A stretch of DNA of 64,000 bases from Roseovarius mucosus (GTDB taxonomy: Bacteria > Pseudomonadota > Alphaproteobacteria > Rhodobacterales > Rhodobacteraceae), in the NCBI RefSeq assembly GCF_002080415.1, contig NZ_CP020474.1, forward strand, positions 3,857,501 to 3,921,500, in the 5' to 3' direction. The notes beneath the pieces were generated by a model. The model had not been told where the DNA came from, did no database searches, and worked only from the letters and a program-made list of their open reading frames with translations. Both the position numbers and the translations under genes were made by a program. Below are positions 1 to 64,000 of this stretch, in pieces; position 1 is the first letter of the stretch; each line of letters opens with the position of its first letter.

Positions 1-475
1 GGGTCTGCCCCGCCAACATCACCTCAAGCGCCACCTGCGCCCCCAAAAGGCGCGGCAATCGTTGGGTAACGCCGCCTCCGGGCACCATGCCAAGCGTGAT
101 TTCAGGCGACGCCAATCGCGCCTCGGCCTGTGCGATACGCGCGTGCGCTGCCAAGGCGAGCGCCAAGCCCGCACCAAAGGTTGGCCCGTGCAACGCGGCG
201 ATCACTGGCTTGGGAAAGTCCTCGATCCGCGTGCAAAGCGCGTCAATCCACGGCTCTGCCAGCGACCCGTCGTATTCGGTAAGATCGACACCCGAAGAAA
301 ACCCGCTTCCAGACCCCGCAAGAACCACGGCGCGCACCTCAGCGGCGGTTGCCGCGTGATCCAATGCGCCCGCCAGTTCTGCGCGCAATTCAGCCGATAG
401 GGCATTGGCCACGGGGCGATCCAGCAGCAGCACCGCCACCCCGTTACGCAAGTCTTGGCGTATTTGCCCTGTCAC
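1..475 (-). CDS. Enoyl-CoA hydratase domain, N-terminal part of a probable multifunctional FadJ-type protein (truncated by window edge)
   Basis: About 158 codons are visible; the 3' part lies beyond the left edge. The translation is a typical crotonase N-terminal half: an opening beta strand with LLLDRP and ANALS (residues about 16-27), the oxyanion-hole segment GSGSGFSSGVDL, and HGPTFGAGLALALAAHARIA followed by the LASPEITLGMVPGGG segment. The family hydrates 2-enoyl-CoA in fatty acid beta-oxidation. The start is inferred as GTG at 475, preceded by an AGGGGTGAGG ribosome-binding site; no ATG fits. The PEITLGMVPGGGVTQRLPRL style resembles the hydratase half of bifunctional hydratase/3-hydroxyacyl-CoA dehydrogenases, but the dehydrogenase half cannot be seen, so a single-domain hydratase is possible. 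Confidence 0.85.
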   Translation of the reverse strand, partial: MTGQIRQDLRNGVAVLLLDRPVANALSAELRAELAGALDHAATAAEVRAVVLAGSGSGFSSGVDLTEYDGSLAEPWIDALCTRIEDFPKPVIAALHGPTFGAGLALALAAHARIAQAEARLASPEITLGMVPGGGVTQRLPRLLGAQVALEVMLAGQT

Positions 476-561
476 ACTGCCTCACCCCTGAAACGCTTCT
501 ACGCACAAGTTCTACGGGGAATTTCCCCATGCGCAAGCGTAGGAGGGAAAAAGCGGCGGAT

Positions 562-771
562 TCAGACCGGCATGTTGTCGAACTGCGCCTCAATGGCCTC
601 GCATAACAGCATCTCGTGCAGGCTCTTGGTTTGGTCCGGAACGGCTATGCCTTCGTCATGCAAGCGCGCGATCATCCGGCGCAATTGCGGTTCCAGTTTG
701 TGGCGGATGTCGGGATTGGCCTGCCCAATCTGATGCTCAAGGCGGTCAAGCTCGGTGCGCGTGTTGGTCAT
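562..771 (-). CDS. Small conserved hypothetical protein (69 aa)
   Basis: Short, charged, probably all-helical protein with no cysteine cluster, signal peptide or membrane segment. I chose the second of two in-frame ATGs (771 rather than 777) because a GGGAGG ribosome-binding site sits six bases upstream of it, whereas it directly abuts the first. It lies between the DksA-like gene and the hydratase, all on the minus strand, but with gaps of about 90 bases on both sides, so co-transcription is uncertain. No function can be assigned. The good ribosome-binding site and coherent amphipathic sequence support it being real. Confidence 0.6.
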   Translation of the reverse strand: MTNTRTELDRLEHQIGQANPDIRHKLEPQLRRMIARLHDEGIAVPDQTKSLHEMLLCEAIEAQFDNMPV

Positions 772-861
772 GATCATCCTCCCTGGTGAAATTACAACTA
801 TAGCGTGTTTTTGCTGTCGTTGGCGATAGTATAGAGACCTCGTAACAACTGCGTGACTGGA

Positions 862-1188
862 TCAAGAAACCTGTGCGGCACAGACCCGACAAAGCGGTGC
901 TTCTGGAAGAACATCCAAACGCTCGACGGCGATCATTTCCTCACAGCGGGTGCAGGTGCCGAAACTACCTTTGCGAATGCGATCAAGCGCCGCACGGATT
1001 CGGCTGATTTCGTCCTGGCCTTGATGACCCAAATGCTCAAGCACCTCGTCACCTTCGCGCTCGATCGCGGCATCGTCCCAATCTTTGGATTTCGCCGAGT
1101 CGAGTTCTGCTTCAATGGCATGCAGGCGTTTGTCCAACTCACCGAGCCGCGCCATCAAGGCCAACCGATATCGTTCTGTGTCTAGCAT
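862..1188 (-). CDS. TraR/DksA-family zinc-finger protein
   Basis: 108 aa protein with an N-terminal coiled-coil hairpin (residues about 1-70, heptad-rich, beginning LDTERYRLALMARLGELDKRL) and a C-terminal four-cysteine zinc finger: CTRC and CRVC separated by about 17 residues. This is the architecture of the DksA/TraR family, whose members insert a coiled coil into the secondary channel of RNA polymerase. It is shorter than canonical DksA (about 150 aa), and the coiled-coil tip lacks an obvious Asp-x-x-Asp-Ala motif, so it is better called DksA-like than DksA. Monocistronic to all appearances: gaps of about 90 bases on both sides. Confidence 0.85.
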   Translation of the reverse strand: MLDTERYRLALMARLGELDKRLHAIEAELDSAKSKDWDDAAIEREGDEVLEHLGHQGQDEISRIRAALDRIRKGSFGTCTRCEEMIAVERLDVLPEAPLCRVCAAQVS

Positions 1189-1284
1189 CCGAAGCCTCCA
1201 TGATTTTGAGTATCCTATCAGACGGCCATGTTTTGGTCATTGATACAGGTCAAGAGGGGGGCAGATCGGCGTCATGGCGCCGGA

Positions 1285-2289
1285 TCATATGGTCTCCCGA
1301 GGCCGGTCTTGGCTCTCGATGGGGATTAGATCGGTGCCTCTACGCGGCTCTGTCGGTACAGGCTCCGGCTCGGTTTCGATAGAAGGTGGCAGGGGTGCCG
1401 CTGCGCCCGAAATCAGGCGCAGTGCTCGCAATCCGTTCATCTGTCCAAGCTCTGCCGTGGCAACGATACGGCCGCGCGTGCCGACAAGTTGTGTGTCGTT
1501 CAGCGTCTCACGCTGGAAGGGCAAAAGATCACCGGGTTTGAGCGCCAGAATGTCGCGTAAGGGCAGGCGCAACCGGGCCATGACAGCGTCAAGCATGACC
1601 GGTGCGTTGTTCACAACCTGTTCAAGATTTGCAGGGGCCTCGATCTTGGTGTTTGCGATCTTGCCCGAAGAGGCACGCGCCGGTGACGCGATCACGGGCA
1701 AGAGCAGATCAAGACGCCCCGTTTTTGCCCCCGGTCCCAGATCGACGGTGAGGCGTAGCAATTCGAAATCCGGGGCCACCAACAAGAGAGAGAGGCCGCG
1801 CAGATCCTCGACCATGACGCCAAACCCAAAACGGCGCGGTGGCGGCGCGTCGTGCTCTTGCGCCAGCTGACTTTCAAATTCGGTTAAAACTGCATCAATC
1901 AACGGCGCGACCATCGCCGCGTCTGTGCGTGTGGCGGCGCGCGGCCGTGCCAATCCGGGGCGCACGGACCCGGTGGTCTGCACCTCGATCAGCCCGGCGA
2001 GGAATTGCGAATCAAGACAGAGCGCGCCGCGTGCGCCCCCATCCCCCTCGAGCAGCACCAAGAGCCCCGCGTCACCCAAGCTGCGCCCCACGTGGGCAAG
2101 CGGTACGCGCATCTGTTCGACCGTGGCCACAGTCAGGCCAAGGCCAAAGAGCGTATCTGCCGCACGCGCCAAGGACAGGCGCAGCGCCTTGACCGGTGTC
2201 ATCTGGCGGCTGTCGGATCCGTCTCTTGCGGCCTGCGCCATCCGTTGAATGACCGAACTGTGATCCTGCGATCCCATACCCTGCGCCAT
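1285..2289 (-). CDS. FliM/FliN-family (SPOA-domain) flagellar motor switch-like protein
   Basis: 334 aa. The C-terminal third (about residues 235-310: NAPVMLDAVMARLRLPLRDI, LKPGDLLPF and a VGTRGRIVATAELG strand) is a clear SPOA domain as in FliM, FliN and type III secretion C-ring proteins. The middle resembles the FliM CheC-like domain (SRQMTPVKALRLSLARAADT onward). The N-terminus lacks the EIDALL-type CheY-P binding peptide expected of FliM. The tail is Pro/Glu rich. ATG at 2289 is preceded by AAAGGGGCG. No other flagellar gene is in the window, so this is an isolated motor-type gene next to a signalling cluster; whether it serves the flagellar C-ring cannot be decided here. Confidence 0.75.
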   Translation of the reverse strand: MAQGMGSQDHSSVIQRMAQAARDGSDSRQMTPVKALRLSLARAADTLFGLGLTVATVEQMRVPLAHVGRSLGDAGLLVLLEGDGGARGALCLDSQFLAGLIEVQTTGSVRPGLARPRAATRTDAAMVAPLIDAVLTEFESQLAQEHDAPPPRRFGFGVMVEDLRGLSLLLVAPDFELLRLTVDLGPGAKTGRLDLLLPVIASPARASSGKIANTKIEAPANLEQVVNNAPVMLDAVMARLRLPLRDILALKPGDLLPFQRETLNDTQLVGTRGRIVATAELGQMNGLRALRLISGAAAPLPPSIETEPEPVPTEPRRGTDLIPIESQDRPRETI

Positions 2290-2367
2290 CGCCCCTTTCT
2301 GAAGCTCTCGGGTGGACCCTAGGCAGGCTTGGTTACGATTTCATTTAAGCGGAGCAGAAACTTTGGC

Positions 2368-5052
2368 CTATTGCGCTGCCATGCGGGCGCTCAGTGGCAG
2401 GGTCACGCGGAATGCGGCGCCCTTTTGCCCGGGCAAATAGCTGACCGCGCCCCCCAACCGCGCCATAATCTCGCGGCAGATCGCAAGGCCAAGGCCCGCG
2501 CCGCCCGCTTTGTGCTGGCCGATACGCGAGAATTTCTCAAAAATCACGGCCTGTTGTGCGGGGGCGATGCCTGATCCGTTGTCGGTAAAGTCGATCACCA
2601 GTTCCCCATCGACGACCGCCGTACGAATCGTCAAAATCGGCGGTTGCCCGTCGCAATATTTGCGCGCATTGGCGATGAGATTGATGAATACTTGCACCAG
2701 CCGGTCCAGATCTGTGGTCAGGGCCACCGCCTCGGCCATGCGGTCGCGCATGACACGAAGCGTGCCACCCTGCACCCCGGCGGCGCGTTCCGCCCGGTCC
2801 AGCAGATCAGCCAGCGAACCGGTCTGCACATGCAGCACGACTTGGCCGTTTTCGAGCACGCTCAGATCCAAAAGATCATCCAAGAGCCGGGTCAGGCGCA
2901 CGGCCTCGTCATGGATCACCGAGGCATATTTGCTTTGTTCCTCAGGGGTAAGATCGCCGGTATCGCGCAGAATTTCCGAGAATGCGCGGATCGAGGTCAT
3001 CGGCGTGCGCAGCTCATGACTGATCTGGCTTAGGAATCCGTCCTTTTGCACCGAAAGCTGCGTCAGTTTCTCGTTGGCCTGTCGCAGTTGCCGCGCGGTG
3101 CGGACCAGTTCCTGTGATTTTGCCTCAAGCTGGCTGGAATATTCCATGATCTGTGCGGTTTCATCTGCGACCGCCATCAGATCTTCCACCGAGACCGCGG
3201 CGCCGCCGACGATCTGACTGATCATCGCATGGGCCGTGGCAGCCCCGACAGAGCCTGACAATTCGCGCTCCAGCTCTTGCAGAAATGTGGGGCTGGGTTC
3301 GGGCAGATAGCCTGCCAAGCCTTGCCGCTGCGCTGCTTCTGCAAATAGCGCCTGCGCTTCGGTCGCCCCCATGATGCGCTGTGCCATGATCAACAGATCT
3401 TCGCTTTGCGCCATGCCGCCGGTCCAGCCGCCGGGCGTACCTGAATGATCGAACACATTGACGAATTGCGCCCCCTGCAACCGTTCCACAGGTTGAGGAA
3501 AGCTGAGCAGCGAGCCAAGGACAAAGGCGGCGGTGTTGAGCAGCAGTGACCACAGCACCGCATGCACCACCGGGTCCATCCCCTCAGAGCCAAAGAGCGC
3601 GCGGGGCCGCAGCCAGTGCAGCCCAAAGAGACCCTCGTCAAATACCACCTGGGGCAGCACCATTGAGGGGCCAAAGCTGGGCAGAAAAAGGCAGTAGATC
3701 CAAACCACCGCCCCCACGATAAGGCCCGCCAAGGCCCCCGTGCGCGTGGCCCCTCGCCAAAAAAGCCCCCCCATCAGCGCGGGCATGAATTGCGCCACGC
3801 CCGCAAAAGCGATCAATCCAATCGCTGCTAGGGCGGTTCCGCCCCCAGAGAGCCGGAAATAGACATATCCCAGCAGAACGACACCCGCGATGCTCAGCCG
3901 ACGGGCCAAAAGTGCCACGTGGCGCACGTCCCCGGACACCATTGCCGCCCCGCCCGAAAAATAAAGCCAAAGTGGCATCACCACATGGTTTGACACCATG
4001 GTCGAGAGCGCAATCGCCGCGACGATCACCATCGAGGTGGCGCTGGAAAAGCCACCCAGAAACGACAGGATCGCCAGCCCGTCGCGTCCGTCCATCAAGG
4101 GCAATGTCAGCACGAAAAGATCGGGGTTCGCTCCTTCAGGCATCAATTCCAGCCCCACCGCAGCGATGGGCACGACAAAGAGACTCATCAACATGAGATA
4201 GGTGGGAAACGCCCATGCTGCGGTGCGTAAATGGTCTTCGTCCTCGTTCTCGACCACCATCACCTGAAACATACGAGGGAGGCACAGGAAGGCCACTGCC
4301 GACAACATCGTCAGACCAATCCAGCGACTGCCCGAGACTTCAAAGTGGGCAATGGCCGAGGCATCAATCCGGTCGAGCGTTGCAGCCACTCCGCCCGACA
4401 GGCCCCAGACTACGAATATTCCTACCGCCAACAGCGCGCAGAGCTTGACCACCGCCTCAAGCGCGATGGCCATGACCACGCCATGATGTCTCTCGTTCGC
4501 ATCCAGATTGCGCGTGCCAAAGAGAATGGTGAACAGCGCCAGCCCCCCCGCCACCCAAAGGGCTGTGGAGTGCATGTCAGGCAGGGTTGTGGCGGTGAGA
4601 TCGGTTTCGGCAAACGCCGCGAAGGAGAGGGTGACGGATTGTAACTGCAGCGCGATATAGGGCGTCGTGCCGATCACCGCGAGAACCGTTACAATCACCG
4701 CAAGCAGGTTGGACTTGCCGTAGCGCGAAGATATCAGATCAGCGATTGACGTGATCCGCTGGCTACGGCCCACGCGGACCATCTTGCGCAGGGTCCACCA
4801 CCAGCCGATCATGATCAATGTCGGCCCTAGATAGATTGTCACAAACTCCAGCCCCGAGCGTGCAGCAAAGCCGACGGCGCCATAGAATGTCCATGCCGTG
4901 CAGTAAATCGACAGGGACAACGTGTAGACATAGGGCGACCGCAGCCAGCTTCCGCGTCCACGCAGCGCCGCGCGATCCGCAGCAAAGGCCACGGCGAAGA
5001 GAAAGACCACGTAGAGGATGCAAACAAGGATGAGGACGTTCAAGGTCGTCAT
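2368..5052 (-). CDS. Sodium:solute symporter-type sensor histidine kinase (CbrA/CrbS-like)
   Basis: 894 aa fusion. Residues about 1-500 form a multi-spanning membrane domain of the sodium/solute symporter fold, with motifs such as RSPYVYTLSLSIYCTAWTFY near the N-terminus. After a helical linker come a HisKA dimerisation domain with SHELRTP (phospho-accepting His679) and a HATPase domain with NLIANARKY, DNGSGI and GAGLGLAICREI. Such proteins couple presence or transport of a small carboxylate or amino acid to kinase activity in CbrA and CrbS systems; the ligand here is unknown. The start immediately follows the stop of the small membrane gene, and the cognate response regulator is one gene further upstream, so the three probably form one transcription unit. 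Confidence 0.92.
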   Translation of the reverse strand: MTTLNVLILVCILYVVFLFAVAFAADRAALRGRGSWLRSPYVYTLSLSIYCTAWTFYGAVGFAARSGLEFVTIYLGPTLIMIGWWWTLRKMVRVGRSQRITSIADLISSRYGKSNLLAVIVTVLAVIGTTPYIALQLQSVTLSFAAFAETDLTATTLPDMHSTALWVAGGLALFTILFGTRNLDANERHHGVVMAIALEAVVKLCALLAVGIFVVWGLSGGVAATLDRIDASAIAHFEVSGSRWIGLTMLSAVAFLCLPRMFQVMVVENEDEDHLRTAAWAFPTYLMLMSLFVVPIAAVGLELMPEGANPDLFVLTLPLMDGRDGLAILSFLGGFSSATSMVIVAAIALSTMVSNHVVMPLWLYFSGGAAMVSGDVRHVALLARRLSIAGVVLLGYVYFRLSGGGTALAAIGLIAFAGVAQFMPALMGGLFWRGATRTGALAGLIVGAVVWIYCLFLPSFGPSMVLPQVVFDEGLFGLHWLRPRALFGSEGMDPVVHAVLWSLLLNTAAFVLGSLLSFPQPVERLQGAQFVNVFDHSGTPGGWTGGMAQSEDLLIMAQRIMGATEAQALFAEAAQRQGLAGYLPEPSPTFLQELERELSGSVGAATAHAMISQIVGGAAVSVEDLMAVADETAQIMEYSSQLEAKSQELVRTARQLRQANEKLTQLSVQKDGFLSQISHELRTPMTSIRAFSEILRDTGDLTPEEQSKYASVIHDEAVRLTRLLDDLLDLSVLENGQVVLHVQTGSLADLLDRAERAAGVQGGTLRVMRDRMAEAVALTTDLDRLVQVFINLIANARKYCDGQPPILTIRTAVVDGELVIDFTDNGSGIAPAQQAVIFEKFSRIGQHKAGGAGLGLAICREIMARLGGAVSYLPGQKGAAFRVTLPLSARMAAQ

Positions 5053-5319
5053 CTAGCGCTCCTGTGAACCCTTCGGGTCTTCCTCGGTGTCCGTTGGGCG
5101 CAGCCGCGCCGAAATCACGCCTGCGATCACGGCAAGCACGATCCAAAGGCCAAAGATATAAAACATGGCCCGCGTGGTGCGCACCCCTTCGGTTTCCCAC
5201 AAGAGCGGCACCGAGAACAGCACCGCCCCGGCAATCGGCAGCATCCGCGCCGCGTCTGACAGTCGCCGCAACCGATAGGTGCGCCGCGCCAGAAACATCG
5301 GGCCGCGCTCGGCGCTCAT
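5053..5319 (-). CDS. Small membrane protein encoded between response regulator and SSF-kinase
   Basis: 88 aa with two predicted transmembrane segments (about residues 25-41, MLPIAGAVLFSVPLLW, and 49-69, FYIFGLWIVLAVIAGVISA) and a polar C-terminus. Its ATG overlaps the response-regulator stop (ATGA), and its TAG is directly followed by the kinase ATG, so translation of the three genes is coupled. Small subunits of this kind accompany several solute-symporter-family proteins, so it may be an accessory to the membrane domain of the kinase; that role is inference from position only. An alternative start at the internal Met (5298) is possible. Confidence 0.8.
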   Translation of the reverse strand: MSAERGPMFLARRTYRLRRLSDAARMLPIAGAVLFSVPLLWETEGVRTTRAMFYIFGLWIVLAVIAGVISARLRPTDTEEDPKGSQER

Positions 5320-5684
5320 GGCACGACCAGCGCCCGCACCGCTGCCAGCACATCGGCATTTGAGAACGGCTTGGTCATGTATTGGCTGGCCCCGGCGCGC
5401 TCTGCCATCTCGCGATCCTTGGTCTGGCCGCGCGCCGTCAGCATCAGAACCGGCGTATCACCATAGACGGCATCGGCGCGGATTTCCTGAAGGATGTCAA
5501 AGCCACTTTTGCCGGGCAGCATCACGTCAAGAATGATGAGGTCGGGCGCGCGGGCGCGCACGGCGTCCATCGCATCATGGCCATTGGCGTGGGTCTTTAC
5601 CTCCCAGCCATCCCGCGAGAGGATAAAGCTGACAGCTTCGATGATGTTCGGCTCGTCCTCGATCACCAGAACCCTCTTCGTCAT
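5316..5684 (-). CDS. Single-domain response regulator (CheY-like receiver)
   Basis: 122 aa, a receiver domain only: acidic pocket IEDE near residue 9, phospho-acceptor Asp53 in LIILDVMLPG, the conserved Thr in MLTARG and Lys in MTKPF. No DNA-binding output domain follows, because the stop overlaps the start of the next gene. It is the first gene of the tightly coupled receiver / small membrane protein / SSF-kinase unit and so the likely partner of His679. Output must go through a protein partner, a phosphorelay, or another regulator such as the neighbouring ScfR-type protein. Confidence 0.92.
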   Translation of the reverse strand: MTKRVLVIEDEPNIIEAVSFILSRDGWEVKTHANGHDAMDAVRARAPDLIILDVMLPGKSGFDILQEIRADAVYGDTPVLMLTARGQTKDREMAERAGASQYMTKPFSNADVLAAVRALVVP

Positions 5685-5753
5685 GCAACCGGCCTCCCCT
5701 CCGTTGCGCGCGCGGTCACTGCCGTGCGTCTGATTTTCTCTGCGCCCATTCTG

Positions 5754-7064
5754 TCACATCCCTTCGGCGACAATCGACGGCTCGCGTCGTGCGGCGCAAT
5801 CGGCCAGTGGACATATGCGGCAACTCACCCCAATCGGGCGCACCGCGCCGCCTGTCTCGCCGGGGTCTGGCAGCATCAGCATCAACGCCTGCATGAGGGG
5901 CGGGCGGTCGAAACCGGCAGGCCCGGTCTGCGCGGCTACGGCAAAGGCCTCGATCACTTCGGCTCCGCGTCCGGCCTGTCGCAGGCGCAGGCGCAGGGGC
6001 ACCTGTGGTTGGCTCAGCACCTGATACAGCGGCCAGAGCGCGCAGGCACCGGCCATACGCGGTGTGGCAAACCCGGCAATCGGCTTGCGGAAGGTGAGCG
6101 TGCCAGAGGCATCGCAAATCACCAGCCCGACTTCGCCGACGTCGGTTTCCGGCAGGCTGGCCAGACGCCGGAACACCCGCGCCATATCTGCGCCCGTTGC
6201 CTCGGCCAACCGGTCGGGGCGCAGCCCGAGCGTGGCGACCCGTGCCAGAAACGCCCGAAGCGGAAGCGCTGCAGCATCCTCCATATACCGCAAGAGCGCC
6301 TCGCGCGTCAGGTTTTGGGCTGGGCTCGACATGCCCTCGGATGCGGCGGCGTCGATCAAACGCGCCACATCCCGCGGCCCCGCCATTTCGCGTTCCAGTT
6401 CGGGCAGGTGATAGCCGCGCGCTGCAAGATAGGCGTGCATCTCGTCCTGCGGCGAGGTCAATTCCGCCTCGGTATTGGGGGCCGCCTCGAGATACCGCAC
6501 CAACGCTTGCGCGCCTTCGGTCAGGCGGGCGCTGTCCTCGTTGATGTTGCGGTGAAATCGCGCCTGCCATTCCGGCTCAATCGCCTCGGTTTCCACGAGG
6601 ATCGAGGACGTGGCGCGAATGGCCGTCACGGCCGAAATCACCTCGTGCAGGGAATCCGCAAGAAAAGGATCATGCGCCAGCCGGTCGGTCAGGGTCTCGA
6701 TGGTGCGCTCCAGCGTCTGCGTGCGCCGATGCAGATCGCTCAAGAGACTGGCCCAACCGGGATAGCGCCCGGCGAATTCCTCGGTTCGGTCCAGTTCTGG
6801 CCCATCGTTGCGGGGCTTGCCCGCCGCTTCGCGTAGCCCGGAAATCAGCGTGGCCTCAGCGCCTTGGGTCAGTTGTGACGGTTCAACCTTGAGCGCCTCT
6901 GCCAGCTTGAGCAGAGTCTTGCCCCCGATCCGGCGGTGATTGTGTTCGATCAGGTTGAGGTAAGACGGCGAAATCCCGGCCCTCTGCGCCAGATCGGATT
7001 GCCGCATGCCGTTCAGAACCCGCCGCTCGCGGATTCTGGTGCCGATCATGAGCCGGTCCGGCAT
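5754..7064 (-). CDS. ScfR-type XRE regulator (HTH plus short-chain fatty acyl regulator domain)
   Basis: 436 aa. An N-terminal XRE helix-turn-helix (residues about 8-65; RQSDLAQRAGISPSYLNLIE) is followed by a long domain typical of the RamB/PrpR/MccR group (DUF2083, 'short-chain fatty acyl transcriptional regulators'), including the C-terminal cysteine cluster C-x2-C-x4-C in CRICPLADC. Known relatives control acetate, propionate or glyoxylate metabolism, some sensing acyl-CoA. I chose ATG 7064 (AAGGACAGG upstream) over an in-frame ATG at 7130, because homology begins at MPDRLMIGTRIRERR. It is upstream of and co-directional with the response-regulator unit (69-base gap), so the cassette may be functionally linked. 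Confidence 0.88.
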   Translation of the reverse strand: MPDRLMIGTRIRERRVLNGMRQSDLAQRAGISPSYLNLIEHNHRRIGGKTLLKLAEALKVEPSQLTQGAEATLISGLREAAGKPRNDGPELDRTEEFAGRYPGWASLLSDLHRRTQTLERTIETLTDRLAHDPFLADSLHEVISAVTAIRATSSILVETEAIEPEWQARFHRNINEDSARLTEGAQALVRYLEAAPNTEAELTSPQDEMHAYLAARGYHLPELEREMAGPRDVARLIDAAASEGMSSPAQNLTREALLRYMEDAAALPLRAFLARVATLGLRPDRLAEATGADMARVFRRLASLPETDVGEVGLVICDASGTLTFRKPIAGFATPRMAGACALWPLYQVLSQPQVPLRLRLRQAGRGAEVIEAFAVAAQTGPAGFDRPPLMQALMLMLPDPGETGGAVRPIGVSCRICPLADCAARREPSIVAEGM

Positions 7065-7389
7065 CTGGCCTGTCCTTTTTCGGGGAAGAAGGGATGGTGC
7101 GAGAATTTTTTTACAATAGGCGCACGGCATTTGTCTATAAGTTTACAGGCCGTTTATTCCATAAGATATTTGCTTTGCGCAAGATTGTTTCGCGTTTATC
7201 TGCAGGCGGTCTTTCCTGCAAGACATCCCGTCCAAACCGCTGTGGTACCGCCTCATCCGCCGTGTCGGCTCTGGCAACGGGTTGCTCTGTTTTTACGCAT
7301 TCACGTCGCAAATTGACGCGACAGTCGGTTCCGATCCTCTCAGCCTGCAGAAAAGTGGCCTCGTGCCAACAGCCTAGAAATGGAACCCC
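7065..7389. promoter_or_regulatory. Divergent intergenic region between scfR-type regulator and DMT genes, with candidate ScfR operator
   Basis: This 325-base stretch has no credible gene. It holds an AT-rich patch (about 7105-7200), where promoters for both directions probably lie. At 7169-7182 the sequence TTTGCTTTGCGCAA contains the 8-base palindrome TTGCGCAA and resembles the TTTGCAAA-type boxes described for RamB-group regulators, so it is a candidate autoregulatory operator. The remainder up to 7389 is ordinary high-GC spacer. Confidence 0.4.
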
Positions 7390-8418
7390 ATGGCCACGCT
7401 TTCGGCTCAGCCCGCCCCCGCGCCGTCGCGCGCGCTGCAAGGGATACTCTGCGTCGAGATCGCCATGCTGCTCTTTGTCGGGCAGGACGCCATGATGAAA
7501 ACGCTGCTGACGATCTATCCGGTATGGCTGCTGATTTTCGTGCGCTCCATCGTGACACTTCTCGTGATGACACCGCTCATTCTATGGTTGGGCAAGCCGC
7601 ATCGCCTGCTGACGCCTCTTTGGCCATTGCATCTGATCCGTGCGTTCCTTTTTGCCTCGGGATTTTCGATGTTCTATGCGGCTTTCCCGTTCATGGGCCT
7701 GGCCGAGGTCAGCACGATCTTTTTCTCTGCGCCGCTTATCACCGCGCTATTCGCGGCGGTGTTCTTGCGCGAAACCATCGGCTGGCATCGCGGGGTCGCC
7801 TTGGTGGCGGGGTTTGTGGGTGTGCTCATCGCGATGAATCCAACGGGCGAGAACTTTTCCCTTGTTGCGATCCTGCCGCTTCTGTGCGCCGTGACCTACG
7901 CAATTTCTCAGATCATCGCACGCCAGATCGGCGACCGGGAAAGCACGCTTACGGTGGGGCTTTATACCCTGACCTTTGCGGGGCTCTTGATCCTGCCCAT
8001 GGGCTGGCTGGTCAATCAGGTGATCGAGATCACCCCGGCGACCTATCACCTGCGCTGGGAGATGCCGCCGCAGGCGTTGGACGACCTGCCGCGTCTTGCG
8101 CTGTTGGGGGCCATCGGGATGGCGGCCTACACGCTTGTCTCGCGCGCCTATCAGGTGGCGAATGCCAGCCTCGTCGCACCGTTTGACTATACCTATCTGC
8201 CCTTTGCCGCCCTGCTGGCCTATGTGCTCTGGGATGAAGTGCCCGCGCTGAATACGCTGGCAGGCATGGTGATCATCACCGCCTCTGGTCTGTACCTTGG
8301 ATGGCGCGAACTACGAGCCTCGCGTCATAGTGATGCCACGCCGGTCACGGCCGAGGCGATCTTTGCCCCCGGCAGCCCTCTGCCGCCGCAAATTCCCGAG
8401 GAAGAAACCAGCCGATGA
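7390..8418 (+). CDS. EamA/DMT-superfamily transporter
   Basis: 342 aa with about ten hydrophobic segments arranged as two EamA repeats (residues about 20-150 and 170-305); the second repeat ends with FDYTYLPFAALLAYVLWDE, a hallmark segment of RhaT/YdcZ-type drug/metabolite exporters. The substrate cannot be read from the sequence. The hydrophilic C-terminal tail (ATPVTAEAIFAPGSPLPPQ) is probably cytoplasmic. The stop overlaps the start of the next DMT gene (ATGA), so both are translationally coupled and could form a heteromeric exporter. Confidence 0.9.
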   Translation: MATLSAQPAPAPSRALQGILCVEIAMLLFVGQDAMMKTLLTIYPVWLLIFVRSIVTLLVMTPLILWLGKPHRLLTPLWPLHLIRAFLFASGFSMFYAAFPFMGLAEVSTIFFSAPLITALFAAVFLRETIGWHRGVALVAGFVGVLIAMNPTGENFSLVAILPLLCAVTYAISQIIARQIGDRESTLTVGLYTLTFAGLLILPMGWLVNQVIEITPATYHLRWEMPPQALDDLPRLALLGAIGMAAYTLVSRAYQVANASLVAPFDYTYLPFAALLAYVLWDEVPALNTLAGMVIITASGLYLGWRELRASRHSDATPVTAEAIFAPGSPLPPQIPEEETSR

Positions 8419-9320
8419 CCACTGTCACGATCCAACCTGAACGCGATATGCGTGGCTATGTCCTTGTTTTTCTTGCAGGGCTGGTCTGGTCTACCGTTGG
8501 CTTGGGCATTCGCTTGATTGACGAAGCACAGGTCTGGCAAATTCTGTTTTACCGCTCCGCGTCGATGACCCTGCTGCTCTATGTGGTGATCCGATTGCGC
8601 ACGGGGCAAGATGCACTGCGTCTTGCGCTACAGATGGGCTGGCCGGGGGTGATTGGTGGGCTGTCGCTGGTGGCGGCCTATACCGGCGCAATCTTTGCCA
8701 TTCAGACCACCTCTGTCGCCAATGCGATGATGCTCTTTGCTTGCTCGCCGCTTTTGGCTGCGATCCTCGGACGGGTGGTCCTGCGCGAATATGTGCGCCC
8801 GCAAACTTGGGTGGCTATCGTGGTGGCGGCCTGTGGCATTGCGGTCATGGTTTGGGACAAGTTCGGGGGAGCGGCGCTTGTGGGCAATCTGGCCGCCATC
8901 GGATCGGCAGTAGGGTTTGCGACCTTCACCATCACCCTGCGATGGGGCAAGGCAACCGAGATGATGCCGGCGATCTTTCTCTCGGGGCTTTTCGGCATGG
9001 CGCTCATGGCGGCGATTTGTTTCTGGCTGGGGTTATCGCTGCGGATATCCAGTGCGGATACGGCGCTTTCACTGGGTATGGGGGTGTTTCAGGTGGGGCT
9101 TGGGCTGATCCTTTACACGATTGGCTCGCGCACAGTGCCTGCCGCCGAACTCACGCTTTTGTCGCTGGCCGAGGTGGTGCTGGGGCCGGTCTGGGTCTGG
9201 CTGATACTGGGCGAGACGGCGACAACCAACACTTTGATCGGTGGAACGATCCTTTTGGGGGCGATCGCAGGTAATGCCTTGTCCGGGGCGCGGCGCAGGC
9301 CGCCGCCACCCATGCTCTGA
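8415..9320 (+). CDS. EamA/DMT-superfamily transporter
   Basis: 301 aa, ten predicted transmembrane helices in two EamA repeats (LVFLAGLVWSTVGLGIRLID at the start; ETATTNTLIGGTILLGAIAG at the end). Starts at ATG 8415, overlapping the preceding DMT gene by four bases. The two paralogues are clearly different in sequence, so this is not a recent tandem duplication. Inner-membrane exporter or importer of a small metabolite; substrate unknown. Confidence 0.9.
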   Translation: MTTVTIQPERDMRGYVLVFLAGLVWSTVGLGIRLIDEAQVWQILFYRSASMTLLLYVVIRLRTGQDALRLALQMGWPGVIGGLSLVAAYTGAIFAIQTTSVANAMMLFACSPLLAAILGRVVLREYVRPQTWVAIVVAACGIAVMVWDKFGGAALVGNLAAIGSAVGFATFTITLRWGKATEMMPAIFLSGLFGMALMAAICFWLGLSLRISSADTALSLGMGVFQVGLGLILYTIGSRTVPAAELTLLSLAEVVLGPVWVWLILGETATTNTLIGGTILLGAIAGNALSGARRRPPPPML

Positions 9321-9423
9321 TCGGCAATCCGCTGCCGATACGGGTTCGTCCGATGGAACAAAACCCATCCCCCTGCGTTATCTTGGACAATGTGTTTGAA
9401 CCAAGAACGGAAAGGGAAAGAAC

Positions 9424-9690
9424 ATGAACCGCAGTCTCATTCTTGCCAGCGTCACCAGCCTTGCCTTGGCAGGCTGCATGGAGGGCGTCAGTGACCGCGA
9501 ACTGGTCGGCGGTGCCGCGGGTGCCGCTGGTGGTGCCTTGCTCGCCTCGGCCTTTGATGCCGATTCCGGCTGGACTGTCGTCTCGGCGCTCGCTGGGGCG
9601 GCGGCGGGCACGTTGGTGGCGCGCAACACCGCGCGCAATCAATGCGCCTATTCCAACGGCGACGGCACCTATCGCACGGTGCCGTGTTAA
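9424..9690 (+). CDS. Small glycine-zipper lipoprotein
   Basis: 88 aa with a lipoprotein signal peptide: MNRSLILAS followed by lipobox LALAGC, making Cys18 the likely lipidated residue. The middle is rich in small residues (VGGAAGAAGGALLASAF and LAGAAAGTLVA), a glycine-zipper pattern seen in small outer-membrane lipoproteins. The C-terminus has two cysteines (QCAYSN and the final VPC) that could form a disulfide. A GGAAAGGGAAAGAAC ribosome-binding region precedes the start. Not obviously linked to the DMT genes about 100 bases upstream. Function unknown. Confidence 0.8.
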   Translation: MNRSLILASVTSLALAGCMEGVSDRELVGGAAGAAGGALLASAFDADSGWTVVSALAGAAAGTLVARNTARNQCAYSNGDGTYRTVPC

Positions 9691-9729
9691 CAACCGAGGC
9701 GGCCGGCGTTCTGCCCCCGCGTAGAGATT

Positions 9730-9815
9730 GTGACGCCTGACCGGGGTCACATCGCCCCGGCCCCCGAGCCGGGGCCCCCACGCCCCCTCGGCGAGGTCCC
9801 GGGCCAAGCCCGGGG
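9730..9815. repeat. Cluster of GC-rich extragenic palindromes
   Basis: Three successive inverted repeats: GTGAC (9730-9734) with GTCAC (9746-9750); GCCCCGGC (9754-9761) with GCCGGGGC (9768-9775); and CCCGGGC (9798-9804) with GCCCGGG (9808-9814). They lie between the convergent lipoprotein and LysR genes. There is no T-run, so they are not classical intrinsic terminators; similar GC-rich palindromes are common extragenic elements in Rhodobacteraceae. They may still act as a bidirectional transcription barrier. Confidence 0.6.
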
Positions 9816-9846
9816 CATGTGCGGTTTCGGTCGAGCGCAACACGCC

Positions 9847-10737
9847 TTAAAACTGCTTGCGGGCCACGCGCTGAGCGATTTTGACAAAGTTGTGCACATG
9901 CACGCCCTGTTCGTCGAGGCGGTGATTGACTGATAGGCTGGTGCGGGCAATCTCTGGCTCAATGCGCAGAAACTTCATGCCCTTGCGCGGCGCGGTCGAG
10001 ACCGATTCCGGCACGATGCACACGCCCTCGCCAATCGCCACTAGGCTGAGTGCTGTTTGCAAATCCATGCACCACAGGCGCAGAGGGGCGGTGAACCCTG
10101 CGCCCTCAATAGCCTTGAGCACAAAGTCGGCATAGCTGGGCCGGGGGTGTTCGGGGTAAAGCACAAGATTATGCGTCTCAAGCCGCTCCAGCTTGGCCAC
10201 GGTGCGACCGCCGGTGTCGACCGTATCGGGCAGGGCCAAGATCAGCTTTTCCTCCATCAATTCCTTGGTAACGAATTCCGGATCGCGCAGCGCTGGCCGG
10301 GCAAAGGCCACGTCAAGCTCGCGCGAGACAAGCGCGCGATGCAGCTGCGCGTTGTTCATCGGGTTAAGGCTCAGATTGACCTCGGGATAATTGGCGCGAA
10401 AGGATTTGATGATGGTTGGCAGGATGCCAAAGGTGGCCGATCCAACAAACCCGACACGCAGCCGCCCCTCTGCCCCTTGACCTAATCGGCGCACTTCAAG
10501 TTTGGTATCCTCGAGCTGTGCAAGTATCGACCGCCCGCGTTCGAGCAAGCGCTCGCCGGCCTGTGTCAGGCTGATGGCACTGCGGCCCCGGTTGAACAGG
10601 ATCGCGCCCAACTCTTCTTCGATCTGTTTGATCTGGCGACTAAGCGGCGGCTGCGCCATGTCGAGCCGTTCCGCGGCGCGGCCAAAGTGCAACTCTTCTG
10701 CCACCGCTATGAAATAGGTTAGTTGCTTGAAATTCAT
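9847..10737 (-). CDS. LysR-family transcriptional regulator (CatR/BenM-like)
   Basis: 296 aa. N-terminal winged helix-turn-helix (FKQLTYFIAVAEELHFGRAA, then LDMAQPPLSRQIKQIEEELG, residues about 4-45) and a substrate-binding domain beginning LRVGFVGSATFGILP. The HFGRAAERLDMAQPPLSRQI pattern is that of CatR, BenM and ClcR, which respond to muconate-type inducers of intradiol pathways. ATG 10737 is chosen over 10755 because GGAGGG lies just upstream. It follows the dioxygenase gene on the same strand, separated by a terminator, so it is probably transcribed separately. It likely controls the divergent dioxygenase / hydrolase promoters. Confidence 0.9.
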   Translation of the reverse strand: MNFKQLTYFIAVAEELHFGRAAERLDMAQPPLSRQIKQIEEELGAILFNRGRSAISLTQAGERLLERGRSILAQLEDTKLEVRRLGQGAEGRLRVGFVGSATFGILPTIIKSFRANYPEVNLSLNPMNNAQLHRALVSRELDVAFARPALRDPEFVTKELMEEKLILALPDTVDTGGRTVAKLERLETHNLVLYPEHPRPSYADFVLKAIEGAGFTAPLRLWCMDLQTALSLVAIGEGVCIVPESVSTAPRKGMKFLRIEPEIARTSLSVNHRLDEQGVHVHNFVKIAQRVARKQF

Positions 10738-10784
10738 GGCACCCTCCAGCCCCAAAAACTAGCCTAGCCTGTTGCGGGCATAAA

Positions 10785-10808
10785 AAAAGCCCCCGCGTGA
10801 CGGGGGCC
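10785..10808 (-). terminator. Intrinsic terminator downstream of the intradiol dioxygenase
   Basis: Read on the minus strand: GCCCCCG, short loop, CGGGGGC, then a run of seven T. The stem and T-run directly follow the dioxygenase stop and separate it from the LysR gene. Confidence 0.85.
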
Positions 10809-10834
10809 TTGAAGTTCCAGGCAGGGAGGGTGGG

Positions 10835-11710
10835 TTATTCGGCGGCCACGGCCTGCGCCGCAGCGTCTGCCTTGAGCACAAAGTCGAATTCGAAATGCAG
10901 GTCTGTGCCAAGCTCTTTGGGGGCCGGTTTGAACTTGCCGATCAGGCTGTCCTTGACTGCGAACACGCTGTCATCATCCAGCCATTTGCTGTCACCGTCA
11001 TAGATTTGGCTGATCAACTGACGATATCCGTCTTTCGAGATGATGAAATGCATATGTCCGGGGCGGTAGGGATGATGGCCCATGTAGCGCAGCAATTCGC
11101 CCGCCGTTTCCGTATCGGGGATCGGATAGGGCACGGGGCGCACGGCGACAAAGGCGTAGTGACCATTCTCATCGGTCTCGAACCGGCCGCGCAGGTTGTA
11201 TTCCGGTTGATCGGGATCGAGGTTTTCGTAGATGCCATTGGGCGCATCTTCCCAGACATCAAGCGTGACACCGGCAATGCCGTTGCCTGCTGCGTCGCGG
11301 ATATAGCCCTCGAAATAGGCGGTTTCCTCGGTGTCGTAATGTTTCTGGATGGTCGATGCCCCCTTGGGCAGCACAGGTGGATTCTCGCGGTAAAACGGCC
11401 CCAGCACGGTCGACTCGCTCTCGGGGCCGTCAATCGGGTTGGACAGCATGTCCACCAGCACTTCGACGCCGAGAATATCGCCCAAAAGGATGAATTCCTG
11501 CCGGTTCTCGTCGCAGGTCTGGCCTGCGCGCTTGAGGTATTCGCAGCCCTCAAGAAACTCGCCGTGTTGCAGGTTCACATCCTTGCAAAAGGCGTGCAGG
11601 TGGCGAATGAGCGCGGTCATGATGTCGCGCTGACGCTCAGTGATCTCACCGTGCTTGCCGAGGCTTGCGATCACCACATCGGTGATGTTCTCCAGATTTA
11701 CGATTCCCAT
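10835..11710 (-). CDS. Intradiol ring-cleavage dioxygenase (catechol/hydroxyquinol 1,2-dioxygenase family)
   Basis: 291 aa, cytosolic non-heme Fe(III) dioxygenase. An N-terminal helical dimerisation domain (residues about 1-100) precedes the catalytic beta sandwich with LGPFYRENPP. All four Fe ligands are visible: Tyr171 (EYNLRGR), Tyr195 (PVPYPIP), His219 and His221 (RPGHMHF). HPYRPGHMHF is closer to hydroxyquinol 1,2-dioxygenases (HPYRPAHIHF) than to catechol enzymes (RPAHIHFF), so hydroxyquinol, giving maleylacetate, is the favoured substrate; catechol remains possible. Divergent from the SCP2-like / hydrolase / BKACE operon and followed by its own terminator and a LysR gene. Confidence 0.9.
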   Translation of the reverse strand: MGIVNLENITDVVIASLGKHGEITERQRDIMTALIRHLHAFCKDVNLQHGEFLEGCEYLKRAGQTCDENRQEFILLGDILGVEVLVDMLSNPIDGPESESTVLGPFYRENPPVLPKGASTIQKHYDTEETAYFEGYIRDAAGNGIAGVTLDVWEDAPNGIYENLDPDQPEYNLRGRFETDENGHYAFVAVRPVPYPIPDTETAGELLRYMGHHPYRPGHMHFIISKDGYRQLISQIYDGDSKWLDDDSVFAVKDSLIGKFKPAPKELGTDLHFEFDFVLKADAAAQAVAAE

Positions 11711-11813
11711 GGGTTCTCCTCCAAACGGGGTTTCATATGGCGTGGGGCAGGCCGGGGCGCACCCTGTGGTCCTCGTTGTCGATCAAGGCGGGTGTCAAAC
11801 CAATGCCGCAGGC

Positions 11814-11829
11814 GGTATCGCGTGATACC
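11814..11829. promoter_or_regulatory. Candidate operator in the dioxygenase/hydrolase divergent promoter region
   Basis: Perfect inverted repeat GGTATC-GCGT-GATACC roughly midway between the divergent start codons (11710 and 11903). LysR regulators of intradiol pathways bind short dyads in exactly such divergent regions. Assignment to the neighbouring LysR protein is inference. Confidence 0.45.
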
Positions 11830-11902
11830 CGTTCCGGCATAGATCAATCGCCCCCTTAAATGCCACCTCTAGCACAGACCTAGCATTATGAGGGAGGCAG
11901 AG

Positions 11903-12283
11903 GTGATCGACAGATTTCGCGAGATTGCGACACGGCTAGAGGACCAGCCCCATCTCTTGCGCCTTGGGCGGCTCTTTTCCGAGACGGTGCTGATCGAGAT
12001 TGAGGGCGACGAAATTTATCTGACCTTTGACACGGGCCGGATCGTGTCGGTTGTAGCCGGGCCAAGCCGCAAAACGCCGTGGCGCTTTGCGTTGCGCACT
12101 GACGCTGACGCACTGGAGCAGTTCTGGCAGGCGCGCCCCGCGCCCGGATTTCACGATGTCTTTGGGCTGGCCAAAATCGGGCGTGGGCGGATCGACGGCG
12201 ACATTCTGAGCCTGGTCAAGAACCTGCGGTTTTTCAAAGAGGTCATGGCGCTTGCGCGGTGCAAAGAGGAGGCTGCCGCATGA
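11903..12283 (+). CDS. SCP2-like small protein of the aromatic cluster
   Basis: 126 aa from GTG 11903, which has AGGGAGG five bases upstream; an in-frame ATG at 11888 lacks a ribosome-binding site. The fold pattern (two beta strands LIEIEGDEIYLTF and IVSVVAGP, WRFALRTDADALEQFW, then IGRGRIDGDILSLVKNLRFF and a terminal helix) resembles SCP2 sterol-carrier-like domains that bind hydrophobic ligands. The stop overlaps the start of the hydrolase (ATGA), so the two are coupled and probably act in the same process, for example binding a substrate or product. Biochemical role unknown. Confidence 0.65.
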   Translation: MIDRFREIATRLEDQPHLLRLGRLFSETVLIEIEGDEIYLTFDTGRIVSVVAGPSRKTPWRFALRTDADALEQFWQARPAPGFHDVFGLAKIGRGRIDGDILSLVKNLRFFKEVMALARCKEEAAA

Positions 12284-13137
12284 GCATCGAGCCCATCACT
12301 GGACGTTACATCACGGTCGAGATCGCGGGCGCGCCGCGCCGCATTTATTTCGAAGAGGCGGGGCAGGGGCGGCCTGTTCTGTGCCTGCACACCGCCGGGG
12401 CCGATACGCGGCAATGGCGTCATCTGATGAACGATGCCAAGGTGACAGCGGACCATCGCCTGATCGCCTTTGACATGCCGTGGCATGGCAAATCCCTGCC
12501 GCCAGAGGGGTTCGAGACCGAAGAATACCTGCTTACGACCGAAGACTATATCGAGACGGTGTTGGCGGTAGTGGCCGGATTGGGGCTGGAGCGCCCCATT
12601 CTGGCGGGCTGTTCCATGGGTGGGCGGATTGCGTTGCAACTGGCGGCGCTGCACCCGGAGCATTTCGGCGGATTTATCGCCATCGAGGCATCGGATTTTC
12701 AGCCCGCATGGTATGATATCGACTGGTTCCACCGTCCCGATGCCCATGGCGGCGAGATGGGCGCGGCGCTCGTGTCGGCCAATATCTCGCCCTATGCTCC
12801 AAATGCCGAACGCTGGAACACGCTCTGGATGTTCATGCAGTCGGGGCCGGGCGTGTTTCGGGGGGATCTGAGCTTTTACACGCGCGATGACAGTTTGATC
12901 GGGCGATTGGCGCAGATCGACACTGGCAAAACTCCGGTGCATCTGCTGGTCGGGGCCTATGATCTGACCTGCACGCCCGAGGATGCGAAACGCACGGCGG
13001 CCGCCATTCCCGGCGCGACGGTTTCGGTGATGGATGAGCTAGGCCATTTCCCGATGAGCGAGCATCCGCAAGGGTTTCGCCCGTTTTTCCTTGATGCCCT
13101 TGCGCGGATGCCGCGCGTGGCCGCGCAAGCGGCCTGA
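12280..13137 (+). CDS. Alpha/beta hydrolase (possible enol-lactone or ring-cleavage product hydrolase)
   Basis: 285 aa alpha/beta-hydrolase fold. Oxyanion region LHTAGADTRQW, nucleophile Ser112 in GCSMGG, an acid in LVGAYDLTCTPED and a catalytic His in ELGHFPMSEHP near the C-terminus. ATG 12280 is fixed by the ATGA overlap with the upstream gene. The family includes 3-oxoadipate enol-lactonase (PcaD) and carbon-carbon bond hydrolases. Between an intradiol dioxygenase and a BKACE enzyme, an enol-lactonase or ester hydrolase is the natural guess. The insertion WFHRPDAHGGEMG in the lid region is unlike textbook PcaD, so the exact reaction is open. Confidence 0.85.
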   Translation: MSIEPITGRYITVEIAGAPRRIYFEEAGQGRPVLCLHTAGADTRQWRHLMNDAKVTADHRLIAFDMPWHGKSLPPEGFETEEYLLTTEDYIETVLAVVAGLGLERPILAGCSMGGRIALQLAALHPEHFGGFIAIEASDFQPAWYDIDWFHRPDAHGGEMGAALVSANISPYAPNAERWNTLWMFMQSGPGVFRGDLSFYTRDDSLIGRLAQIDTGKTPVHLLVGAYDLTCTPEDAKRTAAAIPGATVSVMDELGHFPMSEHPQGFRPFFLDALARMPRVAAQAA

Positions 13138-13151
13138 GAGGAGTTTCCGAC

Positions 13152-14012
13152 ATGACCAATCCCTGCATCATCTGCGTGGCAATCACGGGAAGCTTGCCGC
13201 AGAAATCCGACAATCCGGCGGTGCCGATCACTGTGACCGAACAGGTCGAAGCGACCCATGAGGCGTTTGAGGCCGGGGCCACAATCGTGCATGCCCATGT
13301 GCGCAATGACGATGGCTCGCCCTCCTCCGACCCTGAGAAATTCGCGCGCCTCAAAGAGGGGATCGAGACCCATTGCCCCGGTATGATCATTCAATTTTCC
13401 ACCGGCGGGCGCTCTGGTGCGGGTCAGACGCGCGGCGCGATGCTGTCCTTGCGCCCTGACATGGCCTCGCTCTCGGTCGGGTCCAACAACTTTCCCACAC
13501 GGGTCTATGAGAACCCGCCCGATCTGGTCAACTGGCTGGCGGGGGAAATGCGTGAGTATGAGGTCAAGCCCGAGATCGAGGCGTTTGACCTAAGCCATAT
13601 CCTCAAGGCCAAGGACATGGCCGATCAAGGCCAACTTCTTGGCACGCCCTATGTGCAGTTCGTGATGGGCGTCAAGAATGCGATGCCGGTCGACCGCGAT
13701 GTGTTCGACTATTACATCCACACGGTCAAACGCCTGTTTGGCCCGGATGCGCCCTGGTGCGCGGCGGGGATCGGGCGGCATCAGGTCACGTTGAATGACT
13801 GGGCCGTTGCGGCAGGCGGGCATGCCCGCACCGGGCTTGAGGATAACGTGCGGCTGGATCGTGATACCCTCGCGCCCTCTAATGCCGCTTTGGTGCGGCG
13901 GGTGGTCGAGATCTGCGAGCGCCACGCCCGCCCTGTGGCCACCTGGCGCGAGGCGCGGCAGATGCTGGGCCTGCGCGCGCAACATGGTCTCAAGGATGGC
14001 AAAGCGGCGTGA
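13152..14012 (+). CDS. BKACE-family beta-keto acid cleavage enzyme
   Basis: 286 aa TIM-barrel protein of the Kce/BKACE family (DUF849), which condenses a beta-keto acid with acetyl-CoA to give acetoacetate and a new acyl-CoA. The zinc ligands are visible: His47 and His49 (VHAHVR) and Glu230 (GLEDNVR); SLPQKSDNPAVPITVTE is the usual N-terminal signature. RBS GAGAGGAG precedes ATG 13152, 14 bases after the hydrolase. The family's founding member acts on 3-keto-5-aminohexanoate (lysine fermentation), but members also use beta-ketoadipate and other acids. The intradiol dioxygenase context makes 3-oxoadipate the most attractive substrate here. Confidence 0.9.
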   Translation: MTNPCIICVAITGSLPQKSDNPAVPITVTEQVEATHEAFEAGATIVHAHVRNDDGSPSSDPEKFARLKEGIETHCPGMIIQFSTGGRSGAGQTRGAMLSLRPDMASLSVGSNNFPTRVYENPPDLVNWLAGEMREYEVKPEIEAFDLSHILKAKDMADQGQLLGTPYVQFVMGVKNAMPVDRDVFDYYIHTVKRLFGPDAPWCAAGIGRHQVTLNDWAVAAGGHARTGLEDNVRLDRDTLAPSNAALVRRVVEICERHARPVATWREARQMLGLRAQHGLKDGKAA

Positions 14013-14043
14013 CTCTATGGTGAGTGGGCTGGTCCTTTGCCGG

Positions 14044-14721
14044 TCAGCCCGTCACCATCCCATCCCCGACGACGATCTGCCGACGACAGAGCGATGCGAT
14101 CTTGTCGTCATGGGTCGAAATCAGAAAGGTGGTGCCTTCCTCTTGGTTGATCTGGGTGATCAACTCCATCACCTGCATGGCTGACACACGGTCGAGATTG
14201 CCAGTCGGTTCGTCCGCCAGCACGAGTTCGGGGCTGTTCATCAGCGCCCGCGCCACGGCGACGCGCTGTTTTTGCCCGCCCGACAGGCTGGTGGCGGGGA
14301 AATTGATCCGCTCCGCCAGGCCCATCCGCGCCAAAAGATCACGGCCCCGCGCCCGCGCCGGCGCGGTTTCCCGGCCCTCGCGCACGGCGGTGGGAAAGAT
14401 CACATTCTCCAGCGCGGTAAAATCCGGCAAGAGATTGTGGAACTGAAAGACAAATCCGATATGGGCATTGCGAAACTCTGTCAGGGCCCGGTCATCGGCG
14501 GCGATCAGGTCTTCGCCCAGCATGACGTGACGGCCCGAGGTGGGTTTCATCAAAGTGCCAAGAATGGTCAAAAGCGTGCTCTTGCCCGATCCGGATGGCC
14601 CCAGCAAAGCCGCCATTTCACCTGTCTCAAGCCGCAGCGAAAGCCCGCGCAAGACCCGCGTTGCGGCCTCTCCGGTGCCGAAGGTCTTGACCAGATCGCG
14701 CACCTCCAGAAGCGCGCTCAT
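14044..14721 (-). CDS. ABC transporter ATP-binding subunit (LolD/MacB-like)
   Basis: 225 aa nucleotide-binding domain with Walker A GPSGSGKST, Q-loop FVFQFHNLL, signature LSGGQKQR, Walker B LVLADEPTGNLD and H-loop STHDD. TGNLD after Walker B is typical of the LolD/MacB/FtsE group. Its start overlaps the stop of the permease gene, forming the third gene of an exporter operon (adaptor, permease, ATPase). Energises export of an unknown substrate. Confidence 0.92.
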   Translation of the reverse strand: MSALLEVRDLVKTFGTGEAATRVLRGLSLRLETGEMAALLGPSGSGKSTLLTILGTLMKPTSGRHVMLGEDLIAADDRALTEFRNAHIGFVFQFHNLLPDFTALENVIFPTAVREGRETAPARARGRDLLARMGLAERINFPATSLSGGQKQRVAVARALMNSPELVLADEPTGNLDRVSAMQVMELITQINQEEGTTFLISTHDDKIASLCRRQIVVGDGMVTG

Positions 14722-15923
14722 TGGCCAATCGCCGTGACAGGATCGACCCGCGCCGCCGCGCGCGCAGGCAGGATCGAGGCAAGGACGGCCCCGATCACTG
14801 TGAGGGTAATGGCCAGCCCATACGAGCCTTGGGTGATGTCCATCGGCAGGGTGCCCGCCTTGAACGCGTCGCGCGGCGGGAAGGGCAGGAGCGCCAGATA
14901 CCCAAGCCCCGCGCCCATCATCCCCCCCATCAGCCCAATGAGCGCGCCTTGGGTCACGAAAACCACCACGACAAATCCGCGCCCCGCGCCCATCGCGCGC
15001 ATGATCCCGATTTCCGGGCGGCGACGGTAGGTCGAGAGCAGCAGCGCCGAGGCCACGCCGATCACAATGGTGATAAGCGCGAAGGTCTTGAGGAAATAGC
15101 CGGTCTGCGCCTGTGCGCTCAGCGCCTCCATCAACTGTTCGGCCCCATCGGTCCAGGGCACGGCATCGAGCCCGGTCAGGGTGCGAATGCGCAGCGCCGT
15201 GGCATCTGCGGCGTTGAGGTCCAAAAGCTTGATTTCGATCTGGCTCACGCCCTGTGGCATGGCAAAGAGCGTGCGTGCAGTCGACAGGCTGACAAAGGCG
15301 CGCGCCCCGTCCAAGGCCCCGTTGCCCGTCTCAAAGATACCCGAGAGGGTCAGCAGGGCCGTCACCCCCTCAGAGCTTTGCAGGCGCAGCGGCTGATTGA
15401 GCGACAGGTCGAGATCATCGGCCAGCTCGCGCCCCACCACGATCAGACCTGCGCCCAGCCTTGCGCGCCCCTCAACCATATACCCGTCCAGATCGAGGAT
15501 CGCGGATTCGCGCCCCGGCTCAATCCCGGTCACGCTGACCTGCTCCACTTGTGCCCCGCGCGTCAGAAACCCCGCCCCGGTGATCTGTGGCGAGACCGCC
15601 TTGACCCCCGGCACCGCCTCAATCAGCGGCAGCCACGTTGCGGCCTCGGCCAAAGAGGCGGTGCGTGTGCGGCCCCGTTCTGCGACCATCAGCACATGGC
15701 CTTCGGGCGTGAACAAAAGCGTGGGATCATCCGGTTCCGCCTCGATTGTGACATGGGCGATATCACCCACGGTGCGCGACAGGATGAATTGCGCCAGCCC
15801 CCCGATGAGCGCTGACATGAAGATGAAGATAAAGACACCCACCGCCACCCCGAGCACCAAAAGCGCGGTCTGCGCCTTGCTGGCGGTCAGATAGCGTGCG
15901 GCGATCTTGAGCGCATAGAGCAT
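14718..15923 (-). CDS. ABC transporter permease, FtsX/MacB type
   Basis: 401 aa. One transmembrane helix near the N-terminus (ALLVLGVAVGVFIFIFMSAL), a large extracytoplasmic domain (residues about 50-275), then three helices (FALITIVIGVASALLL; VVVFVTQGALIGLMGG; LAITLTVIGAVLAS). This is the FtsX-type topology of MacB/LolCE/DevC mechanotransmission permeases. ATG 15923 overlaps the adaptor stop by three bases (CATCA on the plus strand) and the 3' end overlaps the ATPase start. Works with the adjacent ATPase and adaptor. Confidence 0.9.
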   Translation of the reverse strand: MLYALKIAARYLTASKAQTALLVLGVAVGVFIFIFMSALIGGLAQFILSRTVGDIAHVTIEAEPDDPTLLFTPEGHVLMVAERGRTRTASLAEAATWLPLIEAVPGVKAVSPQITGAGFLTRGAQVEQVSVTGIEPGRESAILDLDGYMVEGRARLGAGLIVVGRELADDLDLSLNQPLRLQSSEGVTALLTLSGIFETGNGALDGARAFVSLSTARTLFAMPQGVSQIEIKLLDLNAADATALRIRTLTGLDAVPWTDGAEQLMEALSAQAQTGYFLKTFALITIVIGVASALLLSTYRRRPEIGIMRAMGAGRGFVVVVFVTQGALIGLMGGMMGAGLGYLALLPFPPRDAFKAGTLPMDITQGSYGLAITLTVIGAVLASILPARAAARVDPVTAIGQ

Positions 15924-17161
15924 CAGGGCGGCCCCGCTGTGACGGCCTGACCATCCGCGATGCCGGTGGCCTCTGTGATGAAAGTATCGCCTTGGGCCAG
16001 CCCCGCCGTCACGATCAGCCGAGCGGCGGGCCACTCGACCACTGAAATCGGCTGAAACCTCGCCGTGCCGTCGCGAATGACGAAAACGCCCGGTGCGCCT
16101 GCGTCAGAAACCAATGCGGTGCGGGGCACGGTCAGGGCTGCGTCGCGCTGATCCACGATGATATTGGTCGCCACGGTCAGGCCCACCGGCGCAAGGACGG
16201 GCGTGTCAAAGGACAACTCGACCGCCAGCCCGCCGGTTGCGATATCGACCCGTTTTGAGACATAGCTGACCTGTCCCGCGCGGGTCTGCGTTTCGCCCGC
16301 CAATTGAAGAAGGGCGGGCTGCGCTACGGCGATTTGGGTGGCATAGGCCTCGTCCACATCGGCCTCGACCAAAAGCGCGCTGAGGTCGGCAAGCGTCAGG
16401 ATGGGCGTGGCGGGGCTGACAAGTTGGCCCTGCTCGACATCGAGCATTACAACACTGCCCGCGACAGGCGCGCGGATTGTGTGATTGGCCAGCAAAACGC
16501 GCGCCTGATCGAGCGCCGCACCAAGGCGGGCGACCTCTTGGGTCGCGGCCTCGAGCCTGTAGCCATAGGTGTCGCGCACAGAGCGGGCGATTGTGGTGGT
16601 GAGCGACGTGGCGCGATCAAATTCAGCCTGCGCTTCGCGGAGTGCGTCGCGCGCGGCGTCTAGGGCGGCTTGTGCCTGTCGCACGCTAGCGCTCTGCGCC
16701 TCGGCATCGACTTGGGCCAAGATCTGACCCGCCTCGACACGGTCGCCCTCGATCACAGGCAACGCCACAAGCGTGCCGGTGACCGTTGACGTCACCTCAA
16801 CCGAATTGACAGCCGCGATCCGGCCATTCACAGCCAAGACGCGGGTGACAGGGGCCAGCGCTGCCGTCTCGACCAAGACGGTTGGCGGGCGGGCCATCCA
16901 CGCCTGAGCGGTGATGAGCCCAGCAATGGCCATGCCGACAAGCGCCGCTGCCACCCATATCCACCGCCGCCCGGATTTCCGAACAGGAGCGTCCCGGCGC
17001 GGCACTGGCAACGGCGAAGGAGATGCAGGGTCTTTCTGCGCGGTCGCAGGCGCGTTGTGTCGGGCAGGTTTCTGGTCAGCCGGGGCCAAACGGGGTTCCT
17101 TTGCTAAGGGCACATATGCCGGGGGCGGCGGATTTTGCGCCGCCTCCTGTTCCTCTAGCAT
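15923..17161 (-). CDS. Periplasmic adaptor (HlyD/MacA-like membrane fusion protein)
   Basis: 412 aa from ATG 17161. A proline-rich cytoplasmic N-terminus of about 60 residues (NPPPPAYVPLAKEPRLAP) precedes one membrane anchor (WIWVAAALVGMAIAGLITA). The periplasmic part has a split lipoyl domain (SVEVTSTVTGTLVALPVIEG and HTIRAPVAGSVVMLDVEQG) flanking a coiled coil rich in Ala/Arg/Gln, then beta-barrel and membrane-proximal domains. Such adaptors bridge MacB-type permeases to an outer-membrane channel, which is not encoded here. The open frame extends upstream to 17365, but that would overlap the divergent racemase-family gene; no strong ribosome-binding site marks 17161, so the start is uncertain. 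Confidence 0.85.
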   Translation of the reverse strand: MLEEQEAAQNPPPPAYVPLAKEPRLAPADQKPARHNAPATAQKDPASPSPLPVPRRDAPVRKSGRRWIWVAAALVGMAIAGLITAQAWMARPPTVLVETAALAPVTRVLAVNGRIAAVNSVEVTSTVTGTLVALPVIEGDRVEAGQILAQVDAEAQSASVRQAQAALDAARDALREAQAEFDRATSLTTTIARSVRDTYGYRLEAATQEVARLGAALDQARVLLANHTIRAPVAGSVVMLDVEQGQLVSPATPILTLADLSALLVEADVDEAYATQIAVAQPALLQLAGETQTRAGQVSYVSKRVDIATGGLAVELSFDTPVLAPVGLTVATNIIVDQRDAALTVPRTALVSDAGAPGVFVIRDGTARFQPISVVEWPAARLIVTAGLAQGDTFITEATGIADGQAVTAGPP

Positions 17162-17345
17162 AGGCGGGCAAATCGCAACTGCCTTGACGTGGATCAGGGG
17201 CGGGTAGACTGCCCGCGCGCCTCCATTGACCCATGCAGGCACCCCGGGCATAACCGACGCAGAGCGGCGGTGACCCGACGCTTTGACACAGGCATGCTGC
17301 CCCGGCGGATCAAAGCCTAGGTAGCCAGAAAGATTGAGCCGGACC

Positions 17346-18377
17346 ATGCGCAGCACCAAGATCATCCATGTCGTTTCCTGTCATGCCGAGGGCGAGGTGG
17401 GCGATGTCATCGTGGGCGGCGTAACCCCGCCCCCCGGCGATACGATCTGGGAGCAGCGCAAATGGATTGCCGAGGATCAGACCCTGCGCAATTTCATGCT
17501 GAACGAGCCGCGTGGCGGCGTGTTCCGGCATGTCAATCTGCTGGTGCCGCCCAAGCACCCAGAGGCACAGGCCGCCTGGATCATCATGGAGCCCGAGGAT
17601 ACACCACCGATGTCGGGATCAAACTCGATCTGCGTGTCGACCGTGCTGCTAGACAGCGGCATCATCCCGATGCAAGAGCCGGTGACGCATATGGTGCTTG
17701 AGGCGCCGGGTGGGCTTGTGCGGGTGCGCGCCGAGTGCGCCAACGGCAAGGCCGAGCGCATCTTTGTCGAGAACTTGCCCTCCTTTGCCAGCCGTTTGGG
17801 CGTGCCGCTTGATGTGCCGGGTGTCGGGCAGATTACTGTGGATACGGCCTTTGGCGGGGATAGTTTCGTGGTGGTCGATCCCGTGGCGCTTGGCGTCGAT
17901 CTGGTCGAGGATAACGCGCGCCGGATTGCAGAGCTTGGCATCCGCATCACCAATGCGGCCAATGCCCAGTTCCGGTTCGAGCATCCCGAAAAGCCAGATT
18001 GGGCGCATCATTCGTTCTGCCTATTTGCCGGGCCGATCACGCGCGAGGGGAGCGCCCTGCGCGCGCAATCGGTGGTCGCCATTCAGCCCGGCAAGCTGGA
18101 CCGGTCGCCGACCGGCACGGCGGTCTCGGCGCGCATGGCGATCCTCGCGGCGCGCGGCGAGATGGGCGAAGACGACCGCTTTACCGGCGTGTCGATCATC
18201 GGGTCAGAATTTCACGGGCGGATTCTGGGTCGGGTGCAGGTTGGCGGGCAAGAGGCCATTCGCCCCGAGATTAGTGGGCGGGCGTGGATCACCGGCACGG
18301 CACAGCATATGCTGGACCCCAGCGATCCGTGGCCGGGCGGTTATCGGCTTTCGGATACATGGCCACGGATCATTTAA
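17346..18377 (+). CDS. Proline racemase-family protein, probable trans-3-hydroxy-L-proline dehydratase
   Basis: 343 aa, proline racemase fold with [10 protein letters not shown] near the N-terminus. Both classical catalytic cysteines are replaced: Ser90 in [10 protein letters not shown] (MCGH in racemases) and Thr256 in DRSPTGTAV (SPCGTG in racemases). Thr at the second site is known from trans-3-hydroxy-L-proline dehydratases, which form pyrroline-2-carboxylate. The reductase for that product is convergent with this gene, 30 bases away, which supports the call. ATG 17346 is preferred over a TTG at 17334; no strong ribosome-binding site is present. The Ser/Thr pair and the TAV after Thr256 depart from better-known members, so activity could differ. 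Confidence 0.8.
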
Positions 18378-18407
18378 GGGGCAGGGCGGCGGGACGCGCC
18401 CCCGCAC

Positions 18408-19445
18408 TCAGACTGTGACCGCAGCCAGCCCTTCGGATTCGAACCGCGCCAGTTGCGCCAGTTCTGCATCGCTCAGGGCAATGCCGCCGCTCAGGGCGTT
18501 TGCCCGCGCCGCAAAGCGCCGTTCAGAGGGCAGGCGCGCGCCTTGGCCACTGATGGCGCTCAGCAGGCGCTCGCCTTCGGCAATCGGATCGCGCCCGCTG
18601 CGTGCGGCGAAGGTCGCCGGATCGAGCGCTAGGACCAATGCGCCATGACGCGGCAAGAGGCTGGTGCCGCCGGAAAACTCTAGCGCTTCCTTGCTCATGA
18701 ATTCACCCAGCATGGCACCGGCCAGCAATTCGACCATGGTCGAAATCGCCGATCCCTTGTGCCCGCCAAAGGGCAGCATCGCGCCCGCCAATGCCGCCTC
18801 GGGATCGGTGGTGGGGTTGCCGTCCTTGTCCATTGCCCAGCCTTCGGGGATGGGCGTGTCTGCGCGGCGGTGCAATTCGATCTCGCCCCGCGCGGCGACG
18901 CTTGTGGCAAAATCAAACACATAAGGATGCGGGCCGGGGCGCGGCCAGCCAAAGGCAATCGGGTTGGTGCCCAAGAGCGGCTCTTTGCCGCCCGTGGGCG
19001 CGACCGAGGAATAGCTGGGGCACATCGAGAGCGACGCAAGGCCCCGCGCGGCCAAAGCCTCGACATCGTGCCAGAGCGCCGAGAAATGCAGGCAATCACG
19101 GATCACCAGAGCCGCCAGCCCGGTCTCGCGCGCACGTGCGGCCAAGGCATCGACAGCCGCGTCAAAGGCCGGGTTGGAAAATCCGCCGCCCGCGTCCACT
19201 TCGATCATCGCGCGGCCTGTATCCTGCAGCACCGGCACAGCATCGGGCACCACCTTGCCCGCTGCGATCACCCGCAAGCAGCCTTCGATCCGGTAGATGC
19301 CATGCGACTTGCAATGATCCCGCTCACCCGCAACGATGACCCGTGCCACGGATACTGCGCTCTGAGGGCGCACGCCGCAGGACTCGAAAATCGACGTCAC
19401 GCGCGCCAAAAGGCTATCAACGGAAATCACGGTCGGCTCGGCCAT
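18408..19445 (-). CDS. Ldh2/MDH-family oxidoreductase, probable delta1-pyrroline-2-carboxylate reductase
   Basis: 345 aa member of the malate/L-lactate/ureidoglycolate dehydrogenase family (type 2 fold, NAD(P)H): SHGIYRIEGCL near residue 50, GGFSNPAFD, LGTNPIAFGWPRP and PFGGHKGSAISTMVELL. The subgroup includes delta1-piperideine-2-carboxylate/delta1-pyrroline-2-carboxylate reductases. Beside a trans-3-hydroxyproline dehydratase and an AcnX-type cis-3-hydroxyproline dehydratase, reduction of pyrroline-2-carboxylate to L-proline is the obvious role. It is 27 bases downstream of the XRE-cupin regulator on the same strand, so these two are probably one transcript. Confidence 0.82.
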   Translation of the reverse strand: MAEPTVISVDSLLARVTSIFESCGVRPQSAVSVARVIVAGERDHCKSHGIYRIEGCLRVIAAGKVVPDAVPVLQDTGRAMIEVDAGGGFSNPAFDAAVDALAARARETGLAALVIRDCLHFSALWHDVEALAARGLASLSMCPSYSSVAPTGGKEPLLGTNPIAFGWPRPGPHPYVFDFATSVAARGEIELHRRADTPIPEGWAMDKDGNPTTDPEAALAGAMLPFGGHKGSAISTMVELLAGAMLGEFMSKEALEFSGGTSLLPRHGALVLALDPATFAARSGRDPIAEGERLLSAISGQGARLPSERRFAARANALSGGIALSDAELAQLARFESEGLAAVTV

Positions 19446-19472
19446 GCGGGCGGTCTCCTTCAGGATTGGGGG

Positions 19473-20108
19473 CTATTTGTCCACGTCGGTATAGGTGCAG
19501 GCCCAGAACACCTTGGTTTCGGTATCATCAATCGCGCGCAACCCGTGTTTGATGGTGCTGTCGAAATAGGCGCAATCGCCGGGCTCCATGATCACCGGCT
19601 CGTAATGCTCGACCGTCAATTCAACGCGACCCGAAAGAACATAGAGCGTCTCTTCGCCGTCATGCGATTCCAACTCGTCGCGCGTGAGGGGGGCGCGTTT
19701 CTCGACCAGTGTCACCAGCGGGATGATCTTTTTTTCGGCCAGCGCGTTGCACAGCACCTCGTATTCGAAATTCTTGGCGCGCACCTTGCGTCCTTGGCCT
19801 GCGCGCGTCACGGTCATGCGCGTGGTCTGTGTCGCGTCATGATCGGCGGAAAAGAGCCGCTCCATGCCAATATCATAGGCGCGGGCGATCTTGATGAGGT
19901 TCTCATAGCTGGGTGAAACGCGCCCGTTCTCGATTTTGTGGATGGTCGAAAGCGCCAGACCTGTGCGCTGCGCCGCCACTTCGAGCGTGTAGCCGCAGGC
20001 CTGCCGCACGGCCTTCATGCGTGCGCCCAAATCCGCGCGCAGTTGATGGCGCTCTACGTCCCAATCATCCGCGGCACTCTCGACGGAGGTTTTTTCTGTT
20101 TCGGCCAT
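19473..20108 (-). CDS. XRE-cupin transcriptional regulator of the hydroxyproline island
   Basis: 211 aa: N-terminal XRE helix-turn-helix (residues about 25-85; LEVAAQRTGLALSTIHKIEN) and C-terminal cupin domain (SHDGEETLYVLSGRVELTVE; PGDCAYFDSTIKHGLRA), a pattern common in regulators of amino acid and amine catabolism that bind a small ligand in the cupin barrel. ATG 20108 is preferred; an in-frame ATG at 20132 would add eight residues (MTGKKRKI), and neither has a strong ribosome-binding site. Divergent from the AcnX gene, so the 20109-20265 interval is likely its control region. Confidence 0.88.
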   Translation of the reverse strand: MAETEKTSVESAADDWDVERHQLRADLGARMKAVRQACGYTLEVAAQRTGLALSTIHKIENGRVSPSYENLIKIARAYDIGMERLFSADHDATQTTRMTVTRAGQGRKVRAKNFEYEVLCNALAEKKIIPLVTLVEKRAPLTRDELESHDGEETLYVLSGRVELTVEHYEPVIMEPGDCAYFDSTIKHGLRAIDDTETKVFWACTYTDVDK

Positions 20109-20150
20109 AATTTTTCTTTTCTTACCAGTCATGATTGTTTAAGCATATAT

Positions 20151-20167
20151 TTGTGTTGGGCACAACA
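20151..20167. promoter_or_regulatory. Candidate operator between the XRE-cupin regulator and AcnX genes
   Basis: Two overlapping dyads: TGTTG-GGCA-CAACA at 20154-20167 and TTGTG-N5-CACAA at 20151-20165, in the AT-rich part of the divergent region. Binding by the adjacent regulator is an inference from position and symmetry. Confidence 0.4.
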
Positions 20168-20265
20168 GTAGCAATCCTGATATTGCAGGGGGAGACGGAA
20201 TATCGGACTTTTCCGTCGTCCGGACCGAATTTCTCAGGAAACAAACTTCAACAAAGGGTGATCTC

Positions 20266-21966
20266 ATGCCAGACCTGATTGTTGCCGCCGAGGTTCAGGG
20301 GCCAATCCTGCTCTGCGATGAGGGGCTGAGCGTCTGGGGCGGTGTTGATCCCCAGAGCGGGCGGATCATTGACGCGCATCACCCGCAGCGGGGGCAATCG
20401 CTGGCCGGTCACGTTGTAATGATGCCGACCAGTCGTGGCTCTTGCACGGGTAGTGGCGTACTTTTGGGGCTGGCCTTTGCTGGCACGGCGCCCAAGGCGC
20501 TGATCTTTCGCGAGGGCGAGGATATTCTGACTTTGGGCGCGCTTGTCGCCACGCGGCTCTTTGATCGACCGATTGCCGTTCTGCGCCTCTCGGCCTCCGA
20601 CTACGACCGTCTGGCCCAGCAATCCCATGCCAAGATCACCGCCACCCATCTGCGCGCAGGTGATCTGGAGATGCCGCTGACCTCTGTGGCCTCCGAGGGG
20701 CTGACCCTGTCGGATAGCGACCGCGCCTTTCTTGCCGGGGAGCATGGCGAGGCGGCGCAACTGGCGATGGAGATCATCACCACGCTGGCCGCCGCCCAAG
20801 GCGCGCCCAGCCTGACCGATGTGACCCGCGTGCATATCGACGGTTGCATCTATGCCAGCCCTGCCTTTCTGACCTTTGCCCGCGCCATGGCGGACAAGGG
20901 CGGGCGGGTGCGGGTGCCCACCACGATGAACGCCATTTCCGTCGATCACGCCAATTGGCGCGCGCAGGGCGTGGCCGAAGATTTCGGCCTTGCCGCCAGC
21001 CAGCTGGCCGATGCCTATGTCGAAATGGGTGCGCGTCCCAGTTTCACCTGTGCGCCCTATCTGCTTGAGGACAAGCCGGTCGCGGGCGAGGATATTGCCT
21101 GGGCCGAAAGCAATGCGGTGATCTACGCCAACACGGTTCTGGGCGCGCGCACCGTGAAGCATGCCGATTTCATGGACCTCTGCATTGCGCTGACAGGGCG
21201 TGCCGCACGCTCTGGCGTCTATCTCGACCAGAACCGCGCAGCCCGTCGGATCATCGACATCGACGTGCCTGAAGGGATCGACGATGCCTTTTGGCCGATG
21301 CTGGGCTGGATCGTTGGTCAGGTCGCCCCTGACCGCATCCCGCTCTTGCGCGGGCTGGAGGGGCTGAATCCCTCCGAGGATGATCTCAAGGCGCTTTGCG
21401 CGGCCTATGGCACCACCTCTGCCTCGCCGATGATGCATATTGAGGGGGTCACGCCCGAGGCGGACATGCCGCCCACGCCCGATGCCGATCACGCCCGCAT
21501 CACGGCGGCTGATTTTGCCCGGCTTTGGTCGGGGTTCAATCAAGGTGCGGATAAGGTCGATCTGGTGGCGCTTGGCAGTCCGCATTTTTCCGCCGCCGAA
21601 TGCAGCGCCTTTGCGGCATTGATGGAGGGGCGGCAGGTCAATCCCGCCGTAGCCACGATCATCACCCTTGGTCGCGGCACGCTAAACACCATCACCGCGA
21701 GCGGCGTCAAAGCACGGCTTGAGGCCGCCGGTGTGACCATCGTGCCCGATATCTGCTGGTGTTCGATTTCCGAGCCGGTTTTTCCGCCTTCGGCAAAGGT
21801 TCTGATGACCAACTCTGGCAAATATGCGCATTACGCGCCGGGTCTCAGCAATCGTGCCGTGCGGTTTGGCTCGCTCGCGCAATGTGCGCAGACCGCGCAA
21901 TCTGGCATGGCCCCCACAACCTCACCGCCGTGGATTGCCGCGGCTCCAGCCCTTGCTGGCCACTGA
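20266..21966 (+). CDS. Aconitase X fusion protein, probable cis-3-hydroxy-L-proline dehydratase
   Basis: 566 aa. Residues about 1-130 match the AcnX small subunit (swivelling domain; PTSRGSCTGSGVLLGL), and residues about 145-560 the large DUF521/AcnX domain (VHIDGCIYASPAFLTFA, VPTTMNAISVDHANW, GARPSFTCAPYL, CWCSISEPVFPP, TNSGKYAHYAPG). In many bacteria and archaea these are two genes; here they are one polypeptide, as in bacterial cis-3-hydroxy-L-proline dehydratases. Cysteines at SCTGS, TCAPY and DICWC are candidate metal ligands. The product would be pyrroline-2-carboxylate, feeding the reductase at 18408. RBS AAGGGTGATCTC precedes ATG 20266. First gene of a plus-strand run through 25139. 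Confidence 0.9.
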   Translation: MPDLIVAAEVQGPILLCDEGLSVWGGVDPQSGRIIDAHHPQRGQSLAGHVVMMPTSRGSCTGSGVLLGLAFAGTAPKALIFREGEDILTLGALVATRLFDRPIAVLRLSASDYDRLAQQSHAKITATHLRAGDLEMPLTSVASEGLTLSDSDRAFLAGEHGEAAQLAMEIITTLAAAQGAPSLTDVTRVHIDGCIYASPAFLTFARAMADKGGRVRVPTTMNAISVDHANWRAQGVAEDFGLAASQLADAYVEMGARPSFTCAPYLLEDKPVAGEDIAWAESNAVIYANTVLGARTVKHADFMDLCIALTGRAARSGVYLDQNRAARRIIDIDVPEGIDDAFWPMLGWIVGQVAPDRIPLLRGLEGLNPSEDDLKALCAAYGTTSASPMMHIEGVTPEADMPPTPDADHARITAADFARLWSGFNQGADKVDLVALGSPHFSAAECSAFAALMEGRQVNPAVATIITLGRGTLNTITASGVKARLEAAGVTIVPDICWCSISEPVFPPSAKVLMTNSGKYAHYAPGLSNRAVRFGSLAQCAQTAQSGMAPTTSPPWIAAAPALAGH

Positions 21967-22011
21967 TCCGCCTCCACAGGCACAACGCCACGCATCCAAA
22001 GGAGTTTTTCG

Positions 22012-22971
22012 ATGAACAAAGACGTCTTTCACGGCACCATCCCCGCCCTGCTGACCCCCTGCACCCCGGACCGCAAACCCGATTTTGACGCGCTGGTGCG
22101 CAAGGGGCAGGAAATGATCGCGGCAGGCATGTCGGGCGTGGTCTATTGCGGGTCCTGCGGTGACTGGCCGCTTTTGACGGACGCCGAGCGGATGGAGGGC
22201 GTCGAACGCCTGACCAAGGCCGGCGTGCCCGTGGTTGTGGGCACTGGCGCCATCAACACGAAATCCGCCGTGGCCCATGCCGCGCATGCGCAAAAGGTGG
22301 GGGCTGCGGGCCTTATGGTGATCCCGCGCGTTCTGTCGCGGGGCCTGTCTGTCGCCGCACAGCGCAACCATTTCAAGGCCATTTTAGAGGCGGCCCCAGA
22401 TGTGCCCGCGATCATCTACAACAGCCCCTATTACGGCTATTCGACCAAGGCCGATCTCTTCTTTGCCCTGCGCGCCGAGCATAAGAACCTGATCGGCTTC
22501 AAAGAGTTTGGCGGCAAGAATGATCTGAGCTACGCCGCTGAACACATCACCTCGCAGGATGATGACGTGATCCTGATGGTGGGGGTGGATACCGAGGTTT
22601 ACCACGGCTTTGTCAAATGCGGGGCGGTCGGGGCCATTACCGGCATCGGCACGATGTTCCCCAAAGAGGCGCTTTTGCAGGTGGCACTGTCACGCCGCGC
22701 AGCGACGGGTTGCCCCGAGGCGGACATGCGCGCGCGCGAATTGGCCGATGCGTTTTCCGTGATTGCCAAGTTCGACGAAGGCGTCGATCTGGTGCTCTAT
22801 TTCAAGCACCTCATGGTGCTGAAGGGCGAAGAGGAATACCGCCTCAACATCAACGAGACTGATGCGCTCTCGCCCTCTCAGGCGCGGTTCTGCGAGGCGC
22901 AGTTCCATCAATTCAACGCATGGTTCGCCAATTGGGTCAAACAGGGCGGGGTGATCGCTGAATGCATGTGA
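22012..22971 (+). CDS. DapA-family lyase, probable delta1-pyrroline-4-hydroxy-2-carboxylate deaminase
   Basis: 319 aa TIM-barrel of the dihydrodipicolinate synthase/N-acetylneuraminate lyase family. Schiff-base Lys164 (LIGFKEFGG) and Tyr136 (IIYNSPYYG) are present; the phosphate/carboxylate loop reads GSCGDWPLLT rather than the GTTGE of true DapA, which argues against lysine biosynthesis. The following gene is a 4-hydroxyproline epimerase and overlaps by ten bases, so the role is almost certainly deamination of pyrroline-4-hydroxy-2-carboxylate to 2-oxoglutarate semialdehyde. Good RBS (AAAGGAG) seven to eight bases upstream of ATG 22012. Confidence 0.88.
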   Translation: MNKDVFHGTIPALLTPCTPDRKPDFDALVRKGQEMIAAGMSGVVYCGSCGDWPLLTDAERMEGVERLTKAGVPVVVGTGAINTKSAVAHAAHAQKVGAAGLMVIPRVLSRGLSVAAQRNHFKAILEAAPDVPAIIYNSPYYGYSTKADLFFALRAEHKNLIGFKEFGGKNDLSYAAEHITSQDDDVILMVGVDTEVYHGFVKCGAVGAITGIGTMFPKEALLQVALSRRAATGCPEADMRARELADAFSVIAKFDEGVDLVLYFKHLMVLKGEEEYRLNINETDALSPSQARFCEAQFHQFNAWFANWVKQGGVIAECM

Positions 22972-23876
22972 TCGACAGCCACACCGGCGGCGAGCCAACG
23001 CGCGTTATTCTGGACGGGGGGCCGGACCTTGGGTCTGGTGCCCTGTCCGAGCGCGCTCGACTGTTGGCCTCGGAGCATCGCGATTTTTACCAGTCGGTCA
23101 GTCTCGAGCCGCGTGGACAGGTGGCGATGGTCTGTGCCCTGATGGTGCCGCCAACAGACCCGACTTGCGTGACCGGCGTGATCTATTTCGACGCCGAGGC
23201 GGTGCTTGGCATGTGTGGCCATGGCACCATCGGCCTTGTGGTCACTCTGGCACATATGGGCCGGATCAAACCGGGCATTCACCGGATCGAGACGCCCGTA
23301 GGCATCGTCACCGTCGATCTTATCGACGCCAACACCGTCACCGTCACCAATATCGAGAGCCGCCGCACCCATACCGGCGTCACGGTCGAGATTGAGGGAC
23401 TTGGCGCTGTCACTGGCGATGTCGCTTATGGCGGCAATCTTTTTTTCCTTGTCGATCCCAGCCCCGTTCCGGTCCATTCCAGCAATATCCGCGCGCTGAC
23501 TGATGCCACCATCGCTGTGCGCGACGCGGTGCAGGCGCAGGGAATAGACGTGGATCACGTGATCTTTTACGGCCCCTCTGATGATGCGGCGGCGCATAGC
23601 CGCAACTTTGTCCTTTGCCCTGACAACGCCTATGACCGCTCGCCCTGTGGCACGGGATGTTCGGCACGGCTCGCCTGTCTGGCGGCTGAGGGGCGGCTGG
23701 ACGCAGGGCAAGAGATCATGCAGGAAAGCGTGATCGGCAGCACCTATCGGCTGTCCTATACCCCCGGCCCGAACGGCGGCGTGATCCCCTCGATCACTGG
23801 GCGCGCCTATGTGATGGCCGAAAGCACATTGCTTTTTGATCCCAACGATCCGTTTCGCAACGGTATCCGTCTCTAA
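22962..23876 (+). CDS. 4-hydroxyproline 2-epimerase
   Basis: 304 aa proline-racemase-family enzyme with both catalytic cysteines: Cys85 (GMCGHGT) and Cys229 (RSPCGTG). The N-terminus HVIDSHTGGEPTRVI and the family length fit hydroxyproline 2-epimerases, which convert trans-4-hydroxy-L-proline to cis-4-hydroxy-D-proline. ATG 22962 lies inside the end of the deaminase gene (ten-base overlap), implying coupled translation. Contrasts with the Ser/Thr paralogue at 17346, showing functional division within the island. Confidence 0.93.
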   Translation: MHVIDSHTGGEPTRVILDGGPDLGSGALSERARLLASEHRDFYQSVSLEPRGQVAMVCALMVPPTDPTCVTGVIYFDAEAVLGMCGHGTIGLVVTLAHMGRIKPGIHRIETPVGIVTVDLIDANTVTVTNIESRRTHTGVTVEIEGLGAVTGDVAYGGNLFFLVDPSPVPVHSSNIRALTDATIAVRDAVQAQGIDVDHVIFYGPSDDAAAHSRNFVLCPDNAYDRSPCGTGCSARLACLAAEGRLDAGQEIMQESVIGSTYRLSYTPGPNGGVIPSITGRAYVMAESTLLFDPNDPFRNGIRL

Positions 23877-23897
23877 CCCTTATAACAAAGGTGCCGC

Positions 23898-25139
23898 ATG
23901 GCCCGCTCAGACATCATCGTCATCGGTGCCGGCATCATCGGCGTGACCAGCGCGCTTGCGCTGCAACGGGAGGGTCACCGCGTCCGCATTCTGGACCGCA
24001 AGGGCGTGGCGGCAGAAACCTCGCGTGGCAATGCAGGCGCGTTCGCCTATACCGATATCGAGCCGCTGGCGACGCCGGGCATCCTGCGCAAGGCACCGAA
24101 ATGGCTGCTCGATCCGCTGGGGCCTTTGTCGATCCCACCGGCCTATGCGCTGCCGCTTATGCCGTGGATGCTGCGGTTCTGGCGGGCGAGTTGGCAGGAT
24201 CGCTACGCGGCGGCTGTGGCGGCACAGGCGAGCCTGATGCACCATTCGCGTGCGGCCTTGGAGCGTTTGATCGCCAATGTCGACGGCGAGCCGTTGATGC
24301 GCCGCGAAGGGCAGTTGCAGGTCTATGAGGGCGAGGCGGCCTATCGCGCGAGCCTGCCCGCATGGACCCTGCGCCGTCAGCATGGCGTGCGCTTTGACCT
24401 CTTGGAAAGCCCCGCTGCCTTGGCCGAGATTCAACCCGGTCTCAGCCCACGGTTTACACATGCGGGCTATACCCCCGACTGGATGAACACCGTCGATCCG
24501 GCGCGGTGGACCGAATATCTGGCGCAACAGTTTGTGGCCGCTGGTGGCGTGATCGCGACCGCAGATATTCGCGCGCTGCGACAGGCGAGCGACGGCGTCG
24601 AGATTGAGACCGCCACTGGCACGATCCGTGCCGATCAGGTGGTTCTGGCTGCCGGTGCTTGGTCGCACCATCTGGCGCGCACGCTGGGGGACACGATCCC
24701 GCTCGAAACCGAGCGCGGTTACAACACCACCTTTTCCACCGCCAGTTTCGATCTGCGCACGCATCTGACCTTTGCCGATCACGGCTTTGTCGTGAGCAAG
24801 ATCGGCGAGGGGCTGCGCGTGGGTGGGGCTGTGGAACTGGGCGGCCTGCGCCTTGCGCCCAACTACAAACGCGCGGAAACGCTGCTGCGCAAGGCCCGCG
24901 ATTTCCTGCCGGGGTTTGATCCACAGGGCGGCACGCAATGGATGGGCTTTCGTCCCTCGTTGCCTGATAGCCTGCCGATCATTTCGCGCGCGCCGCGCGC
25001 CGACCGGGTGATCTATGCCTTTGGTCACGGGCATCTGGGGCTGACGCAATCGGCGGGCACGGCTGAATTGGTGGCGGCGCTTGCCGCACACCGTGATCCG
25101 GCGATAGAACTGCAGGCGTTTGACGCCGCGCGATTTTAA
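23898..25139 (+). CDS. FAD-dependent oxidoreductase, probable D-hydroxyproline dehydrogenase
   Basis: 413 aa DAO-family flavoprotein: dinucleotide-binding GAGIIGVTSALALQREGH (residues about 10-27), a second FAD contact ADQVVLAAGAWSHHLARTLG, and C-terminal GHGHLGLTQSAGTAELVAAL. Similar to DadA and to monomeric D-hydroxyproline dehydrogenases. It follows the epimerase by 21 bases with an AAAGGTG ribosome-binding site. Expected to oxidise cis-4-hydroxy-D-proline to pyrroline-4-hydroxy-2-carboxylate, passing electrons to the respiratory chain or oxygen. Convergent with the ABC transporter genes. Confidence 0.88.
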   Translation: MARSDIIVIGAGIIGVTSALALQREGHRVRILDRKGVAAETSRGNAGAFAYTDIEPLATPGILRKAPKWLLDPLGPLSIPPAYALPLMPWMLRFWRASWQDRYAAAVAAQASLMHHSRAALERLIANVDGEPLMRREGQLQVYEGEAAYRASLPAWTLRRQHGVRFDLLESPAALAEIQPGLSPRFTHAGYTPDWMNTVDPARWTEYLAQQFVAAGGVIATADIRALRQASDGVEIETATGTIRADQVVLAAGAWSHHLARTLGDTIPLETERGYNTTFSTASFDLRTHLTFADHGFVVSKIGEGLRVGGAVELGGLRLAPNYKRAETLLRKARDFLPGFDPQGGTQWMGFRPSLPDSLPIISRAPRADRVIYAFGHGHLGLTQSAGTAELVAALAAHRDPAIELQAFDAARF

Positions 25140-25188
25140 AGGGTGCGGGGTTGGGAGGCGTCAACCGCCCCAACCCGGCCTTTCCCTC

Positions 25189-25911
25189 TTACCGAACATT
25201 GGCCAGAAACTTCTGCGTCTCGGGGTGTTGCGGATCGCCAAAGAGCTGATCCGGCGCGCCGATTTCGGCCATGATGCCCTGATGAAAGAACGCCACGCGG
25301 TTCGACACATCGCGGGCAAACCCCATCTCATGGGTCACGCAGATCATGGTCATGCCTTCTTCGGCCAGCATCTTGAGGGTTTCCAGAACCTCGCCCACAA
25401 GCTGCGGATCAAGCGCGGATGTCACCTCGTCAAAGAGCATGTAATCGGGTGACATGGCCAGTGCACGGGCAATGGCCATGCGCTGCTGTTGCCCGCCCGA
25501 GAGACGCGAGGGATAGGTTGTCAGCTTATCGCCCAGACCGACATGTCGCAGCTGCTTTTCGGCGATCGCTTCGGCCTCTGCCTTGGCCATGCCCAGCACC
25601 TTGCGCGGGGCAAGGGTGACATTTTCCAACACCGTCAGATGCGGAAAGGCGTTCCATTGCTGAAAAACGATGCCTACCTTGCGGCGCAGCTTGTTGAGAT
25701 TGGTGGATTTGGCATGCACCTCGGTGCCGTCGATGGTGATCCGGCCACTATCAATCGGCTCTAGCCCGTTGATGCAGGTCAGCAGGGTAGATTTACCTGA
25801 CCCAGAGCCGCCGATTACGGTCACCACCTCACCACGCTGCACCGTCAGGTCGATCCCCTTGAGAACCTCCAGATCGCCAAAGGATTTACGGACATTCTGG
25901 ATCTCAATCAT
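25189..25911 (-). CDS. Polar amino acid ABC transporter ATP-binding subunit
   Basis: 240 aa, GlnQ/HisP-type: Walker A GGSGSGKST, Q-loop VFQQWNAFPH, signature LSGGQQQR, Walker B MLFDEVTSALDP, H-loop VTHEM. ATG 25911 is chosen because homology begins at MIEIQNVRKSFG and AAAGGTGG lies upstream; this start overlaps the permease stop by eight bases. Last gene of the binding-protein / permease / permease / ATPase set, presumably importing hydroxyprolines. Confidence 0.93.
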   Translation of the reverse strand: MIEIQNVRKSFGDLEVLKGIDLTVQRGEVVTVIGGSGSGKSTLLTCINGLEPIDSGRITIDGTEVHAKSTNLNKLRRKVGIVFQQWNAFPHLTVLENVTLAPRKVLGMAKAEAEAIAEKQLRHVGLGDKLTTYPSRLSGGQQQRMAIARALAMSPDYMLFDEVTSALDPQLVGEVLETLKMLAEEGMTMICVTHEMGFARDVSNRVAFFHQGIMAEIGAPDQLFGDPQHPETQKFLANVR

Positions 25912-26557
25912 TGGACCACCTTTTTTCGAGATAGCCGCCGAAACGGGCAAGCGGGAAGCTGATGACAAAGTAGAACGCGCCGCAGATCAACAGCAGGAAC
26001 AGTGGTTCTTGCAGGCGCGTGATGAGGATTTGGGTGGATTTCAACAGTTCGGTAACCTGCACCACATAGACCAGCGCCGAGTCCTTCATCACCCCAAGCG
26101 CCAGACCGATCCACGAGGGCAGGGCGACGCGCGTGGCCAGCGGCAGCACGATATAGCGCATGTCCTGCCCCCATGTCAGGCCAAGGGACCGCGCCGCGCG
26201 ACGGGTGATTTCCGGCACCGCATCAATCCCGCCACGCACGATTTCGGCGCAATAGGCCGAGGTGTAGAGCGACAGCACGATGCAGGCCACGGTAAAGCCG
26301 GAAATCTGAAGTTGCAGCACCATGCCGACAAAGGCGTTGCCCAAGACCAGTTGAATGAGAAGCGGCACAGAGCGGAAAATGTCGAGAAAGAAGGTCAGCG
26401 GTGCGGCCAGAACGGGGCCAAGCTGCATTCGGATCACCCCAAAGAGGATGCCCAAGAGGGTGCCGATGACCACGGAAATTGCCGTGACAAGGATCGTGAT
26501 CCCTGCGCCCTTGGCGAGAAAGACCAGATCATTGGCGGTGAGGGCGGTGTCGAACAT
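25904..26557 (-). CDS. Polar amino acid ABC transporter permease
   Basis: 217 aa HisM/GlnP-type inner-membrane permease with about five helices and the EAA-type loop AARSLGLTWGQDMRYIVLP. Pairs with the paralogous permease 12 bases upstream in the same operon to form a heterodimeric channel. The EVTRRAARSLG region contacts the ATPase in this family. Confidence 0.92.
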   Translation of the reverse strand: MFDTALTANDLVFLAKGAGITILVTAISVVIGTLLGILFGVIRMQLGPVLAAPLTFFLDIFRSVPLLIQLVLGNAFVGMVLQLQISGFTVACIVLSLYTSAYCAEIVRGGIDAVPEITRRAARSLGLTWGQDMRYIVLPLATRVALPSWIGLALGVMKDSALVYVVQVTELLKSTQILITRLQEPLFLLLICGAFYFVISFPLARFGGYLEKRWSND

Positions 26558-26569
26558 GCGCGTCTCCCC

Positions 26570-27235
26570 TCAGTACCGGAACAGACGCGCCGCGATCAGG
26601 CGGCCGCCGATGGTGATGGTTTTGGTGATCAGGTAAAAGATCACGGCGGCCAGCGCGAACAGCTCGAATGTGCGGAACGTCAGTGCGTTAAGATCCTGCG
26701 TGACCCCGTAAAGATCACTGTTCATGCCCACGGTGACGCCCAATGAGGTCATCAGGATCGCCCAGACCATCTGATTGGTCATCGGCAGGAAGGAAATGCG
26801 CAGCATCTGCGGCAGGATGATGTAGCGAAAGGATTGCAACTGCGTCAGGCCCAGAGACCGCCCCGCGCGCCCCTGCGTATCTGGGATCGCCTTGAGTGCG
26901 CCGCGAAAATTCTCGGTCAGATAGCCCGCATTGTTGAAGGTGATGCCGATCAGGATCGACACGAAGGGGCTGAAATGGATGCCAAAGCTGGCCACGCCAA
27001 AATGCGCCATATAGATTTGAAAGAGCGCAGGCGTATTGCGCGCAATTTCCACCCAAGTGGTTGCAAAGGCCATCAGCGGGCGTGACCCCGATAACCGGAA
27101 GACGGTAAGCAGGATGGCAAGTGCTATGCCCAAGGCCATCGAGAGGATCGCGATTTCCATCGTGACCAGCGCCCCGTCAAGCATCTGCGGCAGGCGGTTC
27201 AGGGCCTGCTTCCATTGGAAGGTATAGTTGAACAT
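26570..27235 (-). CDS. Polar amino acid ABC transporter permease
   Basis: 221 aa HisQ/GlnP-type permease; about five helices and the ATPase-contact loop GRAGRSLGLTQLQSFRYIIL. First of the two permease genes, separated from the binding-protein gene by a 75-base gap that contains a strong hairpin. Confidence 0.92.
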   Translation of the reverse strand: MFNYTFQWKQALNRLPQMLDGALVTMEIAILSMALGIALAILLTVFRLSGSRPLMAFATTWVEIARNTPALFQIYMAHFGVASFGIHFSPFVSILIGITFNNAGYLTENFRGALKAIPDTQGRAGRSLGLTQLQSFRYIILPQMLRISFLPMTNQMVWAILMTSLGVTVGMNSDLYGVTQDLNALTFRTFELFALAAVIFYLITKTITIGGRLIAARLFRY

Positions 27236-27268
27236 CAGGACACCCCGCCCCTAGGGGAAATAGCAAAT

Positions 27269-27293
27269 GGCGGCGCGGGGTGTCCGCGCCGCC
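27269..27293 (-). terminator. Hairpin between binding protein and permease genes (partial terminator or mRNA stabiliser)
   Basis: Perfect ten-base-pair stem GGCGGCGCGG / CCGCGCCGCC with a five-base loop and no T-run in either direction. Such hairpins after a binding-protein gene commonly give higher expression of the binding protein than of the downstream permeases, by stabilising the upstream mRNA or reducing read-through. Confidence 0.7.
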
Positions 27294-27310
27294 AATCCTA
27301 GCGCAAGCTA

Positions 27311-28117
27311 TCAGCGATAGGCGTTCGGCACCATCAGTTTCGGTACTTCGCCGCCAACCCACTTCTCGTAAAGCTCGTCATATCGACCGGTGCGCACCTG
27401 CTGGTTCACGAAAAGATCGAGATAGTTGAGAAAGCCGTATTCGTCCCGCTTGGCAAATAGCGCCACATAGTCGGTGTCGAAAGGGGCAAAACCTACAACG
27501 GTGATGTCCTTGTAATTGCCCGACTGCACGTTGGCCTGTGCGACGGTGGATGTCGACACGGTCGCGTCAAGCTGGCCTTGGCTCAGCGCCAGGAACACAT
27601 CGGCCTGCGTCTGGTAGGGGCGGAATTCGCCCTCGCCCCATTCCTTGACCTGTGCCTCAAGCGCGATGGCCTCGTAGGTGCCTGCAACCGCGCCGACGGT
27701 GTGGCCCTTCATCCCCTCGTAAGAGGTGATGCCGGTGCCGGAATTGGCGGTTACGGCCATTTCAAAGGCGAAATAGGGGATCGAGAAACCGACCGTCTTG
27801 GCCCGCTCCAGCGTGTCCGAGGTCGAGGCGACGCCCACATCGACGCGGCCAGACATCAGCGCCGGAATACGCTCGGGGAAGGGGGTTTCGACGATTTCTG
27901 CCTCTACGCCAAGAGCGGCGGCCAGATCGTTGCAATAATCAACGTCAAAGCCGATCGGCACGTTGTTGGCATCGCGCATCCCCATTGGCGGGAAATCGAG
28001 CACGACAGCGCAGCGCAATGTGCCCGAGGAAATAATGTCATCGAGTTTGTCCGCCTGAGCGGTGCCTGCGATGCTGGTCATGCCCAGCAAGGCAGCAAAA
28101 AGCGTCACTTTTTTCAT
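27311..28117 (-). CDS. Periplasmic substrate-binding protein of the hydroxyproline-island ABC transporter
   Basis: 268 aa. Sec signal peptide MKKVTLFAALLGMTSIAG with probable cleavage after TAQA, then a type II amino-acid-binding fold (LRCAVVLDFPPMG; GFDVDYCNDLAAALG; GRVDVGVASTSDTLER). ATG 28117 is placed by the signal peptide and the GAGAGGGGACC ribosome-binding site; the upstream in-frame extension is not signal-like. The position inside the hydroxyproline island suggests hydroxyproline isomers as ligand; relatives bind cystine, glutamine or other polar amino acids. Confidence 0.9.
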   Translation of the reverse strand: MKKVTLFAALLGMTSIAGTAQADKLDDIISSGTLRCAVVLDFPPMGMRDANNVPIGFDVDYCNDLAAALGVEAEIVETPFPERIPALMSGRVDVGVASTSDTLERAKTVGFSIPYFAFEMAVTANSGTGITSYEGMKGHTVGAVAGTYEAIALEAQVKEWGEGEFRPYQTQADVFLALSQGQLDATVSTSTVAQANVQSGNYKDITVVGFAPFDTDYVALFAKRDEYGFLNYLDLFVNQQVRTGRYDELYEKWVGGEVPKLMVPNAYR

Positions 28118-28293
28118 TGGTGGTCCCCTCTCTGTTGATTCTGTTCTAAGCATGAGGCCTTTGGTTCTTTTTTGCAATAATTTTCCTAAAAGAAAAATAC
28201 TGGCATGTCGGGAAAAAAATCGGTAAGCCATGAAAACCCCGCATCAGGCCTTTGATCGCGGTCGTATCTTCCCTCGGACCGAAAGGATTTCCC
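28118..28293. promoter_or_regulatory. Divergent promoter region of the ABC transporter and semialdehyde dehydrogenase
   Basis: AT-rich interval (about 28150-28220) between divergent island genes. It carries a TAAGCAT heptamer (28147-28153) that also occurs upstream of AcnX (20140-20146); this may be a shared regulatory element but is short enough to be chance. No gene is visible. Confidence 0.35.
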
Positions 28294-29808
28294 ATGACCT
28301 TTACCCCCCATGGCAAGCATCTGATTGCAGGCACGTGGACTGGCACCGAAGAGACAGTGCTGTCTGATCCGGCAGAGGGCGCAGGCCATGCGTTTTCGGT
28401 CGGCACGCCGGACCTTGTCGATAGGGCGGCGCGGGCCGCGGAAGAGGCGTTCTGGACCTTTGGCACCACCAGCCGGGCCACGCGCGCGGCGTTTCTGCAT
28501 GCTATCGCCGATGAAATCGAGGCGCGCGGCGCACAGATCACCGAGATCGGCTGCGCCGAGACCGGCCTGCCTGCTGCGCGGCTTGAGGGCGAGCGTGGGC
28601 GCACCACCGGGCAATTGCGGCTCTTTGCCGAGCATATCCTGAAGGGCGATTACCTCGACCGTCGCCATGATGCTGCGCTGCCAGACCGCAAACCCTTGCC
28701 GCGCCCCGATTTGCGGATGATGCAACGGCCCATCGGTCCGGTGGCGGTCTTTGGCGCGTCGAATTTCCCGCTCGCCTTTTCCACGGCAGGCGGGGATACC
28801 GCGGCTGCCCTTGCGGCGGGCTGTCCGGTGGTGGTCAAGGGCCACGGCGCGCATCCCGGCACCTCCGAAGTGGTGGCCGAGGCCATCCATGCGGCGATTG
28901 TGAAATCTGCGATGCCAAGCGGCGTGTTTAGCCTTGTGCAGGGTGGCAATCGTGCGGTTGGACAGGCGTTGGTGCAGCATCCGTTGATCCGGGCGGTTGG
29001 CTTTACCGGCTCTCTGGCAGGGGGTCGCGCGCTCTTTGATCTCTGCGCGGCGCGCCCCGATCCGATCCCGTTTTTCGGCGAATTGGGCAGCGTCAATCCG
29101 ATGTTTCTGTTGCCCGATGCAATGGCGGCGCGCGGGGCGGCCATCGCAACCGGCTGGGCTGGATCGCTGACGATGGGCGCGGGGCAGTTTTGCACCAATC
29201 CGGGCATTGCGGTTGTCCTCAAAGGACCAGAGGCAGAGACCTTTGCAGAAGCAACGCGCGCGGCGCTGAGTGAGAGCGGTGCGCAAGTGATGCTGACCGA
29301 TGGAATTGCTGCGGCCTACGTGGCGGGTGCGGCGCAGATGGCGGCGCAGACGGGGGTGCAAGACCTGTTGACCGCGATTTGTGATCAACGTCAGGCCAAG
29401 CCCTTTCTCTACCGGGTCGCTGCGCGCGACTGGCTGGGCAATCATGCGCTTGGCGAAGAGGTCTTTGGGCCCCTTGGCCTGATCGTTGTGGCCGAGAATG
29501 CCGAGGAAATGGCAGCCGTCGCGCAGAGCCTCAAGGGCCAGTTGACCGCCACCCTGCACATGGACGCAGGCGACACGCCTCTTGCGCGCTGCCTGTTGCC
29601 CGTGTTGGAACGCAAGGCGGGCCGGGTGCTGACCAATGGCTTTCCAACCGGCGTTGAAGTCTGCGATGCGATGGTCCACGGCGGGCCATATCCGGCCTCG
29701 ACCAATTTCGGCGCGACTTCTGTGGGCACCCTCTCGATCCGCCGCTTCCTGCGGCCCGTCTGTTACCAGAACATCCCCGAGGCCCTCTTGCCCGAAGATT
29801 TGGTTTAG
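28294..29808 (+). CDS. Aldehyde dehydrogenase, probable 2-oxoglutarate semialdehyde (2,5-dioxovalerate) dehydrogenase
   Basis: 504 aa ALDH with catalytic Cys300 (GQFCTNPG) and Glu263 (FFGELGSVNP) and the VGFTGSLAGGRALFDL segment. The length, the FCTNPG motif and the N-terminus (GKHLIAGTWTGTEE) fit the NADP-dependent ketoglutarate semialdehyde dehydrogenase subgroup. This would be the last step of trans-4-hydroxyproline breakdown, giving 2-oxoglutarate. ATG 28294 is preceded by AAAGGATTTCCC; an upstream in-frame start at 28252 lacks such a site. Followed by a strong terminator. Confidence 0.9.
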   Translation: MTFTPHGKHLIAGTWTGTEETVLSDPAEGAGHAFSVGTPDLVDRAARAAEEAFWTFGTTSRATRAAFLHAIADEIEARGAQITEIGCAETGLPAARLEGERGRTTGQLRLFAEHILKGDYLDRRHDAALPDRKPLPRPDLRMMQRPIGPVAVFGASNFPLAFSTAGGDTAAALAAGCPVVVKGHGAHPGTSEVVAEAIHAAIVKSAMPSGVFSLVQGGNRAVGQALVQHPLIRAVGFTGSLAGGRALFDLCAARPDPIPFFGELGSVNPMFLLPDAMAARGAAIATGWAGSLTMGAGQFCTNPGIAVVLKGPEAETFAEATRAALSESGAQVMLTDGIAAAYVAGAAQMAAQTGVQDLLTAICDQRQAKPFLYRVAARDWLGNHALGEEVFGPLGLIVVAENAEEMAAVAQSLKGQLTATLHMDAGDTPLARCLLPVLERKAGRVLTNGFPTGVEVCDAMVHGGPYPASTNFGATSVGTLSIRRFLRPVCYQNIPEALLPEDLV

Positions 29809-29831
29809 GGTTCGCAGCGCTCTCAAACACA

Positions 29832-29862
29832 CAGGCCGGGAAAATCCCGGCCTGTTGCTTTT
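29832..29862 (+). terminator. Intrinsic terminator of the semialdehyde dehydrogenase gene
   Basis: Perfect nine-base-pair stem CAGGCCGGG / CCCGGCCTG with loop AAAAT, followed by TTGCTTTT. Marks the right end of the hydroxyproline island. Confidence 0.88.
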
Positions 29863-29880
29863 CAGAGCTATGTCAGCACA

Positions 29881-32160
29881 TCACGGCTTGCCGCGCTTCG
29901 GTGGGGTGCTGCCGCCAAATCCCGCGCGGGCTTTGGGTGCAGCACCTTTGCCTTTGGGCTTTCCAGCGGCAGGCTTTCCCGCGCCGGGTTTGCCAGCAAA
30001 GGTCTTGCCTGTGCCGGGTTTGCCGGGCTTTTTCGCTGCTCCGGGTGGAACAAACCGTTTGGACGTATCGGCCGCAAGATTGGGTCTGGGCGCGGCTGGT
30101 TCCGCGTCACGGGGCGCAGGGCGCGCGCGCGGCTTGTCAAAGGGTTTGTCCGACGGTTTCGCCCCCGGCTTGCCATAGGGCTTTGCGCCGGGTTTGCTAT
30201 CCGACTTGTCATAGGGCCGACCTTCGGGCTTGCCAAAGGATTTACCGGGTTTGCGATCCCCGGCGGGCTTGCCAAAGGGCTTGTTGGCAGGTTTGCCAGC
30301 GGGTTTGTCACCGGACCAAGGCTTTTTGGCCGGGCGCGGCGCATCGCCCGCCTCTGCACGCGGTTTGCGATACGGGGTTACCGTGCCATCCTCGACCGCG
30401 CGGGTCATTGCCGCGGGCGGCGCACCTGCCGGTTTCGGGCGCGGCTTTGGGGCGGTGCGTGGGGCAGAATGGTCGCGCGAGCCGCCATACTCGCGGGGCG
30501 CGCGCGCAGGGCGGTCCTCTCGCGGGGCGCGGGCCGCACGTTCGGGACGATCTTCGCGCGGGGCGCGCGGGGCAGGGGCAAACGCCGGGGCACTATCCAG
30601 GGCGCGGGCGGTGATGCCCTCATCCAGTTGCCCGCCCTCACCGAGCGACGAAAGAAATCCGGGAACGGCGGCCTCTGCCAGTTCGACAAAGGTTTCGGCA
30701 GCCTGCACGCGGATGGCCCCAATCGCGGATTTGTCGAGATTGCCAGCACGGCACAAAAGCGGAAGCAACCACCGCGCCTCGGCCCGGTCGTCATTGCCAA
30801 CCGACAGCGCAAACCAGCGGCTTGGGCCAAAGGCCGACCGCTCGCGCGCCGGAGCGGGCGCGCCGGGGGCGCTCAGTTCCTCGGGTGCGGACCAGCGCGA
30901 TTTGTAAAGACGCAGATAGGCGGCGGCGATCACCTCGGGGCTGTGCAGCGCCAGCAATTCAGCGGCAAAGGCACCTTCGGTCTCGGACGGCGTTTCGGAC
31001 CAGACCGGATCGGACAACAGGCGCTCGCGATCCTTGGCCTCGATATCCTCGGGCGTGGGGGGCGTGGTCCATTCTGCGGTGATCTTGGCGAATTTGAGCA
31101 GGCGCTCTGCCTTGTTTGCCGATTTGAGCGGAACGATAAGGGCAGAGATGCCCTTGCGTCCGGCGCGACCTGTGCGGCCCGAGCGGTGCAAGAGGCCTTC
31201 GGAATTGGTGGGCAGTTCGGCATGCACGACCAGATCGAGATTGGGCAGGTCGATGCCCCGCGCGGCGACATCGGTGGCGACACAGACCCGGGCCCGCCCG
31301 TCGCGCATTGCCTGCAGGGCATGGGTGCGCTCGGACTGGCTCAACTCGCCTGAGAGCGAGACCACGGCAAAGCCGCGATTGGACAGGCGTGCCGTCAGGC
31401 GGGCCACCATGGCGCGGGTATTGGCGAACACAATCGCATTCTGGGCATCGTGATAACGCAGCAGGTTGATCACGGCGCCCTCGGCATCCTGCGGTGACAC
31501 AGTCAGCGCCTGATAGGCGATATCGGCATGCTGTTTCGCGCCGGTCAGGGTGGTCACACGCTGCGCATCGCGCTGGAATTTCTCAGCCAGCTTGGCGATC
31601 ATCGGCGGCACGGTGGCCGAGAACATCAGCGTGCGGCGATCTTCGGGCGCTGCGGCCAGCATGAATTCGAGGTCTTCGCGAAAGCCGAGATCGAGCATCT
31701 CATCGGCCTCGTCAAGCACGATGGCGCGCAGGCTTGTCATATCGAGCGCGCCGCGATTGATGTGGTCACACAGACGTCCGGGCGTGCCGACAACAATATG
31801 CGCCCCGCGCTCCAGCGCGCGCCGCTCGTCACGGGCATCCATCCCGCCAACGCAAGTGACCAAACGCGCGCCGGCTTCGGCATAAAGCCAGCTCAGCTCG
31901 CGCATGACCTGAAGCGCCAGCTCTCGCGTTGGCGCCACGATCAGGGCCAGCGGTGCGGCGGCAGGCGGCAATCGGTCCTCACCCCCCAGCAGGGTGGGCG
32001 CGATCGCAAGGCCAAACCCTACGGTTTTACCAGATCCGGTCTGGGCCGAGACCAGAAGATCAGAGCCAGACAGCGCGGGGTCCGTTACCGCCTCTTGCAC
32101 AGGCGTCAGGGTTTCATAGCCGCGCGCGGCAAGAGCATTGGAGAGGGCAGGCAGGATCAT
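29881..32160 (-). CDS. DEAD-box RNA helicase with DbpA-like domain and long basic low-complexity tail
   Basis: 759 aa. Helicase core in residues about 1-370: Q motif TPVQEAV, motif I AQTGSGKT, DEAD in VLDEADEML, motif III SAT, and motif VI HRSGRTGRAGR. A DbpA/RRM-like domain follows (about residues 460-530; AIGAIRVQAAETFVEL). The last 200 residues are low-complexity: first Arg/Pro/Ala (APREDRPER-type repeats), then Lys/Pro/Gly units such as KPYGKPGAKPSDKPF. Such tails bind RNA nonspecifically. Likely role is ribosome assembly or RNA decay at low temperature. No clear ribosome-binding site precedes ATG 32160, while a strong hairpin lies just upstream, which may indicate translational control. 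Confidence 0.92.
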   Translation of the reverse strand: MILPALSNALAARGYETLTPVQEAVTDPALSGSDLLVSAQTGSGKTVGFGLAIAPTLLGGEDRLPPAAAPLALIVAPTRELALQVMRELSWLYAEAGARLVTCVGGMDARDERRALERGAHIVVGTPGRLCDHINRGALDMTSLRAIVLDEADEMLDLGFREDLEFMLAAAPEDRRTLMFSATVPPMIAKLAEKFQRDAQRVTTLTGAKQHADIAYQALTVSPQDAEGAVINLLRYHDAQNAIVFANTRAMVARLTARLSNRGFAVVSLSGELSQSERTHALQAMRDGRARVCVATDVAARGIDLPNLDLVVHAELPTNSEGLLHRSGRTGRAGRKGISALIVPLKSANKAERLLKFAKITAEWTTPPTPEDIEAKDRERLLSDPVWSETPSETEGAFAAELLALHSPEVIAAAYLRLYKSRWSAPEELSAPGAPAPARERSAFGPSRWFALSVGNDDRAEARWLLPLLCRAGNLDKSAIGAIRVQAAETFVELAEAAVPGFLSSLGEGGQLDEGITARALDSAPAFAPAPRAPREDRPERAARAPREDRPARAPREYGGSRDHSAPRTAPKPRPKPAGAPPAAMTRAVEDGTVTPYRKPRAEAGDAPRPAKKPWSGDKPAGKPANKPFGKPAGDRKPGKSFGKPEGRPYDKSDSKPGAKPYGKPGAKPSDKPFDKPRARPAPRDAEPAAPRPNLAADTSKRFVPPGAAKKPGKPGTGKTFAGKPGAGKPAAGKPKGKGAAPKARAGFGGSTPPKRGKP

Positions 32161-32187
32161 GGGGGAGGTCGGTTCCGAAAAAGGGGT

Positions 32188-32208
32188 GCGGCTTGCGCGT
32201 CAAGCCGC
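32188..32208 (-). promoter_or_regulatory. Leader hairpin upstream of the DEAD-box helicase gene
   Basis: Perfect inverted repeat GCGGCTTG-CGCGT-CAAGCCGC, 28 bases upstream of the helicase start codon on the minus strand. It lacks a T-run. If transcribed, it would fold in the 5' leader of a gene that has no evident Shine-Dalgarno sequence. Confidence 0.5.
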
Positions 32209-32334
32209 GACGCATAGCTCAGTCACGCGCTGTTGTATATGGCAAATACGTCTGTCTGGCAGTGCCCCTTGTGGTCGCATCGGGATTGCGCCACCTTGGG
32301 GAAAATCCCGAATTTGCGAACAGGAGGCTGACCG

Positions 32335-33495
32335 ATGCCCGTCAAGAACCGCTTTGCCGAATTGCACACCGACATAACAGAATGGCGCCGCGATATCCAT
32401 GCCCATCCCGAGATCCTCTATGAGACGCATCGCACCAGCGCACTGGTTGCCGAAAAGCTCAAGGCGTTCGGCTGTGACGAGGTGGTGACAGGCATTGGTC
32501 GCACCGGCGTGGTGGGGGTGATCAAGGGCCGCAGCACCGCATCGGGCCGGGTGGTCGGCCTGCGCGCCGATATGGACGCGCTACCCATTCACGAGGCCAC
32601 TGGCGTGGACTATGCCAGCAAGACCCCCGGTGCGATGCATGCCTGCGGCCATGACGGGCATACCGCGATGCTGCTTGGGGCCGCGCAATATCTGGCAGAG
32701 ACCCGCAATTTCGATGGCACCGCCGTGGTCATCTTTCAGCCCGCCGAGGAAGGTGGGGCAGGCGGGCGCGAGATGTGCGAGGATGGCATGATGGACCGCT
32801 TCGGCATTCAGGAAGTTTACGGCATGCACAACTGGCCGGGCCGCCCGGTGGGCAGCTTTGCCATTCGCCCCGGTGCGTTTTTTGCGGCGACAGACCAGTT
32901 CGACATCGCGCTGACTGGCAAGGGTGGACATGCCGCAAAGCCGCATGAAACCGTGGATACCACTGTCATGGCCGCGCATCTGGTCACGATGTTCCAAACC
33001 ATCGCCAGCCGCAACGCTGATCCTGTGGATCAGATAGTGGTGTCGGTCACGTCGTTTCAGACCTCTTCGACCGCTTTCAACGTGATCCCGCAAGGCGTGC
33101 ATCTGCGTGGCACTGTCCGCACCATGAGCCCCGAGATGCGCAATCTGGCCGAGCAGCGCATTCGCGCGCTCTGCGAGCATGTGACGGCGGGTTTCGGCGG
33201 CAAGGCCGAAGTAAGCTATCACCGGGGTTATCCGGTGATGATCAACCACGAGGAACAGACAGAGTTTGCAGCGAGCGTTGCGGCCAAGGTCAGCGGCGGG
33301 TGTGAAGAGGCACCTTTGGTCATGGGCGGCGAAGATTTCGCCTTCATGCTCGAAGAGCGCCCCGGCGCCTATATTCTGGTCGGTAACGGCGATACCGCCA
33401 TGGTCCACAGCCCCGATTACAATTTCAATGACGAGGCTATTCCGGCGGGTTGTAGCTGGTGGGCGGGGATCGTCGAAGAACGTATGCCAGCGTGA
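32335..33495 (+). CDS. M20-family amidohydrolase (hippurate hydrolase/aminoacylase-like)
   Basis: 386 aa metallopeptidase of the M20D group: WRRDIHAHPE near residue 20, ADMDALPI, MHACGHDGHTAML, and IFQPAEEGGAGGREM; a dimerisation domain with GKGGHAAKPHETVD; and a C-terminal metal-proximal MGGEDFAFML. The di-metal ligands are present. The family removes acyl groups from amino acids (hippurate, N-acetyl amino acids, indole-3-acetyl conjugates). RBS CAGGAGG precedes ATG 32335. Apparently monocistronic and convergent with the P450. Confidence 0.92.
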   Translation: MPVKNRFAELHTDITEWRRDIHAHPEILYETHRTSALVAEKLKAFGCDEVVTGIGRTGVVGVIKGRSTASGRVVGLRADMDALPIHEATGVDYASKTPGAMHACGHDGHTAMLLGAAQYLAETRNFDGTAVVIFQPAEEGGAGGREMCEDGMMDRFGIQEVYGMHNWPGRPVGSFAIRPGAFFAATDQFDIALTGKGGHAAKPHETVDTTVMAAHLVTMFQTIASRNADPVDQIVVSVTSFQTSSTAFNVIPQGVHLRGTVRTMSPEMRNLAEQRIRALCEHVTAGFGGKAEVSYHRGYPVMINHEEQTEFAASVAAKVSGGCEEAPLVMGGEDFAFMLEERPGAYILVGNGDTAMVHSPDYNFNDEAIPAGCSWWAGIVEERMPA

Positions 33496-33511
33496 TCCCA
33501 ACCCGGATCAC
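33492..33511. terminator. Hairpin spanning the convergent stops of the amidohydrolase and P450 genes
   Basis: Inverted repeat GTGATCC-N6-GGATCAC covers both stop codons. It has no T-run, so it is a weak or Rho-assisted bidirectional terminator at best. Confidence 0.4.
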
Positions 33512-34878
33512 ACCGGCTCTGCCATAAGCCAGACGCCCCCCTGGGGCCGCAACGTCAGGATCATCACCGGGTCGGGGTCACGCCCCGGCACCGGGGTGAA
33601 CCTGAACCGCGAGAGCAGCGTTGCGAGAATGATCACCGCCTCTTGCAGGGCAAAACTGGCACCAATGCAAATACGCGGCCCATCGCCAAAGGGCAGATAG
33701 GCATAGCGCTCGATGGTCTTGCGATCGGCAAAACGGTCGGGGTTGAACGCGTCTGGCTCTGGCCAGAGCTGGTGGTTTCGGTGCAGCGCATAGATCGGGA
33801 TGATCACCGTATCACCGGGTCGAATGTTACGCCCGCACAGCGTATCGGCAACTTGCGCAGTGCGCGAGATGATGCCCGCAGGCGGATAGAGGCGCAGCGC
33901 CTCGTCGATGATCTGGCGAATATAGGGCAGGCGGGCCACATCCGCGCCCGTCGCGGCACGGCCCCCCAGCACGGCTTGCGCCTCGGCGCGGGCGCGGTCC
34001 TGCACAGCCTGATCAAAGGCGCAGAGGTAGAGCGACCAGCCCAGCGTCAGCGCTGTTGTCTCGTGCCCCGCGACAATGAAAGTCAGCAGGTTATCGCGCA
34101 ACTCGGGCGTGCTCATCCGGCGTTTCGTCTCGGGGTCTTCGCCGTCTAGCAAAAGATCAAGAAGGTCTGGCACGCCCTCTGACCCGCGCGCGCGCCGCGC
34201 CTCGACGGCCTCGTCTGCCACGCGCTTCATCTCAGCCACCGAGCCACCCGACATCACGCGCCCCGGGCGCGGCACCCAATCGGGAAAGCCCAAGATATCA
34301 AAAAGCGAGATTTTGCCCGCCTCTGAAATATAGGCATCAATACCGCGATGCACGGCGTCCACATCGAACATGCCGTCGCCGGAAAAGGTCACGTCGGCGA
34401 TGACATCAAAGGTGGTGCGCACCATTTCGGCGGCCATATCCACCGCACGCGGGCCTGCTGCCGCCACACGCGCGGCACTTTGTTCGGCAGCGGCTGTCAT
34501 GATCGGCGCGAGGTTCATCACGTTGCGATGAGAAAAGACCGGCGCGGCCGTGCGCCGTTGCCAGCGCCAATGCGCGCCCTCGGCAATAAAGAGCGACTCG
34601 CCAATGGCGGGGCGCAGAAGGTTCTTTGTGACAATGGATTTGGGGTAATTGTCCAGCTCTTCCAAGAGCATCCGGCGGATCGCGCCGGGGTCCATCACCA
34701 TGTGCCAGCGTTTGCCGGTGCGCCCTGAAACCATGGGCTGCCGTGTGGCAATCTCGGGGATGATCGACAGAATGTTGCGCCGCGCGGCCTTCAGGCTGGC
34801 CAGCACGCCCATCGGCTCTGTCACCAAGGGCACATGCGCGGGCAAAGTCTGGGGCGTCTGGCGGGGAATGGGGGACAT
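33508..34878 (-). CDS. Cytochrome P450
   Basis: 456 aa soluble P450: I-helix AGHETTALTLGWSLYL, K-helix EALRLYPP (Glu-x-x-Arg), PERF-region FNPDRFADR, and heme loop FGDGPRICIGASF with proximal thiolate Cys404. The length and ERYAYLPFGDGPRICIG context resemble bacterial fatty-acid/terpenoid hydroxylases of CYP4/CYP102-like type rather than the 400-residue camphor-type enzymes. No ferredoxin or reductase gene is adjacent, so redox partners must be elsewhere. No membrane anchor is visible. Substrate unknown. Confidence 0.93.
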   Translation of the reverse strand: MSPIPRQTPQTLPAHVPLVTEPMGVLASLKAARRNILSIIPEIATRQPMVSGRTGKRWHMVMDPGAIRRMLLEELDNYPKSIVTKNLLRPAIGESLFIAEGAHWRWQRRTAAPVFSHRNVMNLAPIMTAAAEQSAARVAAAGPRAVDMAAEMVRTTFDVIADVTFSGDGMFDVDAVHRGIDAYISEAGKISLFDILGFPDWVPRPGRVMSGGSVAEMKRVADEAVEARRARGSEGVPDLLDLLLDGEDPETKRRMSTPELRDNLLTFIVAGHETTALTLGWSLYLCAFDQAVQDRARAEAQAVLGGRAATGADVARLPYIRQIIDEALRLYPPAGIISRTAQVADTLCGRNIRPGDTVIIPIYALHRNHQLWPEPDAFNPDRFADRKTIERYAYLPFGDGPRICIGASFALQEAVIILATLLSRFRFTPVPGRDPDPVMILTLRPQGGVWLMAEPV

Positions 34879-34997
34879 CGGGCACCTCTGGGCAACTGGG
34901 TCTTAGATAGGGCGCAGGAGGGGCGGGGGCAAATGATTGCGTGTCGGCGATGTCTGGGCTATCCCTGCCCGAACTGTCACCTCTGGGGAATTGCTTG

Positions 34998-35711
34998 ATG
35001 ATCCGTCTCTTCGCGCTCTTCGGGCTTGCCCTGATGGCCGCCTGCACCAATCCCAACGATCTTGACGAGGCCCCGGCCTATTTGGGCAATTTCCATCTGG
35101 GGCATAATGTTGTGGTGGCCCCGAACCTAACCAAGGGCCCCGCATCGCGCGAGGCGTCCAAGGAGGAATGGATCGCCGCGATGACCGAGGCGATGACGGA
35201 TCGGTTCGGGCGCTATGAGGGCACCAAACTCTATCATCTGGGGGTAAGTGTCGAAGGCTATGTGCTGGCCATTCCGGGCGTGCCATTGGTTGCGTCGCCG
35301 AAATCGGCGCTGATCCTCAATGTCACCGCTTGGGATGATGCCAAGGGCGGCAAGCTCAACGCCAAGCCGCATCTGGTGACAGTGGTCGAGAGCTTTTCCG
35401 GCAATACGTTCCTTGGCTCGGGGCTGACCCAGAGCAAGGAAAAGCAACTCGAGAACCTCAGCCGCAATGCCGCCAAGCAGATCCAGAACTGGTTGGTGCA
35501 ACAGAATAACGAGTTTGGCTGGTTCGAAGACGATGGCGTGCCCGCGAATGACAAGGAGCGCCCCGAGGCGCGTTCGGTGGAACCGCCCGCACCGGATGCG
35601 GATAGCGCGCCCGCAGCGAGCGCGACAGAAGCCCCAAGCGCGGCCGATCTGGCCCAAGCCGCCGCTGAGGTGATTGAGGAACCGACTGTCGCACCCGTTT
35701 CCGCAGAGTGA
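34998..35711 (+). CDS. Lipoprotein with acidic Pro/Ala-rich tail
   Basis: 237 aa from ATG 34998. Lipoprotein signal MIRLFALFGLALMAAC with likely lipidated Cys16. A folded middle part (residues about 30-170; LYHLGVSVEGYVLAIPGVPL, ALILNVTAWDDAKGG) is followed by an amphipathic helix EKQLENLSRNAAKQIQNWL and a disordered acidic Ala/Pro/Glu tail. GGGGA lies eight bases upstream. Conserved-looking but not assignable to a named family from the sequence alone. Separated from tuf by about 110 bases. Confidence 0.8.
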   Translation: MIRLFALFGLALMAACTNPNDLDEAPAYLGNFHLGHNVVVAPNLTKGPASREASKEEWIAAMTEAMTDRFGRYEGTKLYHLGVSVEGYVLAIPGVPLVASPKSALILNVTAWDDAKGGKLNAKPHLVTVVESFSGNTFLGSGLTQSKEKQLENLSRNAAKQIQNWLVQQNNEFGWFEDDGVPANDKERPEARSVEPPAPDADSAPAASATEAPSAADLAQAAAEVIEEPTVAPVSAE

Positions 35712-35819
35712 CGCCAAGGCGGCGAGTAAGGCTTGATTTTCCCGGCGCAACCCAATAAACGGCGCGCGATGTAACCCTCGGGCCACCCTGGCCCCCCAAC
35801 TGACAAGGCGTCCTGAGAT

Positions 35820-36995
35820 ATGGCAAAGGAAAAGTTTGCACGTAACAAGCCGCATGTGAACATCGGCACGATTGGTCACGTTGACCACGGCAAGACGACG
35901 TTGACGGCGGCGATCACCAAGTATTTCGGCGAGTTCCGGGCCTATGACCAGATTGACGGGGCGCCTGAAGAGAAGGCGCGCGGGATCACGATCTCGACCG
36001 CGCATGTGGAGTATGAGACCGAGGCGCGTCACTATGCGCATGTCGACTGCCCCGGCCACGCCGACTATGTGAAGAACATGATCACCGGTGCCGCCCAGAT
36101 GGATGGCGCGATCCTGGTTGTGAACGCGGCTGACGGCCCGATGCCGCAGACGCGCGAGCACATCCTGCTTGGTCGTCAGGTGGGCATCCCCTTCATGGTC
36201 GTCTACATGAACAAGGTCGATCAGGTGGATGACGAAGAGCTGCTCGAGCTGGTCGAGATGGAGATCCGCGAGCTGCTGACCTCCTACGACTATCCCGGCG
36301 ACGATATTCCGATCGTGCGCGGCTCGGCGCTGCATGCGATGAACGGCACCCAGCCGGAGATCGGCGAGAACTCGATCCGCGCGCTGATGGAAGCGGTCGA
36401 CAGCTATATCCCGACGCCCGCACGCGCCGTGGACCAGCCGTTCCTGATGCCGATCGAAGACGTGTTCTCGATCTCGGGCCGTGGCACGGTTGTGACCGGT
36501 CGTATCGAGCGTGGCGTGATCAACGTCGGCGACAGCATCGAGATCGTGGGCATCCGCGACACCAAGACCACCACCTGCACGGGCGTCGAGATGTTCCGCA
36601 AGCTCTTGGATCGTGGGGAAGCGGGCGACAACATCGGCGCACTCTTGCGCGGTGTGGACCGTGAAGGTGTCGAGCGCGGCCAAGTGCTGTGCAAGCCCGG
36701 TTCGGTCAAGCCGCACACCAAGTTCGAGGCCGAGGCCTATATCCTGACCAAGGAAGAGGGTGGCCGTCATACGCCGTTCTTTGCCAACTACCGCCCGCAG
36801 TTCTACTTCCGCACCACGGACGTGACCGGCACGGTGATGCTGCCCGAGGGCACCGAAATGGTGATGCCGGGCGACAACCTGAAGTTCACGGTTGAGCTGA
36901 TCGCGCCCATCGCCATGGAAGACGGCCTGCGCTTCGCCATCCGCGAAGGCGGCCGCACCGTCGGCGCCGGCGTCGTGTCGAAGATCATCGAGTAA
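35820..36995 (+). CDS. tuf: Translation elongation factor EF-Tu
   Basis: 391 aa, near-identical in pattern to alphaproteobacterial EF-Tu: [21 protein letters not shown]-loop [28 protein letters not shown], and domain [22 protein letters not shown]. GTPase delivering aminoacyl-tRNA to the ribosome. This would be the copy associated with the tRNA-Trp-secE region; here it is followed by a hairpin terminator and unrelated genes. Alphaproteobacteria often have a second tuf next to fusA, which is not in this window. Confidence 0.98.
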
Positions 36996-37018
36996 CGTCT
37001 GATCCGCTCTGACTGACA

Positions 37019-37050
37019 GGGGGCGTGCGGGTCACTGCGCGCCCCCTTTG
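37019..37050 (+). terminator. Intrinsic terminator of tuf
   Basis: Stem GGGGGCG extended by three pairs (37019-37028) with its complement (37037-37046), loop of eight bases, then TTTG. Located 24 bases after the tuf stop and 17 before the next start codon. Confidence 0.7.
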
Positions 37051-37066
37051 CATTTCGGAGTCGGAT

Positions 37067-38914
37067 ATGAAGCGTATTTTTCAGTATTTCGAGGCGCGTA
37101 TCGACGCCTATCCCGCGTTGCAACCCAGCCAGCCGCCGGCGCGATTTTGGCCGTTTCTATGGCATTACGCGCGCCCTGTGGCGCCATGGCTCATCGCAAT
37201 GTCGGTGATCTCGGCGGTGTTTGCGGCTGTTGAAATTGTTCTGCTCGGCTATCTCGGCACGCTGGTCAATCGCATGTCGGAGCTTGGACCAGAGCGGTTT
37301 CTGGGCGAAGAGGCCGCGCGCCTTGGCGGCATGGGCGTGCTGCTTTTGATCGTGCTGCCGCTGCTCAGCGTCATGGGCGCGCTGATCATGTATCAGACCC
37401 TGATGGGCAATTTCCCGCAGCGCATCCGCTGGCAGGGGCATCGCTGGCTCTTGGGGCAGTCGATGGGCTATTTCCAAGAAGAGTTTGCCGGTCGCATTGC
37501 CACCCGGCTGATGCAGACATCCTTGGCCGTGCGGGAAACCGTGATGAAACTGATGGATGTGGCGGTCTATATTCTGGCCTATTTCATCGGAACGCTCGTT
37601 CTGGCGGGGACGCAAGATATCCGCCTTGCCGCACCCTTTGCCATCTGGGCTCTGGCCTATGGTGCTCTTTTGGGCGTCATCGTGCCACGTCTGGGGCGGG
37701 TTGCACAGGAACAGGCGCATGCCCGGGCTGATATGACGGGACGGATTGTTGACAGCTACACCAATATCGCCACGGTCAAGCTGTTCAGCCATGCTGCACG
37801 CGAAGAGGCGTATGCCCGCGCCGGTTTGGATGGGTTCCTTCAGACCGTGCATCGGCAAATGCGTCTTGTGGCGGTGCAGGATATGTCGGTCAACCTGCTC
37901 AATGCCCTGCTGACCGGGGCGGTCACGGGGCTTGGCCTTTGGCTTTGGGTGCAGGGGCGGATTGATCTTGGCGCACTCGCGGTTGCCATTCCGCTTGCCT
38001 TGCGGCTTGGAAACATGTCGCATTGGATCATGTGGGAATTCGCCGCGCTGTTCGAAAATGTCGGCACCGCGCGCGACGGGTTGGCCACGCTTGCCATGCC
38101 GCGCACGGTGCAAGATAGCCCGACGGCGACGCCGTTGATGGTGCATAAGGGGGCCGTGCGCTGCGAAGCGGTGCGCTTTGTCTACGACAGCAGCAGCACA
38201 CGCAAGGTGCCGGTGATCGACGGTCTTGATCTGACGCTGGCACCGGGGGAAAAGGTGGGGCTGGTCGGGCGCTCTGGCGCTGGAAAATCGACGCTCATCA
38301 ACCTCTTGCTGCGGTTTCACGACCTGAGCGGCGGGCGCATCCTGATCGACGGTCAGGATGTTTCGCAGGTGACCCAAGACAGTCTGCGCGCGGCCATCGG
38401 CGTGGTGACGCAGGATACCGCGCTTTTGCATCGGTCCGTGCGCGAGAATATCGCCTATGGCCGCCCCGATGCGACCGACGCCGAAATTCGCGCCGCCACT
38501 GATCTGGCCGAGGCGACGGAGTTTATAGCCGGGCTGGAGGATGCGCGCGGACGCAGGGGCCTAGAGGCACATGTGGGCGAGCGCGGCGTCAAGCTCTCGG
38601 GTGGGCAACGTCAGCGCATCGCGATTGCGCGCGCGGCGCTTAAGGATGCGCCGCTGTTGGTGTTGGACGAGGCAACGTCAGCGCTTGATTCCGAGGTAGA
38701 GGCCGCCATTCAGACACAGCTTTACCGGCTGATGCAGGGCAAGACCGTGATCGCAATCGCGCATCGCCTCTCGACCATTGCCGCAATGGACCGGCTTATC
38801 GTCATGGACGAGGGCCGAATCGTCGAGCAGGGCACGCATGCGCAACTGCTGGCGCAGGACGGGCTTTATGCCCGCCTCTGGGCGCGGCAATCGGGTGGCT
38901 TTCTGATGGATTGA
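37067..38914 (+). CDS. ABC exporter half-transporter (MsbA/ABCB-like, fused TMD-NBD)
   Basis: 615 aa. Six transmembrane helices in residues about 30-320 (WLIAMSVISAVFAAVEIVLL; VYILAYFIGTLVLAG), then a nucleotide-binding domain with Walker A GRSGAGKST, Q-loop VVTQDTALL, signature LSGGQRQR, Walker B LLVLDEATSALD and the H-loop AHRLST. Works as a homodimer exporting lipids, peptides or drugs; substrate not determinable. ATG 37067 is preceded by CGGAG. Situated between tuf and the mct homologue with its own short upstream region. Confidence 0.92.
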   Translation: MKRIFQYFEARIDAYPALQPSQPPARFWPFLWHYARPVAPWLIAMSVISAVFAAVEIVLLGYLGTLVNRMSELGPERFLGEEAARLGGMGVLLLIVLPLLSVMGALIMYQTLMGNFPQRIRWQGHRWLLGQSMGYFQEEFAGRIATRLMQTSLAVRETVMKLMDVAVYILAYFIGTLVLAGTQDIRLAAPFAIWALAYGALLGVIVPRLGRVAQEQAHARADMTGRIVDSYTNIATVKLFSHAAREEAYARAGLDGFLQTVHRQMRLVAVQDMSVNLLNALLTGAVTGLGLWLWVQGRIDLGALAVAIPLALRLGNMSHWIMWEFAALFENVGTARDGLATLAMPRTVQDSPTATPLMVHKGAVRCEAVRFVYDSSSTRKVPVIDGLDLTLAPGEKVGLVGRSGAGKSTLINLLLRFHDLSGGRILIDGQDVSQVTQDSLRAAIGVVTQDTALLHRSVRENIAYGRPDATDAEIRAATDLAEATEFIAGLEDARGRRGLEAHVGERGVKLSGGQRQRIAIARAALKDAPLLVLDEATSALDSEVEAAIQTQLYRLMQGKTVIAIAHRLSTIAAMDRLIVMDEGRIVEQGTHAQLLAQDGLYARLWARQSGGFLMD

Positions 38915-39097
38915 GGGAAAGCGGCGTGGTGGGTCATTCTGCCGCGCCTCTTCCAACCTGTGGAAAACGGTTTTCAGGTGCAGCACCAGCATGCCGGATC
39001 GCGCCCCGGTCCTTGAATTCTCGATCAAAATCAAGCGCAGCCCGATTTGCTGCAGGAGCAAAGGCCGCGCGGCATACCGTTGTATTCACATAAGCCA

Positions 39098-39143
39098 TTG
39101 AAATATTGACTTTATTTCAATCCCTGTCAGTCTGAAATGATAT
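39098..39143 (+). promoter_or_regulatory. Candidate promoter with operator upstream of the mct homologue
   Basis: Perfect seven-base inverted repeat TTGAAAT-N9-ATTTCAA (39098-39120) in an AT-rich patch. Its right arm supplies a possible -35 (TTTCAA, 39115-39120), 17 bases before a possible -10 (TGATAT, 39138-39143). The repeat would allow a dimeric regulator to block polymerase. Confidence 0.5.
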
Positions 39144-39197
39144 CGGCATGCGGCCCTTTGGCCGCGGTGCAGGGACCGGCACGCGGGAGGGCACGGC

Positions 39198-40436
39198 ATG
39201 GGCGGGATACTCAAAGGAATGCGCGTGGTCGAAGGATCGGCCTTTGTTGCGGTGCCGCTGGCGGGAATGACGCTGGCACAGATGGGGGCCGAGGTCATCC
39301 GGTTTGACCGCATGGGAGGCGGGCTTGATGCGGGTCGTTGGCCGCTGGCCCCGTCTGGGCAAAGCCTCTTTTGGGCGGGGCTGAACAAGGGCAAGAAATC
39401 CATCGCCGTGGATATGACCCGCCCCGAGGGGCAGGACCTCGTGACGCGGATCATCACTGCGCCGGGCGAGGATGCGGGCCTTTTCCTGACAAACCTTCGG
39501 GTGCGCGGCTGGATGGATTATGAAACCCTCAGCCAATACCGCGCGGATTTGGTGATGGTCACGCTCATGGGGGATCGTCACGGTCGCCCGGCTGTGGATT
39601 ATACCGTCAACCCCGCCCTTGGGATACCCGAGATGACGGGGCCTGTGGGCTGGCCCGAGCCTGTGGCCCATGCCTTGCCCGCTTGGGATATTGCTGCGGG
39701 GCACTTGGTGGTGTCCTCGCTCTTGGCGGCAGAGCGCGAGCGTTTGCGCCGGGGCAGGGGGCAAGAGGTTGAACTGTCGCTCAAGGATGTGGCAGCGGCC
39801 ACCATCGGGCATCTGGGGCTGATCGGTGATGCCGCCCTCAATGACAAGGAGCGCGGCAAGTCTGGCAATGCGCTATACGGGGCGTATGGCCAGGATTTCG
39901 TCTGTGCTTGCGGGCGGCGGGTGATTGTGATCGGTCTGACCCATCGCCAATGGCGCGGGCTGGTCAAGGCCACGGGCACCGAGGCCGCGATGGCAGCCTT
40001 GGCCGCGCGCAGCGGTCGCGATCTGAATGATGAGGGCAATCGCTGGCACCTGCGCCGCGAGATCACGGCGATCCTGCGCCCATGGTTTGCGACGCGCGAA
40101 TTGAGCAGCTTTGCCGAGGCGTTTGATGCGGCAGGCCTGACCTGGTCGGTTTTTCGGACCGTGCGCGAGGCTTTGGCCGAAGATCCGGATCTGAGCGAAG
40201 ATAATCCTATGTTCAAACTCTTGATGCAGCCGGGTTTGGGCCGGTTTCCGGTGCCCGGGCATCCTGCGGCATTTTCGGCCCATGAAAGAGCAGCACCCCA
40301 GCCCGCGCCGCAACTTGGCGCGCATACCGAAGAAGTTTTGGGCGATGTGGCTGGCCTCAGCGACACAGAGATTGCGCAGCTTTTTGATACTGGCGTCGTA
40401 CAAAGCCCCCGCTTCGGGGCACGTCCGGCCGCCTGA
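39198..40436 (+). CDS. mct: Family III CoA-transferase, mesaconyl-CoA C1-C4 CoA transferase homologue (2-methylfumaryl-CoA isomerase)
   Basis: 412 aa class III (CaiB/BaiF) CoA-transferase. The sequence closely follows my recollection of the Chloroflexus enzyme of the 3-hydroxypropionate bicycle: RVVEGSAFVAVPLAGMTLAQ, FWAGLNKGKKSIAVDMTRP, VDYTVNPALGIPEMTGPVG, HALPAWDIAAGHLV and TVREALAEDPDLSEDNPMF. The conserved catalytic Asp should be in HALPAWDIAAG. The reaction is intramolecular transfer of CoA from mesaconyl-C1-CoA to mesaconyl-C4-CoA. No partner genes (mesaconyl-C4-CoA hydratase, citramalyl-CoA lyase) are next to it. It has its own promoter-like region with an inverted repeat. Confidence 0.8.
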   Translation: MGGILKGMRVVEGSAFVAVPLAGMTLAQMGAEVIRFDRMGGGLDAGRWPLAPSGQSLFWAGLNKGKKSIAVDMTRPEGQDLVTRIITAPGEDAGLFLTNLRVRGWMDYETLSQYRADLVMVTLMGDRHGRPAVDYTVNPALGIPEMTGPVGWPEPVAHALPAWDIAAGHLVVSSLLAAERERLRRGRGQEVELSLKDVAAATIGHLGLIGDAALNDKERGKSGNALYGAYGQDFVCACGRRVIVIGLTHRQWRGLVKATGTEAAMAALAARSGRDLNDEGNRWHLRREITAILRPWFATRELSSFAEAFDAAGLTWSVFRTVREALAEDPDLSEDNPMFKLLMQPGLGRFPVPGHPAAFSAHERAAPQPAPQLGAHTEEVLGDVAGLSDTEIAQLFDTGVVQSPRFGARPAA

Positions 40437-40521
40437 ACAGGAAATTGTGGATTTCATGACGAAATCCGCCTCAGGGCGCTTGATTCCCGGTCCAAGCTGG
40501 CGTAATCCGGCGCTCGGCCTT

Positions 40522-40597
40522 AGGGGTATAGCTCAGCTGGTAGAGCGACGGTCTCCAAAACCGTAGGTCGCGGGTTCGAACCCTGCTGCCCCTGCCA
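40522..40597 (+). tRNA. tRNA-Trp (anticodon CCA)
   Basis: 76-nt cloverleaf: acceptor AGGGGTA pairs with TGCCCCT, D arm GCTCAGCTGGTAGAGC, anticodon loop with CCA (GTCTCCAAAAC), T loop GGTTCGAACC, discriminator G and an encoded CCA end. Located upstream of secE-nusG, the standard place for this tRNA in alphaproteobacteria. Confidence 0.97.
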
Positions 40598-40828
40598 ATT
40601 TTCAACACGCGTTGACCGTTTGTCGTGACCTGAGGCGGATCAGGGCGCGTCAAAAGCGCTTAAAATCAGCCTCAAATACGGTTTTATTTGGACATGCCGC
40701 ATTTTCGCCGGCGGTTTGCCATGTTTTTGCCGCAATTGCGCCCCATCACGACCATTAATCGGTTTCGACGTCCGGGGGGACTGAGACCGATCCGCGTGGG
40801 GGCGTGGAAGAAATAGGGGATAGCTGCC

Positions 40829-41413
40829 ATGGAAACGCATTTGCCGCGGGTTCCGAACCAAAAGACGTATTTTTCACATCACAATTCCGAATTGCCGGGT
40901 CGTTCACCCGCTGATGCTGTCTCGACCGAACAGGCAGTGGAAAATGCGATGTCCACAATTCGCGAAATTCTGACAGAAGAGAGGCGCAAGACACGCCGGC
41001 ACGTTCTTCCAGACCTCGCGCCGCATGTGCCTGTTGAACATCTGGAGCCGGTTCGGGCGCAAACGCCCAAACGGCGCGCCGCCGTTCTTTCGCGCGTTAT
41101 GAACTTGCGCCCTCGTGCCTTAAAACTGAAGCTGCATCATGCTGGATGGCTGGCCGCTTTCGCTTTGGTCCTGTGGCAGCCCATGCCGGTGTTGATCGCC
41201 TTGTTCATTGGGTTCTGGATGGTCTTTCTCGGATATGCTCTCTTTGGCCCCGAACGCATGACGCATCTTCGGTCGCGGGTGACGCGGCGGATGGCGCGTT
41301 TGCTGGAACAGCGTCGCGCTTTGCCCGAACTGCGTCTGCGCCGCGAACCAGAGCCTGATGTTTTTGCCGATCGTCCGGATCCGTTCGAGCGGATCGCGCC
41401 CAAGACACGCTGA
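40829..41413 (+). CDS. Conserved hypothetical membrane protein upstream of secE
   Basis: 194 aa. A hydrophilic N-terminal part (residues about 1-100, many Arg/Glu) precedes a membrane hairpin of two segments (AGWLAAFALVLWQPMPVLIA and IGFWMVFLGYALFGP, residues about 106-140), followed by a basic then acidic C-terminus. No catalytic motif. RBS GGGGATAG precedes ATG 40829. Lies between tRNA-Trp and secE, where Rhodobacteraceae carry such a protein; both ends would be cytoplasmic. Function unknown. Confidence 0.75.
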   Translation: METHLPRVPNQKTYFSHHNSELPGRSPADAVSTEQAVENAMSTIREILTEERRKTRRHVLPDLAPHVPVEHLEPVRAQTPKRRAAVLSRVMNLRPRALKLKLHHAGWLAAFALVLWQPMPVLIALFIGFWMVFLGYALFGPERMTHLRSRVTRRMARLLEQRRALPELRLRREPEPDVFADRPDPFERIAPKTR

Positions 41414-41509
41414 GACAGCAGGGCAGGGGGCCGCTGCCTTCTGCCCTTGAATTCGCGGGCCAGCCCGCGTATGTCGCGCTGAGCATCAAATTCAGAGAAG
41501 ACAGCGCAG

Positions 41510-41707
41510 ATGGCACGCACGAACCCGGTTCAATTCATTCAGCAGGTCCGCTCGGAAGTGGCCAAGGTCGTTTGGCCTAACCGCCGTGAGGTGATGCTGA
41601 CCACGGTCATGGTGTTTATCATGGCCACGATTACGGCGATCTTCTTTGCCTTGGTCGACTTGGGCATCCGTAGTGGTTTGCAAGGGGTGCTGAGCCTGTT
41701 CGGCTGA
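41510..41707 (+). CDS. secE: Preprotein translocase subunit SecE
   Basis: 65 aa, single transmembrane SecE of the short alphaproteobacterial form: amphipathic helix FIQQVRSEVAKVVWPNRREV followed by the membrane segment TVMVFIMATITAIFFALVDL. Part of the SecYEG channel. Followed by a terminator-like hairpin before nusG. Confidence 0.96.
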   Translation: MARTNPVQFIQQVRSEVAKVVWPNRREVMLTTVMVFIMATITAIFFALVDLGIRSGLQGVLSLFG

Positions 41708-41780
41708 GACGGCGAAAATCTTGTTCAGGCTCTTGAATTCGCAGGCAATCAGGGGTAGTTGACCCCACACTCTGAAACAT

Positions 41781-41819
41781 GGCGCGCGGCGATTCGTGTT
41801 GCGCGCCGATTTTTGTTTT
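41781..41819 (+). terminator. Terminator-like hairpin between secE and nusG
   Basis: GGCGCGC (41781-41787) pairs with GCGCGCC (41801-41807) across a 13-base loop, followed by GATTTTTGTTTTA. This is a plausible intrinsic terminator or attenuator within what is usually a continuous operon. Confidence 0.6.
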
Positions 41820-41898
41820 AGGTGGTGCAGGCTCAAGGGTCTGAAAGAATACGGAAATCCGATCACTGTATCGGTAAGAACAAAGGCATAGGGCGACG

Positions 41899-42432
41899 AT
41901 GGCAAAGCGGTGGTACTCGGTCAGTGTTCTCTCGAATTTCGAGAAGAAGATCGCCGAGCAAATCAGACAGTCCGTCACCGAGAACGGCCTTGAGGATGAA
42001 ATCGACGAAGTTCTGGTTCCCACCGAAGAGGTGATCGAGATCCGTCGTGGAAAAAAAGTGACCGCCGAGCGTCGCTTCATGCCCGGTTACGTGCTGGTGC
42101 ATATGGAGATGTCGGATCGTGGCTATCACCTGATCAGCTCGATTAACCGTGTGACCGGGTTTCTGGGGCCGCAGGGCCGCCCGATGCCGATGCGGGACGC
42201 CGAGGTGAACGCCATCCTGAACCGAGTGCAAGAGGGTGAAGAAAGCCCGCGCACCCTGATCCACTTCGAGATCGGCGAGAAGGTTAAGGTTAACGACGGC
42301 CCGTTCGAGGATTTCGACGGCATGGTCGAGGAAGTGGACGAAGACAACCAGCGCCTCAAGGTCTCGGTGTCGATCTTTGGCCGGGAAACGCCGGTTGAAC
42401 TGGAATTCACTCAGGTCACGAAACAGATGTGA
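41899..42432 (+). CDS. nusG: Transcription termination/antitermination factor NusG
   Basis: 177 aa: NGN domain (AKRWYSVSVLSNFEKKIAEQ; MPGYVLVHMEM; VTGFLGPQGRP) and C-terminal KOW domain (GEKVKVNDGPFEDFDGMVEE). Binds RNA polymerase beta' clamp and links to Rho or ribosomal S10. ATG 41899 preceded by AGGGCGACG. Confidence 0.97.
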   Translation: MAKRWYSVSVLSNFEKKIAEQIRQSVTENGLEDEIDEVLVPTEEVIEIRRGKKVTAERRFMPGYVLVHMEMSDRGYHLISSINRVTGFLGPQGRPMPMRDAEVNAILNRVQEGEESPRTLIHFEIGEKVKVNDGPFEDFDGMVEEVDEDNQRLKVSVSIFGRETPVELEFTQVTKQM

Positions 42433-42487
42433 TTTGGGTTGTCCGGTGCCACCTAGCGGTGGCCCGGATCAGAGCCGTGGGAGGTAA

Positions 42488-42544
42488 GGTGGCCGCGGCC
42501 ACCGAACCGCACCACACAACACGAGAGCCAGAGGGGCGCGCCCC
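42488..42544. promoter_or_regulatory. rplK leader with perfect palindromes
   Basis: The 141-base nusG-rplK gap holds CCACC-TAGC-GGTGG (about 42449-42462), the 16-base palindrome GGTGGCCGCGGCCACC (42488-42503) and GGGGCGCGCCCC (42533-42544), then the rplK ribosome-binding site AAGGAGAGG. These could form structures for L1-type feedback control of rplK-rplA or a promoter/attenuator. No T-run is seen. Confidence 0.4.
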
Positions 42545-42573
42545 GATGGTGTTGGACCAAAAGGAGAGGCCAT

Positions 42574-42999
42574 ATGGCCAAGAAACTTATCGGGACGCTC
42601 AAGCTGCAGGTGAAAGCCGGGCAAGCCAACCCCAGCCCGCCCGTAGGCCCTGCATTGGGTCAGCGCGGCATCAATATCATGGAATTCTGCAAGGCGTTCA
42701 ACGCCAAGACTGCGGATCTTGAGCCGGGCGCACCGTGCCCTGTCGTGATTTCCTACTATCAGGACAAGTCCTTTGAGTTGGCGATCAAGACGCCGCCTGC
42801 GTCCTATTTCCTCAAGAAAGCGGCCAAGCTGCAATCCGGGTCCAAGACCCCGGGTCGTGCGTCTGCTGGCACCGTGACCATCGCGCAGGTGCGCGAAATA
42901 GCGGAAGCCAAGTGGAAAGACCTGAACGCGAACGACATCGACGCCGCTATGCAGATCATTCTGGGCAGCGCGCGGTCCATGGGCATCGAGGTGAAGTAA
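42574..42999 (+). CDS. rplK: 50S ribosomal protein L11
   Basis: 141 aa; the canonical L11 sequence with [37 protein letters not shown] and C-terminal rRNA-binding [10 protein letters not shown]. One base separates it from rplA. ATG 42574 follows AAGGAGAGGCCAT. Confidence 0.98.
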
Positions 43000-43000
43000 G

Positions 43001-43699
43001 ATGGCAAAGCTTGGAAAACGGACCCGCGCCCTGCGTGAAGCCTTTGACGGCAAGGACAACATGAGCGTCGAAGACGCGATTGCCCTGATCAAAGGTAATG
43101 CGACCGCTAAATTCGACGAAACCGTCGAAATCTCGATGAACCTCGGGGTTGATCCCCGCCACGCCGACCAAATGGTGCGCGGCGTTGTCGGCCTGCCCAA
43201 TGGCACCGGCAAGACCGTGCGCGTTGCAGTGTTTGCACGCGGCACCAAGGCTGATGAGGCTCAGGCTGCCGGTGCCGATATCGTCGGCGCAGAGGATCTG
43301 ATGGAGACCATCCAGAGCGGCAAGATCGATTTTGATCGCTGCATCGCCACCCCCGACATGATGCCCATCGTGGGTCGTCTGGGCAAGGTTCTGGGCCCGC
43401 GCAACCTGATGCCGAACCCCAAGATTGGCACGGTGACGATGGATGTCGCGCAGGCGGTCAAGGATGCCAAGGGCGGTCAGGTACAGTTCAAGGCTGAAAA
43501 AGCCGGTGTTGTGCATGCCGGTATTGGCAAGGCGTCGTTCGATGCGGCCAAACTGGCCGAGAACGTGCGCGCCTTTGTGTCTGCTGTGCAGCGTGCCAAG
43601 CCGACCGGTGCCAAGGGCACTTACGTCAAGAAAATCTCGCTCTCGTCCACCATGGGCGCAGGCGTGACGGTCGACGTCAACAGCGCTGTTGTCGAGTAA
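43001..43699 (+). CDS. rplA: 50S ribosomal protein L1
   Basis: 232 aa; canonical L1 with [56 protein letters not shown] and [13 protein letters not shown]. Binds 23S rRNA at the E-site stalk and, in many bacteria, the rplK leader as autogenous repressor. Confidence 0.98.
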
Positions 43700-43953
43700 G
43701 AATTTGTTCCCGGATCACTGATCCGGGGATAAACGGCAGGGCCGAGTTTGGCCTTGTCCTGTCCGAGACGGAGGGTTCAGGCATCCGCCTGAATAAATCC
43801 TTCCTGAGATGGGGAACGAGATGAGATTTCCAGCCGGGGCTTGCGTCCTCGGGTGATCTTGGCCTCGGGACCCGTGTTTTGGACCCGAACGCCGACCCTT
43901 CGGGAGCGGCAAAAACTGAGCCGGGGGGAGACCCCCAAATTTGGAGTGAAACT
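43700..43953 (+). promoter_or_regulatory. Structured rplJ leader (probable L10 autoregulatory leader)
   Basis: 254-base rplA-rplJ gap without a gene. It starts with the hairpin CCCGGAT-N5-ATCCGGG (43709-43727) and continues with multiple short complementary segments up to the rplJ GTG. L10(L12)4 autoregulates by binding such a leader in other bacteria; the assignment here is from position and fold potential. In-frame ATG/other starts within it (43841, 43879) are not credible L10 starts. Confidence 0.55.
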
Positions 43954-44472
43954 GTGGATAGAGCCCAGAAAGAGAAAGTGGTCGAGGAACTCGGCCAGAT
44001 CTTTGAAAGCTCTGGCGTTGTAGTGGTCGCCCACTACGCGGGTCTTACAGTTGCCGAAATGCAGGATCTGCGTGCCCGCGCCCGTGCGGCAGAGGCATCA
44101 GTTCGTGTAGCCAAGAACAAGCTCGCCAAGATCGCCCTTGAGGGCAAGCCGTGCGCAAGCATTGCGAACTACCTCACGGGCATGACCGTGCTTACCTTCT
44201 CCGAGGACCCCGTGGCAGCCGCCAAGGTGTGCGAGGACTTTGCCAAGGCGAACAAAAAGTTCGAAATCCTTGGTGGGGCCATGGGTGGCACGGCTCTGAA
44301 CCGGGCCGGCGTCGAAGCCGTGTCGAAAATGCCCTCGCGTGAAGAGCTTATTGCTTCGATCGTGGGCTGCATCGGCGCACCTGCTTCGAACATCGCCGGT
44401 GCGATTGGCGCGCCTGCTTCGAATATCGCGGGCATCCTTTCGACGATCATCGAAAAGGCTGAGGCCGCGTAA
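43954..44472 (+). CDS. rplJ: 50S ribosomal protein L10
   Basis: 172 aa beginning at GTG 43954 ([20 protein letters not shown]), supported by GGAGTGAAACT immediately upstream and by the usual L10 length in Rhodobacteraceae. A longer open frame upstream adds residues with no L10 similarity. The C-terminus has the tandem GAPASNIAG repeat (about residues 145-160) and the L12-binding helix IIEKAEAA. Stalk base protein and autoregulator. Confidence 0.97.
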
Positions 44473-44546
44473 GGCAAACTGTAATCACCGCGTAGGGGTT
44501 GTCTTCCCGACGTTGGAACACATCTAGAAAACGGAAAGAGTCAAAA

Positions 44547-44927
44547 ATGGCTGATCTGAAGAAACTGGCAGAAGAGATCGTTGGTCTGACGCTTCTCGAA
44601 GCACAAGAACTGAAAACCATCCTCAAGGATGAATATGGTATCGAGCCCGCTGCTGGCGGCGCGATCATGATGGCTGGCCCGGCGGGCGATGCTGGCGGGT
44701 CGGATGCTGAAGAGCAGACCGAGTTCGACGTCATCCTGAAGTCGGCTGGTGCCTCCAAGATCAACGTGATCAAGGAAGTGCGCGCAATCACCGGTCTGGG
44801 CCTGAAAGAAGCCAAAGACCTGGTCGACGCAGGCGGCAAAGCTGTCAAAGAGCAAGTCTCGAAAGACGAGGCCGACGACATCAAAGCCAAGCTGGAAGCA
44901 GCTGGCGCAGAGGTCGAAATCAAGTAA
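44547..44927 (+). CDS. rplL: 50S ribosomal protein L7/L12
   Basis: 126 aa: N-terminal dimerisation part ([20 protein letters not shown]), Ala/Gly-rich hinge ([17 protein letters not shown]) and C-terminal factor-binding domain ([20 protein letters not shown]). ATG 44547 follows GGAAAGAG. The upstream in-frame extension is not part of L12. Confidence 0.98.
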
Positions 44928-44960
44928 TCCGTGTCGGGGCAACCCGCACAGGATTTTAAG

Positions 44961-44988
44961 GCTGGAACCGGGGTTTCCCGGTTCCGGC
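44961..44988 (+). promoter_or_regulatory. rplL-rpoB attenuator-like hairpin
   Basis: Twelve-base-pair stem with core GGAACCGGG / CCCGGTTCC and a four-base loop, located 34 bases after the rplL stop. No T-run follows. The position matches the attenuator or processing site that lowers rpoBC relative to ribosomal protein expression in other bacteria. Confidence 0.6.
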
Positions 44989-45169
44989 CAAACCTGTCTC
45001 AGAGAGGCCCTGCACAAGACGGGGCTTTTCTAAGGCGAGGTTTATATGATCGGGAGGCTGTCATTGGGACGATGGCCATGAATGGATCAAACCCAGCCGT
45101 CTCGGATGGACGCGGTGCTGAGCCCCAACAGCACGCGCGACCGGTGAGAAATGAAAGGTGACATCGACC

Positions 45170-49306
<4,137 letters not shown>

Positions 49307-49317
49307 GCGGATCGCAT

Positions 49318-49368
49318 GGTGCGTTGTCACCCACCCTACGGCACGACGTAGGGTGGGTAAAACGCACC
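49318..49368. repeat. Long imperfect palindrome between rpoB and rpoC
   Basis: Arms GGTGCGTT (49318-49325) plus ACCCACCCTACG (49329-49340), and CGTAGGGTGGGT (49347-49358) plus AACGCACC (49361-49368), around a six-base loop. Twenty base pairs form with small bulges. The CGTAGGGTGGGT...GCACC unit resembles widely dispersed extragenic palindromic repeats of proteobacteria and cyanobacteria. It ends 49 bases before the rpoC start and, without a T-run, would sit inside the rpoBC mRNA. Confidence 0.8.
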
Positions 49369-49417
49369 GTTTGCTGCGCCACACATCCTCCTCTCGCCCG
49401 AATTCAAGGATTTGAAA

Positions 49418-53665
<4,248 letters not shown>

Positions 53666-53687
53666 GATTTGCGGATGAAATTTGGAA

Positions 53688-53714
53688 AAGCCCGGTCCTT
53701 TGACCGGGCTTTTT
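53688..53714 (+). terminator. Intrinsic terminator of the rplKAJL-rpoBC operon
   Basis: Perfect ten-base-pair stem AAGCCCGGTC / GACCGGGCTT with loop CTTT, followed by TTT. It lies 23 bases downstream of the rpoC stop. Confidence 0.92.
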
Positions 53715-53761
53715 CGTTGGGGAGAGCCGTGCTTTGAAAAAGAAAACCTGTCGAAATCCGT

Positions 53762-55798
53762 TCAAGATTTCTGGGTCAGGGATTGAAAATCACGTAATTC
53801 GGCAACCGGAATATGGCAGTGGATGAGATGCTCATTGCCAGCGTCGCGCGCGGGCGGCGTTTCGGTTTCGCAAATCTCACCGCGCTTGACCGGGCAGCGG
53901 CGTTGGAACGGACACCCGCGCGCGGGGGGCGACAGTTCCACCGTATCCTGTGCCAGAAGCCGGGGTGCAAGATCCGGGTCCGGTTCCAGCACTGCACCCA
54001 GCAACGCCTCGGTATAGGGGTGTGAAGGCGCGGTATAGACCGCTGCAACCGGACCGATTTCACATAACCGCCCCTGATAGAGCACTGCAACCCGGTCAGA
54101 CAGGGCCCGTACCACGGTCAGGTCATGGCTGACAAAGACAAAAGCCGTGCCATGCAGGCCTTTGAGATCGTTCAGCAATTCCAGAACTGCCGCCTGCACC
54201 GAGACATCGAGCGCCGAGGTGATCTCGTCGCAGAGCACGACGTCAGGTTCGGCGGCAAAGGCGCGTGCTACGGCCACGCGCTGTTTTTCGCCCCCCGACA
54301 GCTGCCCCGGTCGGCGGTCAAGGTAATGTGCCCCAAGCCGTACCGTTTCGAGCAATTCGGCGGCGCGGTCGCGCAGGGCGCGATCCTTGAGCCCGAAATA
54401 AAGCCTGAGGGGCTGTGCCAGAATGTCCTGCACCGTCTGGCGCGGATTGAGGCTGTCGTCGGGGTTCTGGAAAATCATCTGAAGGCGCCGCAGATGATCG
54501 GGGCGGCGGTGTTCGACCATCGAGGGCAGTGCCGTGCCATCCCCAAGACTGATCTGACCCTTGGCAGGCGGCAAGAGACCGGCGATGGATTTGAGGATGG
54601 TGGATTTGCCGCTGCCGGATTCACCCACCAATCCCAAAGTCTCGCCGCGCCGAAGGTTCAGCGTGATCCCATCCACGGTCGCGGGCGGTAATGGCTGCCC
54701 TGTGAGCCGCGCGAAAACACCGGGACGGCCATAGCGGATTGCGACGCTGTCGAGCGATAGGGCAAGGGGACTGTCCCCCGTGCAGCATGTCAGTGCCTGC
54801 CCTGCCTGCGCCGGGGGCATCGCCGCAACCTGATCGGGGTAATGGCACCGGGTCATTTGCCCCGCTTCACCTTCTACCAAGGGGGGGCGCACTGTCTGAC
54901 AGGTTTCGGTTGCCAAGGCACAGCGCGGGGAAAAAGCACAGCCCAAGCGGGCGGTTGCAGGCCCTGGCGGCCGTCCCTCCAACGCGCGCGGCAGGGTCCG
55001 GTCTCCGAGGCGGGGGATAGAGGCCAGAAGGCTGCGTGCATAGGGATGTGCGGGACGGCGCAGCAGGTCTCGGGTTGGTCCTGTCAGCACGGCTTCACCG
55101 GCATAGAGCACTTGCACCCGGTCGCAGACCCGCGCGATGACGCCCAGATCATGGCTGACATAGACCATTGCCATGTTGCGCGTGCGCGCCAGATCGTGCA
55201 ACAGGTCAAGGATATGCGCCTGTGTGGTGACATCAAGGCCGGTGGTTGGCTCGTCCAGCAAAAGCGCGTCTGGCTCGCCAGCGAGGGCCATGGCGATCGC
55301 CACACGCTGTTGTTGCCCGCCAGAAAGCTCATGCGGATAGCGCCGCAGGATGGCGTCAGGATCGGGCAGGCGTACTTGGGCCAAAAGATCGCGGGCCCGT
55401 TTGGGATGTTCCGACCTAGGCAGGTTGCAATGCAGGCGCAGAGCCTCGTAAATTTGCCGCCCGATGCGCAATGTCGGGGTCAGCGATTGCCCCGAGTTTT
55501 GTGGAATGAGGCCCAATTGCCCCCCGCGGATTTTCGCGAGCTCCCGATCCGAACGCGCGAACATGTCCGCCCCGTCATAGATCACCTCGCCCGAGAGCTT
55601 TTGCAGACCGTGCTTGAGATAGCCCATCGCGGCCAGCGCCAGCGTACTCTTGCCAGAGCCGCTTTCGCCAACGATCCCAAGGGTTTCTCCGCGACACACA
55701 GTCAGGTCGACCTCGTGGAGCACAGGCAAGACCTGACCTGAACGCCCACGAAAGCCAATGCAAAGCCGCCGGATATCGAGGAGGGGGGGCTGGCTCAT
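53762..55798 (-). CDS. Fused peptide/nickel-type ABC transporter ATP-binding protein (DppD-DppF fusion)
   Basis: 678 aa with two complete nucleotide-binding domains. First: Walker A GESGSGKST, LSGGQQQR, LLLDEPTTGLD, and a DppD-type C-terminal extension with four-cysteine tendency (CAFSPRCALATETC). Second (residues about 365-678): GESGSGKST, LSGGEKQR, VVLCDEITSALD and CPFQRRCPVKRGEICE. Such CxxxxxRC tails are typical of oligopeptide/dipeptide/nickel transporters and can bind an Fe-S cluster. ATG 55798 is set two bases after the permease stop. The operon encodes no binding protein. Confidence 0.92.
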   Translation of the reverse strand: MSQPPLLDIRRLCIGFRGRSGQVLPVLHEVDLTVCRGETLGIVGESGSGKSTLALAAMGYLKHGLQKLSGEVIYDGADMFARSDRELAKIRGGQLGLIPQNSGQSLTPTLRIGRQIYEALRLHCNLPRSEHPKRARDLLAQVRLPDPDAILRRYPHELSGGQQQRVAIAMALAGEPDALLLDEPTTGLDVTTQAHILDLLHDLARTRNMAMVYVSHDLGVIARVCDRVQVLYAGEAVLTGPTRDLLRRPAHPYARSLLASIPRLGDRTLPRALEGRPPGPATARLGCAFSPRCALATETCQTVRPPLVEGEAGQMTRCHYPDQVAAMPPAQAGQALTCCTGDSPLALSLDSVAIRYGRPGVFARLTGQPLPPATVDGITLNLRRGETLGLVGESGSGKSTILKSIAGLLPPAKGQISLGDGTALPSMVEHRRPDHLRRLQMIFQNPDDSLNPRQTVQDILAQPLRLYFGLKDRALRDRAAELLETVRLGAHYLDRRPGQLSGGEKQRVAVARAFAAEPDVVLCDEITSALDVSVQAAVLELLNDLKGLHGTAFVFVSHDLTVVRALSDRVAVLYQGRLCEIGPVAAVYTAPSHPYTEALLGAVLEPDPDLAPRLLAQDTVELSPPARGCPFQRRCPVKRGEICETETPPARDAGNEHLIHCHIPVAELRDFQSLTQKS

Positions 55799-55799
55799 G

Positions 55800-56651
55800 T
55801 CACACCACTGCTGCCCGGCTTTGATCAAGGCCAAGCGTCTTGGCAAGCGCGTCCGCCGTGAGATTGATCCCGATGATCAGGCTGGACAGGGCCACAACCG
55901 GGGCGATCACCCCCCATGGTGCCAGCGACATATAAACACGCGCATCCGAGACCATCAGCCCCCAATCGGGACGGGGCGGAGCCACGCCAAAGCCCAGAAA
56001 CGACAGTGCTGAAAAGCCCAAGAGCATCCAAGACCAGCGCATTGCGCCTTCAACCAACAGGACATCGGTCACATTGGGCAAGAGTTCGCGGCGCACGATG
56101 TCAATCGGGCGATGTCCGCGTGCGCGCGCGGCGGCGATGAAATCGCGGGCGACCACCTCATGGGCTGCGGCGCGGGCGACGCGGATCACTGGAATCCCAA
56201 AGAAAAACGCCAATGTCGGCAACAAGACCTCGCCGCCGCTGCCAAAGACGGTGATGAGCACCAAGAGAGGCAGGATGCCGGGTAGGGCGAGAAAGGCATC
56301 GACGAGGCGCAGGGTGATTTCGTCCTCCCATCCACCGCGCAGGCCGAGGTAGACGCCCAAGAGACCGCCCCAGAGAAGGGCGATGGGGGTGGCGATGCCG
56401 GTGACCAGCAGTGCTTCGCGCCCGCCCAAGAGCACTCGGCTGAATACGTCGCGGCCCAGATGATCGGTGCCGAACCAATGTTCGGATGAGGGACCGGCGA
56501 GCGTTTGGAGTGCGTTCATCTCTTTGTAATCAAAGGGAACAATCCAAGGGCTGATGATTGCCAGACAGAGATGAAAGACAACAATGCCAAGCCCGATGGC
56601 GCCGGATGGGCGGTGCGTCATGGCGCGCAGGATTTCCAAAAGCCGGATCAC
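55800..56651 (-). CDS. Peptide/nickel-type ABC transporter permease (DppC-like)
   Basis: 283 aa DppC/NikC-like permease: N-terminal membrane helix (GIVVFHLCLAIISPWIVPF), FGTDHLGRDVFSRVLLGGRE, then the BPD transport domain with ATPase-contact loop ARARGHRPIDIVRRELLPN. Its start overlaps the upstream permease stop (four bases). With DppB-like and fused ATPase it forms an importer core for peptides, opines, nickel or similar ligands. Confidence 0.92.
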   Translation of the reverse strand: MIRLLEILRAMTHRPSGAIGLGIVVFHLCLAIISPWIVPFDYKEMNALQTLAGPSSEHWFGTDHLGRDVFSRVLLGGREALLVTGIATPIALLWGGLLGVYLGLRGGWEDEITLRLVDAFLALPGILPLLVLITVFGSGGEVLLPTLAFFFGIPVIRVARAAAHEVVARDFIAAARARGHRPIDIVRRELLPNVTDVLLVEGAMRWSWMLLGFSALSFLGFGVAPPRPDWGLMVSDARVYMSLAPWGVIAPVVALSSLIIGINLTADALAKTLGLDQSRAAVV

Positions 56652-57607
56652 CCTTGCCTCATATGGTGGCTGCGCAGGCGCGGGTTGAGCGCGAGGCTGA
56701 GGATGTCGGCGATAAGGTTGATCGCCACATAGGTCGCGGCGACAATAAGGGTGATGGCCTGCACCACAGGCAGGTCACGACCCGAAATCGCATCAATCAG
56801 CAATCGACCAAGCCCCGGATAATTAAAGACAACTTCGACCACAACCACCCCGCCCAAAAGCCATGCCACAGTGAGCGCGATGATGTTGATCGCGGGCAAG
56901 AGGGCGTTGGGCAGCGCATGGCGAAAAACGATTTGCCAGTAGGGAACGCCCTTGAGTGTGGCCATTTGCACATAGTCGCTGGCCATCACGTCGATTACCG
57001 AAGAGCGCACCATGCGCATGATATGGGCCACCATAAGCAAGGTCAAAACCACCGCTGCCAGGATGAATTCCGGAAAGAATTCAAGAGGTTGGGCATCGGC
57101 CGGCGTGAGGACGATAGCCGGAACCCAGCCAAGCCAGATCGCGAAGACTAGGATCAAAATCGTGGCGGCGACGAATTCGGGGATCGTCATCGCGAGGATC
57201 GCACCAGTTGAAAAGAGGATGTCGAGCCATGTGTCGCGCCGCAGTCCAGCCACAGCACCAAGAAAAATTGACAAGGGAATTCCAACACTTAGCGCTCCAG
57301 CGGCGAGCATCAGGGAATTGCGAAGGCGGTAGCCTACCAGGTTGCTTATGCGTTCTTGTCCATTGGCGGAAACCCCAAATTCGCCCTGTACCGCAGAGGC
57401 CGCCCACGAGAGATAGCGGCTGAGCGCAGGCGCGTTTAAGCCCATGACTTCACGACATTTTTCCAAGGCCTCGCCATGGGCATCGCGTTCGAGAACGGCG
57501 GTGCAGGCATCCCCGGGCAGGGCCTCGACCCCAAGGAAAATGAGGACAGAGACCAGCCAAATGGTAACCAGCCCAAGCGCCAACCGCTTAAAAATCAGAG
57601 AAAACAT
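56648..57607 (-). CDS. Peptide/nickel-type ABC transporter permease (DppB-like)
   Basis: 319 aa from ATG 57607 (GGGGACAGAACAG upstream): N-terminal RLALGLVTIWLVSVLIFLGV membrane helix, the large periplasmic loop of DppB proteins (residues about 30-95, with a disulfide-capable CTAV...CREVM pair), and the BPD domain with MATLKGVPYWQIVFRHALPN. First gene of the operon. An 11-aa longer version from 57640 is less likely. Confidence 0.9.
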   Translation of the reverse strand: MFSLIFKRLALGLVTIWLVSVLIFLGVEALPGDACTAVLERDAHGEALEKCREVMGLNAPALSRYLSWAASAVQGEFGVSANGQERISNLVGYRLRNSLMLAAGALSVGIPLSIFLGAVAGLRRDTWLDILFSTGAILAMTIPEFVAATILILVFAIWLGWVPAIVLTPADAQPLEFFPEFILAAVVLTLLMVAHIMRMVRSSVIDVMASDYVQMATLKGVPYWQIVFRHALPNALLPAINIIALTVAWLLGGVVVVEVVFNYPGLGRLLIDAISGRDLPVVQAITLIVAATYVAINLIADILSLALNPRLRSHHMRQG

Positions 57608-57703
57608 CTGTTCTGTCCCCAATGCGGCAAAGGTCCCCAACCCCCGCCTGCTGGCAGACTAGACCAGTCGTGACGCAGCCGTCGAGAAATTCTTGAGCGC
57701 AAA

Positions 57704-57741
57704 CCTTACAGAGCTTACAAATCGGGGCGAGTTTTGTAAGG
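57704..57741. promoter_or_regulatory. Candidate operator upstream of the peptide-type ABC operon
   Basis: CTTACA occurs twice in direct repeat (57705-57710 and 57714-57719), and the second copy forms a perfect eight-base inverted repeat CTTACAAA-N11-TTTGTAAG (57714-57740). Located in the 146-base gap between the livF end and the dppB-like start, about 100 bases upstream of the latter. Confidence 0.5.
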
Positions 57742-57753
57742 TCCGGCGATATT

Positions 57754-58443
57754 CTAGACACCAAGATAGGTATCGGTGATCTCTGGGGTGAGCGCGCGAA
57801 AGGTTCCGGTCCAGACGGAGCGCCCCTTTTCAAGGATCACGGCGCTATCGGCGACGCGGGCGAGTTCGCGGATGGATTTGTCGATCACCAAAAGCGCCAT
57901 GCCGGTTTCGGATTTGAGGCGGGCGAGCGCTGCCCAGATTTCCTGACGCACAACGGGGGCCAATCCTTCGGTCGCCTCGTCGAGGATCAAAAGACGGGGG
58001 TTGGTCATCAGCGCGCGTCCGATTGCCAGCATCTGTTGTTCGCCGCCCGAGAGGGACGCGGCGATCTGATCCTGCCGTTCAGCTAAACGCGGAAAGAGCC
58101 GGGTGACGGCGGCCATGTCCCAAGGGCCGGGGCGGGCGGCTGCGATCAGGTTCTCGCGCACCGTAAGGCTGGCGAAGCAGCGCCGCCCCTCGGGGACAAG
58201 GCCGATTCCCGCGCGGGCGGCGCGGTGCGCGGGCATGCCGCTGAGGTCTCGCCCGGCAAAGGTGGCGGTGCCGCCACTCTGGCGCAGGAGGCGGCAGATC
58301 ACCTTGACCGTGGTGGATTTGCCCATGCCGTTGCGGCCCATAAGGGCCACCACCTCGCCTTCGCTGACTGAGAGGTTAACATCAAAGAGCGCCTGACTTG
58401 CGCCGTAAGAGGCGGTGATCTGGCGGAGGGAGAGGAGTGTCAT
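57754..58443 (-). CDS. livF: Branched-chain amino acid-type ABC transporter ATP-binding protein LivF
   Basis: 229 aa: GRNGMGKSTTVK Walker A, signature LSGGEQQML, Walker B LLILDEATEGLAP, typical of LivF. The canonical H-loop His is not obvious: the segment reads LLVIDKSIRELA where LivF usually has LLVEQ. Its start overlaps the livG stop (ATGA). Last gene of thioesterase-livHMGF. Confidence 0.92.
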   Translation of the reverse strand: MTLLSLRQITASYGASQALFDVNLSVSEGEVVALMGRNGMGKSTTVKVICRLLRQSGGTATFAGRDLSGMPAHRAARAGIGLVPEGRRCFASLTVRENLIAAARPGPWDMAAVTRLFPRLAERQDQIAASLSGGEQQMLAIGRALMTNPRLLILDEATEGLAPVVRQEIWAALARLKSETGMALLVIDKSIRELARVADSAVILEKGRSVWTGTFRALTPEITDTYLGV

Positions 58444-59204
58444 GCCGTGGCCTCGTCCATGTCGTCACCCAAATAGGCGCTGCGCACCTCGGGGTCGCGC
58501 CGGATCTCGTCTACGGTGCCGGTGGCGATGATCTGGCCATAGACCAGCACGCTGATCCGGTCTGCGAGAGCAAAGACCGCGTCCATGTCATGCTCGACCA
58601 GCAGGATCGGGGCCTCGGCGCGCAGGCCATCCAGAAGCGTGGTCAGCGCGCGGGTGCCATCGGCACCAAGACCGGCCATGGGTTCATCCATGAGAAAGGC
58701 GCGGGGGCGGAGCGTAAGGGCAATGGCCACCTCCAACTGGCGGCGTTGGCCGTGCGACAGCTCGGCGCAGCGGGTGTTGCGGGCGTCTGACAAGCCCACG
58801 GTATCCAGGGCCGCTTCGGCGCGGGTGCGCAGATCGGCATCGCGCAACACGGGGCGCAGGAAGCGCACGACATCGCCACGCTGGCCAAGCGCGCCCAGAA
58901 TGGCGTTTTGCAGCACGGTATACTCCATCGGCAGGGCCGAAATCTGAAACGTGCGTGCCATGCCAAGCCGCGCGCGCGCTGCTGTATCGAGGGCGGTCAC
59001 ATCCTGCCCGGCAAAGAGAATTCGGCCTGCGTCGGGGCGCAGCGCGCCTGCGATTTGGGCAATCAAGGTGGATTTGCCCGCGCCGTTGGGGCCGATCAGG
59101 GCGTGTATTTCGCCCGGTTTGAGATCGAGTGTGATGTCGCGGCTGGCGGTGAGCGCGCCAAAGCTTTTGCTGAGGCCAGATATGGCGAGAATGGGATCAG
59201 TCAT
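58440..59204 (-). CDS. livG: Branched-chain amino acid-type ABC transporter ATP-binding protein LivG
   Basis: 254 aa from ATG 59204, where homology begins (MTDPILAISGLSKSFGALTA): Walker A GPNGAGKST, TFQISALP Q-loop region, ELSHGQRRQLE signature (LSHGQ instead of LSGGQ, usual for LivG), and LLVEHDMDAVF H-loop. Overlaps livM by eight bases. Confidence 0.93.
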   Translation of the reverse strand: MTDPILAISGLSKSFGALTASRDITLDLKPGEIHALIGPNGAGKSTLIAQIAGALRPDAGRILFAGQDVTALDTAARARLGMARTFQISALPMEYTVLQNAILGALGQRGDVVRFLRPVLRDADLRTRAEAALDTVGLSDARNTRCAELSHGQRRQLEVAIALTLRPRAFLMDEPMAGLGADGTRALTTLLDGLRAEAPILLVEHDMDAVFALADRISVLVYGQIIATGTVDEIRRDPEVRSAYLGDDMDEATA

Positions 59205-60180
59205 GCGGCTGCCCCCGTCCGGCAAGTAGCCCAAAGAGCCCGCCGCGTGCGAAAAGCACGGTGCCAAGCAGGATCGCGCCCAAGTAGATGTGCCAATAGT
59301 CGCTGAGGCCGCCCAAGCTGTGTTCGAGCAGGATAAAGAGCGCGGCCCCCGCGACCGGGCCAAAGACGCGGCCGACACCGCCCAAGATCACAAACACCAT
59401 GATCTCGCCCGAGGTTTGCCACGAGAACATCACCGGGCTGACAAAGCGATTGAGATCGGCAAAGAGCGCGCCCGCAAGCCCGGTGATCGCGCCCGAGAGC
59501 GTGAAGGCGATGAGATAGAGCCGATAGGGGCGGTGGCCCACGGCGGCAACGCGCGCCTCGTTCTGCCGCGCGGCCCCCAGCATGAGGCCGAAAGGAGAGC
59601 GGGCAAGGCGGGCGGTGAAGAAAAGGATCAACGCCAACAGGCCATAGCAGAGCGCAAAGAACTGGATCGGGTCCATGGTGTTGAGGCCCGGAAAGCCGTT
59701 GCGGACATAGATCGAGAGACCGTCTTCACCGCCATAGGCGGGCCAGGAGATCGCGAAATAGTAGAACATCTGCGAAAAGGCGAGGGTGATCATGATGAAA
59801 TAGACGCCTGTTGTGCGCAACGAAAGCGCGCCCACGGCGAGGGCGGCGAGAGCCGAGGTGAGTGTGGCGATGATCCAGATCACCGGCATGGATTTGGTGC
59901 CGGGAATCGTCAGGGGCCAGTCGGTGACGCTGGTGTAGGTCTGGGCGTGAAAGGCGAGGATGCCCATGGCATAGCCGCCCAGCCCGAAGAAGAGTGCGTG
60001 ACCAAAGCTGACGAGGCCGCCGAAGCCGAGCGCAATGTTGAGGCCGACCCCGGCGATGGCGAGGATCACGGCGCGGGTGGTGAGGGTGATGAGAAACGGC
60101 TCGTCCGTGGCCCAAGCGTAGAGGGGGAAAAGCAGAAGTATGGCCATGAGGGCGGCGTTGAGCAGGGTTTCACGGCTCAT
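59197..60180 (-). CDS. livM: Branched-chain amino acid-type ABC transporter permease LivM
   Basis: 327 aa integral membrane protein with about nine helices; signature segments NIALGFGGLVSFGHALFFGLG and GALFADLNRFVSPVMFSWQT with FVILGGVGRVFGPVAGAA. Overlaps livH by four bases. Works with livH as the import channel. Confidence 0.93.
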   Translation of the reverse strand: MSRETLLNAALMAILLLFPLYAWATDEPFLITLTTRAVILAIAGVGLNIALGFGGLVSFGHALFFGLGGYAMGILAFHAQTYTSVTDWPLTIPGTKSMPVIWIIATLTSALAALAVGALSLRTTGVYFIMITLAFSQMFYYFAISWPAYGGEDGLSIYVRNGFPGLNTMDPIQFFALCYGLLALILFFTARLARSPFGLMLGAARQNEARVAAVGHRPYRLYLIAFTLSGAITGLAGALFADLNRFVSPVMFSWQTSGEIMVFVILGGVGRVFGPVAGAALFILLEHSLGGLSDYWHIYLGAILLGTVLFARGGLFGLLAGRGQPHD

Positions 60181-61097
60181 GTCGCGGCCCCGAAGAGGCC
60201 ACGGGGCCGAAAGATCAGCACGCCCGCCATGAGGATGTAGATCGCCATAGAGGCCAGCGACGCGCCGACCGAATTGGCCGCTGCTGGCTCTAGGAAGGTG
60301 GCGAAAGCTGAAGGCAGGAGGGCGCGGCCCAAGGTATCAGTGAGGCCGACCAGCAGCGCGCCGATAAAGGCCCCCTTGATCGAGCCGATGCCGCCGATCA
60401 CGATGACCACGAAAGCAAGGATCAGCACCGGCTCGCCCATACCCACCTGCACCGATTGAATGGCGCCGATGAGTGCGCCGGCAAGGCCCGCAAGCGCAGC
60501 ACCGAGGGCAAAGACCAGCGTATAGAGCGCCGAGATATTGACGCCCAAGGCCGCGATCATCTCGCGGTCATTTTCGCCTGCGCGGATGCGGATGCCGAGG
60601 CGGGTTTTCGAGATCATGGCAAAGAGCGCGGCGGCGATCACCAGCCCTGCGCCGATCATCGCAAGGCGGTAGCGCGAATAGTCGATGCCAAACGGCAGGC
60701 GCAGCGTGCCCGACAGCCAGTCGGGCGTATCGAGATAGAGCGGGAAAGAGCCAAAGACCCAGCGGGTGCCTTCGGACAGGATGAGGATCAGCGCAAAGGT
60801 GGCCAAGACCTGATCGAGGTGGTCGCGGTCGTAGAGGCGGCGGATGACGAGCAGCTCAATGAGCACGCCCGCCACCGCGGCGGCGGCGAGGCTGGCGGCG
60901 AGGGCCAAGAGGAACGAGCCGGTCAGCCCCGCCACCCAAGCGGCGGCAAAGGCCCCGATCATATAGAGCGAGCCATGGGCGAGATTGATCAGCCCCATCA
61001 CGCCGAAAATGAGCGTTAGCCCGGCGGCCATGAGGAACAACATAACCCCGAATTGCAGCCCGTTGAGGGCCTGTTCGATGAGCAGCACGGCGGACAT
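60177..61097 (-). CDS. livH: Branched-chain amino acid-type ABC transporter permease LivH
   Basis: 306 aa with about eight helices; FGVMGLINLAHGSLYMIGAF and MGEPVLILAFVVIVIGGIGS are LivH hallmarks. Begins eight bases after the thioesterase stop. No livJ/livK binding-protein gene lies in the window. Confidence 0.93.
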   Translation of the reverse strand: MSAVLLIEQALNGLQFGVMLFLMAAGLTLIFGVMGLINLAHGSLYMIGAFAAAWVAGLTGSFLLALAASLAAAAVAGVLIELLVIRRLYDRDHLDQVLATFALILILSEGTRWVFGSFPLYLDTPDWLSGTLRLPFGIDYSRYRLAMIGAGLVIAAALFAMISKTRLGIRIRAGENDREMIAALGVNISALYTLVFALGAALAGLAGALIGAIQSVQVGMGEPVLILAFVVIVIGGIGSIKGAFIGALLVGLTDTLGRALLPSAFATFLEPAAANSVGASLASMAIYILMAGVLIFRPRGLFGAAT

Positions 61098-61105
61098 TGC
61101 CTGTG

Positions 61106-61588
61106 TCAGCCTTTGGGTTTGAGGCCGATACGACGGCCGATGCCATCGGGGCGGGGCAGGGCGGCATGCGCCTTTGCCATGGCGGCCACGCGGGCGGCGA
61201 CATCCTCGGGCATGGGCACGACGCGTGGGCCGTTCAGGTCTACATGCAGGGTCAGCCCCTCGCCGGTGGCGGCGATCCAGCCGTCGCTGTGATAGAGTTG
61301 CTGAAAGAAGTGAAAGCGTTTGCCGTCATGGTCGAGCAGATAAAAGCTGCTGCGCAGCTGATCGCCCAATTTCACCTCGCGCAGGTAGCGGATGTGGAAT
61401 TCAGCGCTGAAGGTGGTGAGGTTGCGGGTGGCGCGGTAGTCGGGGCCAAAGCCCATCTCTTCGAACGCCTCATCGGCGCAGCGGTCAAAGAGCACGGTGT
61501 AATAGCCCATATTCATATGGCCGTTATAGTCGATCCAGCCCTCTTCGACCGGGTGGAACGCGGAGAGGAAGGGCTGGGCGTCTGGCAT
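61106..61588 (-). CDS. Hotdog-fold acyl-CoA thioesterase
   Basis: 160 aa from ATG 61588 (GGAGG four bases upstream): 4-hydroxybenzoyl-CoA thioesterase-like hotdog fold with DYNGHMNMGYYTVLFDRCAD (catalytic Asp and HMN motif), FSAEFHIRYLREVKLGDQLR and HFFQQLYHSDGWIAATGEG. Related domains act as betainyl-CoA thioesterases in carnitine degradation, so a quaternary ammonium or acyl-CoA substrate linked to the adjacent transporter is conceivable, but unproven. First gene of the liv operon. Confidence 0.88.
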   Translation of the reverse strand: MPDAQPFLSAFHPVEEGWIDYNGHMNMGYYTVLFDRCADEAFEEMGFGPDYRATRNLTTFSAEFHIRYLREVKLGDQLRSSFYLLDHDGKRFHFFQQLYHSDGWIAATGEGLTLHVDLNGPRVVPMPEDVAARVAAMAKAHAALPRPDGIGRRIGLKPKG

Positions 61589-61727
61589 CGGGCCTCCGGG
61601 CGGTTGGTTTGCCAGCCTTTTAGGGGATTTGCGGCGGGAATGGCAATGGCAAGGGGGCACTGGCGATTTCGTGATTTGGATTTCAGGGCGGCGTGCTTAG
61701 CTATGGCGCAGGATGGCTTAGGACGGG

Positions 61728-62222
61728 ATGGGTAGGATGATCACACGGCGCAGGATTTTGGCGGGGGCGGTTCTGGTTGGGGCCGGTGCGCTGGGCTATT
61801 TTGTCTGGGGACGGGCCGGGTTAGAGGAACTGGCAGCGGTGCCGGTATTTGCGACAGAGGGCGTGGCGCTGGGCGGCACTGATCCGGTGGGGTATTTCAC
61901 CGAAGGCCGCCCGGTGGCGGGATTGCCTGCGCATAGTTTCGACTGGAACGGGGCGACATGGCATTTCGCCAGTGCCGAGAACCGCGATGCCTTTGCCGCT
62001 GACCCCGCCCGCTACGCGCCGCAATATGGCGGGTTCTGCGCCTGGGCGGTGGCGGAGAAGGGCCAGCTCTTTTCCACCCAGCCAGAGAATTGGGCGATTG
62101 TGGAGGGCAAGCTCTACCTCAATTACAACGATGACATTGCCGCGAAATGGCAGGCGGATGTGCCGGGGTTCATCGCGCGGGGGGATGCACGGTGGCCGGA
62201 AGTGTTGAAGGGGGAGGGGTAA
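61728..62222 (+). CDS. YHS-domain protein with N-terminal twin-arginine-like signal/anchor
   Basis: 164 aa. The N-terminus MGRMITRRRILAGAVLVGAG has an RRR motif and a hydrophobic segment (Tat-like signal or membrane anchor). Residues about 35-150 form a YHS-type domain (GVALGGTDPVGYFTEGRPV, FASAENRDAFAADPARYAPQ, YGGFCAWAVA, LNYNDDIAAKW), a fold often associated with metal binding and present in many small periplasmic proteins. ATG 61728 has AGGACGGG upstream; ATG 61737 is also possible. Function not established. Confidence 0.85.
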   Translation: MGRMITRRRILAGAVLVGAGALGYFVWGRAGLEELAAVPVFATEGVALGGTDPVGYFTEGRPVAGLPAHSFDWNGATWHFASAENRDAFAADPARYAPQYGGFCAWAVAEKGQLFSTQPENWAIVEGKLYLNYNDDIAAKWQADVPGFIARGDARWPEVLKGEG

Positions 62223-62363
62223 TGGGGGTTAGTGGAGCCTTGGGGTTTATCCGTGTGTGACGGGTTCCGGCCCGGAGTGGACACGGCTTTTGATGCGAAT
62301 TTGCGACAGTCGACCTTCGCTGCGCAGATCGCGAACTCACGCAATGCGGGCGTTTTCAGACCT
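62223..62363. other. Non-coding spacer downstream of the YHS gene
   Basis: No supported gene. Contains a stretch (about 62290-62370) reading like a dispersed intergenic sequence family of Rhodobacteraceae (TTTGCGACAGTCGACC...); I can describe it but not prove repetition from one window. Confidence 0.3.
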
Positions 62364-62762
62364 TCATGATCTAGGTTCGTTTGTTGCTTCTTTAGCAAGT
62401 TTCTGGATCCCCAAACTCGACCGAACATTGCCATTAGCAAGCCTAATCACAGCTTCTCTTACTATTTCGGCATCAATTTCGTTGGCCATCTTTGAGTCTG
62501 CGACCCCTTCAAATTCGTAGGGTTCACAAAGAAATACGCTTCGCCGACAAATGTCGTCTATGTATTGAATAAATCCTGACATTTGCAAAACCGAAGCTGC
62601 GCTTTCCAGATCACCATTACACATGTTGTCGAAGGTTCTCATGGGGCCTCTAACGGCATGAATTTCTTCCCTGTAATGCATCTCAAAAATGCATCGCGCT
62701 AGCTCAAGAAGCATGCCTCGTTTTGAATAATCAGATTTAGGCAACCAAGGGGGGAAATCCAT
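62364..62762 (-). CDS. Hypothetical protein, AT-richer than its neighbours
   Basis: 132 aa, soluble, with several helical stretches (LLELARCIFEMHYREEIHAV; IVREAVIRLANGN) and six Cys/Met-rich positions but no recognised motif. Codon use is visibly AT-richer than all surrounding genes (for example AAT, TTA, ATA and AAA codons), suggesting recent acquisition. ATG 62762 has no strong ribosome-binding site (upstream ATTTCATT-like). Whether it is translated is uncertain; a remnant of an acquired gene is the alternative. Confidence 0.45.
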   Translation of the reverse strand: MDFPPWLPKSDYSKRGMLLELARCIFEMHYREEIHAVRGPMRTFDNMCNGDLESAASVLQMSGFIQYIDDICRRSVFLCEPYEFEGVADSKMANEIDAEIVREAVIRLANGNVRSSLGIQKLAKEATNEPRS

Positions 62763-63259
62763 AATGAAATTATTCTATCGTGTGTGAGTTCTAAAACAAG
62801 CGACACAATGGGCTCTCACCCGGAATTTGCAGCCCTCAGCTTGAAGGTTTGGTGTCAGGAAACTGCCCAAACTTTGCAAACTCCGCTTCCTGCGCATTGG
62901 TGGCCTTGGTGCGTAGTTCAGCATTGCTATCGTGATCCGATGCGCCGTGGCAGCCTCGCGCTTGGCACTCGTATCGTCGATGAGCGGACACAAGGTGCTG
63001 CCGCGCGGGGCCTGTCCGCCGGGTGGGCGCTTCAACCTCATCGGCTGGCAGTTTATGCCTACCAAATCCGTCCGCAGTATCAGTTTGGCGTGAGGTCGCA
63101 AAAGCGCCCGCCCGAGGGGGCGGACCATGCCAGAGGCATGCCTTCGGCATGACCGCTGCGCGGCGGTGCCTGCGGCACCTTGATTCCGCGCATTGGGATT
63201 TGGGGCGTGTGGCCGCTATCGTAACTGCGGTCTTGGGATTAAGACTCCGGGGTTCCCCC
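62763..63259. other. Unassigned intergenic region, about 500 bases, with hairpin array
   Basis: No reading frame here resembles a known protein; overlapping frames on both strands are mutually contradictory and lack ribosome-binding sites. The left part (62763-62900) is AT-rich like the preceding orphan gene; the right part returns to high GC and contains the tandem hairpins at 63137-63179. May hold a promoter for the leftward orphan gene and the end of htpX transcription. Confidence 0.5.
63137..63179. repeat. Three adjacent short hairpins
   Basis: Consecutive inverted repeats: CATGCC-TTC-GGCATG (63137-63151), ACCGC-N6-GCGGT (63152-63167) and GGTGCC-TGC-GGCACC (63165-63179). Tight packing of three palindromes suggests a REP-like extragenic element downstream of htpX. 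Confidence 0.65.
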
Positions 63260-64000
63260 TCACGCCCAAGGTCCCCTTTGGGCGCGCTCTCCTGCCATCT
63301 CGCGCAGGGCGCGGATGCGGTTGGCGGGGTTGGGGTGGGTGGAGAAGAGTTTGTCATGGGCATGGGCGTGCAGCGGGTTGATGATGAACATATGCGCTGT
63401 GGCCGGGTTGCGCTCGGCGGCGTCATTGTCGATGCGGGCGGCGAGGCCCGAGATTTTCTCGAGCGCCGATGCGAGCCAGAGCGGGTTGCCGCAGATTTCG
63501 GCCCCGATGCGGTCGGCCTCGTATTCGCGGCTACGGCTTATCGCCATCTGCACAAGGCCCGCCGCAAGGGGGGCGAGGATCATCAGCGCCAGCGTGCCAA
63601 TGAGGCCCATGCCGTTGTTGCGGTTGCCGCCGAAGAACATCGCGAAATTGGCCAACATCGAGATGGCCCCGGCAAAGGTGGCCGTCACGGTCATGATCGT
63701 AGTGTCGTGGTTGCGGATATGGGCCAGCTCATGCGCCATGACGGCGGCGATTTCCTCGCGGCTGAGATGGCGCAAGAGGCCGGTGGTGGCGGCGACAGCG
63801 GCATTGGCCGGGTTGCGCCCGGTGGCAAAGGCGTTGGGCTGATCGTTGTCGAGGATATAGACCGCCGGGCGCGGCATGCCGGCGGCATCGGCCATGTCAT
63901 GCACCATTTGGGTAAGCGCCGCGCCTTCGGGGCCAGAGGCGGGGCGGGCATTGTGCATGCGCAGCACCATCCGGTCTGAATTCCACCAGCTAAAGGCGTT
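63260..64000 (-). CDS. htpX: M48-family zinc metalloprotease HtpX, 5' end outside the window
   Basis: 246 codons visible; the frame stays open to the right edge, so the N-terminal membrane part is missing. Zinc site HELAH (with [20 protein letters not shown]) and third ligand Glu in [13 protein letters not shown]; two membrane segments ([35 protein letters not shown]); and the C-terminal [13 protein letters not shown] typical of HtpX. Membrane protein quality control, cooperating with FtsH. The first visible residues [13 protein letters not shown] precede the first internal Met, confirming that the start is further upstream. Confidence 0.93.

What the first reader, a model, noticed from the sequence alone, without database searches (positions are those of the whole stretch)
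10835..14012. Intradiol dioxygenase paired with a BKACE enzyme: possible thiolase-free end of the beta-ketoadipate route
The cluster joins an intradiol ring-cleavage dioxygenase (all four Fe ligands present), a CatR-like regulator, an alpha/beta hydrolase, an SCP2-like protein and a BKACE enzyme with intact zinc ligands. BKACE chemistry (beta-keto acid + acetyl-CoA giving acetoacetate + acyl-CoA) applied to 3-oxoadipate would give succinyl-CoA and acetoacetate in one step, replacing the usual CoA-transferase plus thiolase. No pcaIJ/pcaF, muconate cycloisomerase or maleylacetate reductase is in the window, so either they are elsewhere or the substrate is not a standard catechol.
Basis: partly seen in the sequence, partly recalled or inferred. 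Interest (0 to 1): 0.75.

Follow-up and report, generated by a model that had tools for sequence, protein, structure and literature searches.

The report
Benzoate pathway with two substituted steps
A marine bacterium's gene set for breaking down benzoate through catechol seems to use two substitutes: an unfamiliar pair of proteins where a standard isomerase and lactonase are missing, and a one-step cleavage enzyme at the end, which would explain a gap that others had noted in a relative that grows on benzoate.

Summary
The genes are real and at the stated coordinates. The puzzle ("no catB, perhaps not a catechol") is an edge effect: benABCD and a muconate cycloisomerase (CatB) lie just left of the window, CatB 2.3 kb outside it. 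So the likely substrate is catechol from benzoate, although the dioxygenase resembles hydroxyquinol enzymes. The BKACE passes NCBIfam's 3-oxoadipate:acetyl-CoA equivalog (501 vs 350 bits), and no thiolase passes the PcaF cut-off in the genome. That end of the pathway is already proposed in print for Methylobacterium. The less expected part is the middle: CatC was not found in the genome, and an SCP2-fold protein plus an alpha/beta hydrolase sit in the cassette instead. Among 29 catB loci in 316 Rhodobacteraceae genomes, 23 have the SCP2-fold gene and no CatC nearby, 4 have CatC and not the gene, 2 have neither. Sulfitobacter D7, published as growing on benzoate with every catechol-branch gene found except CatC, carries this cassette (without a nearby BKACE). 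I propose that the pair turns muconolactone into 3-oxoadipate; which partner isomerises is unproven.

The parts
9847..10737 (-). LysR-type regulator, BenM/CatM-like
   Evidence: Pfam LysR_substrate + HTH_1; NCBIfam CatM and BenM both about 139 bits, below their cut-offs; the best-scoring model is AlsR, 235 bits, also below cut-off
10835..11710 (-). Intradiol ring-cleavage dioxygenase, proposed CatA; the only PF00775 protein found in the genome
   Evidence: nearest solved structures are hydroxyquinol-type, but relatives sit with benABCD/catB
11814..11829 (.). Perfect dyad GGTATC-N4-GATACC in the divergent promoter, possible LysR operator
   Evidence: TATC-N4-GATA within 300 bp upstream of the SCP2-like gene in 51 of 79 loci; whole-locus background 0.0135 per 300 bp
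11888..12283 (+). SCP2-fold protein, 131 aa (SCP2L); candidate muconolactone isomerase or partner of the hydrolase
   Evidence: co-occurrence with CatB
12280..13137 (+). Alpha/beta hydrolase (ABH), overlaps the previous gene by 4 bases; candidate enol-lactonase in place of PcaD; likely triad Ser112-Asp228-His256
   Evidence: (PcaD model 70 bits, cut-off 256)
13152..14012 (+). BKACE of the 3-oxoadipate:acetyl-CoA type

Best explanation
This is the distal half of a benzoate/catechol ortho-cleavage cassette; the proximal half (catB-benABCD and a LIV-type transporter) lies just left of the window. Proposed flow: benzoate to catechol (BenABCD), catechol to cis,cis-muconate (dioxygenase 10835-11710), muconate to muconolactone (CatB, outside the window), muconolactone to 3-oxoadipate by the SCP2-fold protein plus alpha/beta hydrolase in place of CatC plus PcaD, and 3-oxoadipate + acetyl-CoA to succinyl-CoA + acetoacetate by BKACE in place of PcaIJ plus PcaF. 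Acetoacetate is then activated by a CoA-transferase and split by a general thiolase. Within the pair I think it most likely that the SCP2-fold protein makes the double-bond shift (muconolactone to enol-lactone) and the hydrolase opens the enol-lactone. Shown here: gene identities by model, linkage, no CatC and no PcaF above cut-off in the genome, exchange of cassettes between genomes. Inferred: every catalytic role of the pair, and the BKACE substrate in this organism.
For: benABCD pass their equivalog cut-offs and CatB its subfamily cut-off. CatC in the own genome: best 11.6 bits, cut-off 26.7. In 316 family genomes SCP2L (above 140 bits) is in 25 and CatB in 26, both in 23 (Fisher p 1e-29, genomes not independent). 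Of 29 catB loci, 23 have SCP2L and no CatC within 20 kb, 4 (two of them neighbours in G151) have CatC and no SCP2L, 2 neither. Genome G117 has both kinds apart: catB-catC-benABCD with a true PcaD (320 bits, cut-off 256) and BKACE, and diox-SCP2L-ABH-BKACE-catB. SCP2L accompanies two deep CatB clades; the tree forces at least 5 label changes. Sulfitobacter D7 grows on benzoate, its authors found every catechol-branch gene except CatC (PMC9873259, passages), and its plasmid carries this cassette. BKACE: NF053568; CoA-transferase genes follow BKACE in Sulfitobacter CB2047; Roseivivax THAF197b has pcaIJF and no BKACE in the 28.8 kb around the same cassette.
Against: SCP2L without CatB in 2 of 25 genomes (G005, G104). 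Four loci, Gemmobacter fulvus, Paracoccus yeei, Xanthobacter dioxanivorans and G223, have catB with neither CatC nor SCP2L in the stretch (a GST-like gene in three), and so has G208:C1, so CatC may be replaceable in other ways. At genome level the CatC/SCP2L exclusion among the 26 CatB genomes is weak (p 0.052): G117 and G208 hold both. Ten of the 14 genomes with CatC have no CatB at the cut-off used, so PF02426 alone does not mark this pathway. In Leisingera thetidis the dioxygenase stretch lacks SCP2L and ABH, although a Leisingera thetidis SCP2L protein on a contig of the same length is listed (P0039). Distant SCP2L-ABH pairs occur in other settings. Known SCP2 folds mostly carry lipids (recalled). 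BKACE is in 58 of 80 loci, not all, and none lies near the D7 cassette, whose authors assign PcaIJF.
Confidence: 0.66

Rival explanations
1. The hydrolase alone does both isomerisation and lactone hydrolysis; the SCP2-fold protein is a non-catalytic partner that stabilises it or hands over substrate.
For: The SCP2L-ABH pair also exists in other contexts. In 24 family loci ABH is more conserved (71-89% identity to the window's) than SCP2L (53-81%). The genes overlap by 4 bases.
Against: Cassette-type SCP2L keeps His22 and Lys62 in at least 29 of 30 rows while none of four distant rows has them, and Lys96 is Arg in all four. But Asp90 is kept in all four, His89 and Asp105 in two, Glu42 and Asp72 in one, so this is only a hint at a special chemical role.
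Confidence: 0.27
2. The CatC step is done by an unrelated gene elsewhere or without an enzyme; SCP2L-ABH is only a PcaD substitute.
For: Some catB cassettes lack both CatC and SCP2L (G223, G208:C1, Gemmobacter, P. yeei, Xanthobacter). A CatC-like protein below the PF02426 threshold could be missed.
Against: CatC and SCP2L exclude one another at locus level. SCP2L is never found without an adjacent ABH: 118 of 118 copies, repeats of the same genome included (101 by the rule, 17 overlapping, see Tried and rejected). The D7 authors too found no CatC.
Confidence: 0.2
3. Hydroxyquinol route: the dioxygenase makes maleylacetate, and BKACE acts on maleylacetate or on 3-oxoadipate made from it.
For: Closest solved structures are 6-chlorohydroxyquinol and hydroxyquinol dioxygenases; several relatives are named hydroxyquinol 1,2-dioxygenase by their sources.
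Against: benABCD and CatB in the same cassette; the only Fe-ADH above cut-off scores best on a 4-hydroxybutyrate dehydrogenase model and passes no NCBIfam cut-off.
Confidence: 0.04
4. 3-Oxoadipate is handled by the CoA-transferase pair at C1:1379589-1380853 and a general thiolase, and BKACE has another substrate.
For: The pair belongs to the pcaI/scoA and pcaJ/scoB subfamilies, which do not separate PcaIJ from acetoacetate transferase; three thiolases score 317-399 bits on the PcaF model.
Against: No thiolase reaches the PcaF cut-off (597); BKACE passes the 3-oxoadipate equivalog and sits in the cassette; Roseivivax has pcaIJF and no BKACE near the same cassette.
Confidence: 0.1

Closest known systems
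Catechol branch of the beta-ketoadipate pathway (BenABCD, CatABC, PcaD, PcaIJ, PcaF)
   Same: BenABCD, intradiol dioxygenase, CatB and a BenM/CatM-like LysR regulator
   Different: No CatC found in the genome; no canonical PcaD, PcaIJ or PcaF in the cassette; SCP2L-ABH and BKACE stand there instead
Methylobacterium pca cluster with DUF849/BKACE in place of pcaIJ/pcaF (PMC8963497, PMC12379598; passages read)
   Same: BKACE proposed to turn 3-oxoadipate into succinyl-CoA and acetoacetate
   Different: Protocatechuate branch there, catechol branch here; no SCP2L-ABH swap was mentioned in the passages read
Sulfitobacter D7 plasmid benzoate cluster (PMC9873259; passages read)
   Same: Same cassette; the authors noted the missing CatC
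   Different: No BKACE within the 24.8 kb fetched; the authors assign PcaIJF; in the passages read they do not link the SCP2-like gene or the hydrolase to the gap
SCP2 fold (2cx7, UbiJ-SCP2 6h6o)
   Same: Fold
   Different: No Pfam match; paired with a hydrolase in a catabolic cassette; lipid binding untested
DUF849 structures 3fa5, 3chv, 3no5
   Same: Very close relatives of this BKACE (513, 478 and 418 bits)
   Different: Named as unknown or uncharacterized in the listing

Membership tests
BKACE (PF05853), 3-oxoadipate type | Curated model score | tested here: met
   PF05853 315.8 bits, cut-off 24.8; NF053568 501.5, cut-off 350
BKACE (PF05853), 3-oxoadipate type | Zinc ligands His, His, Glu | tested here: met
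   His47, His49, Glu230 present; ligand roles recalled
BKACE (PF05853), 3-oxoadipate type | Activity on 3-oxoadipate | not testable with these tools
   Needs an assay
Catechol branch of the beta-ketoadipate pathway | CatB | tested here: met
   TIGR02534 489.8 bits, cut-off 334.95, 2.3 kb left of the window
Catechol branch of the beta-ketoadipate pathway | CatA acting on catechol | tested here: inconclusive
   Intradiol dioxygenase present; catechol models score 144 and 127 bits against cut-offs of 392 and 404, hydroxyquinol enzymes are the nearest structures; context argues for catechol
Catechol branch of the beta-ketoadipate pathway | CatC | tested here: not met
   PF02426 best 11.6 bits, cut-off 26.7, own genome
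Catechol branch of the beta-ketoadipate pathway | PcaD | tested here: inconclusive
   The hydrolase of the cassette scores 70 bits, cut-off 256; the rest of the genome was not searched for PcaD
Catechol branch of the beta-ketoadipate pathway | PcaF | tested here: not met
   Best 399 bits, cut-off 597; none of the 14 control genomes passed the cut-off either, so it is strict
Catechol branch of the beta-ketoadipate pathway | PcaIJ | tested here: inconclusive
   One pair in the pcaI/scoA and pcaJ/scoB subfamilies, far from the cassette
Muconolactone isomerase CatC (PF02426) | SCP2L matches the family | tested here: not met
   No Pfam family at E up to 10 for the window's copy; the model has an SCP2 fold. 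It can work like CatC only as an unrelated protein
SCP2 fold | Fold | tested here: met
SCP2 fold | Lipid binding | not testable with these tools
   Needs an experiment
Hydroxyquinol pathway | Maleylacetate reductase | tested here: inconclusive
   Two PF00465 hits, one above cut-off; that one scores best on 4-hydroxybutyrate dehydrogenase but passes no cut-off. No model specific to the reductase was run

The most novel reading that the evidence does not exclude
The SCP2-fold protein is a new, CatC-unrelated muconolactone isomerase, an enzyme built on a fold known for carrying lipids. Together with its hydrolase it forms an alternative lower catechol pathway that spread, often on plasmids, through marine Rhodobacterales and some Rhizobiales.
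Probability: 0.4. Interest if true: 0.75.

Novelty: new variant of a known kind. Interest (0 to 1): 0.62.

Why it matters
It offers a concrete, testable candidate for the CatC gap reported in a benzoate-growing, alga-associated bacterium, questions a frequent name (hydroxyquinol dioxygenase where catechol dioxygenase is more likely), and suggests a role for DUF849 structures listed as unknown. If true, catechol degradation in marine Rhodobacterales cannot be predicted from CatC or PcaIJF markers alone.

Tried and rejected
Hydroxyquinol/maleylacetate route: set aside after benABCD and CatB were found beside the window and no clear maleylacetate reductase appeared. Other BKACE copies as the 3-oxoadipate enzyme: the copy at C1:1987900 is the 3,5-dioxohexanoate type (494 bits, cut-off 430) and the copy at C1:3218044 passes no NCBIfam cut-off. 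Structure model of the hydrolase: mean pLDDT 69, not used. Sigma-70 promoter scan of the divergent region: nothing. The classic BenM site pattern ATAC-N7-GTAT: 0 of 79 (pattern recalled). Literature for a CatC substitute: the listings led only to the D7 remark; one search was spoiled by a prefix that matched 'without catch'. The library lacks most subscription journals. Bastard et al. 2014 is not held and was not read; its content reaches me only through passages of PMC8963497, PMC12379598 and PMC4922564. PMC6365646 and PMC11961710 were seen in passages (other BKACE roles, general chemistry); PMC13386836 was only searched for four terms, with no hit.

Weak spots in my own work: several CatC reference sequences were translated on the wrong strand or came out empty; one search repeated the CatC test with correct sequences and found CatC only in six loci (L017, L019, L167, L168, L170, L172), in none of which one search shows SCP2L. 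In one search row G193 was dropped (wrong frame picked), and the script picked the same frame for the two G151 rows, which sit on a long branch; Xanthobacter and Rhizobium jaguaris rows were not put in. In one search the adjacency rule counted 101 of 118 SCP2L copies; the other 17, listed there, each have the hydrolase overlapping on the same strand, so I count 118 of 118. The 118 contain repeats of one genome (for example L010 and L150). One search scored at most six candidates a genome. Of the 755 plasmid records with a dioxygenase match I fetched 17 regions, chosen from the best 25 listed. Of the four distant SCP2L-ABH pairs only the surroundings of two (L163, L165) were checked by Pfam. 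On re-checking I lowered the main confidence from 0.68 to 0.66, the novel case from 0.42 to 0.40 and raised the first rival from 0.25 to 0.27, because the residue pattern proved less clear-cut and one more catB cassette with neither gene (Xanthobacter) had to be counted.
Full report
Observation. SCP2L and ABH overlap by four bases (11888-12283 and 12280-13137), and BKACE starts 14 bases after ABH ends. The dioxygenase and LysR run the other way, so the dioxygenase and SCP2L share a divergent promoter region that holds a perfect dyad GGTATC-N4-GATACC (11814-11829). A dyad of the form TATC-N4-GATA lies within 300 bases upstream of SCP2L in 51 of 79 related loci, against 0.0135 per 300 bases over whole loci.

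Where the pathway starts. The window is G000:C1:3857501-3921500 of a 4.38 Mb genome in three contigs, rated 100% complete, with nearest named protein relatives in Roseovarius. The stretch left of the window (L027) encodes, on the minus strand, CatB (TIGR02534, 490 bits, cut-off 335) and BenA, BenB, BenC, BenD above their equivalog cut-offs, then genes that match the LIV-type transporter of related cassettes. CatB lies 2.3 kb outside the window. The dioxygenase is the only PF00775 match of the genome. So the likely substrate is catechol from benzoate, although the closest solved structures are hydroxyquinol dioxygenases. Nine relatives at 75-85% identity on named plasmids were looked at, and all nine lie beside ben genes.

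The end of the pathway. BKACE scores 501.5 bits on NF053568, '3-oxoadipate:acetyl-CoA acetyltransferase' (cut-off 350), against 249 on the lysine-fermentation model (cut-off 382). The two other BKACE copies of the genome do not pass that model. No thiolase reaches the PcaF cut-off. One CoA-transferase pair exists far away, in the subfamilies that cover both PcaIJ and acetoacetate transferases. In Sulfitobacter CB2047 the order is SCP2L, ABH, BKACE, two CoA-transferase genes, BenE, which fits BKACE making acetoacetate that is then activated. Roseivivax THAF197b has the same cassette with pcaIJ and pcaF a few genes beyond ABH and no BKACE in 28.8 kb: a natural exchange. The 3-oxoadipate-type BKACE is in 230 of 316 family genomes, so it is common there. 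The idea is not new: PMC8963497 and PMC12379598 (passages) propose it for Methylobacterium protocatechuate clusters.

The middle of the pathway. CatC was not found in the genome (best 11.6 bits, cut-off 26.7), and ABH is far below the PcaD cut-off (70 vs 256). In 316 family genomes SCP2L above 140 bits is in 25 (30 at E 1e-5; the other five score 28-58 bits), CatB in 26, CatC in 14; 23 genomes have SCP2L and CatB, and only 4 of the 14 CatC genomes have CatB. Of 29 catB loci, 23 have SCP2L within 20 kb and no CatC, 4 have CatC and no SCP2L (two of these are neighbours in G151), 2 have neither; none of the 15 CatC places lies within 20 kb of a strong SCP2L. At genome level the exclusion among the 26 CatB genomes is weak (p 0.052), because G117 and G208 hold both. 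G117 is telling: its two catB genes lie in two cassettes, one with CatC, a true PcaD (320 bits, cut-off 256), benABCD and BKACE, the other with dioxygenase, SCP2L, ABH and BKACE. A CatB tree of 35 rows puts SCP2L-linked genes in two deep clades and needs at least five label changes (caveats under Tried and rejected), so the link is not one inherited block.

Breadth. In 80 named loci found with the SCP2L alignment (115 relatives, best 80 kept) ABH is present in 80, the dioxygenase in 75, BKACE in 58, BenD in 53, CatB in 20 (many loci end before the place where it would lie), CatC in 0. Most are Rhodobacterales by name; Roseibium, Rhizobium, Phyllobacterium and Pseudaminobacter also appear.

Independent experiment. 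PMC9873259 (passages) reports that Sulfitobacter D7 grows on benzoate as sole carbon source, that the genes of its plasmid cluster are expressed in algal conditioned media, and that all catechol-branch genes were found except CatC. The annotated plasmid shows SCP2L (B5M07_RS19070, 'hypothetical protein') and ABH (RS19065) divergent from the dioxygenase, with LysR, transporter, benABCD and a muconate cycloisomerase in the same cluster. No BKACE is in that 24.8 kb stretch; its authors list PcaIJ and PcaF.

What the pair may be. The SCP2L model has an SCP2 fold, and no match to CatC was detected. His22 and Lys62 are kept in at least 29 of 30 cassette-type rows and in none of four distant rows (26-36% identity); Lys96 is Arg in all four; His89 and Asp105 are kept in two of them, Glu42 and Asp72 in one, Asp90 in all. 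Two of the four distant pairs were looked at in context and lie near a substrate-binding protein, an aldehyde dehydrogenase or an SMP-30-like protein. I read this as an older small-molecule-handling pair that was fitted to muconolactone. Which partner isomerises is open.

Limits. All roles of the pair are inferred. The genomes share ancestry, so the p values overstate. catB cassettes with neither CatC nor SCP2L in the stretch exist (G223, G208:C1, Gemmobacter fulvus, Paracoccus yeei, Xanthobacter dioxanivorans), three with a GST-like gene, so other solutions to the same step may exist. In Leisingera thetidis SCP2L and ABH are not beside the dioxygenase. PcaD was not searched genome-wide.

Verdict.

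Noticed in passing
window 17334-25139: Hydroxyproline catabolism genes: trans-3-hydroxy-L-proline dehydratase (636 bits, cut-off 550) and an AcnX-type cis-3-hydroxy-L-proline dehydratase (899 bits, cut-off 700), with a DapA-like protein and an FAD-dependent oxidoreductase.
   Followed up: partly
L013 10142-10765; L014 10106-10741; L169: catB cassettes in Gemmobacter fulvus, Paracoccus yeei and genome G223 carry a GST-like gene next to catB and neither CatC nor SCP2L nearby: possibly a third solution to the same step.
   Followed up: partly
L163-L166: Distant SCP2L-ABH pairs outside catechol cassettes, function unknown.
   Followed up: partly
L011 1831-8861: Phaeobacter inhibens P88 plasmid carries two dioxygenase-SCP2L-ABH sets close together.
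   Followed up: no
PDB 3fa5, 3chv, 3no5: Structures named DUF849 or uncharacterized are close relatives of this 3-oxoadipate-type BKACE and could be given that tentative role.
   Followed up: no
L010, L204, L207: The cassette sits on plasmids typed as conjugative in Marinibacterium, Roseivivax and Sulfitobacter CB2047, which suggests transfer between genera.
   Followed up: no
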